Source: Armatimonadota bacterium (GTDB lineage Bacteria; Armatimonadota; Fimbriimonadia; Fimbriimonadales; Fimbriimonadaceae). Taken from it: 64,000 nt of DNA. Every line of letters starts with the position of its first letter. Positions within the stretch are counted from its first letter, which is position 1. Below are positions 1 to 64,000 of this stretch, one piece after another. Position numbers and translations under genes: made by a program. The stretch is taken from positions 186,001 to 250,000 of the forward strand of contig JAEURN010000006.1 of assembly GCA_016789105.1 (NCBI GenBank). Reading direction: 5' to 3'. The notes below the pieces were generated by a model that saw only the letters and a list, made by a program, of their open reading frames with translations, was not told the origin of the DNA and made no database searches.

Positions 1-2
1 AC

Positions 3-710
3 CCGCTCATCCCGGTTCCCATGGATCTCGAAATCCGGTTTGAAGATGAGCACCTGCTGGTTGTCGACAAGCCGCGGGGGCTGGCCGTCCACCCGGCGAA
101 CTCGTTGACCGGGACCACATTGGTTCATGGCTTGTTGGCGCGGTCGCATTCCCTCAGCACATTTGCCGGGGAATGGCGTCCGGGAATTGTGCATCGCCTG
201 GACAAAGAAACAACCGGACTGCTCATCGTCGCCAAAAGCGACCAAGCCCATGCCAAGCTGGCCGCGTTGGTCCAAAAGCGGGAAATCCATCGCCGCTACG
301 TCGCCGTGGTCAATGGCGACCTTCCCAATCCCCGGTTCACCATCGATGCCCCTTTGGCCCGGCACCCCCGGAACCCCTTGCTGAGAGCGGTCGTGCCCGG
401 CGGAAAAGCGGCGCGAACTCACATCCAACAACTCAAGCGGATCAATAGCGGCTTGCTGGTTGCTTGCCGCTTGGAAAGCGGCCGCACCCACCAGATCCGC
501 GTGCATTTGGCCCATTTTGGTTGGCCGGTGATCGGCGACGACCTTTATGCGCCGCCCAAGCTCCAGCCTGGCCCGATGCAACTCCATGCGGCAAGCCTGC
601 AGTTTGTCCATCCGTTCACCGGGGAACCAGTCAGGATTTTTGCCGCGCCCCCGACGGACTTCCTTGGCCGGGATGACGTCACCCAAGAGGGGGTGGACGG
701 TTGGGAATAG
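3..710 (+). CDS. RluA-family 23S rRNA/tRNA pseudouridine synthase, 5' end cut by window edge
   Basis: The protein carries the RluA catalytic motif HRLDKETTGLL, whose Asp is residue 61 counted from the first ATG at 21, so it should isomerise specific uridines to pseudouridine in ribosomal or transfer RNA. The reading frame stays open to the left of that ATG and encodes PLIPVP. This matches the linker that normally joins an N-terminal S4 RNA-binding domain to the catalytic domain in RluD-type proteins. From the ATG the protein is only 229 residues, short for RluD, so the real start and S4 domain probably lie outside the window. The stop overlaps the start of the RadC gene by 10 bases, suggesting coupled expression. 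Confidence 0.9.
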   Translation, partial: PLIPVPMDLEIRFEDEHLLVVDKPRGLAVHPANSLTGTTLVHGLLARSHSLSTFAGEWRPGIVHRLDKETTGLLIVAKSDQAHAKLAALVQKREIHRRYVAVVNGDLPNPRFTIDAPLARHPRNPLLRAVVPGGKAARTHIQQLKRINSGLLVACRLESGRTHQIRVHLAHFGWPVIGDDLYAPPKLQPGPMQLHAASLQFVHPFTGEPVRIFAAPPTDFLGRDDVTQEGVDGWE

Positions 711-1360
711 AAGGATCTGGGGTCACAGCCCGAATCCAACAAATGGGCATCGGCTCGGTTCATTTGCATGACCTCCTGGCGGTCGTGCTCAGCCGAACTG
801 AGGAAGACGTCGCGTTCCGGGAAGATCCGGCGGCCGAGCTCGTGCGGCGCTATCCTGGCCGGCGCATTGTGGACCTCAGCCAGAGTGAACTGCATGCGAT
901 CGCTGGATTTGAACCGTTCGAGTCCCTCCGGGTTGTTGCCGCCATCGAAATCGGCAGAAGGGCTGGCCAAAGCCGCCTCCAGACGATTGAAAGCATCGAG
1001 GGCGTTGAAGACGCCTTCAAGCTATTCGCGTGGTTGGCCCACGAATCACAAGAAAATTTCTGCGCTGCTTTCCTTAACTCGAAAGGCGGCATCCTCAGCA
1101 CAAAGGTCATCCACATCGGCACATTGAACATGTCGGTGGTGGGGGCACGGGAAGTTTTCCGCGAGGCCGTCCGGGAAAATGCGGCGTCGGTGATCGTAGC
1201 CCACAACCATCCAAGCGGCGACCCAGAGCCATCCGAGGAAGATATCGCGATCACTGAAAAACTCAGGGAAGCCGGAGACCTCCTCGATATCCGGCTCCTC
1301 GACCATGTCGTCATCGGTTCGAACCGATGTGTCAGCTTGATGCGGGAAGGGCTGGTTTAG
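701..1360 (+). CDS. radC: RadC-like JAB/MPN domain protein
   Basis: This 219-residue protein ends in a RadC (DUF2466) JAB domain with the metal-binding motif HNHPSGD at residues 168-174 followed by PSEED. The N-terminal part (RIQQMGIGSVHLHDLLAVVLS) fits the helical segment that precedes the JAB domain in RadC. The family was once linked to DNA repair, but its biochemical role is unsettled. The chosen start is a TTG that overlaps the end of the pseudouridine synthase gene and is preceded by a GAGGGGGTGG purine run. An ATG at 743 is an alternative but would cut into the conserved N-terminal helix. The stop overlaps the convergent VOC gene by 4 bases. Confidence 0.85.
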   Translation: MGIEGSGVTARIQQMGIGSVHLHDLLAVVLSRTEEDVAFREDPAAELVRRYPGRRIVDLSQSELHAIAGFEPFESLRVVAAIEIGRRAGQSRLQTIESIEGVEDAFKLFAWLAHESQENFCAAFLNSKGGILSTKVIHIGTLNMSVVGAREVFREAVRENAASVIVAHNHPSGDPEPSEEDIAITEKLREAGDLLDIRLLDHVVIGSNRCVSLMREGLV

Positions 1361-1740
1361 CCTTCCATCGGAGCGGGCTGGTGGACGGCGAAGTGTGCGC
1401 CGCCATTGTCGTGGACAATCGCGATGCGGCCGACCCCGGGGATATCCATCGGACCATGCACCGTCTTCCCACCTGCCGCATCGATTTTTGAAAGAGTTGC
1501 GTCGATGTCGGCTGTATGGAAGTAGATCAACCAATGTGGCGGCACGCCCTCCATGTCGGGGCTCTTGAGGCTCATCATGCCAGCGTGGAAAGGCTTGTCG
1601 CCCGATTTGAGCATCGGGTACATGAAGTCTCCCATGTCTATGTCTTCGCTGGACCAGCCGAACACGTCGGCATAGAATTTTTTGCCCGATTCAGTATCCG
1701 GGCTGTAGACTTCGAACCAAGTGTGGACGTTGTTTTCCAT
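1357..1740 (-). CDS. VOC (glyoxalase/bleomycin-resistance fold) family protein
   Basis: This 127-residue protein has the two-module beta-alpha-beta-beta-beta pattern of the vicinal oxygen chelate superfamily. It starts with HTWFEVYSPDTESGKKFYADVFGW and contains a second half with PGVGRIAIVHDNGGAHFAVHQP. Proteins of this subgroup (CFP-30/27-kDa antigen-like) are often metal-dependent enzymes or binding proteins, but no substrate can be assigned from sequence. A GGAG ribosome-binding site lies 6-9 bases before the ATG, so this gene has a conventional leader. It converges on radC with a 4-base overlap. Confidence 0.8.
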   Translation of the reverse strand: MENNVHTWFEVYSPDTESGKKFYADVFGWSSEDIDMGDFMYPMLKSGDKPFHAGMMSLKSPDMEGVPPHWLIYFHTADIDATLSKIDAAGGKTVHGPMDIPGVGRIAIVHDNGGAHFAVHQPAPMEG

Positions 1741-1822
1741 GAGTTTTCTCCTAACGCGAGGCGAACCGCCCCAGGGCTACCCGCAATCAAGCTGGGTAGA
1801 CACCAGTATATATGGTTGGCCT

Positions 1823-2746
1823 TCAGATTTGTTCCTCCATTTTCTGGTTTTTCGCTTGGATGAAGGCCGCTGTTTGCTGGGAATCAGGGATCGAAGGCAC
1901 CGCCCCCGCGCGGGTTACGCTGAGGCTGGCGGCGTCCACGGCGTAGGCGACGGCGGATTCAATGTCGTCACCCAGACTCAACCGGGCAATCATCGCCCCA
2001 TTGAAAACATCGCCGGCGGCCGTCGTATCCACCGCATCGACCGCCGGAGCCTGGAAATGCCGGGAAACTGATGCGTTCTTAAAGAACACCCCGCGCTCCC
2101 CAAGCGTGACCACCACATTGGCAACCCCGGATTCCAACAGCGAATCGGCACATCGCTGCAATCCCTCTTCCGTGGAAGGGGAGTGCCCGGTGATGGATTC
2201 CGCCTCTGATTCGTTTGGGGTCAAGGCAAAACACCGGGGAAGAACCTCCTTCGGGAAGGCCCTGTATGGGGCGGGGTTAAACACGAACCTCCCCCGCGCC
2301 GATGCGGCCAAAACGACTTCGTCCGGCACTTCCAACTGGCAAAGCACATAGTCGTTCGGGGCAATCGGTGCGTTTTCGATTGCCAAGGCGGGAAGGGCCA
2401 TGTTGGATCCCGGGTAGACGATGATCTGGTTCATCCCATTTGGCGTCAGCGCGATGGCCGCCTGGCCGGTTGGGAGGCCATCGGCGCGGAGAACCCCCTC
2501 CATTCCCAGGCCTTCGGCTTCGAACAACCCGGCAAACCGGTCGCCTGCCGGGTCGTGGCCCAAACACGCGAAAATTTCGGTCGCCGCCCCATGCCGGGCG
2601 CAGGCGACGGCTTGGTTGACGCCCTTTCCGCCGAGGAACTGGTCGAAGCTGCGGGCCAAAACGCTTTCTCCTGCCTTTGGCAACCTGTCCACCGCCAAAA
2701 CGTTGTCCAGCACCGCGCTTCCCACAATCCAACACCGGGAATCCAT
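1823..2746 (-). CDS. PfkB-family carbohydrate kinase, ribokinase-like
   Basis: The 307-residue protein has both PfkB signatures: GGKGVNQA near residues 39-46, typical of ribokinase, and DTTAAGD at 240-246 with catalytic Asp246. It should phosphorylate a sugar hydroxyl using ATP, most likely ribose or a related pentose or nucleoside. The gene is transcribed divergently from the symporter gene. A TAAAGT box ends 7 bases before the ATG and no ribosome-binding site is visible, so the mRNA is probably leaderless. A 13-base dyad lies between the two divergent starts. A ribose-type ABC transporter occurs about 54 kb away, but a direct pathway link is only an inference. Confidence 0.85.
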   Translation of the reverse strand: MDSRCWIVGSAVLDNVLAVDRLPKAGESVLARSFDQFLGGKGVNQAVACARHGAATEIFACLGHDPAGDRFAGLFEAEGLGMEGVLRADGLPTGQAAIALTPNGMNQIIVYPGSNMALPALAIENAPIAPNDYVLCQLEVPDEVVLAASARGRFVFNPAPYRAFPKEVLPRCFALTPNESEAESITGHSPSTEEGLQRCADSLLESGVANVVVTLGERGVFFKNASVSRHFQAPAVDAVDTTAAGDVFNGAMIARLSLGDDIESAVAYAVDAASLSVTRAGAVPSIPDSQQTAAFIQAKNQKMEEQI

Positions 2747-2753
2747 GCGGTGG

Positions 2754-2759
2754 ACTTTA
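2754..2759 (-). promoter_or_regulatory. -10 box TAAAGT of the sugar kinase gene
   Basis: TAAAGT on the minus strand lies 7 bases before the ATG at 2746, placing the transcript start at or next to the start codon. Confidence 0.55.
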
Positions 2760-2765
2760 CTTGAA

Positions 2766-2778
2766 TTGGAAATTCCAA
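2766..2778. promoter_or_regulatory. 13-base dyad between divergent genes, possible operator
   Basis: TTGGAAATTCCAA is a perfect palindrome around a central base. It lies in the short gap between the sugar kinase and symporter genes and covers the likely -35 area of both promoters. A regulator of both genes could bind here, but none is identified. Confidence 0.35.
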
Positions 2779-2799
2779 ACTTTCACCGCAAGGATTGGC

Positions 2800-2805
2800 T
2801 AAAAT
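2800..2805 (+). promoter_or_regulatory. -10 box TAAAAT of the symporter gene
   Basis: TAAAAT lies 7 bases before the ATG at 2813, consistent with a leaderless transcript. Confidence 0.55.
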
Positions 2806-2812
2806 CGCCCCC

Positions 2813-4210
2813 ATGTCAAAGGCGATGCCGCTCCACAACAAGATCCTCATCGGTTTGGGATTGGGGGCAGTAGCCGGGGTTGCCGCCAACCTTGCGGCTC
2901 AAGGCAACCCGGCCGTCCAGGACTTTGTCAAAACGGCCAACGAAAAAGTGGTTTCCGTCGTCGGGGATTCCTTTTTGGCGATGATTTTTATGATCGTCGT
3001 TCCGCTGCTGTTCTCCGCCCTCGTGCTCGGGATTAGCGAAATCGGTGATGTTGCCAAAGTCGGGCGGATCGGTGTCCGGTCTTTGGTGATGACAGTTGTC
3101 TTTTCCGGCATCGCGGTGGCAATTGCACTTGTCCTGGTAAACACGCTGCAACCGGGGAGGGCCGTCTCCGAACAAAAGCGCATCGAACTGCAGAACCAAT
3201 ACGAGAAGGAAGGGCTGAAAAAAGAAGGTTTCAGCGACTCGCAGATCGAGCAGATCTTCAAAGAGCGGTCGGAAAGCCCAGACGGCACGAGCAAGACCGA
3301 AAGAGAGAATGTCGCGCCCAAAGGGGGCACGGAAGCCGACCCTGCCGTCATTGGCGTCGTCCCCAAGAACCCGTTGCTGGAAGCGACCAGGGCCCTCAGC
3401 GGGGGGATCCTCCCGTTCATGTTTTTCGCCTTGGTCTTTGGGCTTGCCCTTGCCAAATCGGATACCGAGGTCGTCGCCCCAGTGCGCCAGTTTATGGAGG
3501 GTCTTTTCGAAATCAGCCAAAAGGTGATCGAAATGGCCATGTCGCTGGCACCCTACGGTGTTTTCGCGCTGATTTTCAAAACTGCCTCCACCTTGGGCCT
3601 CGGGATCTTTGTGACGCTCGGTGCTTATGCCGGCACGGTGCTGCTCGGCCTTGGAATCCACCTGTTCTTGGTGTATTCGATCTTGATCAAGGTGGTCGCC
3701 AAGCGCAACCCTTGGGATTTCTTCCGCCGAATCCGCAACGTGATGCTCACTGCTTTTGCCACCAGTTCTAGCAACGCGACCCTGCCCGTGGCCCTCAAAT
3801 CGGCTGAGGAAGACCTTGGGCTGCCAAAAAACATCTCGAGTTTCGTGCTGACCGTGGGGGCAACCGCAAACCAGAACGGGACGGCTCTGTTCGAAGGGAT
3901 CACGGTGATCTTCTTCTGCCAGCTGTTCGGGATTCCGCTCGATTTGCAAAAGCAGCTGATGGTTCTCGGGCTCTCGATCGTCGCCGGGATCGGAACGGCC
4001 GGCGTCCCGGGTGGATCCTGGCCGGTGATCGGGTCGATCGTCAAAGGTTTGGGGGTTCCGGCTGGCGCAATCGGCATGGCCATCGGGGTCGACAGGATCT
4101 TGGACATGAGCCGCACGGTGCTCAACGTCACCGGCGACATCGCCATTGCCGCGTGTGTCGCCGAGTGGGAAGGCCAAGGCTCGGCGATCCCAGAAGAGGC
4201 TATGGGATAG
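2813..4210 (+). CDS. Dicarboxylate/amino acid:cation symporter (DAACS family)
   Basis: The protein has the glutamate-transporter fold with hairpin-1 motif SSSNATLPVAL, the TM7 motif NQNGTALFEG and the TM8 motif VDRILDMSRTVLNVTGD. The TM8 Asp, Arg, Thr and Asn correspond to the substrate-binding residues of GltPh, including the Arg that selects acidic amino acids. It should import aspartate, glutamate or a C4-dicarboxylate with cations across the inner membrane. The TM7 motif is NMDGT in GltPh, so the cation-binding Asp is Asn here. A charged insertion of about 60 residues follows the early membrane segments. I chose ATG 2813 over the TTG at 2795 because a TAAAAT box sits 7 bases upstream, leaving no room for the earlier start. 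Confidence 0.9.
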   Translation: MSKAMPLHNKILIGLGLGAVAGVAANLAAQGNPAVQDFVKTANEKVVSVVGDSFLAMIFMIVVPLLFSALVLGISEIGDVAKVGRIGVRSLVMTVVFSGIAVAIALVLVNTLQPGRAVSEQKRIELQNQYEKEGLKKEGFSDSQIEQIFKERSESPDGTSKTERENVAPKGGTEADPAVIGVVPKNPLLEATRALSGGILPFMFFALVFGLALAKSDTEVVAPVRQFMEGLFEISQKVIEMAMSLAPYGVFALIFKTASTLGLGIFVTLGAYAGTVLLGLGIHLFLVYSILIKVVAKRNPWDFFRRIRNVMLTAFATSSSNATLPVALKSAEEDLGLPKNISSFVLTVGATANQNGTALFEGITVIFFCQLFGIPLDLQKQLMVLGLSIVAGIGTAGVPGGSWPVIGSIVKGLGVPAGAIGMAIGVDRILDMSRTVLNVTGDIAIAACVAEWEGQGSAIPEEAMG

Positions 4211-4227
4211 GTTCCCAGTAGGCCCCA

Positions 4228-4271
4228 TTCACGTAACGGGATTGAACGAGAGACGTCTCCGTTCATGTAAC
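4228..4271. promoter_or_regulatory. Dyad flanked by direct repeats upstream of ECF sigma gene 1
   Basis: A near-perfect dyad occupies 4244-4264 (GAACG, one bulged A, GAGACGTCTC, CGTTC). It is flanked by TTCACGTAAC at 4228-4237 and TTCATGTAAC at 4262-4271, which differ at one base. It has no T-tract, so an operator or autoregulated ECF promoter is more likely than a terminator. Confidence 0.35.
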
Positions 4272-4310
4272 ATGGAACTGAGGATCGCCTTGAGCCCGAA
4301 CCAGCCGCCT

Positions 4311-4925
4311 ATGAGCGACCGTTCCAAAATCTTGCCGGCCGGGATTGCCCCCGATTCCGACGAGGCGTTGGTTTGGAAGGCGCGCAATGGCGACTATTCC
4401 GCATTCGAACGCCTGTTTGAACGGCACCGCGACCTCGTTTACCGCTACGCCTACCAGATGGCGCCACGACGCGACGATGCCGAAGATATTGTTCAGGAGG
4501 CGTTCATCAAGGCGTACCAGAATCTGCAACGGTATCGGGACGAAGCCAAGTTCACCACTTGGCTGCTGCGGATCACCGCCAACCTTGGCACCGACCGCGC
4601 CCGGATGTCCAACCGGCGCCAAACCCTTGAACAAAGGGAGTCTGGCGGCGCGCTTGTGTGGATGACCGTTGGGAACTCTCACCAGGATCCGGTGGACAAC
4701 CTGGAACAAGAGCAAAGAAGAGCCCTGTTGAGGGAAGCGATCGACCAGTTGCCCGACCACCACCGGAATGCCATTGTTTTCCGAGACATCCAAGAGATGG
4801 AATACGACGACATCGCCGAGTTTTTCGGGTGCTCGGTGGGGGGCGCAAAGCTGAGGGTTCTGCGGGCCCGCCGGGCTCTGCGCGACCGGCTGGCACCCCA
4901 CATCCAAGAGGGCAGCCATGAATAA
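4311..4925 (+). CDS. ECF-type RNA polymerase sigma factor (locus 1)
   Basis: This sigma-70 family protein has region 2 (AFERLFERHRDLVYRYAYQ ... DAEDIVQEAFIKAYQNL), the TTWLLRITANLGTDRAR segment, and region 4 (LPDHHRNAIVFRDIQEMEYDDIAEFFGCSVGGAKLRVLRARRALR). It has no region 1.1 or 3, as expected for extracytoplasmic-function sigma factors, and should direct RNA polymerase to a stress or envelope regulon. ATG 4311 gives 204 residues, normal for the family. ATG 4272 is possible, and the longer open frame from 4146 overlaps the symporter and is unlikely. The stop overlaps the next gene in a translationally coupled arrangement, and that gene looks like the anti-sigma factor. Confidence 0.9.
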   Translation: MSDRSKILPAGIAPDSDEALVWKARNGDYSAFERLFERHRDLVYRYAYQMAPRRDDAEDIVQEAFIKAYQNLQRYRDEAKFTTWLLRITANLGTDRARMSNRRQTLEQRESGGALVWMTVGNSHQDPVDNLEQEQRRALLREAIDQLPDHHRNAIVFRDIQEMEYDDIAEFFGCSVGGAKLRVLRARRALRDRLAPHIQEGSHE

Positions 4926-5763
4926 CAAAATGAACAACGAACAATTGGATGCCTTGTTCCGCAAGGTTTTCGACGAGGCAGAACCTGGCGATGCCACCCA
5001 TCTCTCGGTGGCGGCACAGGCAGAACTCGATCGTGAAGAAGCTGTTTTGACCTCCATCCGGTCCGGCTTGCAAGACCTTGCCGACATCCCGGAATGTCAG
5101 CTGGGCGCAGACCGCTTGCGGGAGGCGATTTTGAACCGGGGCGCGCTCCCGGCTAAGGGCCCGCTGTTCCCGAATTGGTTCCGGGCGGCTTTGCCGGTTG
5201 CGGCCTGTGCCGTCATCGGTGCTTTTTTCCTCCTCAACAAGCCCGCTTCCTTCTCGGGGGCGGAAATGGGTGGGGAACCAGCCACCAGCGTGGCCCAGAG
5301 TCCAAATGTCGTCGAGCCTGACGCGCCAGGGCAATCCGCGCCATCTGCAACACGGGAACCATCGGCCGAACCGAACACAACGGGGTCTGCCGATGCTGCC
5401 GTCAAGGTTTCTATCCCCAAGGGTATCAAAGCCCGGTTCGTCGCCAAGAAGTCTGTCGGGAACAGCTCTGTGTTGGCCTATGCCAAGCCAATGGCACAAG
5501 CCCCAACACTGACGGGGGCCGGTGCGGAACAAATCGCGAATTCGGTAGGGAACGCTCGGACAAGCGGTTCGGTTTCTGATTCGGCAACTGGGGCGTTGAA
5601 AGGATTTGCCGACCGTGGCAATGAAAGCCCGACCATGTCCCCCGATGCCATGCCGAGCCAATCCGAACCCAAGGTCGTGATCGTCACCGCCGGTACCGAC
5701 CCGCAAACCCGTGCCAGCAGCGCCACCGAGGTCGACAAAAAGAATGTCGTTTTTGGCGGCTAG
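4918..5763 (+). CDS. Putative membrane anti-sigma factor, partner of ECF sigma 1
   Basis: This 281-residue protein has a short acidic cytoplasmic N-terminus (EQLDALFRKVFDEAEP), a single predicted membrane helix at about residues 89-107, and a long low-complexity Ser/Thr/Pro/Ala-rich exterior part. That topology, and the 8-base overlap with the preceding sigma gene, are what one expects of a transmembrane anti-sigma factor that releases the sigma after an envelope signal. It lacks the zinc-binding HxxxCxxC motif of many anti-sigma factors. No strong sequence family is recognisable, so the role rests on gene order and topology. Its end overlaps the PDZ-protein gene by 20 bases. Confidence 0.65.
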   Translation: MNNKMNNEQLDALFRKVFDEAEPGDATHLSVAAQAELDREEAVLTSIRSGLQDLADIPECQLGADRLREAILNRGALPAKGPLFPNWFRAALPVAACAVIGAFFLLNKPASFSGAEMGGEPATSVAQSPNVVEPDAPGQSAPSATREPSAEPNTTGSADAAVKVSIPKGIKARFVAKKSVGNSSVLAYAKPMAQAPTLTGAGAEQIANSVGNARTSGSVSDSATGALKGFADRGNESPTMSPDAMPSQSEPKVVIVTAGTDPQTRASSATEVDKKNVVFGG

Positions 5764-6766
5764 CCTCCTGGTTGCCCAGCAGTTGCTGGTTCAAGAAAGA
5801 GGTTTGGGTGGCAACACACTGCAGCCAAATTCGCCCTACCAGAACGCCGCTTGGGCCTCTGTCGTGGATGCTCTGGCGGTGCTGCCGGATATCAATGGCA
5901 AGCCGTTCGGCGTCGCCGTCCTCATCGACGACAGGGGCTACTTTGTCGCGCATTCGTCTAGTCTGGTTTACGAACCCCTCGTTGCAAAAATGAGCGGCGG
6001 CGCCGAAGTCAAGCTCGGGCGAATCGGATACGACAAAGAAACCCAACTCGTTCTCTTCGGCGCCCACAACTGGGAGCCGGGCAAGCGGCAGCCGGTTCGA
6101 GTTGCGCCACAGGTCAAACCGGGCGAACTCATGGTCGCCACGGTCAAGGGCCCGGTCAGAGGGATGCTCACAAGCGACAACCGCCCCGGATTGTTCTTGC
6201 CGAGCCAAAGGTTCGTCCCCCTTGCCGAAATCCAATTTGAGACAAAAGATGTCCCCGTCGGTGGCGCCATCGTTTTCGATAATTCGGGCGGTCTCGTCGG
6301 AATTCTGGGTGCGATCCTCAAACCCGACCACCCCAACCAGGGCGACGATTTCGGCAACCCGATGGGGGGCACGGGCGGCAACGCCCAGCCAGCCAAAAAC
6401 GCATTTGGACCTCAGGGCCTGACCGTTGCCTATGCTCTCGGGCCAAAGATTTTGAACCGGGTCGTAGAAGGATTTAAGAGGGACGACCACCAGGTGGAAC
6501 ACCCAAGTGTCGGACTCTTTTTCAAAGATGGGCCCGGACCGGGGCAAGTCGTTGTCGACGAAGTCACCCCAGGTAGTCCTTGTGCGTTGGCCGGGGTCAA
6601 GGCAGACGATTTGATCATGGCGGCTAACGACGTCCCGGTCGGGAACTCTATCGACTTGGCCGCACTGCTCTTTGGCTTGGAACCGGGAAGCCAACTGGAA
6701 CTCTTGATTTTCCGGGCCGGTCGCCGGATCACGGTTTCCATGACGGTTGGCGTCAACAAAGACTAA
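5744..6766 (+). CDS. HtrA-like pseudoprotease with C-terminal PDZ domain
   Basis: The 340-residue protein starts with a signal-like hydrophobic stretch, followed by a degenerate trypsin-like domain (about residues 50-195) and a PDZ domain (about 250-336, with VVVDEVTPGSPCALAGVKADDLIMAAND). Segments align with HtrA/DegP landmarks, but the catalytic positions are lost. The His site in GYFVAHSSSL is Ser72, the Asp site in DKETQLVLF is Gln101, and the Ser site in PVGGAIVFD is Val172. It probably binds misfolded or signalling peptides in the periplasm without cutting them. It follows a sigma/anti-sigma pair as HtrA-type proteins do in rpoE-mucD operons. ATG 5744 is preferred over GTG 5711 because it begins a compact signal sequence. 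Confidence 0.75.
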   Translation: MSFLAASLLVAQQLLVQERGLGGNTLQPNSPYQNAAWASVVDALAVLPDINGKPFGVAVLIDDRGYFVAHSSSLVYEPLVAKMSGGAEVKLGRIGYDKETQLVLFGAHNWEPGKRQPVRVAPQVKPGELMVATVKGPVRGMLTSDNRPGLFLPSQRFVPLAEIQFETKDVPVGGAIVFDNSGGLVGILGAILKPDHPNQGDDFGNPMGGTGGNAQPAKNAFGPQGLTVAYALGPKILNRVVEGFKRDDHQVEHPSVGLFFKDGPGPGQVVVDEVTPGSPCALAGVKADDLIMAANDVPVGNSIDLAALLFGLEPGSQLELLIFRAGRRITVSMTVGVNKD

Positions 6767-8496
6767 CCTTCGGCCAACCGGAAGTCGCGCACCACCGATT
6801 TCAGCCTGACGTTGCCGTTGAAAACGTCTTCTTCAAGTTCGCAGATGAGATCCAAGACCGTGCCGATCCGAGTTGCGGCAAGCGCTTCACCTAGCCCAAA
6901 GGCCATCGCCGTGATATGCCGGCCCCCCGATTCCAACATCACCCGCGAGTGGGCGGGATTCCGGGTCGGGTTGTTGGCCGCGAGTTTGAGCCCGCGCATC
7001 AAAAATGCGGGCTGCGGATTTGCCTCGCCGAACGGCTCCAAGGCGGCAATCGCCTGGGCGGATTGAAGGGTGGCATCGGTGACCGATGCTTCTAGGTCTG
7101 CGACGACCCGCGGCAAAAAGTCTTCTGGAGACAAGCGGGCCGAGGCATATGACTCCAAAGCGTCCGAAAACGAAGGGATTTTGACCGTTTCCATGGTCAC
7201 TCCGGCGGCGGCGGCGTGACCGCCCCCTTTGATCAGCAAGGCCCGGTTTGCTTCAATCGCCTCAAACAGGTTGAACGCAGGGATCGATCGGGCCGAGCCG
7301 CTGGCCGTGTCGCCGTGGATCCCTAAAACAAAGGCTGGGCGACGGAACCGCTCCACAACCTTGCCGGCTACGATCCCCACAATCCCTTTGGGCCACCCTT
7401 CGGCTGCGATGACGATGGCCGACCTCGTGTCGAGGCCCTCGGCGGCAATCCGGTCGCATGCTTCGGTGACGATTCTGTCTTGCATCGACCGGCGTTCTTG
7501 GTTCTTGGTATCCAAGAATTGAGCCAACTGGTTCGCTTCGGCTTGGTCAGCGGTCGTTAGCAGCCGGAAGGCCACATCGGCATCGTCGATCCGGCCGACC
7601 GCATTGATCCTCGGGCCGAGCTGATAGCCGATGTGGCGGGTTGTGAGCTTCATGCCAGGGTCATCCAATTTGCTCACGCCGAGAAGCGAGCGCAGACCCC
7701 TCTTTTGGGTTGCTTGGATGGCCGGCAGGCCAAACCGGGCGATGACCCGGTTGTTGTCGCGGAGGGGCATTACGTCCGCCACGGTGCCCATCACCGCCAA
7801 GTCCAAAAAGTTTTGGTAGAAGTACTTTTCCTCAAGGCCCAACTCACGGCACAGGCCGAGGCAGACGAGGAAGGCGATTCCGGCTCCCGAAAGCTCCTTT
7901 CCAGGCCCATCGAATCCGCGTCGGTGGGGGTTGACCACGGCTTCGGCCGGCGGCAGTTCTTCCGGGCATTCGTGGTGGTCGGTGACCACGACCTTCATGC
8001 CAAGTTCATAGGCCGCCGCTAACTGGGTGTGGGCGGATGACCCACAGTCGCAGGTGAGCAAAAGTTTGGCCCCGGCGGAATGGGCCCTGCGCACTGTGTC
8101 GATGTGGATGCCATACCCTTCGGTTTCCCGGTGCGGCACATGGCCGATAACCTGGAACCCGGCCTTGGAAAGGAACCGGAACAAGATCGCGGCACTGGTG
8201 ACCCCGTCGACGTCGTAGTCGCCATGGATGTAAATGAGGTCGCCTGATTCCCTTGCAGCGAGCAACGTGCCGACGGCTTGACGGAAATCTGGCAAGTCCT
8301 CTGGCCGAGAGAGGTGATCCAAAGACGGGTTCAAAAAGCGGTCGGCTTGGCCAGGATCGCAAAAGCCCCTCTGTGCAAGCAGAGAAGCCACGAGGGGATG
8401 GACACCCAATTCCTGCTCGAGCCGGGCAGACGCTTCCGGGTTGCGCGGCAAGAGTTCCCAAATCGAAGAGGGTCCATCGGGCACCATAGCATTCAC
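6763..8496 (-). CDS. recJ: Single-stranded-DNA-specific 5'-3' exonuclease RecJ
   Basis: The protein has the DHH phosphoesterase motifs of RecJ: HGDYDVDGVTSAA (motif I), LTCDCGSS, and VVTDHHECPEELPPAEAVVNPHR (the DHH motif), then the DHHA1 region with KGGGHAAAAGVT. The length of 577 residues is typical. RecJ degrades single-stranded DNA 5' to 3' in recombination and mismatch or base-excision repair, using Mn or Mg. The listed start is a GTG, and ATG at 8487 three codons later is an equally possible start. It converges with the PDZ gene with a 4-base overlap. Confidence 0.93.
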   Translation of the reverse strand: MNAMVPDGPSSIWELLPRNPEASARLEQELGVHPLVASLLAQRGFCDPGQADRFLNPSLDHLSRPEDLPDFRQAVGTLLAARESGDLIYIHGDYDVDGVTSAAILFRFLSKAGFQVIGHVPHRETEGYGIHIDTVRRAHSAGAKLLLTCDCGSSAHTQLAAAYELGMKVVVTDHHECPEELPPAEAVVNPHRRGFDGPGKELSGAGIAFLVCLGLCRELGLEEKYFYQNFLDLAVMGTVADVMPLRDNNRVIARFGLPAIQATQKRGLRSLLGVSKLDDPGMKLTTRHIGYQLGPRINAVGRIDDADVAFRLLTTADQAEANQLAQFLDTKNQERRSMQDRIVTEACDRIAAEGLDTRSAIVIAAEGWPKGIVGIVAGKVVERFRRPAFVLGIHGDTASGSARSIPAFNLFEAIEANRALLIKGGGHAAAAGVTMETVKIPSFSDALESYASARLSPEDFLPRVVADLEASVTDATLQSAQAIAALEPFGEANPQPAFLMRGLKLAANNPTRNPAHSRVMLESGGRHITAMAFGLGEALAATRIGTVLDLICELEEDVFNGNVRLKSVVRDFRLAEG

Positions 8497-8555
8497 TATG
8501 GCTGAACCGCAGGCCTAACCAATCCGGTCGATCCCCAGGTCTTCCCCATGCCAAG

Positions 8556-9227
8556 TCAACTGATATCGCTGAAGACGGCCCGAAGTTCTTCAGCCCGGGC
8601 GGTGGGGACCATTGCAACAATCATGTCGCCGGCGAGGAACCGCGTGTCGCCGTTGACCGGCATCCCGACTCCGTCGCGGAAAAGGTAAACGATGAACGAA
8701 CCTTGCGGCAAGGCTATTTCCCGGACGGCGACCCCGAGCAATTTGCTTTTTTCGCTGAGGATGCTCTCGACGATTTCCACGGCCCCTTTGTGGAGGTGGC
8801 CCACCGGGATCAATTCGTCGGAGGCGATTTGCTGGTCGATCAGGCTGAAAATGATCCCCGTCGCAGATACCGTGTCGTCGATCCCGATCTCCCGGAAAAC
8901 CGATTCGTGGGTGGGGTCGTTCACACGCGCCACAACCCGTTTGACATCCCAGACTTCTTTGGCGAGTTGGCAGCAGATCAAGTTGTCTTCGTCTTCGCCG
9001 GTCACGCTCACAACGATGTCGGCCCGTTTGAAACCAGCGGCTTTTTGCACCAGGATGTCGCATCCGTCGCCGTGCATGATGTGTTCGTCGCCCAGGAGGT
9101 TGCCCAGCTTTTGGGCTTGCCCCCCATCCTTTTCAAGCAAGAGGACTTCATGGCCGCGGGCGAGCAACTTTTTCGAGAGTTGCTGGCCCACGTTCCCGCC
9201 GCCCACAATGACAACGTACATGCTCAC
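8556..9227 (-). CDS. TrkA/KtrA-type K+ transport regulator with RCK-N and RCK-C domains
   Basis: This 223-residue protein begins with a Rossmann nucleotide-binding motif (VVIVGGGNVGQQLSKKL), continues as a TrkA-N domain with HGDGCD and the VSVTGEDEDNL signature, and ends with a TrkA-C (RCK_C) domain at about residues 140-223. Such proteins gate Trk/Ktr potassium channels in response to NAD(H) or ATP. In several bacteria the RCK_C domain is a c-di-AMP receptor. It overlaps the preceding TrkA-N gene by 4 bases (ATGA), so the two are coupled. No TrkH/KtrB channel gene is present in the window. Confidence 0.88.
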   Translation of the reverse strand: MSMYVVIVGGGNVGQQLSKKLLARGHEVLLLEKDGGQAQKLGNLLGDEHIMHGDGCDILVQKAAGFKRADIVVSVTGEDEDNLICCQLAKEVWDVKRVVARVNDPTHESVFREIGIDDTVSATGIIFSLIDQQIASDELIPVGHLHKGAVEIVESILSEKSKLLGVAVREIALPQGSFIVYLFRDGVGMPVNGDTRFLAGDMIVAMVPTARAEELRAVFSDIS

Positions 9228-9682
9228 AGTTCAAACCCCTCGGCAACCGTGCCAGCGTTGTATTGGTCGATGGGTTGGAATTCGGCACCGACCATCCAAT
9301 CGCGGCACATGCCGGCCAGGAGGGCCGCCGCGTTGATGGTGAACAGCCCGAGTTTGCGATACGCTTCGGCCCGCAAGGGGTCGGCGACTTTTACCGCCAC
9401 TCGTTCCACTTTAAAGTTCCGCTTGACGATTTGGGCCGCCATCAGGTTGGTGTTGTCGCCGCGGGTCATGGCGAAAAAGACCTCGCAGGTGCGCACATCC
9501 GCTCTTTCCAACGTGTCCAAATCAAGGCCGCTCCCCAGCACAATGCGGCAAGGGTAAGTTTTGCCAAGGCGGCGCAAGGATTCTGGGTTCTTTTCAACGA
9601 CCGTCACCTCGTGTCCGGCAGCCGAAAGTTGGAGGGCGAGAGAGGCACCGGAGCGGCCGCATCCCAGGATGACGACTTTCAT
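9224..9682 (-). CDS. TrkA-N domain protein, single RCK-N module
   Basis: The 152-residue protein is a lone Rossmann NAD-binding TrkA-N domain (VVILGCGRSGASLALQL, then VLGSGLDLDTLERADV and FFAMTRGDNTNLMAAQI). It lacks the RCK_C ligand-binding domain of its downstream partner. E. coli TrkA contains four alternating domains in one chain. Here a TrkA-N protein and a TrkA-N/C protein are encoded by overlapping genes, so they probably form a hetero-oligomeric gating ring. The lone domain could instead regulate a different partner. Confidence 0.82.
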   Translation of the reverse strand: MKVVILGCGRSGASLALQLSAAGHEVTVVEKNPESLRRLGKTYPCRIVLGSGLDLDTLERADVRTCEVFFAMTRGDNTNLMAAQIVKRNFKVERVAVKVADPLRAEAYRKLGLFTINAAALLAGMCRDWMVGAEFQPIDQYNAGTVAEGFEL

Positions 9683-9732
9683 GTCCAGGCCGAACTATAC
9701 CAGTGCCCCGGCTCTGTCCCAAGGCTTGATCG

Positions 9733-12099
9733 TTAAGGTTCGCCACCAGAAAATGCTGACCTCAATGCTCGGGTGTCCACCGGGCGCCCGCTCGGGTCAT
9801 AAACGTAAAAGCCGGCGCTGGCCGAGCCGGCCCATTGACCGAGCCGCGCGGAAAGGATGCTCAGGCCCTGCTGGCTGATGACGCGCGACAACCGGAACGC
9901 GAGGCCTCGGCCTTTGGGGGCGCGAATTTCTAGAATGACGGGATCCCGCTCCAAAATCTCCAATGTGAAGAACTGTTGCTGGCGGGATGGGTCCTTGCTT
10001 CGTTGCCGCAGCAAGTCATCCACGGCGAATTCCCCCAGCAAGACTGATCGGAGATCCTGACTGATGGACCGCCTCTGCCGCTGGTCGACCGGCCGCCCAG
10101 CCTTGGAAAGCAGGAACGTGTCGATGATGCCCGCCGGCTCGCCGGTAGAGGTCGAACAGCGGAGGTTTTGGATGGACAAGTTGTGGGAGTAGAACACACC
10201 CAAGATCTCCGGAAGGATCCCAGGGCGATCCCGCATGGCAACCGTGACCTCTGTCAGGCCCAAGTCGCGGTGGTCTTGGAAATCCAAAAGCACTTCGCCC
10301 TCGGCAATCTCGGAAAACAGTCGGCTATGTTGTACGATCGATTCGCCAGGCGTGCTCAGAAGGTAATGGGCCGGCATGGCATCCAAAAACGCGGCCAAAT
10401 CCCCCATCTCACTGTTTGGCGCGTTCCTCAAAACCCGCCTCGCCGCGTCCGATTCCAAAACGTCGGGGAAGTCTTGGTTCTGCATCAGGTGCTGGGCGCG
10501 TTCAAACAATGTCAATAGGTAAGTTTCTTGGACGGGTGTCCAGATGTCTGGCCCAACGCTTTGCACGTCGCAATAGGTGAGCAGGGTCAATGCGCAAAGG
10601 GCCTCTTGGTCCGGAATGCCGTCAATGAACTCCATCACCGTCTCGGGGAGGTCGATGTCCCGGGTACGGATGGTTTGACTCATCGTGAGATGCTCCCGAA
10701 CCAGCCAGACGACGGTTTGGATGAGGGCTTCATCCAATTCCCAACGCTGCATGGTTTCGAGCGCGATTCGGGCCCCAGATTCCGAATGGCTTGTCTCAAG
10801 GACGGCTTTGCCCAGGTCGTGGAACAGCAACGCCAGGATCAAAGCGGCCGGGTCGGTCAATTGTTGTTTGACTTCCCACATCGCCGAACCGGGGGCAATT
10901 GATTCGAATTGCTCCAGAGCTTTGAGCGTGTGTTCATAAACAGAATACTGGTGCGAAGCGTCCCGCGGCATTAAAAATTCACATGCCGACAACTCTGGGA
11001 AAGCGACCCGGAATATCCCGGTTGCCCCAAGCGCGCGGATTGTTTTGGCCCCCGATGTCAAGGCTGTCACGAACTCAGGCCCGGCATCTGGCTTCAGCGG
11101 CGGGAGCGATGTGGGAAGTTCCAGCCCGATCCTGGTTGCATCGGCCAGAACTACGGCAGCCATGCCCGCCGGTGAACCTGGCTCTAGCCGGGCTTCGCCC
11201 CGCACGGCATGGGCAAACGGTCCGAGCCGGTACCGGTTTTCGGTCAAGCGCTTCTGGCTCAGCCGGTTCTGGTGGTAAATCCTCGCCATGGCGCTGGCAA
11301 TTTGCGATCCCAACTCAAAACTATCCAGACCCAAAATACGGGCGACTTCCTCCCTCCGGGCATAGTTCAGCTCGTCCAGTTGCTTGCCTGCCGCCAAATG
11401 CAGAAGGTTGCGGATCTTGAGGATGAAATCGAACTCTGGCGGGGCAGATGCCGGACGTTCCCCAATCGCGAGTCCGATCCAATTTGATGAATGAAAATCC
11501 CTCAATCCGCCTGCACCGAGTTTGAGGTGGGGTTGGGTCACCAATGGCGTACCGTGGGTTTTGTGGTACTCCTGCCGCCTCTCTTCCAGTTTTGCATTCA
11601 AAAAGTCGCTTGTCGGGAAGGCCGCCCACATGGCCCCGGCAAGGGATTGGAACGGACCGCTCGGGCCGGCGACATGGCGGCCATCAAGGAGGTTGCTGAG
11701 GCTGACGCTATCTAAGCCAGGAAGGTCGGAAGCCAGCCGGTAGACATAGCTCAGCCGCACGTTCAGCGACTTGCCAAAGACCTCGTGGGCGGTCAAGAAC
11801 ATCCACCGGATCGCTGATTCGAGTTCAGAACCGGCTTCTACCGGGACAAAGGCGATGTCCACATCGGAATGGGGGGCTGATTCTTGGCGGCCATAACTCC
11901 CGGTGGCAACAATCGAACAATCGGGAATGCCGACATACCGGTTGCGAGCCTCAAGCCATATCTCCCTCCACAGGTTGTCGTACACGGAAGACAACCGCCG
12001 GCACCACTCATCCCCTCGGGGATCTGATGCCAGTGACTCCATCAGGAGGGCCCTCTCCCGTTGCGCCTCGGAGACGGCGGTGGCGATGCGGTCGCTCAT
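9733..12099 (-). CDS. glnD: [Protein-PII] uridylyltransferase/uridylyl-removing enzyme GlnD
   Basis: The 788-residue protein has a nucleotidyltransferase domain (ATGSYGRQESAPHSDVDIAFV, with Gly67-Ser68 and Asp79/Asp81), a GlnD linker, an HD phosphohydrolase domain (LALLFHDLGKA) and two C-terminal ACT domains (TEVTVAMRDRPGILPEILG and IRAPKGRGLAFRLSRVI). This is the full GlnD architecture, which uridylylates PII under nitrogen limitation and removes UMP when glutamine binds the ACT domains. It is the last gene of a four-gene operon, and its start overlaps the preceding membrane-protein gene by 4 bases. No PII or glutamine synthetase gene is nearby. Confidence 0.93.
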   Translation of the reverse strand: MSDRIATAVSEAQRERALLMESLASDPRGDEWCRRLSSVYDNLWREIWLEARNRYVGIPDCSIVATGSYGRQESAPHSDVDIAFVPVEAGSELESAIRWMFLTAHEVFGKSLNVRLSYVYRLASDLPGLDSVSLSNLLDGRHVAGPSGPFQSLAGAMWAAFPTSDFLNAKLEERRQEYHKTHGTPLVTQPHLKLGAGGLRDFHSSNWIGLAIGERPASAPPEFDFILKIRNLLHLAAGKQLDELNYARREEVARILGLDSFELGSQIASAMARIYHQNRLSQKRLTENRYRLGPFAHAVRGEARLEPGSPAGMAAVVLADATRIGLELPTSLPPLKPDAGPEFVTALTSGAKTIRALGATGIFRVAFPELSACEFLMPRDASHQYSVYEHTLKALEQFESIAPGSAMWEVKQQLTDPAALILALLFHDLGKAVLETSHSESGARIALETMQRWELDEALIQTVVWLVREHLTMSQTIRTRDIDLPETVMEFIDGIPDQEALCALTLLTYCDVQSVGPDIWTPVQETYLLTLFERAQHLMQNQDFPDVLESDAARRVLRNAPNSEMGDLAAFLDAMPAHYLLSTPGESIVQHSRLFSEIAEGEVLLDFQDHRDLGLTEVTVAMRDRPGILPEILGVFYSHNLSIQNLRCSTSTGEPAGIIDTFLLSKAGRPVDQRQRRSISQDLRSVLLGEFAVDDLLRQRSKDPSRQQQFFTLEILERDPVILEIRAPKGRGLAFRLSRVISQQGLSILSARLGQWAGSASAGFYVYDPSGRPVDTRALRSAFSGGEP

Positions 12100-13625
12100 C
12101 GGTTGATATAGTATGCCGTTTCGTTGAGGGCCACTTTCTTCAAATCCTGGTTCAGGCGGTCATCCAGATAGATACAGAGCGGGGTCAAGAGCACCGCCCC
12201 GAACAGACTTGCCAGGGCCGCCTGGGCCAATCCATGCCGGGCAACCAGCAGGCAAAAGCGTCCAGCCGGCCGCTTGAGCCGGTAGGAAGTCACCTGGCAC
12301 AGGATCAGGAACATCCCCACAACCAACAAGCCGGAACCGATGATGGGCCAATCGCCTTCGGACCACCAACCGGCCGGCAGATACTGGGCCAACGAAACAA
12401 ACGGAGTCGAGTGCACGATCCCGAAACAAGCGACCAAACCGGCGAACAAAATGGCACAGGTTGTGCCCGCTGCCAGCGCGGCTCTTGGGATTTTGAGCGT
12501 CGGTGAAGTGAGGCTAACCGGCGGGTGAATTGCGAACAAAGCCACCGTGACCAGGATCCACAGGCTCACCAACACATTTTGCGTGGCCAGGTACGTGCCG
12601 ATCGCAATCGCCAGTGCGGAGCCCGCCGGGATCATCGGGTGGAGGGGTTCGCCAAGCCGGTGCACCGGGGCGGCGAATACAGCCAACAACAATACGGCGC
12701 ACGTGGCTGAGGCCAAGAGGAGCGATCCGGGGGCGGTTGAAAGGAGCACCGATTGTCCGCGCCGGCGGCTGGAATCCTTTTCGGCTTGCGAGGTAAAGAC
12801 CAAGGCCCGATACGCTTCATTCTCCTTGAGGATCTTCGAGGCCGAGTCGCCCTCTTGCTCCATGCCCGCGCGGATAAGTTCGGTGGGGAACTCCTCCCGG
12901 CGGAAAGTTTTGGCTTTTTGCGACCCGGCAGAGGTGAAGGGTCCGGTTGCCGCCGTTTCGCCAAGCCGGTAGCCGAACCACGAGCCGATTCGGCTGCGGG
13001 CGTTGTCACGCAGGAGCGCCGCATTGGACAGGGTTTGGTACCGGCACTTGAGACTCGGGTCATTGCTGAGCTTGGCAAGCCCAAATGAGGTGATCGCCCG
13101 GTCTGCCGCGACACACCGGAGGTCAGAAGCGACGGCCGAATGCCAGCTCATGGATGCCCCGGATTCGGATTGCAAATCCAGAAGAAACCGTTCGATCTGC
13201 GTGGACTGGAAGTCGTTCCACTGATCTCGGTTTGCCGCCCGTTGCCAAGCGGTGTCTGCCGCTTCGGTGTTCCCCAAAGCATCCTGGAAGACAGCCTCAC
13301 TCTGGCGCCAAAAGGCGTTTTGGGGATCTTGCACGGCGGCCGAACGGCAAAGTTCGGCAAGTAGCAAGGCGTTATTGTCATCCAATTTTTGGCCGCTTGC
13401 CATGCGTTCAAACGCCGCTTGCACAAACAAAGAAAGCCGGTCATCCGTGTCGGGAGGCGGCACTTTGCGTAGCGTTCTTGCCAAATGGGGCGATGAGGAG
13501 ACGCTCGGGCTCGGCCCAAAGCCACGGAACCCGTAGTTCAACCAGGGCCGGGAAAGGGGGTGCAGGTAGAGCGCGATGACCGCGCCTCCCAACGCACCGA
13601 GGAATGCCCGGAGGGCCCTTGTCAT
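12096..13625 (-). CDS. Unrecognised membrane protein with helical-repeat N-terminus, in ECF/glnD operon
   Basis: I do not recognise this 509-residue protein. It begins with a membrane helix (ALRAFLGALGGAVIALYLHP). A soluble region of about 230 residues follows, rich in Ala and aromatic positions and reminiscent of tetratricopeptide-type helical repeats (AVQDPQNAFWRQSEAVFQDALGN). The C-terminal half has about five more hydrophobic helices. Both ends overlap neighbours by 4 bases, so it is translated with the anti-sigma factor upstream and GlnD downstream. It may be an envelope sensor for the sigma system, but this is speculation from context. Confidence 0.6.
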   Translation of the reverse strand: MTRALRAFLGALGGAVIALYLHPLSRPWLNYGFRGFGPSPSVSSSPHLARTLRKVPPPDTDDRLSLFVQAAFERMASGQKLDDNNALLLAELCRSAAVQDPQNAFWRQSEAVFQDALGNTEAADTAWQRAANRDQWNDFQSTQIERFLLDLQSESGASMSWHSAVASDLRCVAADRAITSFGLAKLSNDPSLKCRYQTLSNAALLRDNARSRIGSWFGYRLGETAATGPFTSAGSQKAKTFRREEFPTELIRAGMEQEGDSASKILKENEAYRALVFTSQAEKDSSRRRGQSVLLSTAPGSLLLASATCAVLLLAVFAAPVHRLGEPLHPMIPAGSALAIAIGTYLATQNVLVSLWILVTVALFAIHPPVSLTSPTLKIPRAALAAGTTCAILFAGLVACFGIVHSTPFVSLAQYLPAGWWSEGDWPIIGSGLLVVGMFLILCQVTSYRLKRPAGRFCLLVARHGLAQAALASLFGAVLLTPLCIYLDDRLNQDLKKVALNETAYYINR

Positions 13626-14038
13626 TTGGCGAGCGGTTCGCGGAGGGAAGGGAAGTCCACTGGGCTTTGGTTTTCCAGCCGGGCCTCAGCCCTGGGTTTC
13701 CCAAAGGCCGCGGGTGAAACCGGGGCAGTCAGAACCTGGATCAGGGCCAAGATTCCGACGGCTGCGGCCACGGCGGCAAAGGCCGTCGGGGCCCAATAAC
13801 CGGCCGAACGCCGAATCCGATCCGCCCTCCACAGGGCCACAACTCCAGAGTCGAATCCCAGACTGGCTTCAATCGGCGCCAGTCCCAGGGCACCGTGCAT
13901 CGCGGATTTTTGATCGACGTACACCTCCATCCAGTCCGGATGGGATTCGACGGCCGATTCAAAATTTGAGACTTCGTTTTCAGATGCTTCAAGGTCGAAC
14001 ACGCGATCGGCCAAGGCAAAAAATTCGGACTGGTTCAC
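13622..14038 (-). CDS. Putative membrane anti-sigma factor, partner of ECF sigma 2
   Basis: The 138-residue protein has an N-terminal soluble part (FFALADRVFDLEASENEVSNFESAVESHP) that resembles the helical start of anti-sigma domains, one membrane helix at about residues 84-105, and a short exterior tail. It has no zinc ligands. The start overlaps the stop of the sigma gene by 4 bases (ATGA), the classic arrangement for sigma/anti-sigma pairs. The function is inferred from gene order and topology. Confidence 0.68.
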   Translation of the reverse strand: MNQSEFFALADRVFDLEASENEVSNFESAVESHPDWMEVYVDQKSAMHGALGLAPIEASLGFDSGVVALWRADRIRRSAGYWAPTAFAAVAAAVGILALIQVLTAPVSPAAFGKPRAEARLENQSPVDFPSLREPLAK

Positions 14039-14598
14039 TTGAACGTCCCCCCGACCGCATCCAAATAAACCGCTCGGAACTTTTCGCGGGCGGCATGGAG
14101 CCGAGATCGGACGGTTCCAACGGGTATGCCCAAAGCGTCGGCGACTTCGTCGTAGCTCAGTTGCTCAATTTCCCTCAGGATCAAGGTTTGCCGTTGATCC
14201 TCGGGGAGGCATTCCAAGAGTTCGTGGACGAGGATCTTGGTTTCAACCCGGTTGTCCGTGCCGCCTTCTCCAAGTTCCTGCGATTCAGAGGTTGGCTTCC
14301 GGCTCCGGATCCGATCCATGCAGAGCCGTACGCAGATTTTGTAGATGTATCCACTGAACGCGCGGTCGTCCCGGAGTTTGCCGATTTCGCGGAAGGCCTT
14401 GATGAACGATTCTTGGGCGATGTCCTCGGCTTCGTGTCGGTCATGGAGCAGGTTGGCGGCTACCCGGATCAAACGATCCCGGTGGCGGGCAACAACCATG
14501 TTCATCGCCGCATCGTCGCCCGTCCGCAGCCGACCGATGCATGTGAGCTCGTCGAGCTTGAGGTCAGCCGCTTGCTGCAAAGTCCATTCTTCTGCCAT
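14035..14598 (-). CDS. ECF-type RNA polymerase sigma factor (locus 2)
   Basis: Region 2 (MVVARHRDRLIRVAANLLHDRHEAEDIAQESFIKAFREIG) and region 4 (LPEDQRQTLILREIEQLSYDEVADALGIPVGTVRSRLHAAREKFR) are clear, without regions 1.1 or 3. It heads a tightly coupled operon with an anti-sigma candidate, a membrane protein and GlnD. ATG 14598 is chosen because GGGGAAG lies a few bases upstream, giving 187 residues. An ATG at 14646 would add 16 residues with no homology. It is divergent from the LptD-like gene, so this intergenic region may carry an autoregulated promoter. Confidence 0.9.
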   Translation of the reverse strand: MAEEWTLQQAADLKLDELTCIGRLRTGDDAAMNMVVARHRDRLIRVAANLLHDRHEAEDIAQESFIKAFREIGKLRDDRAFSGYIYKICVRLCMDRIRSRKPTSESQELGEGGTDNRVETKILVHELLECLPEDQRQTLILREIEQLSYDEVADALGIPVGTVRSRLHAAREKFRAVYLDAVGGTFK

Positions 14599-14708
14599 GC
14601 CTACTTCCCCTAGACGGTTAGGATACTTCTTAGACACCCAGATCATGGTGAAACGTTCAGTATCTACGTGGATTTACCGGGAACGGTAGACTCGCCCTCC
14701 GGCATCAA

Positions 14709-16247
14709 ATGCTCCCGATCACGCCCCTGTACCAAGACCCTCCGATAACTCCGCCGGCCGTTGTGCGCCCGGCACGTCGCACCCAACAGGTCGATGGCAC
14801 GCTGAGCATCGAGGCAGCTACTTGGTATGAAGACCTGGAAACCGGCATGACGGTCTTTGAAGGTGGGGTCAAGGCAACTTACGGGCCGACGGTTTTGACC
14901 GCGCAAAAGGTGACGGTAGATAAAGCCGCCGGCGTTCTGCACGCCGAAGGGGAAACCCGGATCGAAGACCCCGAGGGCAAGGTTTTGGCCGACGATGCGG
15001 AAATTCACTGGCGCGATGGCTTTGGGACGGCTTCCAACGTCCGGGTGGAAGTCGGCTACGTGAGGATCTCCGGTAGGCAATTGGAAACCTACTCCGGGGA
15101 TAACCCTAAGTGGCTCGTCCGGGACGCATCGGTGACCCTGAGCGACCTTTCGGCAGGAGGAACCCGGTTCATGGCCGATGAATTGGAGATTCAACCGGGC
15201 AAGCGCGCCGTGGCACGGCGCATCTTTTATGTCGTGTTGGGGCAAAGGCTAGGGCCGTTCCCCAGCCAAACATTCAACTTGGATCGCCGGGTCACCGGAT
15301 TCAAATTCCCTTCGATCACCAACAAGCGCGGGGTTGGGCTCGGAGTCTCATGGGATTCGAGCTTTTTGCTCGACGACCACACGGCCGGAACGGCGCTCTG
15401 GAACGCTTTTGCGGGCCAGCCTCAGGAATATCAGCTTCAATTCACCCGGTCGTTCATTGATGCGGGCAAGCAATCGACAAGGATATCGCCCCGATCCGAC
15501 CTTGGGGAACGGGCCAGCGATTCTTGGTTCGGGAATATCTCCGTTGCCACCCCCGACTTGGAATCCAGCCGGATCCGGGATCGGAAGTCCAGCCTGACCC
15601 TAGGGACGCATTGGAACACGTCGACCAATGGTCGGTTCACTAACGGGAACGAGGTTAGCAAAGCCTGGGATCTGGCCTATGAACTCGGCGGGCCGCTGGG
15701 CGGCGGGGGATTTGTCTTTACGGGCCGGGTGGAGCGGATCCGGGCAAGCGGGTCTTCGCCTTGGGTTGACCGGGCATACCTCGACATGGCCGTCCTCATG
15801 CCGCCGGTCGAGTTGGGAGGGCAATTACAATCCCATATCCGGGCCGATTTGGTCGGATCGTTCAGCAAACAGAATACGTTTGGGGCTGGGAGGGCAGAAA
15901 TCGGCCTGCTCTACGGGCTGGCCGACGGACTGACCGTCGGGGCGTCCTACATTCATGCAGTTCAGGCGGGGGATGCCGATTTCATTTTCGACCAGTTGGC
16001 GTTTGGCAGTGGCTACGTGGTGCGCGCCGATTACCAACGCGGGCCCTACACCCTGCGGTTTTTGAACAAGTACGACATCGGAACCAAGTCTTGGTACGAC
16101 CAAGAGTGGGAGATCGCCATTGCCGCCGGTTCGCTGGAGCCGTTCATGACCCGCCGGAGTTTCCCCAGCGACTACCGCATCGGAGTCCGATTCCGGATCG
16201 ATGGCTTCACCAATCGGTTGCTAGACCGAAACCTGAACCGCAAATAA
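14709..16247 (+). CDS. LptD/OstA-like outer membrane protein
   Basis: The N-terminal part (about residues 25-170) looks like an OstA/LptA-type jellyroll (ATWYEDLETGMTVFEGGVKATYGPTVLTAQKVTVD ... ILADDAEIHW-like strands). The C-terminal two thirds has alternating beta-strand character, as in the LptD barrel that inserts lipopolysaccharide into the outer membrane. At 512 residues it is shorter than proteobacterial LptD (around 780). No signal peptide is visible from the first ATG, and the frame upstream to its stop at 14649 contains no ATG, GTG or TTG. Either the signal is missing or the start is unusual. A hairpin follows the stop. Confidence 0.65.
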   Translation: MLPITPLYQDPPITPPAVVRPARRTQQVDGTLSIEAATWYEDLETGMTVFEGGVKATYGPTVLTAQKVTVDKAAGVLHAEGETRIEDPEGKVLADDAEIHWRDGFGTASNVRVEVGYVRISGRQLETYSGDNPKWLVRDASVTLSDLSAGGTRFMADELEIQPGKRAVARRIFYVVLGQRLGPFPSQTFNLDRRVTGFKFPSITNKRGVGLGVSWDSSFLLDDHTAGTALWNAFAGQPQEYQLQFTRSFIDAGKQSTRISPRSDLGERASDSWFGNISVATPDLESSRIRDRKSSLTLGTHWNTSTNGRFTNGNEVSKAWDLAYELGGPLGGGGFVFTGRVERIRASGSSPWVDRAYLDMAVLMPPVELGGQLQSHIRADLVGSFSKQNTFGAGRAEIGLLYGLADGLTVGASYIHAVQAGDADFIFDQLAFGSGYVVRADYQRGPYTLRFLNKYDIGTKSWYDQEWEIAIAAGSLEPFMTRRSFPSDYRIGVRFRIDGFTNRLLDRNLNRK

Positions 16248-16275
16248 AAACCGCCTGGCGGCAAGCGCCAGGCGG
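16243..16275 (-). terminator. Rho-independent terminator of the 71-residue protein gene
   Basis: A 10-base-pair stem (CCGCCTGGCG/CGCCAGGCGG, loop GCAAG) is followed on the minus strand by TTTTTATTT. It lies 25 bases after the minus-strand gene and 3 bases after the plus-strand LptD-like gene, so it may serve both. Confidence 0.8.
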
Positions 16276-16301
16276 CGGAGAGTGAATGGAAACCCGGAGG
16301 C

Positions 16302-16517
16302 TTAGGCAGCAGTCCGGTATTGATATTCGGCAGCCTTGTATTCAAGGATGCGGTCCAGCCGCACTTCACCCGAGTCGGTGATCATGCACGGCCCATAAAG
16401 CGGGATGAATGCCACATCGTAGATCTCGGTGACTTCGGTGTACTCCTGCCCGGTGCGATCCGTGTAAGTCAGTGCGATGGTTTGGCCGATGAGGGTTTTA
16501 GCTTCGGAAATCAACAT
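16302..16517 (-). CDS. Small protein of unknown function, 71 residues
   Basis: I do not recognise this protein. From ATG 16517 it starts MLISEAKTLIGQTIALTYTD and continues with beta-strand-like segments (YTEVTEIYDVAFIPLYGPCMITDSGEVRLDRILEY), suggesting a small SH3- or Tudor-like barrel. An AAGGG ribosome-binding site lies about 9 bases before this ATG, which favours it over upstream ATGs at 16535 and 16583. A strong terminator follows the stop, so it is a monocistronic gene and likely real. Confidence 0.65.
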   Translation of the reverse strand: MLISEAKTLIGQTIALTYTDRTGQEYTEVTEIYDVAFIPLYGPCMITDSGEVRLDRILEYKAAEYQYRTAA

Positions 16518-16703
16518 GGTTTTTGCCCTTGTCATTGAATTCAGCCGATCGGAACCGGCTTCAACATCCTGTTTCTTCCTCAATGGCTCCAGCCCTCAGC
16601 CTGGCAATTCTCCGCGTCCCGGCCAGAACCGGTAGCGGTACCGGCTGTCACAGTTGCGGTCAGCATTTGCACGATGGGCCAATCGGTTCTCCGAGTAGAC
16701 TCA

Positions 16704-18608
16704 ATGACCGTGCCGGCCCGGATCAGACGCATCAAGAGTGAAATCTGCCGCAACTATGCCCGGGCATCCCGGCTCGAATGGATCCTGACAAACGGGATTG
16801 GCGGGTTCGCTATGGGAACCGTCGCCGGCAACAATGCCCGCCGGTACCACGGGCACCTGGTTGCCGCCACCAAGCCACCAGAAATCCGGACGGTGCTCCT
16901 TTCGGGATTAGAGGCCTACATATCGATTCAGGGCGAAACCCACGGCCTGAGCAGCAACCAATATGTCGGTACGGTGCACCCAGAAGGGTACAAGTTTTTG
17001 GAAGGGTTCGGTTACGGCGACCACGTCGAATGGATCTGGGATTTCGGCGGTCAGCGCATCCGAAAGCAATTGGGGATCCACACGGGGCATAATGCGGTCA
17101 CTGTCCGGTATTCCAACCTTGGCGCAGAACCGGCCACGCTCAGCCTGCGCCCGCTTGTCTCGCACAAGTTCTATCACAACAACTTCCGAGTCACGGATTT
17201 TTATCCAGAGTTGTTGATGTTCCCCGATGACCGGACCGCCCTCACCCACCAAGGGGTTTCGCTGACTTTGGATCACCCTGGGGCCAGCCGGACGCCTGCC
17301 ACCGGGTGGTATTACCGGTTCGAGCACCAGCGCGAGTCCGAGCGCGGTTTGGATCCAATCGACGACCTGTTTTGCCCCTGTGAGCTCCGCTACTTCCTGG
17401 GATCCGGCGAATCGGTGTCATTGGTGGCGGCAGAAGGGGAGCCGCCGCCGGCCCTGGAATTTGGGGAGGCCGCCATGTCGGACGGCGAACCGGTCGATCA
17501 TACGCTCCAAGCAGGAGCCCGGCACTTCATCGTCCGATCTCCGCAGCGCACAGGAGTGATCGCGGGATACCCCTGGTTCACCGATTGGGGTCGCGACACC
17601 ATGATCTCGCTACCAGGAATCTGCTTGGAAACCGGTCACATTGAAGATGCCAAGTCGATCCTGCGCGGCTATGCCGGCCAAATGAAACAGGGCCTGATCC
17701 CAAACCGGTTTGTTGACAAGGGCGACTCTCCCGATTACAACACAGTCGATGCGTCGCTCTGGTTTGGCAATGCCGTTTATGCCACTTTGGAAGCCGATTG
17801 GGACGGCGATTTTGCCCTGGAAGCGTTGGGGTGGCTTGCCGAGGTGGTGGAATGGCACCTAAAGGGCACCCTTTATGGGATCCATGTCGACCCGGATGAC
17901 GGATTGGTTTCTCAAGGCGAGCCGGGTCTGCAACTGACCTGGATGGATGCCAAGGTCGGGGAATGGGTTGTGACGCCGCGGCATGGCAAGCCGGTTGAAG
18001 TTAACGGGCTTTGGGTCAACCTTTTGAGGGTGGCCGCCCATTTGGCCAGAAAGTTGGGCAGCCCTTCTACCGCATATGAGAATCTTGCCGACAAAGCAGA
18101 GATTTCGATGCGGGCGAAGTTTTGGCATCCCCGGATCGGGCACTTTTTGGACACCATCGAACCAGACGATGCCTCGTTGCGGCCGAACCAATTGATCGCC
18201 ATGGCATTGCCGTTTGCCCCGCTGGGCGGGGATGAGGCGGCCATTGCGCTCGGCAAGATCGAACGGGAACTCCTTACGCCGATGGGTTTGCGCACCCTGG
18301 GCCCAAAAGAAGCGGCCTATGTCGGCCGGTTCGATGGGCCGCTCGACAAGCGGGACGCGGCCTACCACCAGGGCACCGTGTGGCCCTGGCTTTTGGGGCC
18401 ATATGTGAGTGCCGTGCTGCGGGTGACCGGGGACAAAAAGAGGGCCCAGGCGGCGCTGACCCACATTGTGGGTAGCCTGGATAGCTACGGTTTGGACGGC
18501 ATTGCGGAAGTTTATGACGGCGACCCGCCGCAGTTCCCGGGCGGTTGCCCTTGGCAGGCCTGGAGCGTTGGGGAAGTTCTACGGGCTTGGCGGGAATGCA
18601 ACCGGTAG
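16704..18608 (+). CDS. Amylo-alpha-1,6-glucosidase / glycogen debranching enzyme
   Basis: The N-terminal domain has the family signature EWILTNGIGGFAMGTVAGNNARRYHGHLVAA, and the C-terminal GH133-type catalytic domain has AGYPWFTDWGRDTMISLPG, NTVDASLWFGNAVY and AAYHQGTVWPWLLGPY. Proteins of this bacterial/archaeal type hydrolyse alpha-1,6 branches of glycogen-like glucans in the cytoplasm. The length of about 634 residues is normal. ATG 16704 is used. A TAGACT box ends only 3 bases before it, so the in-frame GTG at 16710 could be the true leaderless start. It converges with dnaN across a terminator. Confidence 0.9.
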   Translation: MTVPARIRRIKSEICRNYARASRLEWILTNGIGGFAMGTVAGNNARRYHGHLVAATKPPEIRTVLLSGLEAYISIQGETHGLSSNQYVGTVHPEGYKFLEGFGYGDHVEWIWDFGGQRIRKQLGIHTGHNAVTVRYSNLGAEPATLSLRPLVSHKFYHNNFRVTDFYPELLMFPDDRTALTHQGVSLTLDHPGASRTPATGWYYRFEHQRESERGLDPIDDLFCPCELRYFLGSGESVSLVAAEGEPPPALEFGEAAMSDGEPVDHTLQAGARHFIVRSPQRTGVIAGYPWFTDWGRDTMISLPGICLETGHIEDAKSILRGYAGQMKQGLIPNRFVDKGDSPDYNTVDASLWFGNAVYATLEADWDGDFALEALGWLAEVVEWHLKGTLYGIHVDPDDGLVSQGEPGLQLTWMDAKVGEWVVTPRHGKPVEVNGLWVNLLRVAAHLARKLGSPSTAYENLADKAEISMRAKFWHPRIGHFLDTIEPDDASLRPNQLIAMALPFAPLGGDEAAIALGKIERELLTPMGLRTLGPKEAAYVGRFDGPLDKRDAAYHQGTVWPWLLGPYVSAVLRVTGDKKRAQAALTHIVGSLDSYGLDGIAEVYDGDPPQFPGGCPWQAWSVGEVLRAWRECNR

Positions 18609-18611
18609 TGT

Positions 18612-18642
18612 AAAAAAGAAACCACCCCGCCGAGACGGGGTG
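18612..18642 (-). terminator. Rho-independent terminator of dnaN
   Basis: A 7-base-pair stem (CACCCCG/CGGGGTG, loop CCGAGA) is followed on the minus strand by a T-rich run, TTTCTTTTTT. It lies directly after the dnaN stop. Confidence 0.78.
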
Positions 18643-18664
18643 ATCCTACTTGGAATTTGTTCTC

Positions 18665-19762
18665 TTAACCCATGGCCATCGGCATGACAACGCAGAACGT
18701 GTCGTCGCTGTCCGTGGGGCGGAGGATGGCAGGGCGGCTGGATTCGGTCATTTCGGCACGGACACCTTCGCCTTCCAGGGCACCGAGGGCTTCGATGACA
18801 TAGCGGCCGTTGAAGGCGATGTCCACATCGCCGTTTTTGGCGACCATCGCGACTTCCTCTTTGGCTTCGCCTTTGTCTTCGCTGCGGGCGGAGATCACAA
18901 TCTTCTCGCCTTGTCCGCTGAAGCGGATGCGGTTGGCGCTGTCGCGGGCCAAGATCATTGCGCGCTTGACATTGATGCTCAGTTCGTCGCGATCCATGGT
19001 CCACACCCGGGTGTATTCGGCCGGCACGACGCGCTCCCAGTTGGGATATTGCCCCACAAGGAGCTGCGAAACCAGTTTTGCCGAACCGATATCGACAACC
19101 AGGCGATTTTCGCTCATGCCCAATGTGATCTCGTCATCCATCCCAAGCCCCAAGCTGCGGACAACCCGCAGGGCTTTTTCTGGGACGATAGCGGTGACTT
19201 GGTTGCCGATGCCTTCTTGGGCGACCTTGTGCACGGCCATCCGGTGGGTGTCGGTTGCGACCAAGGTCAGGTTGCTGCCGTCGTAGGTGAACAAAACCCC
19301 GGTCAACACGGGCCGGCTGGTGTCGTCGCTTACGGCAAACATGACGCTGGACAAACCTTTGATGAGCTGGCCGAACTTTAGGGTGAGCGTGCCGGTTGCC
19401 TCAACGTCGGGAACAGGGGGGAATTCGTCGGCCGGATAGGCCATGAGTTTCCATTCGGAGGCACCGATCCGGAGGAAGACTTGGGTTCCTTCCAGACTGA
19501 TTTCGACCTCGCCGTCGGGGAGTTGGGCGGCGATATCGGAAAGGAGCTTCTGCTGGACGCAGACAAACCCTTCGGATTCCACTTGGGCCGGGCAGGTCGC
19601 CTGCGCCCACATTTCTCCATCACACCCGGTGAGCGTGACGCCGCTCCCTACTGCCGCGATCTTAATCGATGCGAGAACGGGGAGGGCCGTCCGGACGGAC
19701 GACGCTCCCGCTGCGATGTTGAGCGCATCGCTCAGTTCCTTTTTACTTACCGTTACTTTCAT
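18665..19762 (-). CDS. dnaN: DNA polymerase III subunit beta (sliding clamp)
   Basis: The 365-residue protein has the three tandem clamp domains. Landmarks are the N-terminal MKVTVSKKELSDALNIA, the middle-domain motif TGVLFTYDGSNLTLVATDTHRMA, and a C-terminal end TFCVVMPMAMG close to the canonical VMPMRL tail. It forms the ring that tethers replicative polymerase to DNA. Unlike many genomes, dnaA and recF are not adjacent: the neighbours are an ECF sigma operon and a glycogen debranching enzyme. I see no DnaA-box cluster here, so no origin is claimed. Confidence 0.96.
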   Translation of the reverse strand: MKVTVSKKELSDALNIAAGASSVRTALPVLASIKIAAVGSGVTLTGCDGEMWAQATCPAQVESEGFVCVQQKLLSDIAAQLPDGEVEISLEGTQVFLRIGASEWKLMAYPADEFPPVPDVEATGTLTLKFGQLIKGLSSVMFAVSDDTSRPVLTGVLFTYDGSNLTLVATDTHRMAVHKVAQEGIGNQVTAIVPEKALRVVRSLGLGMDDEITLGMSENRLVVDIGSAKLVSQLLVGQYPNWERVVPAEYTRVWTMDRDELSINVKRAMILARDSANRIRFSGQGEKIVISARSEDKGEAKEEVAMVAKNGDVDIAFNGRYVIEALGALEGEGVRAEMTESSRPAILRPTDSDDTFCVVMPMAMG

Positions 19763-19806
19763 CTGCCACTTCGTGTGAACTTAGGGTTGGATTCGGCGGG
19801 TGCCAG

Positions 19807-20085
19807 TCACATGGGCAACTGGTACTGTCCCGGGTTGCGTTCGGCTTCGGCGAATTCGATTTCTGCCCCCGCCGTCTGCATCCGGAAGATGATCCGCAAA
19901 TAGTCTTGCTCGTTGAACTCCGGGGCAGGCTCGCTGCGTAAAAGTTCAACGGTTTGCTTGAGGGTCGCCATGTCCGTGGCGAGGGACTCGTCGTGGGCGG
20001 CGGCCTGGTTCAGGTCGTCGACCATTTCTTCGGGCAGTTCACCGCCCGCGTAAAGATCCACCAATTTTCGATAAAGGTCACTCAT
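19807..20085 (-). CDS. Putative anti-sigma factor, partner of ECF sigma 3
   Basis: This 92-residue protein starts MSDLYRKLVDLYAGGELPEEMVDDLNQAAAHD, a pattern seen at the N-terminus of anti-sigma factors of the zf-HC2 class, but without the zinc-binding Cys/His residues. No membrane helix is present, so it would be cytosolic. The ATG at 20085 overlaps the sigma gene stop by 4 bases. A longer open frame starting at 20220 lies inside the sigma gene and is an artefact. Confidence 0.6.
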   Translation of the reverse strand: MSDLYRKLVDLYAGGELPEEMVDDLNQAAAHDESLATDMATLKQTVELLRSEPAPEFNEQDYLRIIFRMQTAGAEIEFAEAERNPGQYQLPM

Positions 20086-20627
20086 TTCAGTTTCTCCAAC
20101 GAGCCACCCAGTTTCTCGCGCAGTGCCTTCCGGCCGCGGTAGAGCCGCGACTTGAGCGCAGGCACGCTGATGCCCAGGGTCTCGGCCGCTTCCTTGGCCG
20201 AAATGTCCTCGAGGTCGCAAAGAATCAAAGGTTCGCGGTAATCCATCGGGAGTTCGTTCAGAGCGTTCTGAACCGTCACCCTCAGGGCTGCCCGTTCCTC
20301 AGTCCCAGTGTACGACCGTTCCCCCGAAATCTCAAGCAGTTTCGGTTGGCGCATTTTGTCGATGCACAGGTTGCGGGCGATCCGGAACAGCCACGTTTTG
20401 AAGGCCCCGTCGGCGCGGAGGTCGTTTGCCCTCCGCAGGACCCGCAAAAATGTTTCTGCCGTCGCGTCTTCAGCATCCGACCGGTTTCCTAGCATCCGGT
20501 AGGTATAGCGAAAGATCTTTTCGCCATAAAGCTGATACAACCCGTTCATCGCCGACGAATCCCCTTTTGCAAGGGCATTCAGCCAACGTTTCTCTGCTAG
20601 AGAATCTTCGCGAGGATTGCTCGACAT
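20082..20627 (-). CDS. ECF-type RNA polymerase sigma factor (locus 3)
   Basis: The 181-residue protein has region 2 (MNGLYQLYGEKIFRYTYRMLGNRSDAEDATAETFLRVLRRA ... TWLFRIARNLCIDKMR) and region 4 (LPMDYREPLILCDLEDISAKEAAETLGISVPALKSRLYRGRKALREKL). It is followed by a small anti-sigma candidate in a 4-base overlap. A TATAAT box lies at 20663-20668 on the minus strand, so the mRNA should have a short leader of about 29 bases. An 18-base dyad lies just upstream of that box. Confidence 0.92.
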   Translation of the reverse strand: MSSNPREDSLAEKRWLNALAKGDSSAMNGLYQLYGEKIFRYTYRMLGNRSDAEDATAETFLRVLRRANDLRADGAFKTWLFRIARNLCIDKMRQPKLLEISGERSYTGTEERAALRVTVQNALNELPMDYREPLILCDLEDISAKEAAETLGISVPALKSRLYRGRKALREKLGGSLEKLK

Positions 20628-20662
20628 AAAGGACGGGGGAAGCTCCGGAGAAGCCGCAAAAA

Positions 20663-20692
20663 ATTATAGCCTAGGCCGGGTTGGAACCCGGC
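20663..20692 (-). promoter_or_regulatory. Promoter of ECF sigma 3 with adjacent 18-base dyad
   Basis: TATAAT at 20663-20668 (minus strand) is preceded by the dyad GCCGGGTT-GG-AACCCGGC at 20675-20692, covering the -35 area. The dyad could be an operator, or the stem of a weak terminator for the lipoprotein gene upstream, because TTTTTT follows about 12 bases later. Confidence 0.4.
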
Positions 20693-20711
20693 TGGCTTAT
20701 GCACATCCTGC

Positions 20712-21452
20712 TCAAAGTTTGCCCGGAAGTTCGATGAACGTGACTTTCGCCTGACGGGCCGGAACCGGATCTTGGTCGATCCCGCTGACGAGCACCAGAT
20801 AAACCGCGCCTGCCTTCAAGTTTTGGGTCACGGTCACAAACACGCCGTCGGTTCCTTGCCTTTGGACATCGAAGGTTTGGTTGCCTGAATCCACGGTGAT
20901 CACGGCATTGCCGCCCGGATCGATAGCCGGGGTCGTGTAGAGGGAGTTTTGCCCCGGCGATTTGAACACGATTTGGGGAGTCGTCAATCCGGCTCCGAGT
21001 TCCAATCCGTGGTAGACGATCAGCTTGGCCTTGTTGCCGTTCGGGGACTTTCGGTCAAAGGTGAACGTGTTGAACCGCAATCGCTTGAGAGGTTCGCCGG
21101 CCGGGTAGTTTAAGATTCCGTGGGCAATTACCAAGTTGTCGGTGTCGCGGTTGAAGACGATGGCTTGGCGGTCGATCTCGGCGTTGCCGGGGTTCGTGTG
21201 GAGCGAAACATCCCAACCGTCTACATCCGGGCCTTTGAAATCGATCGCAGAAAGGGAGGCATTCGTGACCGTGTAGGCCAAGCCCGTCGCAAACGCCGAG
21301 TCGTCGAGCCGGAAATCAAGGTCGCCGGCATCTGCCGAGGCATTGATGAACAGCACCGTTGGGCGTGTGTCCGAACTGCCTCCGCCGCCGCCACAACCGA
21401 ACAGCAGGAACAGGGCACCAATGATTGCGAGAAGGCACAGCCTCTTGACCAT
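20712..21452 (-). CDS. Lipoprotein with DUF4397-like domain
   Basis: From ATG 21452 the protein starts MVKRLCLLAIIGALFLLFGC followed by a run of Gly and Ser, a clear lipoprotein signal with the lipidated Cys at residue 20. The rest (about 225 residues) begins TVLFINASADAGDLDFRLDD, typical of the DUF4397 beta-sandwich found in secreted and surface proteins. No enzymatic role is known. An ORF start at 21554 would extend back over the preceding gene and remove the signal peptide from the N-terminus, so it is rejected. Confidence 0.78.
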   Translation of the reverse strand: MVKRLCLLAIIGALFLLFGCGGGGGSSDTRPTVLFINASADAGDLDFRLDDSAFATGLAYTVTNASLSAIDFKGPDVDGWDVSLHTNPGNAEIDRQAIVFNRDTDNLVIAHGILNYPAGEPLKRLRFNTFTFDRKSPNGNKAKLIVYHGLELGAGLTTPQIVFKSPGQNSLYTTPAIDPGGNAVITVDSGNQTFDVQRQGTDGVFVTVTQNLKAGAVYLVLVSGIDQDPVPARQAKVTFIELPGKL

Positions 21453-21457
21453 CGCGG

Positions 21458-21757
21458 TTAAGATACCTGATGGCCGGCTTGTCCGCCGCCCCCGGCTATT
21501 GCCGGGGTTGATTCCAAGTAAGCCTCCATGATAAACGCATAGCAGGCCGGGCACCCCATCAAGCTTGTGGCGGTCGCTTCAGAGGCCGTCCACCCGCACG
21601 CGGGGCAGGCTTCGGCCACTTCGGAGCCGAAAAACGAATCCAACACCTGCCGGAGAGCCGGGTAAGCGGTTGAACGGCCCAACTCTCGGCCATCGACGAC
21701 GGCCTGGCTTCCGAACGGGTCTGTCAGGGAGTACCGTAGGGTCTTTTGTTGGCGCAC
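21458..21757 (-). CDS. McsA-like double CxxC zinc-ribbon protein
   Basis: The 99-residue protein contains two CPAC motifs (Cys51/54 and Cys69/72) in the arrangement CPACGWTASEATATSLMGCPACY. This resembles the C-terminal zinc module of McsA (protein arginine kinase activator), where an LGCxxCY segment follows CPxCG. There is no McsB, CtsR or ClpC gene nearby and no visible UvrB/UvrC coiled-coil. The GTG start lies 1 base after the aminotransferase stop, so the two genes are cotranscribed. The role is uncertain. Confidence 0.6.
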   Translation of the reverse strand: MRQQKTLRYSLTDPFGSQAVVDGRELGRSTAYPALRQVLDSFFGSEVAEACPACGWTASEATATSLMGCPACYAFIMEAYLESTPAIAGGGGQAGHQVS

Positions 21758-21758
21758 G

Positions 21759-22646
21759 TCAGACGGTCACCGCCCCGATGGGCACGCCATGTTTGGTTTC
21801 TTCGCGGAACAGGGTGATGATGTGCCGCGTCTTGGCGCCCGGTGCCCCATCGCCGATCGGACGGTTGTCCAAAGAGACCATGGGGATGACCTCGGCCGCC
21901 GTACCGGTCAGGAAGGCTTCATCGGCGCTCAAGATGTCATATCGGGTCATGACTTCCTCGACCACCTCGATCCCGGCGTTCCGGGCCAGCTCGATGACGG
22001 TGTTGCGGGTGATTCCGCACAGCAGACCCTGGCTTGGGTGGGGGGTTTTGAGGACGCCATCTTTGAAGATGAAAATGTTGTCGCCCGTGCATTCAGCCAC
22101 ATACCCTTCGTGGTTGAGCATCAATCCTTCGCCGGCGCCGGCCCGGTTCGCTTCCTCCTTGGCCAAGATGTGATAGGCGTAGCGGCCAATGCATTTGAGC
22201 CGTTGGTCTAACGTGCTCGGCGGGGCGACGCGATAGCTGGTGGTGATGACGTTCAGGCCCGTTTCATACATGTCCGGGGTGTACAAAGCCAGGGTCGAAA
22301 CCATGATCATCACGTTGGGCGGCGTTTTCACGGCTTTGGGATCCAACCCAAGGGCCGTCCCCCTCGTCACGTTCAGTCGGATGTACCCGTCTTCGATCCC
22401 GGACTGCCGGCACACGTCCAAAATCTGCGCCCGCAACGAAGGCTGATCCATTTCCATGCGGAAATTGAGGAACTTGCACCCGTGATAAAGGCGCTCCAAG
22501 TGCTCGTCCAGCTTAAAGACTTTGCCGCCATAGATCCGGATCCCCTCAAAAAGGCCGTCGCCGTAAAGATGAGCGTGGTCGGCAGCTGGGACGGTCGCGG
22601 ATTCCAGCGGAGAGACCTCGCCATTGAACCAAACGAGCTTTTGCAT
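21759..22646 (-). CDS. ilvE: Branched-chain amino acid aminotransferase
   Basis: This 295-residue class IV PLP aminotransferase has VWFNGEVSP at the N-terminus, the FEGIRIYGGKVFKLDEHLERL segment, and the PLP-lysine region CIGRYAYHILAKEEANRAGAGEGLMLNHEGYVAECTGDNIFI. The tail contains LTGTAAEVIPMVSLDNRPIGDG. It transfers the amino group between glutamate and branched-chain 2-keto acids in valine, leucine and isoleucine metabolism. ATG 22646 gives the expected length. The longer frame from 22811 overlaps the divergent VanW gene. A D-amino acid aminotransferase activity cannot be excluded from sequence alone. Confidence 0.85.
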   Translation of the reverse strand: MQKLVWFNGEVSPLESATVPAADHAHLYGDGLFEGIRIYGGKVFKLDEHLERLYHGCKFLNFRMEMDQPSLRAQILDVCRQSGIEDGYIRLNVTRGTALGLDPKAVKTPPNVMIMVSTLALYTPDMYETGLNVITTSYRVAPPSTLDQRLKCIGRYAYHILAKEEANRAGAGEGLMLNHEGYVAECTGDNIFIFKDGVLKTPHPSQGLLCGITRNTVIELARNAGIEVVEEVMTRYDILSADEAFLTGTAAEVIPMVSLDNRPIGDGAPGAKTRHIITLFREETKHGVPIGAVTV

Positions 22647-22737
22647 TCTCACGATGATACCGATGGGGGCGGGTGAGGCTCGGCATCGGGAGGAGCTTTT
22701 GGCCCCCCCCTCCGTCATAATCAGTATCGGAGCAATC

Positions 22738-24117
22738 ATGAAGACGGGAGTGCGCATAACCCTATGGTGTTTTTTGGGTCTGGCCGCCACGGGCGGCGCG
22801 GCACTCGGCATCCTTTTTGCAACTTATGACCCCCAGGTTGTGCCTGGGCAGTATGTCGGGGAAACCGAATTGCGCGGAAACCGGGCCGCAGTCCGGACGC
22901 AACTGGCGGCGTGGTGGAGTGATTTTTCAAACCGGAAAGTCAAACTCAGCCACAAACAACTGGGCGAAACGCCATTTGAGACGACTCTTGCTGAAATCGG
23001 GGAAGAGTTCGACCCACGGGAGTTCAATCCCAAATATCGGGAGTTCATCCCCAACTTGCTGGGGGATTATGACCGCCAGCCGCCAACCAAAACCGAACTG
23101 CGCCCGCAGCTCGCCGGAAAGCCGGCCCGATTAGACGAAGCAAAATCTTACTTTGCCGCCCACAAGCCAGAAATTGGGCCCGCCAAAGCCGTTTTCAAGG
23201 ACGGGAAAGTCCAGCTCGATTATGAATCCACCTCCATCGATTTTGATTCGGAAATGTTGGCGACTGCCGTTGCCATGGCCGCTTGGAACGGCGGCAGCGG
23301 CGAGTTCCCGGTAAAAGAAGGGGACAAAAAGGTTCCGGACAAAGAACTGGAAAAAATCAGGGTCGTCATGTCCGAATTCAAAACGTCGTTCAGTGCCGGC
23401 AACGTTTCCCGGTCGTCCAACATCCGGCTTGCGGCCCGGCTGATCGATGGAACCGTCCTCATGCCGGGAGAGACATTTAGCTTCAACGGTTTTTTGGGCC
23501 AACGGACGACGGCTAAGGGGTTCAAAGTCGCCGGTGTTTATGTTTCGGGGAGGCACGACATCGATGTCGGTGGCGGCATTTGCCAGGTGAGCACGACCTT
23601 GTACAACGCGTCGATCCGATCGGCACTCAAAATACAAGAGCGATCCCCCCACTCCTTGCCGGTGCCTTATGTCCCCCTGGGGCAAGATGCCGCGGTCAGC
23701 TACCCCAACCCGGATCTCAAGTTGACCAACCCGTATGACTTCCCGATCGCCCTTTCGGCCACACCCGAGACGTCCACCATCACATTCCGAATCCTTGGTG
23801 CCGAAAAGCCGCAATTCACTTACAAGTTTCAGTCCAGCCTAATTTCCAGCTGGTCGCGCGGAGAAAAGGTTGTCCATGACCCATCTTTGGGATACGGGGT
23901 GCGCAAGGTTGTGGATCACGGCGGTTCTGGCCGCAAAGTGAGGACATGGCGGATCACCTACGAAGGCGGCAAAGAAGTCAAACGCGAGGTGCTAGGAGAC
24001 AGCACGTACTCCGGTGGGCCCCGCATTGTGGCGGTGAACACAAAAGCCAGGCCGGTTGCCCCCAAACCGGATTCGCCTGAACCCGTGGAAACGCCCCCAG
24101 CCGATGCCGGCAATTAG
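22738..24117 (+). CDS. VanW-family protein
   Basis: The 459-residue protein has one N-terminal membrane helix (ITLWCFLGLAATGGAALGILFATY), a central region that may be a peptidoglycan-binding-like domain, and a C-terminal VanW domain (RSSNIRLAARLIDGTVLMPGETFSFN ... GGGICQVSTTLYNASIRSAL). VanW proteins are extracellular and linked to the cell wall, with no defined activity. ATG 22738 follows a CGGAG ribosome-binding site. It converges on the GT-C-like gene with a 4-base overlap. Confidence 0.85.
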   Translation: MKTGVRITLWCFLGLAATGGAALGILFATYDPQVVPGQYVGETELRGNRAAVRTQLAAWWSDFSNRKVKLSHKQLGETPFETTLAEIGEEFDPREFNPKYREFIPNLLGDYDRQPPTKTELRPQLAGKPARLDEAKSYFAAHKPEIGPAKAVFKDGKVQLDYESTSIDFDSEMLATAVAMAAWNGGSGEFPVKEGDKKVPDKELEKIRVVMSEFKTSFSAGNVSRSSNIRLAARLIDGTVLMPGETFSFNGFLGQRTTAKGFKVAGVYVSGRHDIDVGGGICQVSTTLYNASIRSALKIQERSPHSLPVPYVPLGQDAAVSYPNPDLKLTNPYDFPIALSATPETSTITFRILGAEKPQFTYKFQSSLISSWSRGEKVVHDPSLGYGVRKVVDHGGSGRKVRTWRITYEGGKEVKREVLGDSTYSGGPRIVAVNTKARPVAPKPDSPEPVETPPADAGN

Positions 24118-25997
24118 TTAAGCGTGCTTTTGTCCACCCGGATCAACCGGAACTGGCGACCCTCGAAAACTACTTCACCGTAACCGGAAAGGTCCCCGCT
24201 CGGCAGACCGGTAAAGGTTTGTGGCAAAGGCTGGATCAGGTAGTCGGCTTGGCTTTCCTTGATGAATGCCTTGACTTGCTCGGGGGGCAATGGCCTGAAA
24301 ATGCCTTCGGCTACCTTTCGCCGGTTCGCATAGTCGGGTGTTTCACTCCAATGTCCGGCGTACGTATAGGCGCCGGTAAAGCCGGAAACAACCGGGTTGA
24401 GGTCAGGGAGGTAAGGGGCGCCCCAAGGGTCTTCAGGTGACCGGCCGGGAACTCCCGGCCGCGCCACCAGGACTTTGCGGCCCGGAACCGAATCCAGATA
24501 GCGGAGGATCCCCGGGACATCCGAAGGGAGGAAAACGGGTTGGACGGTTGTGGACGTCACATCGTTGCGGATGAACAGGGTCTCGCGTTGAAACCAATAC
24601 AGGCTGGTGGCGCAACTGAGAAGGAAAACCAACCCGGTGGCAACGTTTCGCCGGATCCGGAACGACTCTTCCGGCCCAGACCCCGAACGGAGTTTTTGGC
24701 AAGCCCATTCGAAACCATAGGCGGCCAAAAACCCCCAAGGGATCGCCATTCCCATGGCCAACTTGCGTTGGAACAACTGGGGAAAATACGGCAAGACGAG
24801 GCTGACCGCCGCCCATGAAGCCAAAAATTGCCAATTGCTGTCCTTGCGGGTCAGCCCCAAGGGGACGGTTACGCCCGCCAGCGCAACCACCCAAAGCACC
24901 GCCGGAAGGTAATAGCCTTTGTCCGGATCGTATCCCGTCCCGCCAACGAAGAGGCCACCGACCACGAGGGCCAGCAACGCCGGGCCATACCACTTCTTCA
25001 CATCCGGGTGCCCGCCCCGGAACGACAACACACCCAAAGAAAAGAGTGGCAGGATCCCGAAAAGCAATTGGCGGTATGTGCCGCTATAGGTCAATGTTGC
25101 GGCCCGGGCCTGAAACACGGGATCGACTTTGAGGACGTGCATAAACCACAAGGCGGGTGGGATTGCGGCAGCCCCAATCACAGCGGCCCGCAAAGCCCAA
25201 TTCCAGTCCATCTCCTTTCGCACCAGGCAAACACCGGCAAAAGCAGCTAGGCTGAACGCCACGATCAGAACATCGTAGCTGTGGATGTTCATGAGCAAGG
25301 CCATTGCGGCGGCCCCAGTTGCGACCGGCCGCCACCCTTGACGGGCCTGCCACACGGCGGTGAACACGGTGATGATCAGGCAGAGGCTCACCATGAATAA
25401 CCCGTTGACCAACGCCGATGGGAACACAAACGCCTCTGGTTGCCAAACGTCAATCGGTGAGCGCTTTTCCAGCAGACCTAGGAAAGGATCCGATTCCCCG
25501 ATCTGCCCAAAGGCCTGCCAGGCCATGAAGCCCAATCCCGCCCCGAACGACGATAGGATCAGGCCGGTTTTGGCGACAAAAATCGGGAGTTCCAACTTCC
25601 GCGCAAACCGTCCCAAAAGCACGACGAACAGGAACGTGAACGCGAGACGCGCCAAATTGGAGACCAGCGGGATCGCCACCCAAGAGCCTAACCCTTTGAG
25701 CGGGACGCAAAGGATCCCCAGCACCCAGAAGTAAAGGTGGATCGTCAGTCCGGGCTGAGATTCGATGGCAAATCGGTTGTCAAACAAGAACCGGCCCTCC
25801 ATCGCTTGGTGCATCCAGGCCGCGTAGACCATTTGGTCGTCGGAGCTGAATTGACTGCCGATGTAAACACTGCCGGGAGGGGTCGAAGCCAAAGCGATCA
25901 GCCACGGGATGGCCGCGACACACGTCAAAACGCAGGCCAACCGGAAGCAGAACCGCTTGATATTTTGTTCGTAAGAGAGGGAAGCGTCGTTGCTCAT
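24114..25997 (-). CDS. Large multi-span membrane protein, possible GT-C glycosyltransferase
   Basis: The 627-residue protein has about ten hydrophobic helices and an early loop with two adjacent acidic residues (IGSQFSSDDQMVYAAWMHQAMEG). That is the pattern of GT-C fold glycosyltransferases, which use polyprenyl-phosphate sugars. The C-terminal 200 residues are a soluble exterior domain (RKVLVARPGVPGRS ... FEGRQFRLIRVDKS). No specific family is recognised. ATG 25997 is used because the longer frame to 26066 overlaps the preceding gene. It may belong to the same operon as the DUF4350/DUF4129 genes upstream. Confidence 0.6.
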   Translation of the reverse strand: MSNDASLSYEQNIKRFCFRLACVLTCVAAIPWLIALASTPPGSVYIGSQFSSDDQMVYAAWMHQAMEGRFLFDNRFAIESQPGLTIHLYFWVLGILCVPLKGLGSWVAIPLVSNLARLAFTFLFVVLLGRFARKLELPIFVAKTGLILSSFGAGLGFMAWQAFGQIGESDPFLGLLEKRSPIDVWQPEAFVFPSALVNGLFMVSLCLIITVFTAVWQARQGWRPVATGAAAMALLMNIHSYDVLIVAFSLAAFAGVCLVRKEMDWNWALRAAVIGAAAIPPALWFMHVLKVDPVFQARAATLTYSGTYRQLLFGILPLFSLGVLSFRGGHPDVKKWYGPALLALVVGGLFVGGTGYDPDKGYYLPAVLWVVALAGVTVPLGLTRKDSNWQFLASWAAVSLVLPYFPQLFQRKLAMGMAIPWGFLAAYGFEWACQKLRSGSGPEESFRIRRNVATGLVFLLSCATSLYWFQRETLFIRNDVTSTTVQPVFLPSDVPGILRYLDSVPGRKVLVARPGVPGRSPEDPWGAPYLPDLNPVVSGFTGAYTYAGHWSETPDYANRRKVAEGIFRPLPPEQVKAFIKESQADYLIQPLPQTFTGLPSGDLSGYGEVVFEGRQFRLIRVDKSTLN

Positions 25998-26022
25998 GGG
26001 GAAACGGGTTACCGGGACAAAC

Positions 26023-26382
26023 TTACCGGATCGAACCCAGGTCGTAGGTTGCTGGTTCGCGGCCAAGGGATTTGTAGATGGTCAAAATCGTATTCTCCCA
26101 TTCGCGGGCGGTTTCGTTGTCGGGATCCATTTCCAACACTTGCCGGAAAAGAGCCAAAGACAGCGGGTACTTCTCGCCTGGCATCAGGGCCGGCGAATTC
26201 ACCGCGACTTCCCCATAGTGCAAGGCGGCTTCTTTTAACCCAGAGCGGCTTTTGCGGGCATCGATATAGGCCTGCCTGGCCGCGGAAAGCTCCCCTTGGG
26301 CATTGGCTAGGGCGTCTTCTGGCGGCGTAGTTCCTGCCTGGTTGGCGGCAAACACCGCCGCGGCAACTAAGATAGAGACCAT
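26023..26382 (-). CDS. Small secreted protein with tetratricopeptide-like region, unknown function
   Basis: The 119-residue protein begins with a short hydrophobic signal (MVSILVAAAVFAA). Its helical part contains LALFRQVLEMDPDNETAREWENTILTIYKSLG, which looks like one TPR-like repeat. A TAGAAT box ends 7 bases before the ATG, implying its own leaderless promoter although it follows the DUF4350 gene by only 18 bases. I do not recognise a specific family. Confidence 0.6.
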   Translation of the reverse strand: MVSILVAAAVFAANQAGTTPPEDALANAQGELSAARQAYIDARKSRSGLKEAALHYGEVAVNSPALMPGEKYPLSLALFRQVLEMDPDNETAREWENTILTIYKSLGREPATYDLGSIR

Positions 26383-26389
26383 CAGGGGG

Positions 26390-26395
26390 ATTCTA
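26390..26395 (-). promoter_or_regulatory. -10 box TAGAAT of the small TPR-like gene
   Basis: TAGAAT on the minus strand is 7 bases before the ATG at 26382 and would give a leaderless mRNA. Confidence 0.5.
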
Positions 26396-26400
26396 TCCTC

Positions 26401-27594
26401 TTACCGCGGCGCCCGGCGTGCTTTCTCTTGGAACTCAATATCCCTCAAATGCGATTCCAACGACTGGGCAATGTTCACGGCAATCTTTGGGTCAACCTCG
26501 TGGCCTTGCAACCGGATGATTTGCGCCATGAGCATCTGGGCGTCAGCCGGCATCCGGGCGATAATCTCTTGTTCCGAAAGGCCGACCGAGAGTCGCAATG
26601 CCGACCGGACGCGGTCGACGGCCGCCGACCTGAGGATGAGCAACGCATGATCGTGGCGTCGAGCTCGGCTGAGCGTATCCCCCATCGCAAACATGAGCTC
26701 CTTGGCCCCTCGGGCTTGGGTTAATTCTCGGCTCGGCAGGCCAAACCGCCGACCCAAAGTGACGACAACCACCGCGAAGAGCAAAATGGCCTGCCAGAAG
26801 GCTGTCGTCGCCCACTTGCCGATTTCATCCAAAGCCGACCTCGTTTCAGCGTTCCCCGATGTCGCTTCGGCAAAAACCATCCGCCCACCTGGTGGCAAGT
26901 ACCTTTGGGCCAGCCACAGGGCGAGATCCGCATTTTGAGCTTCGGCGATGAAACGGTTGCGTAAAAATGTTGCATCGGTGACTTCCAGCGTGACCCCACC
27001 ATCTTGGGGCACCAGGAATGCAAAAGGCTGGCCACCCGATTCTAAGAGGACAACGGCATTTTCAGTAGGGTTAGCCTCGCGCAGCAGGGGAGCCTCAGCC
27101 ACCCTGATGGAAAACTTCTTTGCCCCGCCAAATGTTTGCACGGCCAGTGGTTCACCTTTGGGGCGCATCTCTGGCATGTTGCCGGGCATGCCCAGCAACA
27201 AGACCCTCCCTCCCTGTGCCAAGTGCCGTTGGACGGACATTTGCATTTGGCTTGGTCGCTGGGCCGGTTTTTCCAATTCGTCTGAGTACTCTTCGCGGTC
27301 TGGGTCGGCTGGGCGGGAGCCCTCGGAGCGGTTGGATCCGAGCCCCTGCCGGGCATCAAAGTCCGTCATGACCAGGACATCGTTTTTGCCCAGGTGCAAA
27401 ACCGGTGAGCGGTCGGATTCAACCTCGACACCGTTCTTCCGCAGGAGTTCGGCATAGGCCGCGAGCCCAAGGCCACGCGTGTTGACCGTGCTGGGGTTGA
27501 CAACGGAATTTTCGCCGCCAAAAACGAACAGCACCGAGGCGGCAATCAGCAAGAGGCAGGCGACTCCGGCCACCCGGTTGAGGTTTTTGTTCAC
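26401..27594 (-). CDS. DUF4350 domain-containing membrane protein
   Basis: The 397-residue protein has an N-terminal membrane helix and a DUF4350 region (VVNPSTVNTRGLGLAAYAELLRKNGVEVESDRSPV ... DVLVMTDF ... GGRVLLLGMPGNMP), a ThuA/GATase-like fold. A second hydrophobic segment (FWQAILLFAVVVVTLGRRFGLP) and a cytoplasmic tail follow. DUF4350 proteins usually accompany DUF4129 and MoxR/DUF58 genes in membrane-associated complexes of unknown function. The start overlaps the DUF4129 gene by 4 bases. Confidence 0.78.
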   Translation of the reverse strand: MNKNLNRVAGVACLLLIAASVLFVFGGENSVVNPSTVNTRGLGLAAYAELLRKNGVEVESDRSPVLHLGKNDVLVMTDFDARQGLGSNRSEGSRPADPDREEYSDELEKPAQRPSQMQMSVQRHLAQGGRVLLLGMPGNMPEMRPKGEPLAVQTFGGAKKFSIRVAEAPLLREANPTENAVVLLESGGQPFAFLVPQDGGVTLEVTDATFLRNRFIAEAQNADLALWLAQRYLPPGGRMVFAEATSGNAETRSALDEIGKWATTAFWQAILLFAVVVVTLGRRFGLPSRELTQARGAKELMFAMGDTLSRARRHDHALLILRSAAVDRVRSALRLSVGLSEQEIIARMPADAQMLMAQIIRLQGHEVDPKIAVNIAQSLESHLRDIEFQEKARRAPR

Positions 27595-28394
27595 CGGGCT
27601 ACCCCTTTAATCCCATCCATCAGACGCCGATATTCGGTCTTGAACCATTCAAGGTCGTCTGGGCCTTGGGGGACAAGTCCGTACCAGGCTTGGTCGAACC
27701 TCTGGGTCGGGGGTCTCAGGTCAAATCCCCCGGGCTTGGCGACGACGCTTTGATACCGGCCAAGGTGCTCCCAATTGGTTTCGTGCCTCTCCATTCGCAA
27801 AACGTTTGCCTCGTCGAGCCGGGTGAGGCAGGCCAGGTAGAGACACCGCACGGCGGATCGGTAGTCTCCATCCTTGGCCAAGCGGTCGGCATGGACGAGC
27901 CATTCGTCGGCGGTCCGGCCGATTTCTTCTTCGTCGATCAGGCCTTCACCCCCCTCCCCGGTTGACTTAGATTTGAACCGCACTTTGGAAAGTGCAAAAA
28001 CAATGAACCCGAGTAATACGGCGCAAAGCAGTCCGATGACGACATAGGTGATGACATCTCCGAACGGGAGCCCGACTGCGGGTTGCTGCCGGCGCTTGCT
28101 CTTATCTTCAAAAAGCTTGGCGATCCGCTCCCCAATTTTCCGGAACGCATCCGCCAGCCATGAATCTCCACCACTGGTCGACGGCTCGTCGTGGTACAGC
28201 GGGTTGGAGAGGATCTGCTTGGCGTCCGCTTGAGGGTTGGCCGACGGGGTGCGTGCCGCCCCTGTTGGTATGGGTTTGGACGGGGCCGGGGCTTTCCCAA
28301 TCATTTGATCACGGAGTTGGGCCACGTTGGGCGCCCCTTGCCCAAAAGAAAATCCCGCCAGCAACCCAGCGCAAAGCAGAGCTAACGCTTTCAC
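27591..28394 (-). CDS. DUF4129 domain-containing membrane protein
   Basis: The 267-residue protein has a signal peptide, a periplasmic region, one membrane helix (DVITYVVIGLLCAVLLGFIVFAL) and a C-terminal DUF4129 domain (ADRLAKDGDYRSAVRCLYLACLTRLDEANVLRMERHETNWEHL ... FDQAWYGLVPQGPDDLEWF). DUF4129 proteins are part of MoxR-associated membrane systems, sometimes fused to transglutaminase-like domains. It overlaps both neighbours by 4 bases, so the three genes are translationally coupled. Confidence 0.82.
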   Translation of the reverse strand: MKALALLCAGLLAGFSFGQGAPNVAQLRDQMIGKAPAPSKPIPTGAARTPSANPQADAKQILSNPLYHDEPSTSGGDSWLADAFRKIGERIAKLFEDKSKRRQQPAVGLPFGDVITYVVIGLLCAVLLGFIVFALSKVRFKSKSTGEGGEGLIDEEEIGRTADEWLVHADRLAKDGDYRSAVRCLYLACLTRLDEANVLRMERHETNWEHLGRYQSVVAKPGGFDLRPPTQRFDQAWYGLVPQGPDDLEWFKTEYRRLMDGIKGVAR

Positions 28395-29419
28395 TCGCGC
28401 ACCTCCAGAACGTCTTTGGCCAACATGCGGATATCGAAGCCTTCCACCCGGACGCGGCGGTCATAGTAGAGCGTTGTGCTAAGAGCGGCCCAAAACGGAG
28501 TGAGTAGCCATAAAAGTATATAGCCCGGGGCCATCCAAATCGCTGACCGGATTAACGACCCGAATATGGCGCCGTTCAACCAGGAATCCACCGGGCCAGC
28601 CCCGACAATGAGGCTCGTTGCCAGTTGGATCATCATGAGCAATCCGGCAGAGACGAATCCGAAAACGATCACCGCCTGCATCGCCGTCTCCCACACACCG
28701 CTGACCATTTGGTGCCGCTTGGCCAAATATGTCCCCCGGCGGAACGCCTGCAATCCGGTGCCCCCTTCTACCACCGCAACAACGGGAACCAAGGAATAAC
28801 GCAACAGGAGAGCGGGGACTGCGACGAACGACCCGAGGATGCCAAAACTCCCGAACAAGGCCGAGATCTCCGCAAAACCAGAATCCGGCATCAGGCCATC
28901 GGCGAAGGCACCGCCCAGGAAAACCACCGCCGAAGCGACGATCGGCCCGAATGCGATGGCCGTGACTGCGGTCAACAGCAAGGTGTAGCGGAACAGGTTG
29001 GGAGAGAGTTTGCGCCCGGTCGGGGGTTCGCCCGGCAACCGGTCGCCGGTGGCGTAGTCGTTCACCGCATCTACCGAAACCGCGTAGGACTGACCCAAGC
29101 CCAAGACAAACAAAGGCATCGCTACAAAGAAAGTGAGGGCGCCCGATGCAGCAAGGCGTGAAAGTTCGCCCGCTAGTTGATCCCGCCCCGAAACGACGAA
29201 AAGCCCGGGCAAGAGGAACGTGCCCGCAAAAACCAAGGCGACATAACAATAGAGGGCGGGCAAGGCCGTCCGGGGCAAGATGTCACGGGCTGAGATTTGG
29301 TAAATCCGGGCTGCCCGCTCCAAAAGTTCGCTGGAACCCATCGGGCGCAAAAATTGGCGTCGGTCAAGCGAATTGACCCGTTCCAAATGCAGTTCGATGG
29401 GGTCTTTGAGCTCCATTTC
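28391..29419 (-). CDS. Multi-span membrane protein of the DUF4129/DUF4350 operon
   Basis: The 342-residue protein has about six hydrophobic helices and ends with TTLYYDRRVRVEGFDIRMLAKDVLEVRE. This tail is common in the glycerophosphodiester-phosphodiesterase-type membrane domain proteins that accompany DUF4129 genes. I chose ATG 29419, preceded by GGGAG. An ATG at 29533 would add a Pro/Arg-rich stretch with atypical codons and abut the divergent gene start. The gene heads the operon, and its function is unknown. Confidence 0.68.
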   Translation of the reverse strand, partial: EMELKDPIELHLERVNSLDRRQFLRPMGSSELLERAARIYQISARDILPRTALPALYCYVALVFAGTFLLPGLFVVSGRDQLAGELSRLAASGALTFFVAMPLFVLGLGQSYAVSVDAVNDYATGDRLPGEPPTGRKLSPNLFRYTLLLTAVTAIAFGPIVASAVVFLGGAFADGLMPDSGFAEISALFGSFGILGSFVAVPALLLRYSLVPVVAVVEGGTGLQAFRRGTYLAKRHQMVSGVWETAMQAVIVFGFVSAGLLMMIQLATSLIVGAGPVDSWLNGAIFGSLIRSAIWMAPGYILLWLLTPFWAALSTTLYYDRRVRVEGFDIRMLAKDVLEVRE

Positions 29420-29531
29420 TCCCGGCCAGCCACGTGGAATCGTACCTTCCGGCCCAATCGGCGATCCGCCCGGCGGCCATAACCGTCTGTAGGGAAGCGG
29501 GTATCTCCCGCGACCGGAGAACAGAACTGGC

Positions 29532-30248
29532 ATGAGCTTGACGGCAACTTTCTTGGCGACAACCCTTCTTGGGCAATCCAATTCCATTAGCTCTTACTGG
29601 CAATCGGGATTGAAAGATGCGACTTTTACCGCGAGGGTCGGCAAGGCATCGCAGCGAGAGCTGCAAAAGATCAATAAAGACTTTGCCCAGTCATACCGGT
29701 TCGACTACACCGATGTGAAAATGAAGGAGCCGTTCATGCTCCGGCTGGAATCCAAAGTCGACGACCAGTCGATCTGGTACATCATCAATGGCCCCAACCG
29801 GTTGCTGAGTATCCCCAAAAGCGGGATCCGGAATCGCGAAAACCTGAGCAAGTCGCCCGGCAAACGGCAAACCATTTTTGATTTCGGTCTTATCGCCCCG
29901 TCGTTGTTCGACGGATTTATGCAGGCGGCTTTCATCCGCGTGGACAGGGCAACTAACGAACCCGTTTTTGATGTCACTTACGAGTCCAGGCTGGGGGACG
30001 ACTCCCGGCACCGGATTTGGGTCGACCCCAGCAAGCATTACGTCACCAAGCGCGAATGGTATAGCCAAAACGGCAGCAAGCCGCTTTTGGCGGTCTTCAA
30101 ATATAAAAACCCGAAGCAGGTGAGCGGGGTGTGGGTGCCGACGGTTTTGGAGGTCTACAACTCCCAGAATACTTTGGCCGGCACCACCTATTACGAAAAC
30201 ATTTCCGTGAACACGGGGCTCAGCTCCAGCCTGTTCGCCACAAACTGA
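29532..30248 (+). CDS. LolA-like outer membrane lipoprotein carrier/sorting family protein
   Basis: The 238-residue protein starts with a short signal peptide (MSLTATFLATTLLGQSNS) and then a single beta-rich domain (FDYTDVKMKEPFMLRLESKVDDQSIWYII ... DPSKHYVTKREWYSQNGSKPLLAVFKYKNPKQVSGVWVPTVLEVYN). This fits the LolA/LolB-like half-barrel superfamily used for periplasmic lipid or lipoprotein handling. Similar proteins are annotated as outer-membrane lipoprotein-sorting proteins. Identity is by fold pattern, so confidence is moderate. Confidence 0.6.
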   Translation: MSLTATFLATTLLGQSNSISSYWQSGLKDATFTARVGKASQRELQKINKDFAQSYRFDYTDVKMKEPFMLRLESKVDDQSIWYIINGPNRLLSIPKSGIRNRENLSKSPGKRQTIFDFGLIAPSLFDGFMQAAFIRVDRATNEPVFDVTYESRLGDDSRHRIWVDPSKHYVTKREWYSQNGSKPLLAVFKYKNPKQVSGVWVPTVLEVYNSQNTLAGTTYYENISVNTGLSSSLFATN

Positions 30249-30254
30249 TCCGTC

Positions 30255-30295
30255 GGGGGTGGATTTTGCCTTGCGGGGCAGGATCCCCCTTTTCG
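30255..30295 (+). terminator. Possible terminator after the LolA-like gene
   Basis: GGGGG near 30255 can pair with CCCCC near 30288, followed by TTTT, with an imperfect inner stem. It lies between convergent genes. Confidence 0.35.
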
Positions 30296-30311
30296 ATTGA
30301 GTTGCCGAGGC

Positions 30312-31202
30312 TCAGCCCTTGAGCTTGCGTGTCATTTCCGGGACTGCCTCGAACAGGTCGGCGACCAATCCATAATCGGCGGATTCAAAGATCGGCGCGT
30401 CGGGGTCGTTGTTGATCGCCACGATCACCTTAGAATCTTTGATTCCGGCCATGTGCTGGGTGGAGCCGCTGATCCCCGCGGCAATGTAGAGGTCGGGAGC
30501 GACGACTTTGCCCGTCTGGCCGACCTGGAGTTCGTTCGCCGCGATCCCGCTGTCCACTGCGGCCCGGGTGGCCCCGACTCCGCCCCCCAAAGCATCGGCT
30601 AACCCGCCGATCACCCGTTCGAATGTCTCCGCATCTTTCAGCGGCCGCCCACCGCTGACAATAACCTTGGCTGTTGCCAGGTCGGGCCGGCCGGCGGATC
30701 GGATGCTTTGGCTGGCCCGTTTGGATGTTCCGCGCCACTCGGGCCGGGACGCATCCACTTGGCTCGATCCCGACCTTTCAGCCGGTGGGAATCCGGCGGG
30801 TCGGAATGTCAACAGGAACTTAGGGGCCGCGACCCGCACCGTGGCGAGGACAGAACCCGCCAAGACCGGACGCACGAATGTGCAGTCATCAACGATGGAA
30901 ACAACGTCGGTGACCATGGGCCAATCCAGCAGTCCCGCAAGCCGGGGCAACCCGTCTTTCCCTTGCATGGAACTGACGGCCACCACCCGGTCATAGCCCT
31001 TGGCCAACGGCTCCAGTGCATTCGCCAGGTAGTCGGCCGGGGGGAGGCTGGGAAGCCCCCATGCGAACACGGTGCCGGCTCCGGCGTCGGTTACCGGGTG
31101 GCCCGTCAACTGCACAATATCGAACCCCATGCCCGCCGATTGAGGCAGGGCCGCGCTAACTGCGGCATCGCTCGCGTCAAAAGCGATGCACAAGGCCTTC
31201 AC
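30312..31202 (-). CDS. etfA: Electron transfer flavoprotein subunit alpha
   Basis: The C-terminal half (about residues 180-296) carries the ETF alpha FAD-binding domain: VIVSGGRPLKDAETFERVIGGLADALGGGVGATRAAVDSG, then GISGSTQHMAGIKDSKVIVAINNDPDAPIFESADYGLVADLFE. With EtfB it accepts electrons from acyl-CoA dehydrogenases and passes them to the quinone pool. It overlaps etfB by 4 bases and is the last gene of the fadN-etfB-etfA operon. Confidence 0.94.
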   Translation of the reverse strand: MKALCIAFDASDAAVSAALPQSAGMGFDIVQLTGHPVTDAGAGTVFAWGLPSLPPADYLANALEPLAKGYDRVVAVSSMQGKDGLPRLAGLLDWPMVTDVVSIVDDCTFVRPVLAGSVLATVRVAAPKFLLTFRPAGFPPAERSGSSQVDASRPEWRGTSKRASQSIRSAGRPDLATAKVIVSGGRPLKDAETFERVIGGLADALGGGVGATRAAVDSGIAANELQVGQTGKVVAPDLYIAAGISGSTQHMAGIKDSKVIVAINNDPDAPIFESADYGLVADLFEAVPEMTRKLKG

Positions 31203-31939
31203 GGAAGCACCCCCTTGGCCTTCAATTCGGCTAGAAGCTCATCGACATCTGACACCCGTTTGCCCGCAGTCCTCGCCGCTGGCGCGGCATAGCTGAGGGT
31301 TTCGATGAGGGCCGGCCCGCCGCTGGATCGGCTGCGCTTGTGCAAGGGTTTGGATCGGGCTTTGATGATTCCCGGGAGGGGGATGAACCGGGGCTCGTTG
31401 AGACGGAGATCTGTGGTGACCAAAGCGGGAAGGGGCAAGATCAAGACCTCTTCGCCGGCGTCGGTTTCCCGGGTGACGGTGGCTTTTCCGCCTTCCAATT
31501 CCAGTTTGCTGGCAAATGTCGCCTGAGGCCAGCCCAGGCGGGCAGCCAGCATCTGACCGGTTTGATTGTTGTCGTTGTCGGTGGCCTGTTTCCCCATCAG
31601 GATGAGGGCGGGTTCGGTTTCCAGGACTACGGTTTCGAGTTCCTTGGCAACGGAGAGAGGATCGAGTTCATCGGCTGTTTCAATGTGGATCGCCTCGTCG
31701 GCTCCCATCGCCAAGGCTTTTCGCAGTTGGTCTTCGACCTCTTGGGGACCAATAGAAACCACGGTGATCCGGATATCTCCATCTTTCTCCTTTTGGCGGA
31801 CGGCTTCTTCAACTGCGATCTCATCGAACGGGTTGATCTCGAACTTAACTCCGCTTAAGCTAAGAGCGGTGCCGTCTTCCAGGGGTTTGACCTTGGCGTA
31901 GGGGTCGATGACGCGCTTGATTGGGACGAGGATATCCAT
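31199..31939 (-). CDS. etfB: Electron transfer flavoprotein subunit beta
   Basis: The 246-residue protein begins MDILVPIKRVIDPYAKVKP and has the ETF beta motifs FEINPFDEIAVEEAVRQKE, ALILMGKQATDNDNNQTGQMLAARLGWPQATFASK and TTDLRLNEPRFIPLPGIIKARSKPL. It forms the electron-transfer heterodimer with EtfA, encoded immediately downstream. It follows the HCDH/ECH gene by 3 bases, so it is cotranscribed with fatty-acid oxidation functions. Confidence 0.94.
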   Translation of the reverse strand: MDILVPIKRVIDPYAKVKPLEDGTALSLSGVKFEINPFDEIAVEEAVRQKEKDGDIRITVVSIGPQEVEDQLRKALAMGADEAIHIETADELDPLSVAKELETVVLETEPALILMGKQATDNDNNQTGQMLAARLGWPQATFASKLELEGGKATVTRETDAGEEVLILPLPALVTTDLRLNEPRFIPLPGIIKARSKPLHKRSRSSGGPALIETLSYAAPAARTAGKRVSDVDELLAELKAKGVLP

Positions 31940-31942
31940 GGG

Positions 31943-34114
31943 CTAGTTGCGGAGGGGCTTGCCGCTTTCGAGCATGTGCTTCATGCGGGCGAGGCTGAGC
32001 CCTTCATGGCAGAGCTCGACAAACGATTTCCGTTCGCGGTCATTGGCTTCGTCCCAATCCGCGGAATCCGCAAAGACGTGTTTGACCTTGTCGCTGATTG
32101 CCTGATCGTGGCGGCTGAGGGCGCCTTCTTTGAACAGCTCTTGTTGCATCCGGTCGATCATGCCTTTGAGCGGCCCCCCGACTTCCTGCCACACGGGCCG
32201 CTCCAACGGCTCTGCCGCAAGCGCGAGCCTCTTGGCTTCGGTCAACAGCCGGTCGGGGTGGTAAACGGTCACGTCTTCGTCGCGTAGGTATCCCAACCGC
32301 CGGGCATCGTCGGCGTTGGCCGAAAGAGTCCCCTGGGCAATCAGTTGGCACGCCTCCACCAGCCCCTTGGCCCCTCGGGCCTGGTTGCGGAGCCGCATGA
32401 CGGCATTGCCACACCCTCCCGGGATAAGCCCAACAAGCGATTCGGGCAAGCCGATTTGAGTTTCGGGAGATGCCGCGATCAGGGTGCATCCGGCCGCTAA
32501 CTCAAACCCTCCGCCGATGCAAAAACCCCATACCGCGGCGACGCTCGGGATCTTTCCAATTGAGGAATTGAGGTTTTGGAAGGCGGCAATCGCCGCTTCC
32601 ACACCTTCGAAATCCCCGGCTTCAATCCGTTCCACAAAGAATTTGAGGTCGAACCCGGCGGAAAACACCTTGGCTTCACTGGTCAGCACCAGGCGCTTTG
32701 CTTGGCCAGATTCCAAAAAGTTGGTCAGGCTCTTGACCAAACCAGGACCGACCACTCCCATTTTCGAAGTCAACGAAACGGCGGAGACGCCGTCTCCGAG
32801 GTCGCGCACGTTGAACCCGTCGCCTGTTTCGACAACGGGAAAGTCCCCGATTTGCTTGAATTCAGGCTCTGGTGCCGGTGCGAAATACCGGCCGTCGAAG
32901 CCTTTGACCTCGAGGCCTTGGTAATAGGGGCTGTCTTCCATGCCAAGGTTTGCGGCCCCGATCGCATCGATTGTGGCAAACGGCCCGTGCTCCCACCCAA
33001 AACCCCACATCATCACCCGGTCGAAGTCGCGGACGTCGTGGGAGATTTCTGCGGCAATCGTGGTCGCATATTTGAGGGCCGGACGGAGGTACAGCCGGAG
33101 GAATTCGCCGACTTCGCTCTTGTCTTCCAGGGCGGCTCGCAAACGCTCGCCAAACGGCAACCGCCCGAGGCTTTCCAAGGCGGGGAGATCGGGTTCTTGG
33201 CGCTCGCGGTAGGCGAAGGTTTTGAGATCGAACGAGACGAACTGGTTGCCTTCCTTTTTGAAATACCCTTGGCCGGCCTTGTTGCCGATCCACCCTTTTT
33301 CCAGCAGGTGGGCGATGCTGGCCGGGGTCGCCAGGTGCTTGGTCTCTGGATCGTGGGGGCACCGCTCGATCAAGTTAGAGGCGATGTCTTGCATGATGTC
33401 CAGCCCGACGATGTCATTGAGCCGGAAGCTGGCACTCTTGGGCCGGCCGATGAACGGCCCGGTGATCGCATCGACTTCTTCAACTGTCAACCCGAGTTTT
33501 TCTGCCACGTGGACGGCATGAAACATGCACCACATGCCATAGCGATTGGCAATGAATCCGGGGGTGTCTTTGACGGTGACGCAACGGCGTGCCCCAAATT
33601 CGTGGAAAAAGCGGACATACCCATCGATGACGGCCGGATCGGTCTCGCCGGTCGGGATGAGTTCCATGAGCTTGAGGTACCGCGGCGGGTTGAAAAAGTG
33701 GGTTCCGACCAGTTTCTGGCGGAAAGAGTCGCTCCGCCCTTCGACGAGCAGGCCGATTTCCAAACCGCTGGTGTTGGTGCTGACGCTGGCATCAAGCCCG
33801 ATGAGAGGGTCGATCAATTCGAACAGGGCTTTCTTGGCATCCAGCTTTTCGATGATCGCTTCGCAAACCCAATCGGCCTCCCGGACGGCATCCAGACTGT
33901 CGGCGATCGACCCGGTTTTGATGGTTTTGACCGTGCCAGGGAGGTAGAAGTGGGGCGGCTTGAGCCTTGCGGCAGCGGCAAGCTTTTCATCCGCCATTTC
34001 TTTGGTTTGTTCCAACACCGTGACGTCGAAACCCAGGTTGGCGAAGTGAGCGGCGATCCCCGAACCCATTGTCCCCGCACCGATGACGCAGATCCGACGG
34101 CACTGTTGACGCAT
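31943..34114 (-). CDS. fadN: Bifunctional 3-hydroxyacyl-CoA dehydrogenase/enoyl-CoA hydratase
   Basis: The N-terminal NAD-binding domain (RRICVIGAGTMGSGIAAHFANLGFDVTVLEQ) is followed by the dehydrogenase C-terminal domain (FKDTPGFIANRYG-type signature, then LNDIVGLDIMQDIA). A C-terminal enoyl-CoA hydratase/crotonase domain follows (VWGFCIGGGFELAAGCTLIAASPETQIGLPES). The order dehydrogenase then hydratase is the FadN type, opposite to FadB. It catalyses the hydration and oxidation steps of beta-oxidation. ATG 34114 gives 723 residues. The frame back to 34234 runs across the infC promoter and is rejected. No thiolase gene is in the window. Confidence 0.9.
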   Translation of the reverse strand: MRQQCRRICVIGAGTMGSGIAAHFANLGFDVTVLEQTKEMADEKLAAAARLKPPHFYLPGTVKTIKTGSIADSLDAVREADWVCEAIIEKLDAKKALFELIDPLIGLDASVSTNTSGLEIGLLVEGRSDSFRQKLVGTHFFNPPRYLKLMELIPTGETDPAVIDGYVRFFHEFGARRCVTVKDTPGFIANRYGMWCMFHAVHVAEKLGLTVEEVDAITGPFIGRPKSASFRLNDIVGLDIMQDIASNLIERCPHDPETKHLATPASIAHLLEKGWIGNKAGQGYFKKEGNQFVSFDLKTFAYRERQEPDLPALESLGRLPFGERLRAALEDKSEVGEFLRLYLRPALKYATTIAAEISHDVRDFDRVMMWGFGWEHGPFATIDAIGAANLGMEDSPYYQGLEVKGFDGRYFAPAPEPEFKQIGDFPVVETGDGFNVRDLGDGVSAVSLTSKMGVVGPGLVKSLTNFLESGQAKRLVLTSEAKVFSAGFDLKFFVERIEAGDFEGVEAAIAAFQNLNSSIGKIPSVAAVWGFCIGGGFELAAGCTLIAASPETQIGLPESLVGLIPGGCGNAVMRLRNQARGAKGLVEACQLIAQGTLSANADDARRLGYLRDEDVTVYHPDRLLTEAKRLALAAEPLERPVWQEVGGPLKGMIDRMQQELFKEGALSRHDQAISDKVKHVFADSADWDEANDRERKSFVELCHEGLSLARMKHMLESGKPLRN

Positions 34115-34191
34115 AAGCGGAACGATCTTACCCAGGGCCCCGGAAGCGGGAACCGGTACAGTAGCCCCCGATTTTGACTCTAAGGGCCTGT

Positions 34192-34221
34192 TTGACAGGT
34201 GAAACCAACCGACGATATAAT
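34192..34221 (+). promoter_or_regulatory. Near-consensus sigma-70-type promoter of infC-rpmI-rplT
   Basis: TTGACA at 34192-34197 and TATAAT at 34216-34221 are separated by 18 bases. Transcription should start near 34228, about 42 bases before the likely infC start. This is the best -35/-10 pair in the window. Confidence 0.85.
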
Positions 34222-34269
34222 CAATGACCAACATGAGAAAAATAACAGGATCGCCTGAGGTGCCCGCCT

Positions 34270-34872
34270 ATCAATAAATTCCGAAGGGGGAGGCCCCGGC
34301 CAGAGCCCGGGCCGATGATTAACCGGCGCCTGCTGAAGTATGAGCAGCTCCGGGTGATCGACTCCGAAGGCACCCAATTAGGAATCCTGGACACGCGTGA
34401 TGCCCTTTCGCGCGCAGAAGCGGTGGGGCTGGATCTTGTCTTGGTTGCGCCCAACGCTGACCCGCCGGTTGCAAAAATCGTCGACCACGGCAAGTACAAA
34501 TATGAGCAAGACAAGCTCAAAAAGGACCAAAAGCGCAAGACCCAAGAAGTAAAGGGTATAAAGATCAGCCCGGTTATCGCGGAAAACGACCTCATGACTG
34601 CCCTGAGGAAAGGAAGGAAATTCCTGGAAGAAGGCGACAAAGTCAGGGTCGTGTGCCGATTCCGGCAACGGCAACTCGCTCACCCCCAAATCGGGGAGGA
34701 AAAGTTGTTGTGGCTGGCAAAAGAGCTGGAAGATTTAGGCAAGCCCGACCGGGCCCCCGTTTTGAACGGCAGGGAAATGGTCATCGTGCTGAGCCCGAAA
34801 CCGCAAACTGGCGGGAGCAAAAACAAGAATGCCAAAGCTGAAGACACACAAGACAGCAGCGAAGAGGTTTAA
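34270..34872 (+). CDS. infC: Translation initiation factor IF-3, probable ATC start
   Basis: The protein has the IF-3 N-terminal domain ([53 protein letters not shown]) and C-terminal domain ([46 protein letters not shown]). The first ATG at 34315 has no properly spaced ribosome-binding site, because the nearest purine run ends about 21 bases upstream. An in-frame ATC at 34270 is preceded by GAGGTG about 8 bases upstream and adds 15 basic residues ([14 protein letters not shown]). E. coli infC starts at ATT to allow autoregulation, so a rare start is plausible here. If wrong, the gene is 34315-34872. Confidence 0.85.
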
Positions 34873-35026
34873 GATCTCAGGCTCTGGGAAGATCATGCGC
34901 CGCAGTTCCGGCAACAACCACATGTTCTTCCACAAAAGCGGAGCCCAAAAACGCCGGCTGGATCAAGCACAACAGCTCAGCAACACCGAGTTGCCGCGCG
35001 TCAAGCGCCTGCTCGCCCTGAAGTAA
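34829..35026 (+). CDS. rpmI: 50S ribosomal protein L35
   Basis: The 65-residue sequence [31 protein letters not shown] is diagnostic of bacterial L35. It overlaps the 3' end of infC by 44 bases in another frame, so its translation is probably coupled to IF-3 synthesis. The order infC-rpmI-rplT is conserved in most bacteria. Confidence 0.96.
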
Positions 35027-35118
35027 TCGGGAACTGCTGGCACCGACCTCTACCGCCACCGCCGACCAATCGGCTGGGAACCGGTTAGAAACAACATAAA
35101 CGAGGAAACGAACAAACA

Positions 35119-35466
35119 ATGGCAAGAATCAAACGCGGCCTGATGCGCCACAAACGGCACAAGAAAGTCTTGAGCCGCGCCAAAGGCTACTACGGTCGCA
35201 AGAAAAACGTCTTTAAGAACGCCCACGAACAGGTCATGAAGAGTGGGCAATATGCCTTCCGCGACCGACGGGCCAAGAAGCGCGATTTTCGCCGCCTGTG
35301 GATCGCAAGGATTTCCGCCGCATGCCGCGCCGAAGGGGTGCGCTATGGTGAATTGATCCATGCGATGACCGCCAAGGGCATCCAAGTCAACCGGAAGATG
35401 CTCAGCGAACTCGCAATCCACGATCCGGCAGCTTTCAAAGCTCTCGTGGGCACCGTCATCGGTTAA
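35119..35466 (+). CDS. rplT: 50S ribosomal protein L20
   Basis: The 115-residue sequence MARIKRGLMRHKRHKKVLSRAKGYYG with the RDFRRLWIARISAACRAEGVRYGELIHAM core is typical L20, an early assembly protein of the large subunit. A GAGGAAACG ribosome-binding region precedes the ATG. A strong terminator follows the stop, closing the operon. No obvious L20-binding leader is visible upstream of infC, where the untranslated leader is only about 42 bases. Confidence 0.96.
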   Translation: MARIKRGLMRHKRHKKVLSRAKGYYGRKKNVFKNAHEQVMKSGQYAFRDRRAKKRDFRRLWIARISAACRAEGVRYGELIHAMTAKGIQVNRKMLSELAIHDPAAFKALVGTVIG

Positions 35467-35490
35467 AACCGAAGGCAGAAACCTTTTCCA

Positions 35491-35526
35491 ATCCCCTGAA
35501 CTCCGGTTCAGGGGATCGGCATTTTT
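35491..35526 (+). terminator. Rho-independent terminator of the rplT operon
   Basis: An 11-base-pair stem (ATCCCCTGAAC/GTTCAGGGGAT, loop TCCG) is followed by CGGCATTTTT. It lies 25 bases after rplT. Confidence 0.85.
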
Positions 35527-35530
35527 GGGG

Positions 35531-35893
35531 TCAGTCTTTTCCGCTTTGCCAAATCAAGAAGCGGTTTCCGTCCGGGTCGGCGTAGGTTGTGTGGCGCAAT
35601 GTCCCGGGGCCGCCGGGCCCGCTGGGATCAGGGAGGTCGATGCCGTTTGCCCTCAATTCGGCCACATCGGTTTCGATATCCTGAGATTCAAAGGCCGCCA
35701 TCGGGACGGGCATGGAGTCGGAGCCCGGCTTCTGCTGGATGAATCCGACCCGTCCCCCGCCGGGAGTTGCCAGGAGCACCCAACTTTCGCCAAAGGATTC
35801 AACAACTTCCCACCCGAAGCCGGAAACCATCCTTTGGGCAGATCCCGAGGGGTTTGGAGAGGGGTAAACGATTTCGCTGAAAGCCAATGTCAT
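35531..35893 (-). CDS. VOC (glyoxalase-fold) family protein
   Basis: The 120-residue protein ends with DIETDVAELRANGIDLPDPSGPGGPGTLRHTTYADPDGNRFLIWQ, the typical second module of vicinal oxygen chelate proteins. The first half (SEIVYPSPNPSGSAQRMVSGFGWEVV) supplies the other module. Substrate unknown. It is unrelated in sequence detail to the VOC protein at 1357-1740. Confidence 0.75.
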   Translation of the reverse strand: MTLAFSEIVYPSPNPSGSAQRMVSGFGWEVVESFGESWVLLATPGGGRVGFIQQKPGSDSMPVPMAAFESQDIETDVAELRANGIDLPDPSGPGGPGTLRHTTYADPDGNRFLIWQSGKD

Positions 35894-36000
35894 CGTGCAG
35901 TCTTGTTTACCTGGCTTGAGCGGGGAACTGCGTCAGTAGTTTTTTCGAGGTGTGCCGCCCATTGCCTCGTGGCCCAGGCACCTAGCCAAGACCAGTGGCA

Positions 36001-36960
36001 TTACCCTGCAGAAGGCTTTTGGCGGTTACCGGCCAGCTTCTGTGTGCCAAATGGATCGATGAAGCCCGCCCTGAAGTGGGCAAGGTCGCGTCCGATGAAA
36101 TCTACACCAAGGGACAAATAGTGGGACTCCCGGTTTATCACGGCCGCGCCCCCGCCAACGATTTGGAACCTGGCCCCGCCCGCCCGCAGGTTGGCGAGCG
36201 ATTCGACCAACTTGTCGACCTCGGCCAGGTTATCATCCAATGGGGAGCTGAAAAGAACCGCGTCAGGCTGATGGTTGGCCACGGCGCTCAAAAATGAATC
36301 GATGGGCACGTTGGCCCCCAGATAAAAAGTTGACCACCCGCTCAGCCGCATCACATCGCTTACCATGCGCAATCCCAGGGTGTGCCAGTTCCCCGGAGGG
36401 CAGCCCAATACAGCCCGGAACGACCCGGGCGCGGCGGGCGGCATCCGGTGGACTGACCGGGCCATCAACCGTTCCACAATCGCCGAAGCCAGATGCTCTT
36501 GGCCGGTGTCGATGGCCCCGACCTCCCACCAAGTGCCGACCAATTGCATCGAACGGCCGAAAAGGCCTTCATAGATGTCGGCCAACGGCTCCTTTTGGGC
36601 CGTCAGTTGGTCTGTAATCGCTTCGCAGCCGGCTTCATCGCCAGCCACAGCATGGCGGCAAAACACCTTGACCAGCTCGCCATCGAGGATCATCTTCTCC
36701 AAACCCGGCATGCCGGAATCGGTCAATGTGGCCAAGTGCTCAGCGATTTGAGGGGAGCCCAACGAATAAAAAACCTGCCGCCCGACCTTGGCCGCGCGAA
36801 CCAAACCTTTGGCGCGCATCCGCGAAAGGTGGTTGCTGACATTGGGCTGCTTAAGACCCGTGTGGCCAACCAAGTCCCCCACGGATTTCGGCCCTGACTT
36901 CAGGTGGATCAGGATAGAGCGCTTCGACGCTTCGCCAAGTTCGCTGATGAGCTTGTCCAT
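36001..36960 (-). CDS. ArsR-type HTH regulator fused to a B12-binding module, CarH-like logic
   Basis: Residues 1-75 form an ArsR-family winged helix (ASKRSILIHLKSGPKSVGDLVGHTGLKQPNVSNHLSRMRAKGLVRAAKVGRQVFYSL). Residues 90-175 look like the four-helix cap of methionine synthase/CarH, with a Trp-x9-Glu-His motif at Trp145, Glu155 and His156. Residues 180-300 are a B12-binding domain with NxHxxG at 191-196 (His193 the likely lower ligand), then SPL at 239-241 and GGG at 269-271, at the spacing expected of cobalamin binders. CarH photoreceptors have the same sensor but a MerR-type DNA-binding domain. The His following the Trp in CarH is Glu146 here. It is divergent from an acyl-CoA dehydrogenase gene, which may be a target. 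Confidence 0.85.
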   Translation of the reverse strand: MDKLISELGEASKRSILIHLKSGPKSVGDLVGHTGLKQPNVSNHLSRMRAKGLVRAAKVGRQVFYSLGSPQIAEHLATLTDSGMPGLEKMILDGELVKVFCRHAVAGDEAGCEAITDQLTAQKEPLADIYEGLFGRSMQLVGTWWEVGAIDTGQEHLASAIVERLMARSVHRMPPAAPGSFRAVLGCPPGNWHTLGLRMVSDVMRLSGWSTFYLGANVPIDSFLSAVANHQPDAVLFSSPLDDNLAEVDKLVESLANLRAGGARFQIVGGGAAVINRESHYLSLGVDFIGRDLAHFRAGFIDPFGTQKLAGNRQKPSAG

Positions 36961-37076
36961 GAGCAGAGAGGTTCGATCCTGTGGCGGCTGGGCCGCTGTT
37001 CCAATAGTCTAACGAGAGTTTGGCCCGATAGTCGGCATCTTTGCCCAACTTGCCAACCGCAAAGGGATCAAACCAG

Positions 37077-37082
37077 TAGAAT
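37077..37082 (+). promoter_or_regulatory. -10 box TAGAAT of the acyl-CoA dehydrogenase gene
   Basis: TAGAAT ends 8 bases before the ATG at 37091, implying a leaderless transcript. TTGCC repeats upstream (37041-37055) may be regulator sites but are not resolved. Confidence 0.5.
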
Positions 37083-37090
37083 CGGATCGT

Positions 37091-38245
37091 ATGTCGCAGA
37101 CCTTGATGGATCCGGCCTTTGCCGCCGTGATCCCGAACATCAACGATGATGAAGCGGCGTTCATTCAGAACGTTCGCGACTTTGTGGCCCGGGAGGTTTT
37201 GCCCAACACCCGCAAATGGGAGGAAGAGACCGCCCTTCCCGATGACATTTGGGAGAAGATGGGGGCAATCGGCATTTTCGACACGGTCGTCCCAAAAGAA
37301 ATGGGTGGCTCCGGCCGCAGTTGCCGGGCATATGTTGAAATGTGCCTAGAGTTGGCAAAAGGCGACCCTGCGCTTGCCATGAACGTTGCCGCCTGCAATG
37401 CCCTGGTCATTGGCCACCTGGTGCACTTTGCCAGCCAAGAGCAGCGCGATAAGTACCTCAAGCCGGCCATGGAAGGGAAGTTGAAGCTGGCCTGGGGGCT
37501 GACCGAACCCGACGCGGGCTCAGATGCCCGGCGGGTCAAAACCGCCGCCACCCCGATCGAAGGGGAAGAGGGTTGGTGGCGCATCAACGGCGAGAAGATG
37601 TTCATCACAAACGGCGGCAAAGCCGACCTGATCATCGTCGTCGCCCGAACGGGGGAAAAGGAACTCTCGGCGTTCTTGATGGAAACCGACCAACCCGGGT
37701 TTGCCCTCACAGACCGGATCCACACCATCGGGGTTCGGGCCAGTAACACGACCCGGTTCAAACTGACGGACGCCCGGGCTTGGCACACGCCGTGTACGTT
37801 TGAAGAAGCGATCTCCCTGCTCTACCGCGGCAGGCTCGGCATTGCCGCAATGGCCTGCGGAATCGCGGAAAAGGCCTTTGAATTGGCTTTGGAATACTCG
37901 CAGCAACGGGAACAGTTCAACCGGCGGCTGTGCGACATGCAGTCAGTTCAAAACATGCTCGCCGATTCGGCCATGGAAGTGGAAGCGGCAAAACTCTTGC
38001 TTTACAAAGGTGCCGCCAAGCACGACCGCGGAGAACCCGTGGTGCTCGAATCCAGCTACGCCAAGCTTTATGCCAGCGAAACGGCCAACCGCGTCACAAA
38101 CCGCGCGATCCAAATCCACGGCGGTCGCGGCATGACGTTTGAATACCTCGTTGAAAAACTTTGGCGCGACGCGAAACTTACCGAAATCGGCGAGGGGTGC
38201 AGCGAAATCCAACGGCTGGTGATCTCGAAGCAACTTTTGAAGTAA
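37091..38245 (+). CDS. Acyl-CoA dehydrogenase
   Basis: The 384-residue protein has the three acyl-CoA dehydrogenase domains. Landmarks are LKLAWGLTEPDAGSDA (FAD and substrate contacts), INGEKMFITNGGKADLIIVVART, and the C-terminal AIQIHGGRGMTFEYLVEKLWRDAKLTEIGEGCSEIQRLVI region. That region holds the usual position of the catalytic Glu and the flavin-binding Arg. It oxidises an acyl-CoA to the enoyl-CoA and should pass electrons to EtfAB, encoded 6 kb away. The exact chain length or branched substrate cannot be told. Confidence 0.93.
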   Translation: MSQTLMDPAFAAVIPNINDDEAAFIQNVRDFVAREVLPNTRKWEEETALPDDIWEKMGAIGIFDTVVPKEMGGSGRSCRAYVEMCLELAKGDPALAMNVAACNALVIGHLVHFASQEQRDKYLKPAMEGKLKLAWGLTEPDAGSDARRVKTAATPIEGEEGWWRINGEKMFITNGGKADLIIVVARTGEKELSAFLMETDQPGFALTDRIHTIGVRASNTTRFKLTDARAWHTPCTFEEAISLLYRGRLGIAAMACGIAEKAFELALEYSQQREQFNRRLCDMQSVQNMLADSAMEVEAAKLLLYKGAAKHDRGEPVVLESSYAKLYASETANRVTNRAIQIHGGRGMTFEYLVEKLWRDAKLTEIGEGCSEIQRLVISKQLLK

Positions 38246-38269
38246 CCAGGCGTCAAAATAGCTGAAACC

Positions 38270-39229
38270 ATGTTAAGCGCCCTCGTTGCAACGGCGGTCT
38301 TGGCCGATGGCCCCCGCGAGCTATACCGGTCGTTCGAAAAGGGAAAGACGTTTTCCTATTCGGTTCGGACCCACTTGCAGTCCGACACCCGCCAAGGCGA
38401 ACTCAATACGTTCATCCCTTCAGAGGTCGACCTCAACTATGATTTCACCTACCAAATAACCGACGTCAAATCGTCCGGGTTAGCAAAGGTGCTCTACCAA
38501 AGGCCGGCCATCACCCAAATCGATGGGGAAACGGCAGATAGGGGCCCCGTGGAAACCAAAATCCCGCTGAAATGGAAGATGGAGCTGGATTTGTCGCCGG
38601 TGAACGCCGTGACAGGGATCAAGGATCTTTCCCCGAAAACGGACAAAAGATTATTCACGTTTCCAAAAGGGTTCAAGAACTTCTACACGATGACTCCGGC
38701 CATGCGCCAAGACATCGTTTCCCAATTCGCCGGGGAACTCCAGCGTCTTGCCCTTTTCATCGGGGGTTTGGACAGCTCTTTGGACTTCGCTCCAAAACTG
38801 CCAGTCGGCGAAGTGGAAGTCGGGGACACTTGGCGCCAGACCATGAGCTACCAGCCCATGGAACTCAAAGGGTCTGGCGGCAAGTTCGAAGTTCAGCGGC
38901 TCGACATGGATCTCACCTATAAGGGGCCAGGCGAGTACAACGGGAAACCGGCGGAATTGGTGGAAGGCGTCATCCACTTGGACAGTGACGCGGCCCAATA
39001 CATCAACCAGGCCATGCGCATGACCGCCAACGAATCCGGCCTTTCCAAACTCCCGCTCCAGTTGGACTCCAAAATCACGTTCTATCTCGATCCAAAGGGG
39101 TTGCACACACTCCGGGCCGATGCCCGAACGACTGGAGGGTGGTCCATCTATTTGACCAGAGTTGAAAAGCCCATGATCGAGGAGAAGATCAAGGGCCGGG
39201 CCTCCATTACGCTCCAATCCATCAAGTAG
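38270..39229 (+). CDS. Secreted protein of unknown function
   Basis: The 319-residue protein has a short N-terminal hydrophobic signal (MLSALVATAVLA) and then beta-rich sequence (FSYSVRTHLQSD ... VEVGDTWRQTMSYQPMELKGSGGKFEVQRLDMDLTYKGPGEYNGKPAELVEGVI). The pattern resembles DUF6263-like extracytoplasmic proteins of planctomycetes and relatives, but I cannot confirm a family. It lies 24 bases after the acyl-CoA dehydrogenase stop and 16 bases before the glycosyltransferase start. Confidence 0.6.
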   Translation: MLSALVATAVLADGPRELYRSFEKGKTFSYSVRTHLQSDTRQGELNTFIPSEVDLNYDFTYQITDVKSSGLAKVLYQRPAITQIDGETADRGPVETKIPLKWKMELDLSPVNAVTGIKDLSPKTDKRLFTFPKGFKNFYTMTPAMRQDIVSQFAGELQRLALFIGGLDSSLDFAPKLPVGEVEVGDTWRQTMSYQPMELKGSGGKFEVQRLDMDLTYKGPGEYNGKPAELVEGVIHLDSDAAQYINQAMRMTANESGLSKLPLQLDSKITFYLDPKGLHTLRADARTTGGWSIYLTRVEKPMIEEKIKGRASITLQSIK

Positions 39230-39233
39230 CCGG

Positions 39234-39239
39234 TATCAT
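39234..39239 (+). promoter_or_regulatory. -10 box TATCAT of the GT39-like gene
   Basis: TATCAT ends 6 bases before a GTG start at 39246 and 9 bases before ATG 39249. Confidence 0.45.
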
Positions 39240-39245
39240 GGCGGG

Positions 39246-41129
39246 GTGATGAACGCCAAGGTCGACAGAGCCCGATTGGGGTTCGGCCTTGGCATTTTTG
39301 CTCTCTGTTTATTTGTGCGGTTCATCGGCATCGGCTGGGGGTTGCCGTCCGCCGAACGGCACCACAGCCTTCACCCGGATGAGGAGCTGATCCTCGCGTA
39401 CTCGCAACTGATCCAGCCCGCACAGGGGAAATTCACGCCCGGCTTTTACAACTACGGCACCCTGTACCTGACGATCCAGAAAGTGGCGACCGACATGGCT
39501 TCTTCCTATGGGGCGGCCGAGGTTGGGCAAGATGGATCCAATTATTGGGCCAGGAACCGCGACTTTTTGATGGCCGGGCGGGTCGTCAGTGCGGTGGCGG
39601 GAGCTCTAGCGGCCCTGGCGGTCTATTTGTCCTTGATCCGGCACACGGGCCTCATCGGCGGGGTGATGGGGGGGCTCGCCATGGGTTTGACCCCAGCGTT
39701 CGTCATGCATAGCCGGTTCCAGACCGTCGACGTGTTGGCGACGTGCTTTTTGGCTTGGTGCTTCTACCACTGTTCGCGCATGGTTCCGACTGGCGACGAG
39801 GAGGTTGACCTCAAAGTTCTGCAGCGGGCAGCGATTTGGGCAGGGGTGTTTGCCGGGCTTTCGGCCGGAACCAAATACACGGGCGTCCTTGCCATTCTGG
39901 CGATAGGGACAACGCTATTCCTGGTTCTTGGAAAGGGCCGGTTGCCGGAAGTCGGAAGGCTGGTCGCAATTGCCCTGGCCGCAATGCTCGGTGTCTTTGT
40001 CTTGGTCACGCCAGGGGCAGTCCTGGATTCAGCAAAATTCTTGCAAGATTTCCAATTTGAGCTCACGCACACTTCAACCGGGCATGGGATGGTTTTTGCG
40101 GGGACTGCCCCGGGATTCGTCTACCACATCTCCAACATCATCGTGGGCTATGGCGGAGCCTTGTTGCTGTTCAGCCTTGCCGGTTTAGGACGGGGGGTTT
40201 ATCGCAAGCAGGCCTGGCTCATCGGGCCCTTGGTGTTCGCGCTGGTCGAATACCTTCTTATCGGCCGGGCCGAAGTCAAGTTCATGCGCTACATCTTTCC
40301 GCTGATCCCGGTGTTGGCAATGGGGTACGGGTGGGCCATCGGCCAGGCCCATAAAAACGGATCGATGCAAATGAAGGCCTTCGTCGCCTTTGCCATTTTC
40401 GGGATCGCCGGTTTCGGCGGGGGGCTGGTATCCACCGCGATGCTGACCAAGTGGATGACAGAGCCCGACGTGCGCGACCAAATGGCCGCTTTCGTCCGCG
40501 AAAACGTCCCCGAAGGTTCCTCGGTCGGGCTGGTCAGCGACCCCTGGTTCTACACGCCCACCTTGCACGCCGAAATCCAAGCGGGGCCGGCCAACATGAG
40601 AATCGGGGATCGGATCGGATTGCTGGAGACGGTTCCGGGATTGAAAGTCATCCGGTATGCCCCCGACGGCCTGGATCAAAGGCAAGACTGGGATCCCCGA
40701 CTGATCTCTGAGGCCCAACCCGACTTCATCCTGTTTAGCAGTTACGAGGCCGAAGGGTACGTCAAGCTTTACGGTCAAAAGGACATTGATCCCCAATTCA
40801 AGGGCCAAGTCGATCGGTATTCCGATTTCATCAAACTGCTCACGGAACGCTATGCCATGGTCGATGTGAGAGATTTTGCAGGCGTGAAGACGAAATTGTT
40901 AGGGTTGGATGGCCTTTGGTATACGGCGGGGATCCATGACATGGCTTACATCCGTCCTCAAGAATGGATTTGGATTCGAAAAGATTTGAAATCGGGATCG
41001 GGCAGTTCATCGACTCCCTCCAATTCGAACGGGGGGCGTCCGGACACACCGTCGGATCCTACGAAGGAGACCTCAAGCGGGCCGCCGAATTCTTCGCCGG
41101 GCGTGGGCGCACCGACTGGCGGGAACTGA
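39246..41129 (+). CDS. GT39-like membrane glycosyltransferase
   Basis: The protein has many membrane helices and the loop HSLHPDEELILAYSQL, whose HPDE acidic motif is typical of protein-mannosyltransferase-like (GT39, GT-C) enzymes that use polyprenyl-phosphate sugars. The following NYGTLYLTIQ and MHSRFQTVDVLATCFLAW segments fit the same family. The last 54 residues are a Ser/Pro/Gly/Thr-rich tail that lies entirely in the region also coding for XerC in another frame. The start may be GTG 39246 or ATG 39249. Confidence 0.75.
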   Translation: MMNAKVDRARLGFGLGIFALCLFVRFIGIGWGLPSAERHHSLHPDEELILAYSQLIQPAQGKFTPGFYNYGTLYLTIQKVATDMASSYGAAEVGQDGSNYWARNRDFLMAGRVVSAVAGALAALAVYLSLIRHTGLIGGVMGGLAMGLTPAFVMHSRFQTVDVLATCFLAWCFYHCSRMVPTGDEEVDLKVLQRAAIWAGVFAGLSAGTKYTGVLAILAIGTTLFLVLGKGRLPEVGRLVAIALAAMLGVFVLVTPGAVLDSAKFLQDFQFELTHTSTGHGMVFAGTAPGFVYHISNIIVGYGGALLLFSLAGLGRGVYRKQAWLIGPLVFALVEYLLIGRAEVKFMRYIFPLIPVLAMGYGWAIGQAHKNGSMQMKAFVAFAIFGIAGFGGGLVSTAMLTKWMTEPDVRDQMAAFVRENVPEGSSVGLVSDPWFYTPTLHAEIQAGPANMRIGDRIGLLETVPGLKVIRYAPDGLDQRQDWDPRLISEAQPDFILFSSYEAEGYVKLYGQKDIDPQFKGQVDRYSDFIKLLTERYAMVDVRDFAGVKTKLLGLDGLWYTAGIHDMAYIRPQEWIWIRKDLKSGSGSSSTPSNSNGGRPDTPSDPTKETSSGPPNSSPGVGAPTGGN

Positions 41130-41866
41130 CGGCGGAGGATTTGCTGCTGTTCCAAACGGCGGCGCGACAAGGTGTTGCCCCTTCCACCGCACGCCGGCGT
41201 GTGAGTGCGCTCCGGTCACTGCTCAAATATCTCAAGCGTCACGGCCAAGGCCCAAGTGCGGATTTGCCGAGTGCCTCCGGGATCAGGCTTCCCAAAAGGA
41301 TTCCCAAAGCTCTCAATCCCGAGGTTCTCCACCGGCTACTCGAGTCTCCGGATCTTTCGACCGCAGAAGGATTGCGGGATCGGGCGCTGATGGAACTGGT
41401 TTATGGCACCGGCCTGAGGGCCAGCGAGGCCGTTGGTCTCCGGATGGAAGAAGTCGATTTGGATCAGGCGGCTTTCCGGGTGACGGGGAAGCGGGGTAAG
41501 ACGCGGTGGGTTCCGGTGCCGATGCACACCATCCCCTGGGTGGAGAGGTACTTGGCCGAATCCCGACCCAAACTGGTGCGCAAACCGGTTGCCGAACTCT
41601 TTTTGGGCTCACGGGGAGGGCCCCTCAGCCGACAGTCCGCTTATGCGATTCTGGAGCGGCATCGGGTGAATGCCGGTATTGAATCGGCGGTGAGTCCCCA
41701 CACGTTGCGGCACACCTATGCCGTTCATTTGATCCGGGGTGGGGCCGATCTGCGCGTTGTCCAAGAACTGCTTGGCCACAGTAGCATCAACACAACCCAG
41801 GTTTACACCCAGCTGGATCTCGACCATGTGGAACAGGTTTATGCCAAAGCCCATCCCCGCCGGTGA
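40964..41866 (+). CDS. xerC: XerC/XerD-type tyrosine recombinase
   Basis: The 300-residue protein has an N-terminal SAM-like core-binding domain (IGQFIDSLQFERGASGHTVGSYEGDLKRAAEFF) and a catalytic domain. The catalytic residues are visible: Arg152 (TGLRASEA), Lys near 176-179, His246-x-x-Arg249 (HTLRHTYAVHL), His272 (LLGHSS) and the nucleophile Tyr281 (TTQVYTQ). The length and lack of extra domains suggest chromosome dimer resolution rather than a phage integrase. The start overlaps the glycosyltransferase gene by 166 bases, and the fold needs residues encoded within that overlap. Confidence 0.92.
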   Translation: MDLDSKRFEIGIGQFIDSLQFERGASGHTVGSYEGDLKRAAEFFAGRGRTDWRELTAEDLLLFQTAARQGVAPSTARRRVSALRSLLKYLKRHGQGPSADLPSASGIRLPKRIPKALNPEVLHRLLESPDLSTAEGLRDRALMELVYGTGLRASEAVGLRMEEVDLDQAAFRVTGKRGKTRWVPVPMHTIPWVERYLAESRPKLVRKPVAELFLGSRGGPLSRQSAYAILERHRVNAGIESAVSPHTLRHTYAVHLIRGGADLRVVQELLGHSSINTTQVYTQLDLDHVEQVYAKAHPRR

Positions 41867-41881
41867 CCCGGATTGCGGAGC

Positions 41882-42355
41882 CTATTCAGCTACTCGGATC
41901 TCAAGGTTGCCAAAGCGCGTGTCTCCGGCCAAAATCACCGCACGCCGCACAACGACACTGCCGTTGCGGGATTCGGCTTTTGCCGAGCCGGTCGCGTTTT
42001 TCATGGCATCGCTCTTGGTGCCGACCCGGGCCGAGTTCGTGGAGGCGATGATCGTCCCCGAATTGTCTGCAATGCTGACTTCTTGAAGCTCTCCGGCCTT
42101 TGCCATGTCCACCAAGATCCGCTGAAGCTTTTCCGGTGATTGCGAGAGGACTGATGGTTCCAGAGCTTCGCTCATGGCGTCGGTCATGCGCTCCAACTCC
42201 GAGAACTTGGCCTGCCGGACGCGCATGTTTGCCCCAAAGTCAACGGCGGCCAAAAGGGCCACCACCAGGACGGCCATGGCAACACCCCGCAACCGGGGGT
42301 CGAGGGGTTTGATCCCATCGCTGGTCTCGCTTGGCGCTGCACCGTCATCCGGCAT
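41882..42355 (-). CDS. Membrane-anchored extracytoplasmic sensor-like protein
   Basis: From ATG 42355 the 157-residue protein has one membrane helix (GVAMAVLVVALLAAVDFGANM) followed by an exterior segment resembling a small PAS/Cache-type sensor (LEPSVLSQSPEKLQRILVDMAKAGELQEVSIADNSGTIIAST). The exterior part is like the input domain of a chemoreceptor or histidine kinase, but no HAMP, kinase or signalling domain follows. A TACAAT box lies 6 bases before the ATG. The gene ends 15 bases from xerC, with which it converges. Confidence 0.6.
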   Translation of the reverse strand: MPDDGAAPSETSDGIKPLDPRLRGVAMAVLVVALLAAVDFGANMRVRQAKFSELERMTDAMSEALEPSVLSQSPEKLQRILVDMAKAGELQEVSIADNSGTIIASTNSARVGTKSDAMKNATGSAKAESRNGSVVVRRAVILAGDTRFGNLEIRVAE

Positions 42356-42359
42356 AACT

Positions 42360-43382
42360 CTATTGTAGCGGAGTCTGGGCGAACCCCGCATTGGGCAGGC
42401 ATTCCAGATCCCAGTTGGACCGTTCGCCCCTTCGAAGCCGGAGCGATCCCGCGAGCCCGATCATGGCGGCGTTGTCGGTGCAAAGCGGGGGTGGGGCCAA
42501 AAAAAGCCTAAATCCCCGCCGGGCACATTCCCTTTGTAGCCGTTCCCGCAGGGACTCATTAGCGCTGACCCCACCGACAAGGCTCAGGGCCCCGATCCCG
42601 GTGGCTTCGCAGGCGGCAATTGCTTTGTCGGCCAAGACGTCCACAACTGCTTGCTGTAGGCTGGCGGCGGCATCGGCGACGTTCAGCCGATCGCCTTCCG
42701 TTTGGACAAGGCGGAGCATGGCGGTTTTCAATCCGCTGAAGCTGAATGCAGCAGGGTCGTCTTTCAACGCCCGGGGCAAACGGTACCGGCCAGAGTCACC
42801 GGCTTTGGCCGCTTCCTGAATTGCCCTTCCGCCCGGATAGCCTAGTCCCAGGAGCCGTGCCCCTTTATCAAACGCCTCTCCGGCGGCGTCGTCCCTGGTT
42901 TCGCCGATGATCTGGAACTCGCCTGGAGCTCGGACCAAGACCAATTCCGTATGCCCGCCGCTTGCGATCAGCGAAATATGGGGGAAGGCAATCTTCAAAT
43001 CCGGGTCGCCCAATGGGGACATCATGTGCCCCTCCAGGTGGTGAACCCCCAGCAAGGGGCAACCCAACCGGTGGGCCATCGCCTTTGCCGCGGAAACGCC
43101 CACGCTGAGCGCCCCGACCAGGCCGGGGCGGTTGGTGACGCAGACCGCCGTGAGAGGTGGCCTCCCTGCCGCTTCCATGGCCTCTTCATAAACGGGGATC
43201 AGGTTTTCGATGTGGGCCCTTGCCGCCGCTTCCGGCACCACCCCGCCCCACTTGATATGCATCTCGGTCTGGCTGGCTACGACGTTTGATAGGATCTGCC
43301 GGCCGTCCAGCACCGCAAACGAGGTTTCGTCGCAACTGGTTTCGATGGCGATCAAGGGCCCCGGCCAGAATTCCAGGCTCAC
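42360..43382 (-). CDS. tsaD: tRNA N6-adenosine threonylcarbamoyltransferase TsaD
   Basis: The protein has the TsaD/Kae1 signatures AIETSCDETSFAVLDG, the metal-binding motif HHLEGHMMSPL and NRPGLVGALSVGVSAAKAMAHRLGCPL, then SGGHTELVLV. With TsaB, TsaC and TsaE it makes t6A at position 37 of ANN-decoding tRNAs. I use GTG 43382, which overlaps the RimI stop as GTGA and gives a normal short N-terminus. ATG 43391 and the further start at 43412 are alternatives. TsaB, often next to RimI and TsaD, is not in the window. Confidence 0.92.
   Translation of the reverse strand: MSLEFWPGPLIAIETSCDETSFAVLDGRQILSNVVASQTEMHIKWGGVVPEAAARAHIENLIPVYEEAMEAAGRPPLTAVCVTNRPGLVGALSVGVSAAKAMAHRLGCPLLGVHHLEGHMMSPLGDPDLKIAFPHISLIASGGHTELVLVRAPGEFQIIGETRDDAAGEAFDKGARLLGLGYPGGRAIQEAAKAGDSGRYRLPRALKDDPAAFSFSGLKTAMLRLVQTEGDRLNVADAAASLQQAVVDVLADKAIAACEATGIGALSLVGGVSANESLRERLQRECARRGFRLFLAPPPLCTDNAAMIGLAGSLRLRRGERSNWDLECLPNAGFAQTPLQ
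42362..42367 (-). promoter_or_regulatory. -10 box TACAAT of the sensor-like gene
   Basis: TACAAT on the minus strand is 6 bases before the ATG at 42355. It lies within the last codons of tsaD. Confidence 0.5.
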
Positions 43383-43840
43383 CGATCCCATTCTTGCAAT
43401 CCGTAAAGCCACATGATCACCGCATCCTCTTTGTTGTCAGGGTAATAGTTGCGGCGGCGGCCACAATCGGCGAATCCGAGCTTTTCATACAGCGCCTGTG
43501 CGGCTGCATTGCTGGCCCGCACTTCCAAAGTGGCGCAAGATGCCCCTTTCGCTTTGGCGGTGAGCAAGAGTTCCACGATGAGCTTTTCGGCGAATCCCTG
43601 CCTGCGGTGGGGTTCTGCCACCGCCACCGTGATGATGTGCGCTTCATCGACGATGATCCACTGGCCCGCGAACCCAACAACTTCAGACCCGAGTTCGCCG
43701 ACGATAAAGACTCCCCGCTCGTGGGCGATTTCGTTGCGGAACGAGGATTCTGACCACGGGCAAGACTGCGAGGCCTTCTCGATTGCGACCACGGCCGCAA
43801 TGTGCCGTTCCTCTAACGGTGAGATGCGCAGGTTTGCCAC
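43379..43840 (-). CDS. rimI: Ribosomal-protein-alanine N-acetyltransferase RimI
   Basis: This 153-residue GNAT acetyltransferase has the acetyl-CoA loop ITVAVAEPHRRQGFAEKLIVELLLTAKAKG and the RimI-typical ATLEVRASNAAAQALYEKLGFADCGRRRNYYPDNKEDAVIMWL. RimI acetylates the N-terminal alanine of ribosomal protein S18 and sometimes other proteins. It is coupled to tsaD by a GTGA overlap, a common pairing. Confidence 0.88.
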   Translation of the reverse strand: MANLRISPLEERHIAAVVAIEKASQSCPWSESSFRNEIAHERGVFIVGELGSEVVGFAGQWIIVDEAHIITVAVAEPHRRQGFAEKLIVELLLTAKAKGASCATLEVRASNAAAQALYEKLGFADCGRRRNYYPDNKEDAVIMWLYGLQEWDR

Positions 43841-43842
43841 GG

Positions 43843-44544
43843 TTAGCCGCCGAGATAGGCTTCTTTGACTTTGGGGTTGGTCAGCAGAGCCTTGCCGGTG
43901 TCACTAAGGACGATGTTGCCGGTTTCTAGCACATACGCCCGATCGGCGACTTCCAGGGCCCGGACCGCGTTTTGCTCAACGAGCAGGATCGTGACCCCTT
44001 CTTGGTGCAGGTCTTTGACGACATTGAAAATCTCTTTGACCAGGTTAGGCGCCAGCCCCATGCTCGGTTCGTCAAGCAGCAACAGTCTCGGCCGGCACAT
44101 TAGGGCCCGGCACATAGCCAGCATCTGCTGCTCCCCGCCCGAAAGCGTCCCGGCATTTTGTTTGAGCCGCTCGCGAACCCGAGGGAAGCGATCCAGGAAT
44201 CGGTCCATATCTTTCTGAACCTCGGAATCCCGCCGCGTGAACGCCCCGAGCTGGAGGTTCTCATGGACGGTCATATTGGTAAAGATCCGCCGACCTTCGG
44301 GGCTTTGGCTGATCCCCATTTGCACGATCTTGTCCGGGCTCACGCCGCAAAGGTCAGTCCCTTCAAAATCAACCCGGCCCGAGCGTGCCCGGACCAATCC
44401 GGAAACCGTCCGGAGGAGCGTGCTCTTCCCGGCGCCGTTGGATCCGATGATCGAAACAACCTCGCCCTGGTTGACTTCCAAGGAAACATCGTTCAAGGCT
44501 TGGATGGCCCCGTAAAAGACGTTCAGGCCCTCGATCTTCAGCAT
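43843..44544 (-). CDS. livF: Branched-chain amino acid ABC transporter ATP-binding protein LivF-like
   Basis: The 233-residue ATPase has Walker A GSNGAGKST, the signature LSGGEQQ, Walker B LLLLDEPSMGL and the LivF-specific NVFYGAIQALNDVSLEV and VEQNAVRALEVADRAYVLETG. LivF pairs with LivG, two permeases and a binding protein. None is in this window, so the gene stands alone. A TAGAAT box 7 bases before ATG 44544 supports this start and a leaderless mRNA. The frame extends to 44709 without homology. Confidence 0.9.
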   Translation of the reverse strand: MLKIEGLNVFYGAIQALNDVSLEVNQGEVVSIIGSNGAGKSTLLRTVSGLVRARSGRVDFEGTDLCGVSPDKIVQMGISQSPEGRRIFTNMTVHENLQLGAFTRRDSEVQKDMDRFLDRFPRVRERLKQNAGTLSGGEQQMLAMCRALMCRPRLLLLDEPSMGLAPNLVKEIFNVVKDLHQEGVTILLVEQNAVRALEVADRAYVLETGNIVLSDTGKALLTNPKVKEAYLGG

Positions 44545-44551
44545 TGGCTCT

Positions 44552-44557
44552 ATTCTA
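44552..44557 (-). promoter_or_regulatory. -10 box TAGAAT of livF
   Basis: TAGAAT on the minus strand is 7 bases before the ATG at 44544. Confidence 0.55.
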
Positions 44558-44651
44558 GCCGATGGCCGGGTACCGCATTTGGAGCCCGTCGGACCCACCG
44601 GTTTCGCAACCAGTGCAACGCAATTGGGGCGATCTGGGGTAAGGGTTGGCA

Positions 44652-45707
44652 ATGCTGGTGCAAATCGCTCCGGTTCTGGGGGTTTTTTTGGCGCAACTGG
44701 GAAGCGCAAACGCCGTACAAGCCAATCCGTGGAACTTCGTCTCGCTCCGTGCGGATGATTTCGCCGTTAGCGAAACGGCGACGGGAAGGGAATTCCGCGC
44801 CACGGTTCATGGCATGCCATTCATCGAGGCGGTGCCGAGTTGGATCGGGCGCGCTGAAGGCGGATCTTCGCTGGCGTTTTTTGTTCGGCCGGCAACTCCC
44901 GGAGCCCAGGAATTCTGTTTGGGGACGTGGGGACAGGGCGAAGCAGCAACTTGCTCCCGGTCGAGCGTCAACGACCAGGAGGACACATTCGGCAAAGTCA
45001 GCACCGATACATGGATCCTCAAGCAGCCCACCACGGATTTCGAAGTCCGCGTGGTTGCCACTAACGGGCCAAACGGACAATCGCCGCGATTCAGCCGCCT
45101 GAATTTCGTCCTCAGCGGATCCTCTGTGCCCCCAGCTGATTCTTTGACTCACCGGTGGGGCACCTTGCTGGATGTTCCTATGCGGGCGCAAATGAATTAC
45201 GAAAAGGGGAACGTCCTTTGCAGCCCGACCTCGATTTCCATGATTTTGGCCTATTGGTCCAAGCGTATGGAAACGCCACAGATCGATGCCGATGTTCCAG
45301 AAGTCCAAGCCGGGGTGTTCGATCCGGGCTGGAACGGCACCGGAAACTGGCCGTTCAACGTAGCCTTTGCGGCTTCCCGTTTGGGGATGACCGGGTACGT
45401 CACCCGACTTCGGTCAATCGAGGACATCGAAGCATTCGTGGCCGAAGGGATCCCTGTGGCTTGTTCGGTCAGTTATGGCCACCTGAAAGGCAAAGGGAAG
45501 CAGGACAACGACGGTCACTTGGTCGTTGTTGTGGGTTTCCAAGATGACGGCACCCCCATTTTCAACGACCCGGGCCGCAACGTCGTCCGCATGACCTATC
45601 TCCGTGATGATTTCGCCCGTGCGTGGGCGGAAAGCAAAAACACGGTTTACATCGTCCATCCCAAAGGGTGGCCGACACCAAGCAATGGCCCTTGGCCGCA
45701 AAACTGA
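44652..45707 (+). CDS. Secreted C39-like papain-fold peptidase
   Basis: A signal peptide (MLVQIAPVLGVFLAQLGSANA) is followed by a beta-rich domain of about 140 residues and a C-terminal peptidase C39-like domain. The expected catalytic residues are visible: Cys190 in GNVLCSPTSISMILAYW, His289 in NDGHLVVVVGF and Asp306 in IFNDPG. It probably acts outside the cytoplasm on a peptide or cell-wall crosslink. An AAGGG ribosome-binding site lies 7 bases before ATG 44652, unlike the leaderless genes around it. Confidence 0.8.
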   Translation: MLVQIAPVLGVFLAQLGSANAVQANPWNFVSLRADDFAVSETATGREFRATVHGMPFIEAVPSWIGRAEGGSSLAFFVRPATPGAQEFCLGTWGQGEAATCSRSSVNDQEDTFGKVSTDTWILKQPTTDFEVRVVATNGPNGQSPRFSRLNFVLSGSSVPPADSLTHRWGTLLDVPMRAQMNYEKGNVLCSPTSISMILAYWSKRMETPQIDADVPEVQAGVFDPGWNGTGNWPFNVAFAASRLGMTGYVTRLRSIEDIEAFVAEGIPVACSVSYGHLKGKGKQDNDGHLVVVVGFQDDGTPIFNDPGRNVVRMTYLRDDFARAWAESKNTVYIVHPKGWPTPSNGPWPQN

Positions 45708-45710
45708 CCC

Positions 45711-47477
45711 ATGAAACCCTGGAAGATCGCTTTATTCATCTTGATTCCCCTCATCATCGTCGTGGCTTTTGGGGCCATGGCAGTGAGTGGCTCAAAACTC
45801 GCCCAAAAGAAGGTCTTGGACGACTTGGTCAAATCCAGTGTCCAAAAGGTGAGCCGCGGGGATGTCGCCATCAAAGTCGTTGAAACGGGGTCGCTTGAAG
45901 CGTTGTCCACCGTTGAGGTCAAAAGCCAGGTCGGTGGCCGCGTGGCCCGGCTGCTGGTCGATGAAGGAGACTATGTCGAAAAGGGGCAGCTCGTTGCCGT
46001 CATTGATCCCCAACAAACTGAATTGCAAGTCCAACAAAGCCGGGCCCAACTCGACGGCGCAAACAGCAGCGTCCGGCAAATCGATGTGCAAATTGCCCAA
46101 CGCCGCGTGACCGCCAAGACCAACTTGGAGAAGGCCAAAATCCGGGTGAAGCAACTGGAATTGGAGCTAAATGCCCAGCCGACCCTCACCAATGCTTCTA
46201 TCCGCTCCGCCCAAACCGCCCTCGAATCGGCGCAAAAATCTTACGACCTTTTGGTCAAAGTCACCCAGCCCAACCAACGGACAAGTTCGGAGACCGCTCG
46301 CCAAGATGCGCAAAACAATGTCAACCAGGCCCAGCTTGAAGCAGACCGCCAACAGGGTCTTTATGCCAAGGGGTATGTCAGCAAGCGCGAAGTCGAACAG
46401 GCCGACTTGAGCCTGGAACTGGCCAAAACAAAACTCCGGCAAGCCGGGGAGGCCCTGCAACGGTTGGACAATGAGCAACGTTTGGAACGGGAACGAGCCC
46501 AAAAGCAGATCGACCAGGCCCAAGCCGATTTGGACCGGGCCAAGGCCAACTCGTTCGTCGACCAGACAAAGAAGCAGGATTACCAAACAGCCGTCCAGAA
46601 TTTGAGGGATGCCGAGGCGGCCCTGAAGGATGTCGATGCCCTCGTGGAGCAGCGCCGCGGATCCAAAGCGTCGGTCGCCCAAATCGAGAGCTCGCTCAAC
46701 GAGAACCTGCGGCTACTTGGGGAAACCGAAGTCCGGGCCCCCATCTCCGGGGTTGTTACCAAGCGGTACGTCCAGATGGGCGAACTTGTCAACGCACTCA
46801 GCACATTTTCCGCCGGCTCGCCGATCGTCAAGATCGAAGACCGGTCAAAGATGATCGTCAAGCTTGAGATCAACGAAATCGACGTTGCCCGGCTATTGAC
46901 CGATATGGAGGCCGAAATCACCGTTGATGCGCTCCCCGATAGCACTTTCACGGGACGTGTCACCAAGATCTCTCCGGCCCAAATCGAAAACGCCGCCGGA
47001 GTCGGAGGGGATCCAGTTGTCAAGTATGCGGTGGAAGTCACCTTGGACAGGGTGGAGCCGAAACTCAAAAGCGGCATGTCGGCCAAGTGCGACATCACCC
47101 CGAGCCAACGAAAGGATGTCTTGCGGCTCCCGTTGGCTTTTGTCGGGATGGAGAACGGGCAATCTTACGTCATGCTCTACGATCCAAAAGAAGTCCCCAA
47201 AGCCGACCCCAAAAAGCCTCTGGAAAAGCCACAGCTTAAGGGAATCAGGAAGGATATCGAAGTTGGCCTGAAGGACCAAGCTTTCATCGAGATCAGGGGT
47301 GGCCTCAAGGAAGGCGACCAGGTGGTGCGGCCGCCGTTCGGTGGCCCGGCCCGCAAAGGCATGATGCAATTTGGCCCCGGTGATGACGAAGAGAACAAAG
47401 AGGGTGAAAACAAAGATGGCCAATCCTCCAGTTCCTCCAGTTCGAAATCAGAAAGCGGCAAAGCCGGAAAGGAATAG
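45711..47477 (+). CDS. MacA/HlyD-type periplasmic adaptor of an efflux system
   Basis: The 588-residue protein has an N-terminal membrane anchor, a split biotinyl-lipoyl-like domain (VSRGDVAIKVVETGSLEALSTVEVKSQVGGRVARLLVDEGDYVEKGQLVAVIDPQ), and a very long alpha-helical coiled-coil hairpin (about residues 105-330, rich in Gln, Ala and Lys). Beta-barrel and membrane-proximal domains follow (EVRAPISGVVTKRYVQMGELV). The C-terminal tail is Ser/Lys/Glu-rich. It should bridge the inner-membrane permease encoded next to an outer-membrane channel. The gene order adaptor-permease matches macAB. Confidence 0.85.
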   Translation: MKPWKIALFILIPLIIVVAFGAMAVSGSKLAQKKVLDDLVKSSVQKVSRGDVAIKVVETGSLEALSTVEVKSQVGGRVARLLVDEGDYVEKGQLVAVIDPQQTELQVQQSRAQLDGANSSVRQIDVQIAQRRVTAKTNLEKAKIRVKQLELELNAQPTLTNASIRSAQTALESAQKSYDLLVKVTQPNQRTSSETARQDAQNNVNQAQLEADRQQGLYAKGYVSKREVEQADLSLELAKTKLRQAGEALQRLDNEQRLERERAQKQIDQAQADLDRAKANSFVDQTKKQDYQTAVQNLRDAEAALKDVDALVEQRRGSKASVAQIESSLNENLRLLGETEVRAPISGVVTKRYVQMGELVNALSTFSAGSPIVKIEDRSKMIVKLEINEIDVARLLTDMEAEITVDALPDSTFTGRVTKISPAQIENAAGVGGDPVVKYAVEVTLDRVEPKLKSGMSAKCDITPSQRKDVLRLPLAFVGMENGQSYVMLYDPKEVPKADPKKPLEKPQLKGIRKDIEVGLKDQAFIEIRGGLKEGDQVVRPPFGGPARKGMMQFGPGDDEENKEGENKDGQSSSSSSSKSESGKAGKE

Positions 47478-47480
47478 GCA

Positions 47481-48707
47481 TTGAACGTTTTCGAGTCATT
47501 CCGCATCGCTTGGGACATGCTCCGGTTGCACAAGCTTCGGGCATTCCTGACGATGCTCGGCGTGATCATCGGGGTCATGAGCGTCACCCTCATCTCGATG
47601 GTCTCCAACGGCTTCCAATACTACATCTCGTACGAATTCAAGAAGCTGGGAGCCGACACCATCATCATCTTTTACGATGGCGGGCGGGATCGGGTCGAAC
47701 GGAACTCCCAGATCGAGGGGATGGGATATTCGGATCTTGAATTGCTAATGAACCAGGCGACAACCCTGGATATCGGCTCGGCCATTCTGCAAATCGGCCC
47801 AAAAAAGATCTCTTATAAAGACAAGTCTGTCTCCGACCCGGACATCTCCGGTGTTGACCAGAATTTTCCCGACTTGAACAAAATCGGGATCTTGACCGGT
47901 CGGCATATCGACCGGAAAGACCTGGAAACCAGGGCTAACGTCTGCGTGATTGGAACCGACATCCGAGATCGCCTTTTTGGGAAAGAGCCGGCGGAAGGCA
48001 AATTGATCACATTCCCCGGCATCACCTTGGAAGTAATTGGGGTGATGGACGTGGTGGAAATCATGGGCCAGAGCAACAAAAAGGACATCTTGGTGCCTCT
48101 GACGACCGCCCAAGACAAATGGATCGGTGGCGACAAGGTCACCTATTTGACGACAAGGCCAAAGGCTGGCGTTTCTGTCGATACTGCCATGGATGATGCT
48201 TGGCGGGTTTTGATGCAAAAATCCGGGAACAAGAGGGTCTACCGCATCGACAGCCGCGAGTCGATCATGAACATCTTCGGCAATATTCTGGGCGGTGCCG
48301 GTGCCGTCCTTGCCGGGATTGCCGCCCTGTCTCTGCTTGTCGGCGGGATCGGGATCATGAACATCATGCTCGTCTCAGTCACCGAACGAACGCGCGAAGT
48401 CGGTCTGCGCAAGGCTGTGGGGGCAACGCGGTCCAGCGTGATGACCCAGTTCTTGGTCGAATCCGTGCTTCTTTCGGTTGTCGGCGGGTTCATTGGAATG
48501 GGGATCGCCTTCCTATTCGGGCAAGGGATCACCGCCTTGACGTCCGCCACCAACTTTCCGAGCAAAGGTGGGTTGCAAATGATCTTCCCGTTGAGTTCTG
48601 CGCTCGTTTCGACAGGGATTTCTGCCGTGATCGGCGTGATCTTCGGCCTATATCCGGCCGCCCGGGCTTCCAGTCTCAGCCCGATCGAAGCTCTGCGAAC
48701 CGAGTGA
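47481..48707 (+). CDS. MacB/FtsX-type ABC permease without its own ATPase domain
   Basis: The 408-residue protein has an N-terminal helix, a periplasmic MacB_PCD domain (DTIIIFYDGGRDRVE ... GRHIDRKDLETRANVCVIGTDIRDRLFG) and three C-terminal FtsX helices with the conserved GGIGIMNIMLVSVTERTREVGLRKAVGATRSSV. The ATPase domain fused in E. coli MacB is absent, and no ATPase gene is adjacent. The TTG start at 47481 follows GGAATAGGCA. It lies 3 bases after the adaptor gene. A partner ATPase must be encoded elsewhere. Confidence 0.87.
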   Translation: MNVFESFRIAWDMLRLHKLRAFLTMLGVIIGVMSVTLISMVSNGFQYYISYEFKKLGADTIIIFYDGGRDRVERNSQIEGMGYSDLELLMNQATTLDIGSAILQIGPKKISYKDKSVSDPDISGVDQNFPDLNKIGILTGRHIDRKDLETRANVCVIGTDIRDRLFGKEPAEGKLITFPGITLEVIGVMDVVEIMGQSNKKDILVPLTTAQDKWIGGDKVTYLTTRPKAGVSVDTAMDDAWRVLMQKSGNKRVYRIDSRESIMNIFGNILGGAGAVLAGIAALSLLVGGIGIMNIMLVSVTERTREVGLRKAVGATRSSVMTQFLVESVLLSVVGGFIGMGIAFLFGQGITALTSATNFPSKGGLQMIFPLSSALVSTGISAVIGVIFGLYPAARASSLSPIEALRTE

Positions 48708-48736
48708 CACGGCGCATCGCCAGCGAACACAAAAGC

Positions 48737-48767
48737 AAGCCCCACCATCGTCAAGATGGTGGGGCTT
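48737..48767. terminator. Bidirectional terminator
   Basis: A 13-base-pair stem (AAGCCCCACCATC/GATGGTGGGGCTT, loop GTCAA) lies between the convergent permease and Bax-inhibitor genes, with T-rich sequence on both sides. Confidence 0.85.
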
Positions 48768-48790
48768 TCAATTATCGGGGTGACCGGCTC

Positions 48791-49567
48791 TTAACGGCTG
48801 CGAGCGATCTTGGAGATGAGCCGGAGCATTTCGAGGTAAAGCCAAACGATCGTCAGCATCACCGCAAACGCCCCGAACCACTCCATGTATTTGGGGGCCC
48901 GGGCTTCGACGCCCCGCTCAATCATGTCGAAGTCGGTAGCAAAATTGGCCGCCGCCAACACGATCATGAGGAGACTGAAACCGATGCCGATCGGCCCGGC
49001 CGAAAACACCGGCAGCGCCTCATAGATGCCGGGCATGACAAAACTGATGAGGAACGTGCCCAGATAGAACAGCATCGCGCCGGCTGTTGCCCCCCAGACA
49101 ATCGTCCGGAAGGTGTCCGTGACCTTGATTACCCGGGTGACGTAAAGGGTCAACATCGTCCCGAACACGGCAAACGTGGCGGCCATCGCCATTGGAACGA
49201 TGCCTTTGTATTGCGTGTCGGCGAACTGGATCGAATACAGCAGCGAGATGAACCCGAGCGCGTACCCTTCCAAAACGGAATAGGCGAGGCTGATCGGCAT
49301 TGCCCATTCCCGTTTGAACATGCCGACAATTGCGGCCACGATTGCCAAAACGATGGCGGCCATGGCCAGAACCGGGTTCGGGAAGAGGTACCCGACAATC
49401 CCCATCGCAAAGACGATCGACAACAGCAGACCCGTCTTGGCGACGGTGCCGTTGACCGTCATGACGCCGGTTTGGGTTCCGGCTAGGGAACCAGAATAGG
49501 AACCGGAACCGACGAAATACTCTTCTTTCATCGCCGGGTTGTTTGTTTTGTACCAAGGCTTGCTCAT
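48791..49567 (-). CDS. Bax inhibitor-1/YccA family membrane protein
   Basis: The 258-residue protein has seven predicted membrane helices, with LEGYALGFISLLYSIQF and ATDFDMIERGVEARAPKYMEWFGAFAVMLTIVWLYLEMLRLI, diagnostic of the YccA/BI-1 (TMBIM) family. Bacterial members are pH-sensitive Ca2+ leak channels or modulators of membrane proteolysis. The N-terminal 30 residues are polar and unusual (MKEEYFVGSGSYSG). Confidence 0.88.
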   Translation of the reverse strand: MSKPWYKTNNPAMKEEYFVGSGSYSGSLAGTQTGVMTVNGTVAKTGLLLSIVFAMGIVGYLFPNPVLAMAAIVLAIVAAIVGMFKREWAMPISLAYSVLEGYALGFISLLYSIQFADTQYKGIVPMAMAATFAVFGTMLTLYVTRVIKVTDTFRTIVWGATAGAMLFYLGTFLISFVMPGIYEALPVFSAGPIGIGFSLLMIVLAAANFATDFDMIERGVEARAPKYMEWFGAFAVMLTIVWLYLEMLRLISKIARSR

Positions 49568-49630
49568 GGTGTTCCGTCCAGCTTCAGTTTACTAGACATT
49601 TGGTTCAACGCACCGGAAGTGAAAAATGTC

Positions 49631-50527
49631 TCAATCCCGGGTCGTTTGGAGGGCATTTAAAACCGCCATTTTTTGTTCTGCGGTGAGGGGGATCATGGGC
49701 ATCCGCACCGATTCGCAAGCAAACCCAGCCGAAGCCAGAGCCGCCTTGATCGGTGACGGGCTGGGGGCGGAGAAGACCGCCTTGATAAACGGGGTCAGCC
49801 GGTGGTGGATGGCCGACGCGCCAGCGGGGTCGCCCGGGAACCGTTCGATCATCTCCTTCAATTGGGATCCCACGCAGTGGGCGGCGACGCTGACAAGGCC
49901 GTGCCCGCCCAGGCTGAGGATGGGCAAAGTCAAGGCGTCGTCTCCGGAATAGACCCGGAACCCGCTTGGTGCGAGTCGGCAAACATCGCTGATTTGACCG
50001 AGGTTGCCGCTTGCCTCTTTGACCGCCACGATGTTGGGGATTTCCGCCAAACGCATTAGCGTTTCGGTCTCCAAATTCACCGCGCTCCGGGGTTGGATGT
50101 TGTAAAGCATCACCGGAAGGTCGGTTTCCCGCGCAATCGCTGAAAAATGCGCCTCCAATCCCGCTTGCGAGGGGCGATTGTAATAAGGGTTGACCAACAT
50201 GATGCCGTGCGCACCGATCGCGTCGCAGAGCTTGGTCAAGTGGATGGAGTGGGCGGTGTCGTTTGTCCCGCAACCTGCGATGACGGCTGCCCGGTCGCCC
50301 ACCGCTTCCAAAACCGCCTCTAGAAGTTGGATTTTTTCGTCGTCGGCCGTGGTCGGGGACTCCCCGGTCGTGCCGGAAACGACCAACCCGTCGTTTTTCT
50401 GGACATCGACTAGGTAACCGGCAATTCGTTTAGCCTCAACCAAGTCGATGCGCCCGTCGGGCCCAAAAGGGGTCACCATCGCTGTCAAGAGGCGGCCCCA
50501 ATCGCGAGGTGCAAAGAATGCGCCCAT
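49631..50527 (-). CDS. dapA: 4-Hydroxy-tetrahydrodipicolinate synthase
   Basis: The 298-residue TIM-barrel protein has the DapA/NAL signatures GLVVSGTTGESPTTADDEK, YNIQPRSAVNLETETLMRLAE and the Schiff-base region NIVAVKEASGNLGQI (catalytic Lys). It condenses pyruvate with aspartate semialdehyde in lysine and diaminopimelate synthesis. ATG 50527 is chosen. The frame to 50716 has a Pro-rich stretch antisense to the cyclophilin gene start and no homology. N-acetylneuraminate lyase is a related alternative, but GTTGES favours DapA. Confidence 0.9.
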   Translation of the reverse strand: MGAFFAPRDWGRLLTAMVTPFGPDGRIDLVEAKRIAGYLVDVQKNDGLVVSGTTGESPTTADDEKIQLLEAVLEAVGDRAAVIAGCGTNDTAHSIHLTKLCDAIGAHGIMLVNPYYNRPSQAGLEAHFSAIARETDLPVMLYNIQPRSAVNLETETLMRLAEIPNIVAVKEASGNLGQISDVCRLAPSGFRVYSGDDALTLPILSLGGHGLVSVAAHCVGSQLKEMIERFPGDPAGASAIHHRLTPFIKAVFSAPSPSPIKAALASAGFACESVRMPMIPLTAEQKMAVLNALQTTRD

Positions 50528-50640
50528 TAGAACACCAGCATACCGGCGGCTGGACGTCCTACCCAGTTTTGTCCGATTTGGCCCATTCGGTGCCGGGGAG
50601 GCTGGCCATCCGTCTAAGCATTGCAAGCGAGGTAAAAACA

Positions 50641-51198
50641 GTGGCAATGACAAGGGGTTTGGTGTCGGCAGTGTGTGCAATGGCGGTGGCAACGGCAGGA
50701 ACAACATCCGGCCCATTGGCAGCAGCCAACCCGACCATGACTTTAAAAGTGGCCGGGAAGGGCGATGTCGTGATCGAGCTTTACCAGGCTGAAGCCCCCA
50801 AAACCGTCGCCCACATCGTGCAACTGGCTAAGAGCGGGTTCTATGACGGTCAAAAGTTTTATGCCGTCCTCAAAGAGCCCAGGCCGTTCCTCGTCCGGTT
50901 CGGAGACCCGAACACAAAGTCAAAGCCGATGAACGACCCTTCGATTGGACAAGGGGGGAGCGGGGCCCGAATCGAATATGAGAAATCTGGCAAGTCCCAC
51001 GTGAAAGGGGCGGTCGGCTTGGCCACGCGCGCCGATGACCCCAAGGCCGGCGACAGCCAGTTCTACATCATGCTCGACAACAAGCCGTTTTTGGACAATA
51101 GCTACACCGTGTTTGGCCAAGTGACGCGTGGGATGGAGATCGTCTCGTCCATCGAGGTCGGCGATCAGGTAACGTCGGTCTCGATTTCTGGTGACTGA
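50641..51198 (+). CDS. Cyclophilin-type peptidyl-prolyl cis-trans isomerase, exported
   Basis: The 185-residue protein has a signal peptide (about residues 1-25) and a cyclophilin domain (GDVVIELYQAEAPKTVAHIVQLAKSGFYDGQKFYAV, later GAVGLATRADDPKAGDSQFYIMLDNKPFLDNSYTVFGQVTRGMEIV). It should help fold periplasmic proteins. The usual FHRV segment is FYAV, so the catalytic Arg is altered. GTG 50641 is used because GAGG lies about 10 bases upstream. ATG 50647 is an alternative. The stop overlaps the downstream permease start. Confidence 0.85.
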   Translation: MAMTRGLVSAVCAMAVATAGTTSGPLAAANPTMTLKVAGKGDVVIELYQAEAPKTVAHIVQLAKSGFYDGQKFYAVLKEPRPFLVRFGDPNTKSKPMNDPSIGQGGSGARIEYEKSGKSHVKGAVGLATRADDPKAGDSQFYIMLDNKPFLDNSYTVFGQVTRGMEIVSSIEVGDQVTSVSISGD

Positions 51199-52201
51199 GG
51201 CCGCGGCGACACAATCCGAATCCGCAGGCCGGGCGGCCATTTGGAGCTACGCCCGGCCGATTTTGTTGCGCATCCTCTATGGCTTGGTCAGCCTGGTTTT
51301 CATCACTCTCATTACTTTTGTTGCTGATGAGATCGCCCCGGGCGACGCGGCGACGATCCGCGCAGGGGATAAGGCGACGGCCGTACAGATCACCCAACTG
51401 CGGCACGAAATGGGCCTGGACAGGCCCTGGCCAATCCGTTATGTGGAGTTTTTGGGCAATGCCGCCCGGTTGGAATTCGGCAATTCCACCCAAGGCACCC
51501 AACAACCGATCAAAGACACGTTGGCCCGGGCTATGCCGATCACGCTTAAGATCGCAACCCTCTCCATTTGCGTCGCTTCCATCCTTGGCGTATTGTTGGG
51601 CATGCTGGCAGCCATCCGCGAAAACAAAGTGGCTGATCGCGTGGTGCTGAGCCTCAGCACGCTTGGCGTCACCATTCCCAATTACGTCTTATTGCCCCTT
51701 TTGGTGCTGATCACCTCGCCCAAATTCTTTGATTTGCTGCCGACGAGCTACCAGATCCCTGAAAAGCAGGTGGCACCCGAGATTTTTTATCTGCTGATCC
51801 CCATGCTGGTGCTGTCCCTGCGGCCCATGGCCACGTTGACCCGGTTGATGCGGGCAAGCATGGTGGACACACTCAAACAAGAGTTCGTCCGCTTGGCCGT
51901 CGCCAAGGGGGTTTCGAAGAGGAGGCTTTATTGGAAGCACTGCTTCCGCAATGCCTTGATCCCGGTTTTGACCACGATGGGGACCTCATTCGGGTACCTG
52001 CTCACCGGATCATTCGTCGTGGAAAGCGCTTACCTGATCCCAGGCATCGGGAAAACCGCCATCGAAGCCATCACCCAGCGTGACACCCCGATGATATTGG
52101 CTTCGACCCTTGTCACCGGGTTCTTGTTCATCGCGGTGAACCTCATTGTCGACATCTTCCTCCCCCTCATCGACCCACGAATCCGGGAGAGCCAAATATG
52201 A
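51191..52201 (+). CDS. Dipeptide/oligopeptide ABC permease, DppB/OppB type
   Basis: The 336-residue protein has six predicted helices, the MGLDRPWPIRYVEFL segment typical after the first helix, and the EAA loop EFVRLAVAKGVSKRRLYWKHCFRNALIPVLTT. It forms the membrane channel with the DppC-like protein encoded next, overlapping by 4 bases. No substrate-binding protein or ATPases are adjacent, so those must be elsewhere. The GTG start overlaps the cyclophilin stop, an unusual operon partner. Confidence 0.9.
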   Translation: MTEAAATQSESAGRAAIWSYARPILLRILYGLVSLVFITLITFVADEIAPGDAATIRAGDKATAVQITQLRHEMGLDRPWPIRYVEFLGNAARLEFGNSTQGTQQPIKDTLARAMPITLKIATLSICVASILGVLLGMLAAIRENKVADRVVLSLSTLGVTIPNYVLLPLLVLITSPKFFDLLPTSYQIPEKQVAPEIFYLLIPMLVLSLRPMATLTRLMRASMVDTLKQEFVRLAVAKGVSKRRLYWKHCFRNALIPVLTTMGTSFGYLLTGSFVVESAYLIPGIGKTAIEAITQRDTPMILASTLVTGFLFIAVNLIVDIFLPLIDPRIRESQI

Positions 52202-53019
52202 ACAAATTCAAGGGGTTGAGCCCTCTTTTTTGGCTTGGCGTCACCTACCTGGTCTTCTTGGTCGTTTTGGCCGTGTTCGGCCCGACTTTCCGACACCAGT
52301 ACGACGTTTCGTCGGCGCCGCCTTTCCTCAAGCCGAACAGCACCTATTGGTTGGGAACCGACGAAATCGGCCGGGACATTTTCGCCCGTCTCGCTTATGG
52401 TGCGCGGACGTCGCTAACTATCGGCATCGTTGTCCAAGCCATTGCGGTTGCGGTGGGGATCGTAGTGGGCATCGTTAGCGTTTATGCACCTAAGTGGATC
52501 AGCATCCCCGTCCAACGGTTCACGGATGGAATGTTCGCCTTTCCCGACCTCCTGCTGGCCATCATGATCGTGGGTGTCTTCCAAATGGGGGTTGGGCCGG
52601 TCATTATCGGCCTTGCCTTCACCGCTTGGCCCCCGATGGCCAGGTTGGTTAAAAACCAAGTCGCAACCCTCAAAGACCGGGAGTATGTCGTGGCAGCCAA
52701 GGCCATGGGGGCCAATACCCCCTATCTCGTTGTCAAACACATCCTGCCCCACCTTTGGGGGATCATCTTTGCGGTGATGATGGTGGATGTGGCGGCCACT
52801 ATCCTGGCGGAAAGCACCCTCAGCTTTTTGGGAATTGGCATCCAGCCCCCGGAACCCAGCTGGGGCCAAATGATCCAGGTCGGCAACACCAACAAAAACT
52901 CCGAGCCCTTAATGCTCCTTTGGCCTTGCATCGCCTTGTCACTCACCATCTTCGCGTTGAATTTTGTCGGCGACGGGTTGCGAACCATCGTCGACCCCAA
53001 GAAGAACCAGGCGATCTGA
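52198..53019 (+). CDS. Dipeptide/oligopeptide ABC permease, DppC/OppC type
   Basis: The 273-residue protein has STYWLGTDEIGRDIFARLAYGARTSLTIG, the OppC hallmark, and the EAA loop REYVVAAKAMGANTPYLVVKHILPHLWG, then LSFLGIGIQPPEPSWGQMI. It pairs with the preceding DppB-type protein. A stem-loop follows the stop. Confidence 0.92.
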   Translation: MNKFKGLSPLFWLGVTYLVFLVVLAVFGPTFRHQYDVSSAPPFLKPNSTYWLGTDEIGRDIFARLAYGARTSLTIGIVVQAIAVAVGIVVGIVSVYAPKWISIPVQRFTDGMFAFPDLLLAIMIVGVFQMGVGPVIIGLAFTAWPPMARLVKNQVATLKDREYVVAAKAMGANTPYLVVKHILPHLWGIIFAVMMVDVAATILAESTLSFLGIGIQPPEPSWGQMIQVGNTNKNSEPLMLLWPCIALSLTIFALNFVGDGLRTIVDPKKNQAI

Positions 53020-53045
53020 AGGGTTGGGAATCAACCGCCAACCCT
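53020..53045 (+). terminator. Stem-loop after the Dpp permease genes
   Basis: An 8-base-pair stem (AGGGTTGG/CCAACCCT, 10-base loop) follows the stop directly. It lacks a T-tract, so termination is uncertain. Confidence 0.4.
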
Positions 53046-53055
53046 GGTCTGTGGG

Positions 53056-54027
53056 TTACCGGATCGTCTCCTCAAGCCATTTGCCGAGGGCTTCGTAAAG
53101 CGCCGGTGAAATGGGGCCCGCAATCCCGGGGTCGTTGGCGGATTTCAGTTCTTTGAGGTTGTGGCTGGCGTTGGGGATGATGAAGAGCGTCGCTTTCGGA
53201 AATGCCTTTGCCAATGGCTTGGCATCCAACTCCGCACTGATCTGAACATCCTTCTCGCCGTTTGCAATAAAGACCGGCTGGTCGAACATCTTGGCTTCGG
53301 CGATCGGGTCGATGGAGAAGTACCCGTGGAGGAGGACGGCCGAACTCGGGTTGAAGAGGGAAGCAAGCCGAGGGTCGATGCCGCTGGGAATGGATGTCCC
53401 CGTTTTAAGGGCGTCGATAGCCCGGTCGCAATCGTTGAGCAGGGTTGTCTTTTCCTTCCCATCTGGCAACTGGCCGATGTTCTTGTGCAGTTGCTCGGCC
53501 AAGATCACATCCATTTTCCGGCCAGGGGCACCCAGCAGAACCATCCCCTGAACTCCAAGCCGCTTGCCGAGGTCGGTGGCGAACAGCGCCCCCTCGCTGT
53601 GCCCGACAAGGTAGATGCGCTTTGGGTCAACCCCCTTTTGGGCGCGCAAGAACCCGACAGCCGATTCAATGTCCTTCAAGTGGTTTTCCAGCGAGAAGAA
53701 CTCCGCAATTGCAGCCATGTCCTTTGGCCACTTTTCAGCATAGCGGTGCACCGGCCGTTTGTCGAACCTCAAAGTCGCATACCCTCGCCGGTTCAGATCG
53801 ACGGAGAGATCCTTGAGCACATTGGTCATAAAGTTGGGGGGCTGGTTGCCGTCGCGGTCGGTAGGCCCGCTGCCCGGGAGCAACAAAAAGGCGGGAAGAT
53901 CCCTTTCGGTTTTCGGGATCGAAAGCGTCCCATTGAGCGTCAGTCCTTGGCCAGGGAAGGACACCTCCGTTTCGGCGAAAGCAGATTGGTAGGTGAAAAG
54001 TGCCAACGCAACTAATTCGATCATCAT
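53056..54027 (-). CDS. Secreted alpha/beta hydrolase
   Basis: The 323-residue protein has a signal peptide (MMIELVALALFTYQSAFA), an N-terminal beta segment and an alpha/beta hydrolase domain with the nucleophile elbow GHSEGAL (Ser144) and the catalytic His near NASHNLKEL. It resembles the periplasmic YqiA/DUF3887-linked hydrolase group that acts on ester or amide bonds. A CATAAT box lies 7 bases before the second ATG at 54024, so that codon may be the leaderless start. Confidence 0.82.
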   Translation of the reverse strand: MMIELVALALFTYQSAFAETEVSFPGQGLTLNGTLSIPKTERDLPAFLLLPGSGPTDRDGNQPPNFMTNVLKDLSVDLNRRGYATLRFDKRPVHRYAEKWPKDMAAIAEFFSLENHLKDIESAVGFLRAQKGVDPKRIYLVGHSEGALFATDLGKRLGVQGMVLLGAPGRKMDVILAEQLHKNIGQLPDGKEKTTLLNDCDRAIDALKTGTSIPSGIDPRLASLFNPSSAVLLHGYFSIDPIAEAKMFDQPVFIANGEKDVQISAELDAKPLAKAFPKATLFIIPNASHNLKELKSANDPGIAGPISPALYEALGKWLEETIR

Positions 54028-54124
54028 CTAAATTATGACATCCCGAACACCGCTGCGGTTGCATGGACTGGCAGCAAATCGGCCGGACGGGCCCGGGGGA
54101 TCAGCAATATTTTTGGGGAGCCGG

Positions 54125-54130
54125 TATAAT
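54125..54130 (+). promoter_or_regulatory. -10 box TATAAT of the riboswitch transcript
   Basis: TATAAT lies 7 bases before the aptamer region, giving a transcript start near 54137. No clear -35 is seen. Confidence 0.65.
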
Positions 54131-54137
54131 AGGGGGA

Positions 54138-54251
54138 CGTCGAATCTGGGCCGAGCCCAGAACGGGGGAACCGAAACCCACAGGGGGTGAAGGGCATAGG
54201 GATATGCCCAGGTCGTTCTTGAACCTAACCCGGCAGCTAACCTCGTAGGCG
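54138..54251 (+). ncRNA. c-di-AMP riboswitch (ydaO/yuaA type)
   Basis: The sequence contains the conserved ydaO blocks in order: an early hairpin (TCTGGGC/GCCCAGA, 54145-54161), ACGGGGGAACC, GGGGGTGAA, a second hairpin (GGGCAT/ATGCCC) and, near the 3' end, CGGCAGCTAACCTCGTAGGCG-like sequence at 54231-54251. The closing stem CGTC (54138-54141) pairs with GGCG (54248-54251). The family binds two c-di-AMP molecules and usually turns genes off when c-di-AMP is high, often K+ transport or wall genes. Here the controlled transcript encodes two small proteins. No clear terminator follows the aptamer, so control may be at translation. Confidence 0.9.
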
Positions 54252-54265
54252 CAATCAAGAAAGTC

Positions 54266-54328
54266 ATGAATAAACAAATCCGAACCCGCATGTTCGTCGT
54301 TCTGGAGGGCACTCCATGTCTTTTGTAA
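54266..54328 (+). CDS. Possible 20-residue leader peptide
   Basis: An ATG just after the aptamer opens a 20-codon frame (MNKQIRTRMFVVLEGTPCLL) that overlaps the start of the next gene. It has only a weak AAGAAAG upstream, so it may be chance or may take part in translational control by the riboswitch. Confidence 0.2.
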   Translation: MNKQIRTRMFVVLEGTPCLL

Positions 54329-54594
54329 GCCAAATCATGCGCAAAGCCAGCATCGTCGAAAGGAGTGATTCTCCTGTCGATGAAAAGGTCGATCGGTTTA
54401 AAGAACTGGTTGACGAAGCCGGCACCATCCGTGACCGCATGGAGGCTTCTTTCACCCGGCTTTCGGCCAACGAGATGGAAACGCTGGGCCCGGGCCGCAG
54501 GAAAGAGATCGCACAACTGACGGAAACAATCCTGAAACTCAAAACCAAACGAACAGAAATGATCGGGGATTTGGGCAAGGAAACGATCCACTGA
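54316..54594 (+). CDS. Small helical protein downstream of the c-di-AMP riboswitch
   Basis: I do not recognise this 92-residue protein. It is highly charged and helical (DEKVDRFKELVDEAGTIRDRMEASFTRL ... GRRKEIAQLTETILKLKTKRTEMIG), suggesting a coiled coil, and has no membrane segment or cysteine. A GGAGGG ribosome-binding site precedes ATG 54316 and partly sits in a small GGAG/CTCC hairpin. It is the first gene after the riboswitch and lies 24 bases before an Acb2/Tad1-like gene, so both are probably regulated by c-di-AMP. Confidence 0.6.
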   Translation: MSFVSQIMRKASIVERSDSPVDEKVDRFKELVDEAGTIRDRMEASFTRLSANEMETLGPGRRKEIAQLTETILKLKTKRTEMIGDLGKETIH

Positions 54595-54618
54595 CGCCGG
54601 CAATAGGGGGCAAAGGCA

Positions 54619-54930
54619 ATGAGCGAGAACATGGAGAAGTTCCGCCACCTCGACGGGAGCTATGCGACTGTCGAAACGGAATTTATCAAAATCCAATTCC
54701 AACACGGGTCGCCCGACGAATCTGGCATCAACGGATGCCGGGTGGAGGATGTGATTGGCATCCTCCAGGAAAAGCTTCTCGATTTCCAAGGGCGGGAACT
54801 TGCTTGCGAGGAGAATGCCACTGCCCTTTACCACCTCGACCTAGCGAGGGAAGCCCTGCTCTTGCGCAGACGCCGCCGGGAAAACCAGGGGGTGGTCGGG
54901 TCGATGAACCGGCACCTCTCGCGAGACTGA
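54619..54930 (+). CDS. Acb2/Tad1 hairpin-domain-like protein, possible cyclic-nucleotide binder
   Basis: The 103-residue protein matches from memory the pattern of the Acb2/Tad1 hairpin family of phage anti-defence sponges: FQHG at 27-30, GINGCRVEDVI at 37-47, a central amphipathic helix, CEENATALYHL at 63-73, then a basic Arg run and QGVVGSMNRH at 90-99. Phage members carry corresponding VNGxxxEDxI, CRENAxAL and RGVEGT motifs and bind cyclic di- or trinucleotides. Here the family-typical Glu of GVEG is Val. The gene is chromosomal, with no phage genes near, and lies in a transcript headed by a c-di-AMP riboswitch. The assignment has not been verified by a search. Confidence 0.6.
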   Translation: MSENMEKFRHLDGSYATVETEFIKIQFQHGSPDESGINGCRVEDVIGILQEKLLDFQGRELACEENATALYHLDLAREALLLRRRRRENQGVVGSMNRHLSRD

Positions 54931-54999
54931 TTTTTGTCTGACCAGTGGAGTAAAGGATGGGCGTCCACATTGGGCGCCCGCCTTTCGATTGCATGGCTG

Positions 55000-55005
55000 T
55001 AAACT
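55000..55005 (+). promoter_or_regulatory. -10 box TAAACT of galE
   Basis: TAAACT ends 9 bases before the ATG at 55015. Confidence 0.4.
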
Positions 55006-55014
55006 GCCGCCGGA

Positions 55015-55998
55015 ATGATTTTGGTTTGCGGTGGAGCCGGGTTCATTGGTTCGCATATGGCCAAACGCCTGAGGCAAGAAGGCGTGGCGCATGTCGTTTT
55101 CGACAACCTGGAAAGGGGGAACCGACCGGCCGTTGCTGGTTCGCCGTTCGAGCAAGGCGATCTGAGAAACCCGAAAGACATTGAGAGAGTCTTTGCGACC
55201 TACCCGATCACGTTGGCGATGCACTTTGCGGCTTACATTGAAGTGGGGGAAAGCGTCCAGGATCCCGCAAAGTTCTGGGACAACAATGTTTCCGCCGTGT
55301 GGAACCTCTTGGATGCCTGCCGGAGGCATGGCGTCGCCCAGTTCGTGTTCAGCTCAACAGCGGCAGTTTATGGCGAGCCACAAGAGATCCCGATCCCCGA
55401 AGATCATCCCAAAAGCCCGACCAACCCCTATGGGGACACCAAACTCGCCGTCGAACGGATGCTCGCCGCCTATGGCAAGGCTTATGGCATTCGCAGCGTT
55501 TGCCTCAGGTATTTCAACGCCTGCGGAAGCGATCCCGATGGGGAATTGGGCGAAGACCACCGCCCCGAAACCCACTTGATCCCCAGGATCCTCCTGGCGG
55601 CCAGTGGAAAAGCGCCCGAAGTCGCCGTGTTCGGCACGGATTACGACACGTCTGACGGCACCTGTATCCGGGACTATGTGCATGTCTGCGACCTTGCCGA
55701 TGCCCACCTGAAGGCCATCCGCTATCTGGATGCGGGCGGGGAATCTGCCCAATTCAACCTGGGTAGCGGTAATGGGTTCAGCGTGAAGCAGGTGATTGAT
55801 GCCGTCCGGACGGTCACGGGTCGGGATTTCCCAGTCAAATACGGCGACCGCCGCGCCGGCGACCCGGCTCGGCTGGTGGCTGATTCGACCCGGGCGCGCG
55901 AAGTGCTGGGTTGGAATCCGCAATACGACGATGTCGAAACCTGTGTCCGTCATGCGTGGTTATGGATGCAGGCTCACCCCGATGGCTATCCGCGTTGA
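55015..55998 (+). CDS. galE: UDP-glucose 4-epimerase
   Basis: This 327-residue short-chain dehydrogenase-type protein has the NAD-binding motif GGAGFIGSHMAKRL, the catalytic FVFSSTAAVYG and YGDTK (Tyr and Lys), and the GalE-typical RYFNACGSDPDGELGEDHRPETHLIPRIL and YDTSDGTCIRDYVHV. It interconverts UDP-glucose and UDP-galactose for surface polysaccharides or galactose use. It stands 22 bases before the ABC transporter gene but that gene has its own -10 box. Confidence 0.93.
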   Translation: MILVCGGAGFIGSHMAKRLRQEGVAHVVFDNLERGNRPAVAGSPFEQGDLRNPKDIERVFATYPITLAMHFAAYIEVGESVQDPAKFWDNNVSAVWNLLDACRRHGVAQFVFSSTAAVYGEPQEIPIPEDHPKSPTNPYGDTKLAVERMLAAYGKAYGIRSVCLRYFNACGSDPDGELGEDHRPETHLIPRILLAASGKAPEVAVFGTDYDTSDGTCIRDYVHVCDLADAHLKAIRYLDAGGESAQFNLGSGNGFSVKQVIDAVRTVTGRDFPVKYGDRRAGDPARLVADSTRAREVLGWNPQYDDVETCVRHAWLWMQAHPDGYPR

Positions 55999-56006
55999 CT
56001 CTCGGG

Positions 56007-56012
56007 GATAAT
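56007..56012 (+). promoter_or_regulatory. -10 box GATAAT of the sugar ABC operon
   Basis: GATAAT ends 8 bases before the ATG at 56021, consistent with a leaderless transcript. Confidence 0.45.
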
Positions 56013-56020
56013 AGCCGGAC

Positions 56021-57511
56021 ATGCCGGTCGTCGAGGTAGAGGGAATCGTCAAGGAGTACCCTGGCGTCACGGCTCTCGGCGGGGTCTCGCTCACATTCCA
56101 GCCGGGAGAGGTTCACGGCGTGATCGGAGAAAATGGGGCGGGAAAGTCGACTCTGATGAAAATCCTCGCCGGGGTTGAACCGCCGTCCTCCGGAACCCTC
56201 AGAGTCGGTGGGGCGCTGCACCAGTTCCGAGGCGTGCAGGCGGCAATGGCGGCGGGCATCGCCATGATCCACCAAGAACTCAACTTAGTCGATGACCTAA
56301 GCGTTGCCGAAAACATCTTCCTCGGCCGTGAAAGGGCCCTTGTGTCAAACCGGAAGCGCATGGAGTCGGAATCGGCCCACTGGCTGGCCGAAGTGGGCGC
56401 AGGTTTCGCTCCGTCGCATATGGTGAGGACTTTGAGCCTGGCTGAAAAGCAATTGGTTGAAATCGCTAAGGCCGTTTCAACCGGTGCCGAGGTGCTCATC
56501 ATGGATGAACCCACCGCCGTGTTGAGCAAGAACGAGAAGGACTCCCTGTTTACTCTGGTCGCCCGACTCAAAGCGGAAGGGAAAACTGTAATCCTGATTT
56601 CGCATCTTTTGGGGGAGCTGATCGCCAACTGCGACCGGATCTCGGTGTTGCGGGATGGCGTGCACGTCGGTACCGTTAATGCAGACGGCATTAGCGAAAT
56701 TGAGCTCGCCCAAATGATGGTCGGCCGTGAACTGGGGGACATGTTTCCGGTGGTTCCCGAACCCGGTAGCACGCCTGTGCTCCGCATCGCCGCGCACAGT
56801 TCTGGCGGGTCGGATCCAAAATCATCCTGGCCAATGGGTGAGATTGTCTTCCACTCCGGCGAAATCGTCGGGTTCGCGGGTTTGATTGGCAGTGGACGGA
56901 CGGAATTGTTCGAGTCGATTCTTGGTTTGCGCCCGGCAGCCAACCTCGACACCGATTGGGAAGGCGAGCCCCAAGGGCGAGCGACCTTTGGAATTTGGAA
57001 CCAGAGGGGTGCCGTTTATGTCAGCGAAGATCGCAAGGGTGCCGGGCTCCATCTGGACTTCTCTGTTGCCGACAACATCGCTTTGCCTTGGCTGAACCGA
57101 TTGGGAAGGATCGCGACAGATCGCAGGCGGGCAGAGTTGCGCGCCGAACATTGGCGCGAGGCCTTGTCGGTCAAGATCTCCAGCGTTCAAGACCGGGTTG
57201 GCAGCCTGAGCGGCGGCAACCAACAAAAGGTGAGCTTGGCTAAATGGTTGGAAGGCGACCCCAAACTTATTGTTCTCGATGAACCGACGCGGGGAGTCGA
57301 TGTGGGCAGCAAGGCGCAAATCTATGCGATCATCGCCCAACTGGCGGCGGAGGGGCGGGCCATTGCGGTGGTCAGTAGCGAAATGAATGAACTGATCGGG
57401 CTTTGCCACCGGATTGTCGTGATGCGCAACGGAGATCCCGTTGCCGTATTGGATCGGGGTGAATTTAGCGAGGAATCCATCATGCGTTATGCCGCGGGAG
57501 TGGGGGCATGA
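56021..57511 (+). CDS. Sugar ABC transporter ATP-binding protein, RbsA/XylG/MglA type
   Basis: The 496-residue protein has two ABC domains. The first has Walker A GENGAGKST, signature LSLAEKQ and Walker B LIMDEPTAVL. The second has a degenerate Walker A (GLIGSGRTELFE), signature LSGGNQQK and Walker B LIVLDEPTRGVD. That is the CUT2 pattern of ribose, xylose and galactose importers. It overlaps the permease gene by 4 bases. Confidence 0.9.
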   Translation: MPVVEVEGIVKEYPGVTALGGVSLTFQPGEVHGVIGENGAGKSTLMKILAGVEPPSSGTLRVGGALHQFRGVQAAMAAGIAMIHQELNLVDDLSVAENIFLGRERALVSNRKRMESESAHWLAEVGAGFAPSHMVRTLSLAEKQLVEIAKAVSTGAEVLIMDEPTAVLSKNEKDSLFTLVARLKAEGKTVILISHLLGELIANCDRISVLRDGVHVGTVNADGISEIELAQMMVGRELGDMFPVVPEPGSTPVLRIAAHSSGGSDPKSSWPMGEIVFHSGEIVGFAGLIGSGRTELFESILGLRPAANLDTDWEGEPQGRATFGIWNQRGAVYVSEDRKGAGLHLDFSVADNIALPWLNRLGRIATDRRRAELRAEHWREALSVKISSVQDRVGSLSGGNQQKVSLAKWLEGDPKLIVLDEPTRGVDVGSKAQIYAIIAQLAAEGRAIAVVSSEMNELIGLCHRIVVMRNGDPVAVLDRGEFSEESIMRYAAGVGA

Positions 57512-58485
57512 AAGCGACGTTGAAGAAAATCGACTTCCAGCGCGACGGCGTTTTGATCGCCTTTGTGCTTTTTGCCGTCTTCGCCGTGTTCCGGTGGGGA
57601 GATGTTTTCCAAAAGCCCGACACGTGGCGAAACCTGCTTTGCAGCAACGCTGACGTGGGGATTCTTGCGGTCGGCATGACCCTCGTCATCATCGGGGGCG
57701 GGATCGACCTCAGTGTGGGCAGCCTGCTTGCCCTGGCCGGAGTCCTCGGCATCCAGCAGATGGGGTCGGGGCCGGTCTGGGTAGGCGTTCTGTGGATGGT
57801 CGGCACGGCGGCAACGTTGGGGTTGGCTCAGGGGGTCGTGGTCACTTGGGGGAGGGTTGCGCCGTTTGTGGCGACTTTGGTCGGGTTGCTCGTTTTCCGC
57901 TCCTCGGCATTGACCTTGTCCAAAGGCGGGACGGTGGTCTCCCAAAACCCGGCTTTGGCCGATTTGACATCGAAAGGATTTCCAATTCCAGGGTTGGCGA
58001 CATTTTCTGGCAAGCCGCTTATGGTGTTCTGGTCTGGGGTTTTGTTTGTGGCGGTGGCCTTGGTGGCCGGGTTTTTGTTGAATCAGACTCCATACGGCCG
58101 CCGACTGGTTGCCGTCGGTAGCAACGAGAGGGCGGCAAAATATTCCGCCGTCAACGTGGGTGCAATTCGGGTTTGGAGCTTTGTCCTGATGGGGGTCTGT
58201 GCCGGATTGGCGGCTTGGGTATATGCCTCTAAGTTGAATTCGGTGCCCAGTCAAAATGCCGGAAACTTGTATGAGTTGGAGTCCATCGCAGCCGTGGTGA
58301 TCGGGGGGACGAGCCTGCGAGGCGGTCAGGGGCGCATCTGGGGGACCGTCGTGGGAGTTTTGATTTTGGGGATGATCGGAAACATTCTGATTGCGGCAGA
58401 AGTTGACACCTACCTCCAGGGGATCGTCAAAGGCGCGATCATCCTTTTCGCCGTGTTGATTGCCCGGGGCAAGAAAACAGATTGA
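57508..58485 (+). CDS. Sugar ABC transporter permease, RbsC type
   Basis: The 325-residue protein has about nine helices and the RbsC-family motifs GILAVGMTLVIIGGGIDLSVGSLLALAG, NERAAKYSAVNVGAIRVWSFVLMGVCAGLAAWVYASKLNS and ESIAAVVIGGTSLRGGQG. It forms the membrane channel of the CUT2 importer with the ATPase upstream and the binding lipoprotein downstream, overlapping both by a few bases. Confidence 0.92.
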   Translation: MKATLKKIDFQRDGVLIAFVLFAVFAVFRWGDVFQKPDTWRNLLCSNADVGILAVGMTLVIIGGGIDLSVGSLLALAGVLGIQQMGSGPVWVGVLWMVGTAATLGLAQGVVVTWGRVAPFVATLVGLLVFRSSALTLSKGGTVVSQNPALADLTSKGFPIPGLATFSGKPLMVFWSGVLFVAVALVAGFLLNQTPYGRRLVAVGSNERAAKYSAVNVGAIRVWSFVLMGVCAGLAAWVYASKLNSVPSQNAGNLYELESIAAVVIGGTSLRGGQGRIWGTVVGVLILGMIGNILIAAEVDTYLQGIVKGAIILFAVLIARGKKTD

Positions 58486-58523
58486 CCCGCATTTTTAGCC
58501 TCGTATCGGGCAAAATGCCGATT

Positions 58524-59537
58524 ATGAAAGGCTGGATGTGGTCTGGAATGGCGGCGGCTGCCGCGCTGATGCTCACCGGGTGTGCCAACAACGCCCCCGG
58601 TACCGATGATTCGAGCTTGCCGGCTAAAGAGGGAACCTCTAACTCCGGCGGAGCGGCACCGGCCAAAAAGTTTAAGATCGCCGTCAGCATCCCCACCGCC
58701 GACCACGGTTGGACTGCCGGGGTTGTGGACTGGGCAAACAAAACTGCCAAGGAGATCTCTGCCGATGCGGATGTCCAGGTTTTTGCCAGCGAATCCGCGG
58801 CTGACCAAGCGGCCAAGCTCGACACGATTGCAACCCAAGGGTTTGACGGGTTGGTCATTTTGAGCTTTGACCCCGCCGCCGTTACGCCATCGGTAAAAAA
58901 GAACCGTGATTCCTTCAAGTATGTGGTCAGCGTCGACCGGGGTCTGACAGAACCCATCGCTGATGTCTGGATGCGGGGCGACAACGTCAAGTTCGGGACG
59001 GAAGCGGGCAACTTTATGGCCGAAAAGCTGGCCGGGAAAGGGAACATCTTGGTGTTGCGCGGGATCAGCGGGCCTGTCGATAACGACCGCGTCAAAGGTT
59101 TCCAAGACGTGATGGCCAAGTTCCCCGGCATCAAAGTGTTGGATATGCAGCCAGCGGATTGGGATCAGGCCAAAGCAAACAAGACCGTCCAAGCAATGCT
59201 GATCAAACATAAGAACGTCGATGCCATTTGGGCCGCCGACGACGATATGGCCCTCGGTGCCGAAGCAGCTCTGAAGGAAGCGGGCATGGACAAGGTTTGG
59301 ATTGTCGGAGGGGGCGGCAGCCACGTCGTGGTGAAACGGGTCATGGATGGCGACCCGGTGTTCCCGGCCACGGTCACCTATTCGCCAATGATGATCGCCT
59401 TGAGCATCAAACGGTGCCTTGAAGACCTGAAAGCCGGAAAGACCTCGTCGGGCACGCAAGTGGACGAGGTTCTGCCGGTCGATTTGGTCAAGCCAGACAA
59501 CGCCAAAGACCACTATTTCCCCGATTCCGTGTATTGA
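58524..59537 (+). CDS. Sugar-binding lipoprotein, RbsB-like
   Basis: ATG 58524 gives a lipoprotein signal (MKGWMWSGMAAAAALMLTGC, lipidated Cys at residue 20), then a linker and a periplasmic binding protein type 1 domain (FKIAVSIPTADHGWTAGVVDWANKTAKEI ... NILVLRGISGPVDNDRVKGFQDVM). This is typical of ribose/xylose/galactose-binding proteins. A TTG at 58482 overlapping the permease stop would lengthen the signal region and is less likely. The specific sugar is unknown. Confidence 0.88.
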   Translation: MKGWMWSGMAAAAALMLTGCANNAPGTDDSSLPAKEGTSNSGGAAPAKKFKIAVSIPTADHGWTAGVVDWANKTAKEISADADVQVFASESAADQAAKLDTIATQGFDGLVILSFDPAAVTPSVKKNRDSFKYVVSVDRGLTEPIADVWMRGDNVKFGTEAGNFMAEKLAGKGNILVLRGISGPVDNDRVKGFQDVMAKFPGIKVLDMQPADWDQAKANKTVQAMLIKHKNVDAIWAADDDMALGAEAALKEAGMDKVWIVGGGGSHVVVKRVMDGDPVFPATVTYSPMMIALSIKRCLEDLKAGKTSSGTQVDEVLPVDLVKPDNAKDHYFPDSVY

Positions 59538-59556
59538 GAATCCATTGGATCGGAAA

Positions 59557-59587
59557 GAAAACACCCGGCAAACTGCCGGGTGTTTTC
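59557..59587. terminator. Strong bidirectional terminator
   Basis: A 14-base-pair stem (GAAAACACCCGGCA/TGCCGGGTGTTTTC, loop AAC) with A/T tracts on both arms separates the convergent sugar operon and TlpA-like gene. Confidence 0.9.
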
Positions 59588-59605
59588 TAATTCGTCCAAG
59601 CAGCT

Positions 59606-60133
59606 TTATTGCGCAGCTTGTTTGCTGAGTTTTATGATCAGCGCTAGTTTTTCGGTCGTCAACGGGTCTGCCGAGTCGTTAGGAAAACCTTGGTACCTCA
59701 CCACGTGGTCGGCAGAGATGACTAGGGTATGCGGGATGCCTTTGACACCGATGGCCTTGCTCATCGTCTTTGCCGGATCCGAAGTGACGATGTAGTCGGC
59801 AGCATGTTCCTTGAGAAACGGTGTGAGGGTGGAATCCGGCTCGTCACTGACTCCCACAATGACTAGGTCGCTGCCGAATTTTTTTGCCCATTCGTTGAGC
59901 TTGGGTGAAAACGCCCGGCACGGGCCGCACCACGTCGCCCAAAAATCGACGAGGACGACTTTGCCTTTGAGTTCGGGGACCGTGCCTTGCACGACTTGGC
60001 CAAACGCGAACTCCGGTGCCTTTTTGCCCCGCAAGTCAACGGCGGCATACAGGTTCTTTTGAACGGTCGTCGATGGATAAGTTTCCTGGGTTAATCCCAA
60101 GGCCAGGGCAACCGAAACGGCGGCGGTCAACAT
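59606..60133 (-). CDS. TlpA/ResA-like thioredoxin-fold protein
   Basis: The 175-residue protein has a signal peptide and a thioredoxin domain with the redox motif WCGPC at residues 68-72 (LVDFWATWCGPCRAF) and the cis-Pro region GVKGIPHTLVI. TlpA-like proteins reduce periplasmic disulfides, for example in cytochrome c assembly. A TACAAT box lies 6 bases before the ATG. Confidence 0.9.
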   Translation of the reverse strand: MLTAAVSVALALGLTQETYPSTTVQKNLYAAVDLRGKKAPEFAFGQVVQGTVPELKGKVVLVDFWATWCGPCRAFSPKLNEWAKKFGSDLVIVGVSDEPDSTLTPFLKEHAADYIVTSDPAKTMSKAIGVKGIPHTLVISADHVVRYQGFPNDSADPLTTEKLALIIKLSKQAAQ

Positions 60134-60139
60134 GGCCTT

Positions 60140-60145
60140 ATTGTA
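60140..60145 (-). promoter_or_regulatory. -10 box TACAAT of the TlpA-like gene
   Basis: TACAAT on the minus strand is 6 bases before the ATG at 60133. Confidence 0.5.
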
Positions 60146-60167
60146 ATCCGGGAGTGCGATGGCCCGA

Positions 60168-60665
60168 TCATTTTTCGGGGAAATTTGGCGACGTCATGAT
60201 CAAATACGCCTGCCCATGGTGGTAACCCGGGTGGAACCCAAGCCGGGCATAGGCTCCCTCGCCCGAGATCATCGGTCCTAGTGCGGACTTGATCTCCTTA
60301 CTCCTCAATTCATGGCCCGTGGCGTAGAGCCTTTGGATCCATGTATCGGCGACCTCGAGGGCTCTGGCAACCAATTCCGGCGTGATTTCGTTGGCCTCAA
60401 ATGGGAATGGCAGGTCGTTGACTGCACCATCGGTCGCTGCCGCTTTGAGCCGGTTCTCAAAACTGTCTAGCGGTCCATCCAACAGCTGGCTGGCAAACGA
60501 GACTTCTACCCCCGCGACATGGATCGCCATTTCGCCGATGGTGAGGGCGTTGGGGTGCAACCGGTAGTTGAGCTGTCCCTCCGAAAGGCCAGTCACGGCA
60601 TCGGTGAACCGCCCTCGGCTGAGGGCCCTTGTCGCAGCAAAATCTTCCATTGTCTGCCCTATCAT
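60168..60665 (-). CDS. DinB-family four-helix protein
   Basis: The 165-residue protein has the DinB/YfiT-like helix pattern with TIGEMAIHVAGVEVSFASQLLDG and the C-terminal HPGYHHGQAYLI, giving His residues that commonly bind a metal in this family. Some members are bacillithiol-dependent transferases, but most are uncharacterised. ATG 60650 (MEDFAATRAL) is an alternative start. Confidence 0.75.
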   Translation of the reverse strand: MIGQTMEDFAATRALSRGRFTDAVTGLSEGQLNYRLHPNALTIGEMAIHVAGVEVSFASQLLDGPLDSFENRLKAAATDGAVNDLPFPFEANEITPELVARALEVADTWIQRLYATGHELRSKEIKSALGPMISGEGAYARLGFHPGYHHGQAYLIMTSPNFPEK

Positions 60666-60676
60666 ATCCGGCGGGG

Positions 60677-60682
60677 TAGCCT
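60677..60682 (+). promoter_or_regulatory. -10 box TAGCCT of the EEP gene
   Basis: TAGCCT ends 6 bases before the GTG at 60689. Confidence 0.35.
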
Positions 60683-60688
60683 GATTGG

Positions 60689-61426
60689 GTGGATTGCCGG
60701 CTGGCCGTGATGACCTACAACATCCGTTACGGGCTGGCCGATGACGGGACAGATTCCTGGCCGTTCCGGAAGGATGCGTTAATCCAGGTCATCCGGAACA
60801 ACGCCCCAGACATCCTGGGTGTGCAAGAAGCTTTGCTATTTCAAATCAATGAAATCGCTAGAGCCTTGCCCGGGTATTGCTGGTACGGAGTGGGCCGCGA
60901 GGATGGGGGCGCGAAAGGGGAACACTGCCCCATTTTTTCCCGCTACCCCATGTCGAATACCCGGACAATTTGGATCAGCGATGATCCAGACGCGCCAGGC
61001 TCGCTTGGTCCTGGGGCCGACCTTCCCCGCATCATCACGGTGGCAACGGTCGATTGCCAGGGAACAAAGATCACGTTGGCGAACACCCATTTGGACCACC
61101 AGTCAGAAAGGGCAAGGGAAATCGGGGCGAAAATGCTGGCCGATTGCCAACCCGACATCGCCATGGGGGATTTCAATTGCCTGAGAGCCCATTCGCCTGT
61201 CCAACAGTTGGTGGCTACAGGGTTCGACTGTGTCAATCCGGCGGGGCAGGGCCAGGGGACGTTCAACGGATTCGATCCCCTTGGAAACGGCGGCGAGATT
61301 GACTTCATTTTCCATAACCACGGATTTGTTGCCACGTCGGCAAAAATCGACCGCACCCTGCGCCCAGATGGCCGGACTCCAAGCGACCACTACCCGGTTG
61401 TTGCAGAGCTTTGCTTCACGGGTTGA
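60689..61426 (+). CDS. Endonuclease/exonuclease/phosphatase family protein
   Basis: The 245-residue protein has the EEP superfamily motifs MTYNIRYG, DILGVQEALLFQINEI (metal-binding Glu), NTHLDHQSERAREIGAKML, MGDFNC and the C-terminal TPSDHYPVVAEL (catalytic Asp-His). Single-domain members cleave phosphodiester bonds in DNA, lipids or phosphoinositides. The substrate cannot be told. The GTG start is supported by a TAGCCT box 6 bases upstream; ATG 60710 is an alternative. Confidence 0.85.
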   Translation: MDCRLAVMTYNIRYGLADDGTDSWPFRKDALIQVIRNNAPDILGVQEALLFQINEIARALPGYCWYGVGREDGGAKGEHCPIFSRYPMSNTRTIWISDDPDAPGSLGPGADLPRIITVATVDCQGTKITLANTHLDHQSERAREIGAKMLADCQPDIAMGDFNCLRAHSPVQQLVATGFDCVNPAGQGQGTFNGFDPLGNGGEIDFIFHNHGFVATSAKIDRTLRPDGRTPSDHYPVVAELCFTG

Positions 61427-62381
61427 CCACGCACCGGAATCCGGTATGAAAGAGGCCGGTGTCCGGGGTCGTTTTCATCCGGGCTCCCGGCCGGTAGCCC
61501 AGACAGTAATTGTCGCTGCACAGGAACGATCCTCCGCGCGTGACCCGGCTCGGTTCCGGGGATATTGGCTTTTCTGTGTTAACCGGGTTCCGACCGGGTG
61601 ACCGGGCGTAATAGGTCTCGTCGTACCAATCCAAACACCACTCCCAGACGTTGCCACTCATATCCGAAAGACCATAGCCGTTTGGTGGGAACGACCCGAC
61701 CGGTGCAGTGCCCAGGAACCCATCCCTTTTGAGGTTTTTGGCCGGAAATTCACCCTGCCAGATGTTCGCCATCTCTTTTCCATCCGGGTTTTGGATGTCC
61801 CCCCAGGCAAACTCTCGTCCTTCGAGTCCGCCGCGTTCCGCGTATTCGAATTGCGCTTCCGTCGGCAAAGTGCCGCCGGCCCACTGGCAGTAGGCAAGGG
61901 CGTCCTCATAGCTGACATTGACGACCGGGTGGTTTGCCAATCCACCGATATCTGAATTTGGCCCGGTCGGATGGCGCCAATCCGCCCCGGGGCGGTAGTG
62001 CCACTTGCGCCCAGAAAAAACAAGTGCCCCCGGCACAAGGAGTTCCGGGTTGGCATCCGGGAAATCTTCGGGTCGCGGGGCCTTTTCAGCCGTCGTGACA
62101 TAGCCGGTTGCTTGTATGAACTTTGCGAACTGGGAGTTGGTGACTTCCGTCTTCGAGATCCAGAACCCGTCGAGCGAAACAACGTGCACCGGCTGGGAAT
62201 CGGCAAGGCCATCTGTCTTGCCCATGTGGAATGAACCGCCGGGGATCCAGACGAATCCCGCCGGGGCTTTGTGGGGTTCCTGGGTCACCAACGATGGAAT
62301 TGAATCAGTGACGGGATGCGGTGTGGCGGGAGGCGCCGAACAACCGGCAAGCACGAAGGCAAGAAGCCAAAGCCTTTTCAC
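61416..62381 (-). CDS. Lipoprotein with formylglycine-generating enzyme (FGE/SUMF1) domain
   Basis: From GTG 62381 the protein starts MKRLWLLAFVLAGCS, a lipoprotein signal with Cys14. The FGE-sulfatase domain spans about residues 42-320 (FVWIPGGSFHMGKTDG ... VVNVSYEDALAYCQWAGGTLPTEAQFEYAERGG ... DMSGNVWEWC ... RGGSFLCSDNYCLGYRPGARMKTTPDTGLFHTGFRC). Cys288 and Cys293 match the two copper-binding cysteines of true FGE, which many SUMF1-domain proteins lack. It may convert Cys to formylglycine in sulfatases, although an exported lipoprotein form is unusual. The start overlaps the MFS stop (GTGA). No sulfatase is in the window. Confidence 0.85.
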   Translation of the reverse strand: MKRLWLLAFVLAGCSAPPATPHPVTDSIPSLVTQEPHKAPAGFVWIPGGSFHMGKTDGLADSQPVHVVSLDGFWISKTEVTNSQFAKFIQATGYVTTAEKAPRPEDFPDANPELLVPGALVFSGRKWHYRPGADWRHPTGPNSDIGGLANHPVVNVSYEDALAYCQWAGGTLPTEAQFEYAERGGLEGREFAWGDIQNPDGKEMANIWQGEFPAKNLKRDGFLGTAPVGSFPPNGYGLSDMSGNVWEWCLDWYDETYYARSPGRNPVNTEKPISPEPSRVTRGGSFLCSDNYCLGYRPGARMKTTPDTGLFHTGFRCVVNP

Positions 62382-63610
62382 GACTCGGAGCCATCCTCGG
62401 ATTTGACGAAGGTGATCCGCCGCATGAGGATGGGGATTGCTGGAAAGAGCAACCCAGAAGAAGCGAACATGGACACCCGGAAGCCCGCAAGCTGGGCAAT
62501 GCCGCCCAAAAGGGGGCCGCAAATGATTTCGCCAAAGCTGTGGGCTTGCCCCGCAAAACTTAGCACGGTGGCCCGCACTTTCGATTCGGCCCGGCGGTTG
62601 AGCCAAGCCGTGAGCAGGGGATCCAAAGCCCGGCGGGATATCCTGACCGCAAAAAAGGCGGCGACGGCGAGTGGAAGAACCGGGGCCGTGCCAAAGATGA
62701 GCATTCCGACCGCGATGGCCATGACCAATGTGAGAATGACTCCGAGGAGTTTCAGCTGCGGCAACTCCACCTTGGCCTTGTTCACGTAAGCGAGGACGGC
62801 AAACGTGCCAAGCATCACCCCGGCTTGGAGCAAGGCCCAAATGCCGTGTGGGCTGCCAAAAATCTGTGGCAAGACGAACGAGTCCTTGAATCTCTTTTGC
62901 CACAAGCGATCCATTGCCTCGGAACTGAACCCGACAAAAAACGTCGTCAGCACCACGGCAACCAGGGCGGCCCGCCCGCGGATGAGCGCAAACCTTTCGC
63001 GCAAGGTCGCAACCAAGTCGCCAAGGTTGTGGCTATGGTTTGGTGCGCGGTGGAATCCCTCTTCGGTTGCTTTGAAATGGTAAGCCAGGCCAAGGGTTAG
63101 GAAGGCGACCGCTCCGCCCACCACCGCCGCCCGCAACGAGATGAACGTCAGGCCAAAGGCCACCCAAACACCGATGAACCGGCCGACAAGGCCCCACTGG
63201 TTGCCGGAGATGAAGGCCTGGTCGGCACTCACTTCCGGTTGGACGGCAGCGAGCTCGTCAGCAATCCAGGCCTCGCGAGCCCCCGAAAGAAACGTTTCGC
63301 TGACCCCCCACACCATCGCCCCGAGGGCCAAAAGCCAGAATTGCGTGGCCAAACCGGTGATCAAGAATGCCGCACCCGCCCACAGGTAGCTGAGGGTCAC
63401 GCTCAGCTTGCGCGAATAGACATCGGCGACAACCCCAGTGGGAACCTCACAGAGGAAAATCGTGACTTCAAAAACCGTCCCGAGGATGACGAGTTGGAAA
63501 TTGTTCAGGTGGGCATATTCGATGAAGTAGATCGCCATGTAGGTGCCGATCATGCTGTTGATCAGGCCTTCGGAAAAGAGCAGGGAACAATAGAATCGCA
63601 GCGGTTTGAT
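62378..63610 (-). CDS. Major facilitator superfamily transporter, probable ATC start
   Basis: The protein has about twelve membrane helices and the MFS loop motif FEVPTGVVADVYSRKLSV-like (CEVPTGVVADVYSRKLS), placing it among MFS exporters. The first ATG at 63553 lies inside helix 1. The open frame continues upstream to a stop at 63620 and encodes KPLRFYCSLLFSEGLINS, the expected start of helix 1. The only plausible start there is ATC at 63610, which has a TAACAT box 6 bases upstream. The substrate is unknown. It is coupled to the FGE-domain gene downstream. Confidence 0.8.
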   Translation of the reverse strand: MKPLRFYCSLLFSEGLINSMIGTYMAIYFIEYAHLNNFQLVILGTVFEVTIFLCEVPTGVVADVYSRKLSVTLSYLWAGAAFLITGLATQFWLLALGAMVWGVSETFLSGAREAWIADELAAVQPEVSADQAFISGNQWGLVGRFIGVWVAFGLTFISLRAAVVGGAVAFLTLGLAYHFKATEEGFHRAPNHSHNLGDLVATLRERFALIRGRAALVAVVLTTFFVGFSSEAMDRLWQKRFKDSFVLPQIFGSPHGIWALLQAGVMLGTFAVLAYVNKAKVELPQLKLLGVILTLVMAIAVGMLIFGTAPVLPLAVAAFFAVRISRRALDPLLTAWLNRRAESKVRATVLSFAGQAHSFGEIICGPLLGGIAQLAGFRVSMFASSGLLFPAIPILMRRITFVKSEDGSES

Positions 63611-63616
63611 TTGAGG

Positions 63617-63622
63617 ATGTTA
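63617..63622 (-). promoter_or_regulatory. -10 box TAACAT of the MFS gene
   Basis: TAACAT on the minus strand is 6 bases before the ATC at 63610. Confidence 0.4.
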
Positions 63623-63788
63623 CTTGTCGGTATTCGGAACATGCCCAGAAGAGCGAATCTTTTTTGGTTAACGGAATCGAGTCGGACAAAACCTCACACC
63701 GTTTGAAGGAAAGAGGGTGGCCACCGGTGACAGTCTGAAAGCAATCCGCCTCGGATTGGGGCCGTGGGTGTCCATGCTGCCAGACAAG

Positions 63789-64000
63789 CTATCGCGTGAA
63801 CCGGGTCGCAAGGAGACGGTTGAATTCGCCAGTCTTCGATTTTGGCAAAAGCTCGGCATGCGAGTCGGCAAATCCGACAACGGCTGTGATGTCCAGACCC
63901 CAGCGGTCTACCCGGACGTAGGCCGTCATGATTTCTGAAGGCGTTGATATGGTCGTGCTGCCGATCGGTACCGCCCCTTGTTCAGGGTCGACGACCACCC
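63789..64000 (-). CDS. C-terminal fragment of a prepilin-like (DUF1559/H-X9-DG) protein, cut by window edge
   Basis: The minus-strand frame runs off the right edge and ends at 63789. The visible residues end DRWGLDITAVVGFADSHAELLPKSKTGEFNRLL, close to the VGFADGHAKxLP end of prepilin-type N-terminal methylation-motif proteins common in Armatimonadota and Planctomycetes. The N-terminal helix needed to confirm this is outside the window. The 63623-63788 gap before it holds nothing I can identify. Confidence 0.5.
   Translation of the reverse strand, partial: VVVDPEQGAVPIGSTTISTPSEIMTAYVRVDRWGLDITAVVGFADSHAELLPKSKTGEFNRLLATRFTR

Follow-up and report, generated by a model that had tools for sequence, protein, structure and literature searches.

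A c-di-AMP riboswitch ahead of a host-encoded Tad1-type gene in the Fimbriimonadales

On the chromosome of an Armatimonadota bacterium of the family Fimbriimonadaceae, a c-di-AMP riboswitch precedes two small genes, the second of which (ORF2) belongs to a new host branch of the Tad1/Acb2 family of phage sponges. What is new here is the arrangement itself, a riboswitch ahead of an acb2-like gene, which recurs in three separate parts of the tree of this gene. Sponges of the Tad1/Acb2 fold serve phages and prophages in counter-defence: Tad1 (Thoeris anti-defence 1) and Acb2 (anti-CBASS 2) belong to a hairpin family that forms hexamers with cyclic nucleotide pockets, and they bind and sequester the nucleotide without degrading it. 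By analogy with these proteins, the host branch may act as a sponge as well. Our preferred reading, to which we assign a probability of roughly 0.45, is that the host chromosome carries here an operon responsive to c-di-AMP, whose ORF2 binds this messenger or a cyclic dinucleotide close to it, likely as a sink or buffer.

The locus lies in a stretch of 64,000 nucleotides, hereafter the window. The original prediction had placed the feature at 54125-54930, which is correct to within a few bases, and had described a ydaO-type aptamer controlling an Acb2/Tad1-like protein outside any phage context. We confirm this observation, while the interpretation of the circuit as a feedback buffer is partly supported. 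A missing fold match, a sub-threshold ydaO score and signs of prophage debris were each looked for, and none of the three was found.

The riboswitch, its transcript and related loci

The aptamer scores 67.7 bits with RF00379 against a gathering threshold of 38 (cmscan, E 1.5e-13, model positions 1-134) and carries the conserved blocks GGGGGAACC, GGGGUGAA and CAGCUAACCUCGUAGGCG, which bears out its assignment to the ydaO type. It is the sole over-threshold cmscan match in the whole window, and RF00379 was matched only once in the genome, at this locus. The features of the transcript are collected in Table 1.

Table 1. Features of the riboswitch-ORF1-ORF2 locus, in window positions
Feature	Position	Strand	Basis or description
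c-di-AMP riboswitch aptamer, ydaO/yuaA type, complete	54128..54266	+	RF00379, cmscan
Small hairpin TGGAG-GGCA-CTCCA	54303..54316	+	Sequence and folding
ORF1, 92 aa, first gene of the transcript	54316..54594	+	Predicted three-helix protein
ORF2, 103 aa, host-encoded Tad1/Acb2-type protein	54619..54930	+	PHROG_2428, PDB profile, Foldseek
Terminator-like hairpin, 10 pairs, 3' of ORF2	54958..54980	+	Consensus scan only

Between the aptamer and ORF1, a terminator scan and folding revealed no clear intrinsic terminator with a U-tract. The small hairpin at the end of the leader masks the Shine-Dalgarno sequence of ORF1 together with the first base of its start codon, and similar pairings over the Shine-Dalgarno sequence were seen by eye in several leaders of the genus. 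This hairpin is a possible translational expression platform for ORF1. Folding of the leader for the ON and OFF states gave inconsistent answers, with no ligand-dependent alternative to the hairpin seen. To our knowledge, neither a small helical protein nor a Tad1-like protein is among the known targets of c-di-AMP riboswitches.

The two genes are separated by 24 bp. ORF2 differs from its orthologue in another genome of the genus (G007) at 24/12/68 first, second and third codon positions, and ORF1 differs from a genus orthologue at 16/10/46, a pattern of purifying selection. Because these differences concentrate at third codon positions, both ORFs are real coding genes. The terminator-like hairpin downstream probably marks the end of the riboswitch-ORF1-ORF2 transcript; the consensus scan returned four such hairpins in the region, with 1.8 expected in shuffles. 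The operon is flanked upstream by a divergent alpha/beta hydrolase gene, whose position is conserved in the genus, and downstream by an epimerase-type gene and an apparent sugar ABC transporter.

ORF1 stands ahead of the acb2-like gene in all eight genomes of the genus, at 66-83% identity. Its first 17 residues (MSFVSQIMRKASIVERS; window positions 54316-54366) are invariant in six genus sequences while the remainder varies, and they possibly form a functional N-terminal helix. The AlphaFold model (pLDDT 92.0) places helices at residues 3-16, 21-47 and 51-91. No family in Pfam, NCBIfam or PHROGs exceeded its cut-off for ORF1, and a Foldseek search returned no significant match. An assignment as a phasin was considered and rejected, with all Pfam and TIGR matches sub-threshold.

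The search of related genomes also gave a first look at the c-di-AMP regulon in the Armatimonadota. Many c-di-AMP riboswitches of the Fimbriimonadales have as their first downstream gene a member of an apparently undescribed family of helical proteins (~95-110 aa, consensus MLTExEVRRxxxxIxxSxxxPxRKARxLLxLAR...). An HMM placed the family after the switch at roughly two dozen of the inspected loci, 21 of them recorded individually, and at two loci (L031 and L070) two genes of the family stand in tandem. An iterative HMM joined ORF1 to other riboswitch-linked small helical proteins, and ORF1 agrees with the helical family in position, size and helix layout. Its sequence scores do not rise above decoys: a genus-free profile gives ORF1 5.8 bits versus 10.2 for the best shuffled decoy, and the hhalign probability is 3.9, so that we do not claim membership. 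At six other loci, judged by eye, the switch precedes an apparent hisB (imidazoleglycerol-phosphate dehydratase), and several of these continue with an apparent hisH, an arrangement that would link histidine biosynthesis to c-di-AMP. By the same inspection, the switch at two loci precedes an apparent ECF-type sigma factor with a putative anti-sigma factor behind it, and other switches precede apparent transporters.

Kinship of ORF2 with Tad1 and the presumed ligand pocket

Sequence comparison and the predicted model indicate that ORF2 is a true Tad1 relative outside the present Pfam model, and it is closer to Tad1 than to Acb2. ORF2 matches PHROG_2428 with an E-value of 1.7e-17; control searches with the hairpin parts of CmTad1 and CbTad1 reach this PHROG at 2.6e-34 and 9.4e-29. 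The three PHROGs retrieved by ORF2 also come up, ranked alike, for CmTad1. A phmmer search of the PDB with ORF2 found gp184 (1e-5), CmTad1 (2.1e-5) and CbTad1 (3.9e-4). With a profile built from 32 host relatives, the match to CmTad1 reached 2.3e-14 and that to CbTad1 1.3e-9, and gp184 (8y6v) was matched at 1.3e-10 over its C-terminal 70 residues.

The motifs quoted in the original prediction are present as GINGCRVEDVI, CEENATAL and QGVVG, and its call of an Acb2/Tad1-type protein was sound. Its expectation of a match to PF24729 failed, as neither ORF2 nor any of the 32 relatives reached the curated Pfam cut-off. This cut-off, 27, is narrow even for proven Tad1 stretches (29.2 and 35.9), which marks the model as a weak one.

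The AlphaFold model of ORF2 (pLDDT 80.8) shows short N-terminal strands followed by an antiparallel helical hairpin, as in Tad1. When compared with the PDB by Foldseek, the top 20 matches were all Tad1 chains, the best being CmTad1 (E 9.1e-5, TM 0.62). Among viral models, proteins named 'Acb2/Tad1 hairpin' were among the best matches. VIA-align gave CbTad1 a Z of 7.8 over 88 residues, versus 6.3 over 49 residues for the first unrelated row, and T4 Vs.4/Acb2 (7uq2) a Z of 5.2 over 53 residues.

At the sequence level, the presumed Tad1 pocket is conserved in the host clade. Ten positions are invariant in the 32 host sequences (G36, N38, G39, E43, Q57, E65, N66, R83, R87 and Q90), which range down to about 50% identity. 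ORF2 residues F56, N66, R83 and R87 align with F82, N92, R109 and R113 of CbTad1 (PDB chain numbering runs one higher), which we take to be contacts of the bound nucleotide. Position 56 is variable, with H in six and Y in five of the host sequences; the other three residues are common to CmTad1, CbTad1 and gp184.

This conservation bears on the reading of ORF2 as a diverged scaffold, which would have kept the hairpin and lost nucleotide binding, with the riboswitch link reflecting osmotic or envelope stress. Such a loss would accord with the genomic contexts of most copies, which are unrelated to c-di-AMP, and nucleotide binding by this clade is itself a prediction from sequence. However, the presumed ligand positions N66, R83 and R87 do not vary across the host sequences and are those of the phage proteins, and we regard a binding-deficient scaffold as improbable, the least probable of the alternatives apart from a prophage origin.

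Host inheritance and recurrence of the riboswitch link

The acb2-like gene is present in 44 of the 101 relatives, in 53 copies. A profile search of 291 Armatimonadota genomes found it in 67, all of which belong to two Fimbriimonadales families (f1 and f5), with no carrier elsewhere among these genomes. Genus g20 contributes about twenty carriers, mostly with a single copy. Named records with relatives, retrieved by a contig scan for the one exact peptide pattern NGC[RS][IVL]EDVI, come from Fimbriimonadaceae and other Armatimonadota. One contig, JADZEW010000008.1, is titled Methanoregulaceae archaeon isolate SJ84 and is a Fimbriimonadaceae contig, probably from a mislabelled or mixed MAG.

All but one of the eight genomes in the genus carry two copies, copy a in the present operon and copy b elsewhere. 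Where inspected, copy b sits behind a GH38 alpha-mannosidase gene, an arrangement that recurs in several other genera; in the present genome it is riboswitch-less and lies at G000:C2:204905-205210. The same gene order was recorded for riboswitch-less copies at 12 loci across genera, often continuing with a response regulator, a 375-aa protein without a name and a zinc dehydrogenase. At five further loci, one of them in genus g20 (G050), the acb2-like gene lies upstream of a DUF423 gene, with a protein of ~350-480 aa between the two in some and absent in others.

Taken together, ORF2 is a vertically inherited chromosomal host gene. A prophage remnant or recent phage cargo would explain why the relatives found outside the Fimbriimonadales are phage proteins. 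A single-sequence scan of viral contigs with ORF2 gave no match, and an alignment-based scan gave ten relatives. Phage relatives, however, share 34-47% identity with ORF2 among the matches listed, against 47-80% for chromosomal relatives across dozens of species. The flanks are conserved as well, both around the operon within the genus and at the GH38 locus in several genera, the plasmid search found no match, and the genes around the operon in the window serve transport and metabolism. Prophage debris was rejected on the chromosomal locus, the order-wide distribution and the conserved synteny, leaving a phage origin of this copy highly improbable, in agreement with the original prediction that no phage genes surround it.

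RF00379 was found in 65 of the 101 relatives, with one to five matches per genome. Comparison of coordinates places it upstream of the acb2-like gene, on the same strand, in all eight genomes of the genus (G000-G007, copy a) and in six others (G014, G017, G018, G024, G031 and G045), so that the linkage proposed for checking in related genomes is indeed conserved. In G018 and G045 the acb2-like gene follows the switch with no other gene between; in the other linked genomes, one or two short ORFs separate them, and those of G017, G024 and G031 encode other small helical proteins.

A tree of 48 copies puts those with a riboswitch into three groups: the genus; G017, G018, G031 and G045; and G014 and G024 among unlinked kin. 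The link requires four changes on this tree, at least three of them forced by well supported branches, versus 12.2 in shuffles. If a genome has one to two switches among 2,500-3,000 genes, rough arithmetic gives a chance riboswitch link for a given gene about once per thousand, and the three linked lineages are therefore not explained by chance. The riboswitch is lacking from 39 of the 53 copies; around 20 of the riboswitch-less copies, no weaker RF00379 match appeared at E 0.1. Since most copies have no riboswitch and adjoin unrelated genes (GH38 mannosidase, M14 peptidase, DUF423), c-di-AMP control of acb2-like genes is not universal.

Proposed role and comparison with known systems

The messenger itself is expected in these bacteria. 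A diadenylate cyclase (PF02457) is encoded in 98 of the 101 relatives, in the present genome at C8:399710-400060, together with a PgpH-type PF07698 protein. Three DHHA1 proteins are also encoded; the one inside the window (6763-8496, minus strand) resembles RecJ by length and motifs, as judged by eye.

In the proposed mechanism, the aptamer would sense c-di-AMP and thereby set the yield of the two small proteins. ORF2 would probably assemble as Tad1 does and hold c-di-AMP, or a cyclic dinucleotide close to it, in the conserved pocket, its likeliest role being to take up free c-di-AMP as a sink or buffer. The cell's own messenger would then control the amount of its presumed binder, resembling ktrAB and kimA of Bacillus, where c-di-AMP both sets the dose through a riboswitch and binds the protein directly (PMC10284832).

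The sign of this circuit matters for its behavior. The c-di-AMP riboswitches known so far are OFF-switches, as in Bacillus (PMC6488665, PMC10284832). An OFF-switch joined to a sponge would yield positive feedback, with the protein made at low c-di-AMP and lowering c-di-AMP further, hence a latch and not a buffer. The feedback buffer of the original prediction would require an ON-switch.

In favor of c-di-AMP as the ligand, Acb2 is reported to bind 3',3'-cAA with high affinity (review, PMC12043709). Several observations weigh against it. Tad1 binds cAA only weakly (PMC12043709), and Acb4, another viral sponge, excludes c-di-AMP (PMC11722364). The many copies outside riboswitch control and the substitution of F56 in 11 of the 32 sequences count in the same direction. 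On balance, binding of c-di-AMP or a close relative, as buffer or receptor, appears most likely.

The receptor form of this idea deserves separate weight. ORF2 would here be a c-di-AMP effector acting on a partner, either ORF1 or a target elsewhere, with the riboswitch adjusting the dose of the receptor. It would follow the dual-control logic of KimA/KtrAB (PMC10284832), and would account for the constant place of ORF1 or other small helical proteins ahead of the gene; conservation along the entire helical hairpin also exceeds what a sink seems to require. However, G018 and G045 have no gene between switch and acb2-like gene, and the characterized members of the fold are sponges. We consider a receptor unlikely, although it is the strongest of the competing explanations.

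A third possibility is that ORF2 sequesters immune nucleotides, such as CBASS cyclic oligonucleotides or the cADPR isomers of Thoeris, and so dampens the cell's own defence, with c-di-AMP merely reporting the state of the cell. ORF2 shares its fold and presumed pocket with Tad1. Furthermore, a CBASS-type cyclase domain, PF18144 (SMODS), occurs in nine of 61 relatives, and eight of the nine also carry an acb2-like gene, versus about 30 of the 61 overall; this mild skew (P about 0.01 by hand) is uncorrected for, and confounded by, kinship. Nevertheless, PF18144 is not matched in the present genome or in six of the eight genomes of the genus, which still carry the gene, mostly in two copies. It is also widespread in a single genus, g20, and the recurrent c-di-AMP switch would be left unexplained. 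Some domestication against defence signals is possible; as the main role of ORF2, we judge it doubtful, slightly ahead of the scaffold.

Returning to the c-di-AMP sink or receptor, we tentatively propose, with less confidence than in the operon reading, that in the Fimbriimonadales a chromosomal Tad1-type protein acts on the cell's own c-di-AMP as a sponge or receptor, its dose set by a c-di-AMP riboswitch, and that this housekeeping branch could resemble the stock from which phage sponges came. This would suggest a part for the sponge fold in ordinary bacterial signalling as well. With a host branch tied repeatedly to a c-di-AMP sensor, the origin of phage sponges becomes testable, as does the question of whether bacteria adjust a free second messenger through stoichiometric sequestration. 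In Panoptes, a sponge alters the cell through lowering the free cyclic dinucleotide (PMC12657218), and a sponge encoded by the host would represent the physiological equivalent of that case.

Among known systems, Tad1 is the closest to ORF2. The Tad1 proteins (CmTad1, 8kbb-8kbd; CbTad1, 7uav, 7uaw, 8smd, 8kbe and 8kbf) share PHROG_2428 with ORF2, its predicted fold matches theirs over 77-90 residues, and the positions of F56, N66, R83 and R87 are common. In contrast to Tad1, ORF2 is a host gene under riboswitch control, with a shorter N-terminal part (about 25 residues) and 26-35% identity. For Acb2 (7uq2), the hairpin match is no better than that of unrelated helical rows, and the sequence match is not significant. 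The phage protein gp184 (8y6v) has 230 residues with a C-terminal Tad1-like domain, whereas ORF2 is a host protein of 103 residues. KimA and KtrAB of Bacillus subtilis are potassium transporters, whereas ORF2 is a presumably soluble, predicted nucleotide-binding protein. With other RF00379 switches, the locus shares a complete, over-threshold aptamer and differs in the genes that it regulates and, perhaps, in a translational expression platform.
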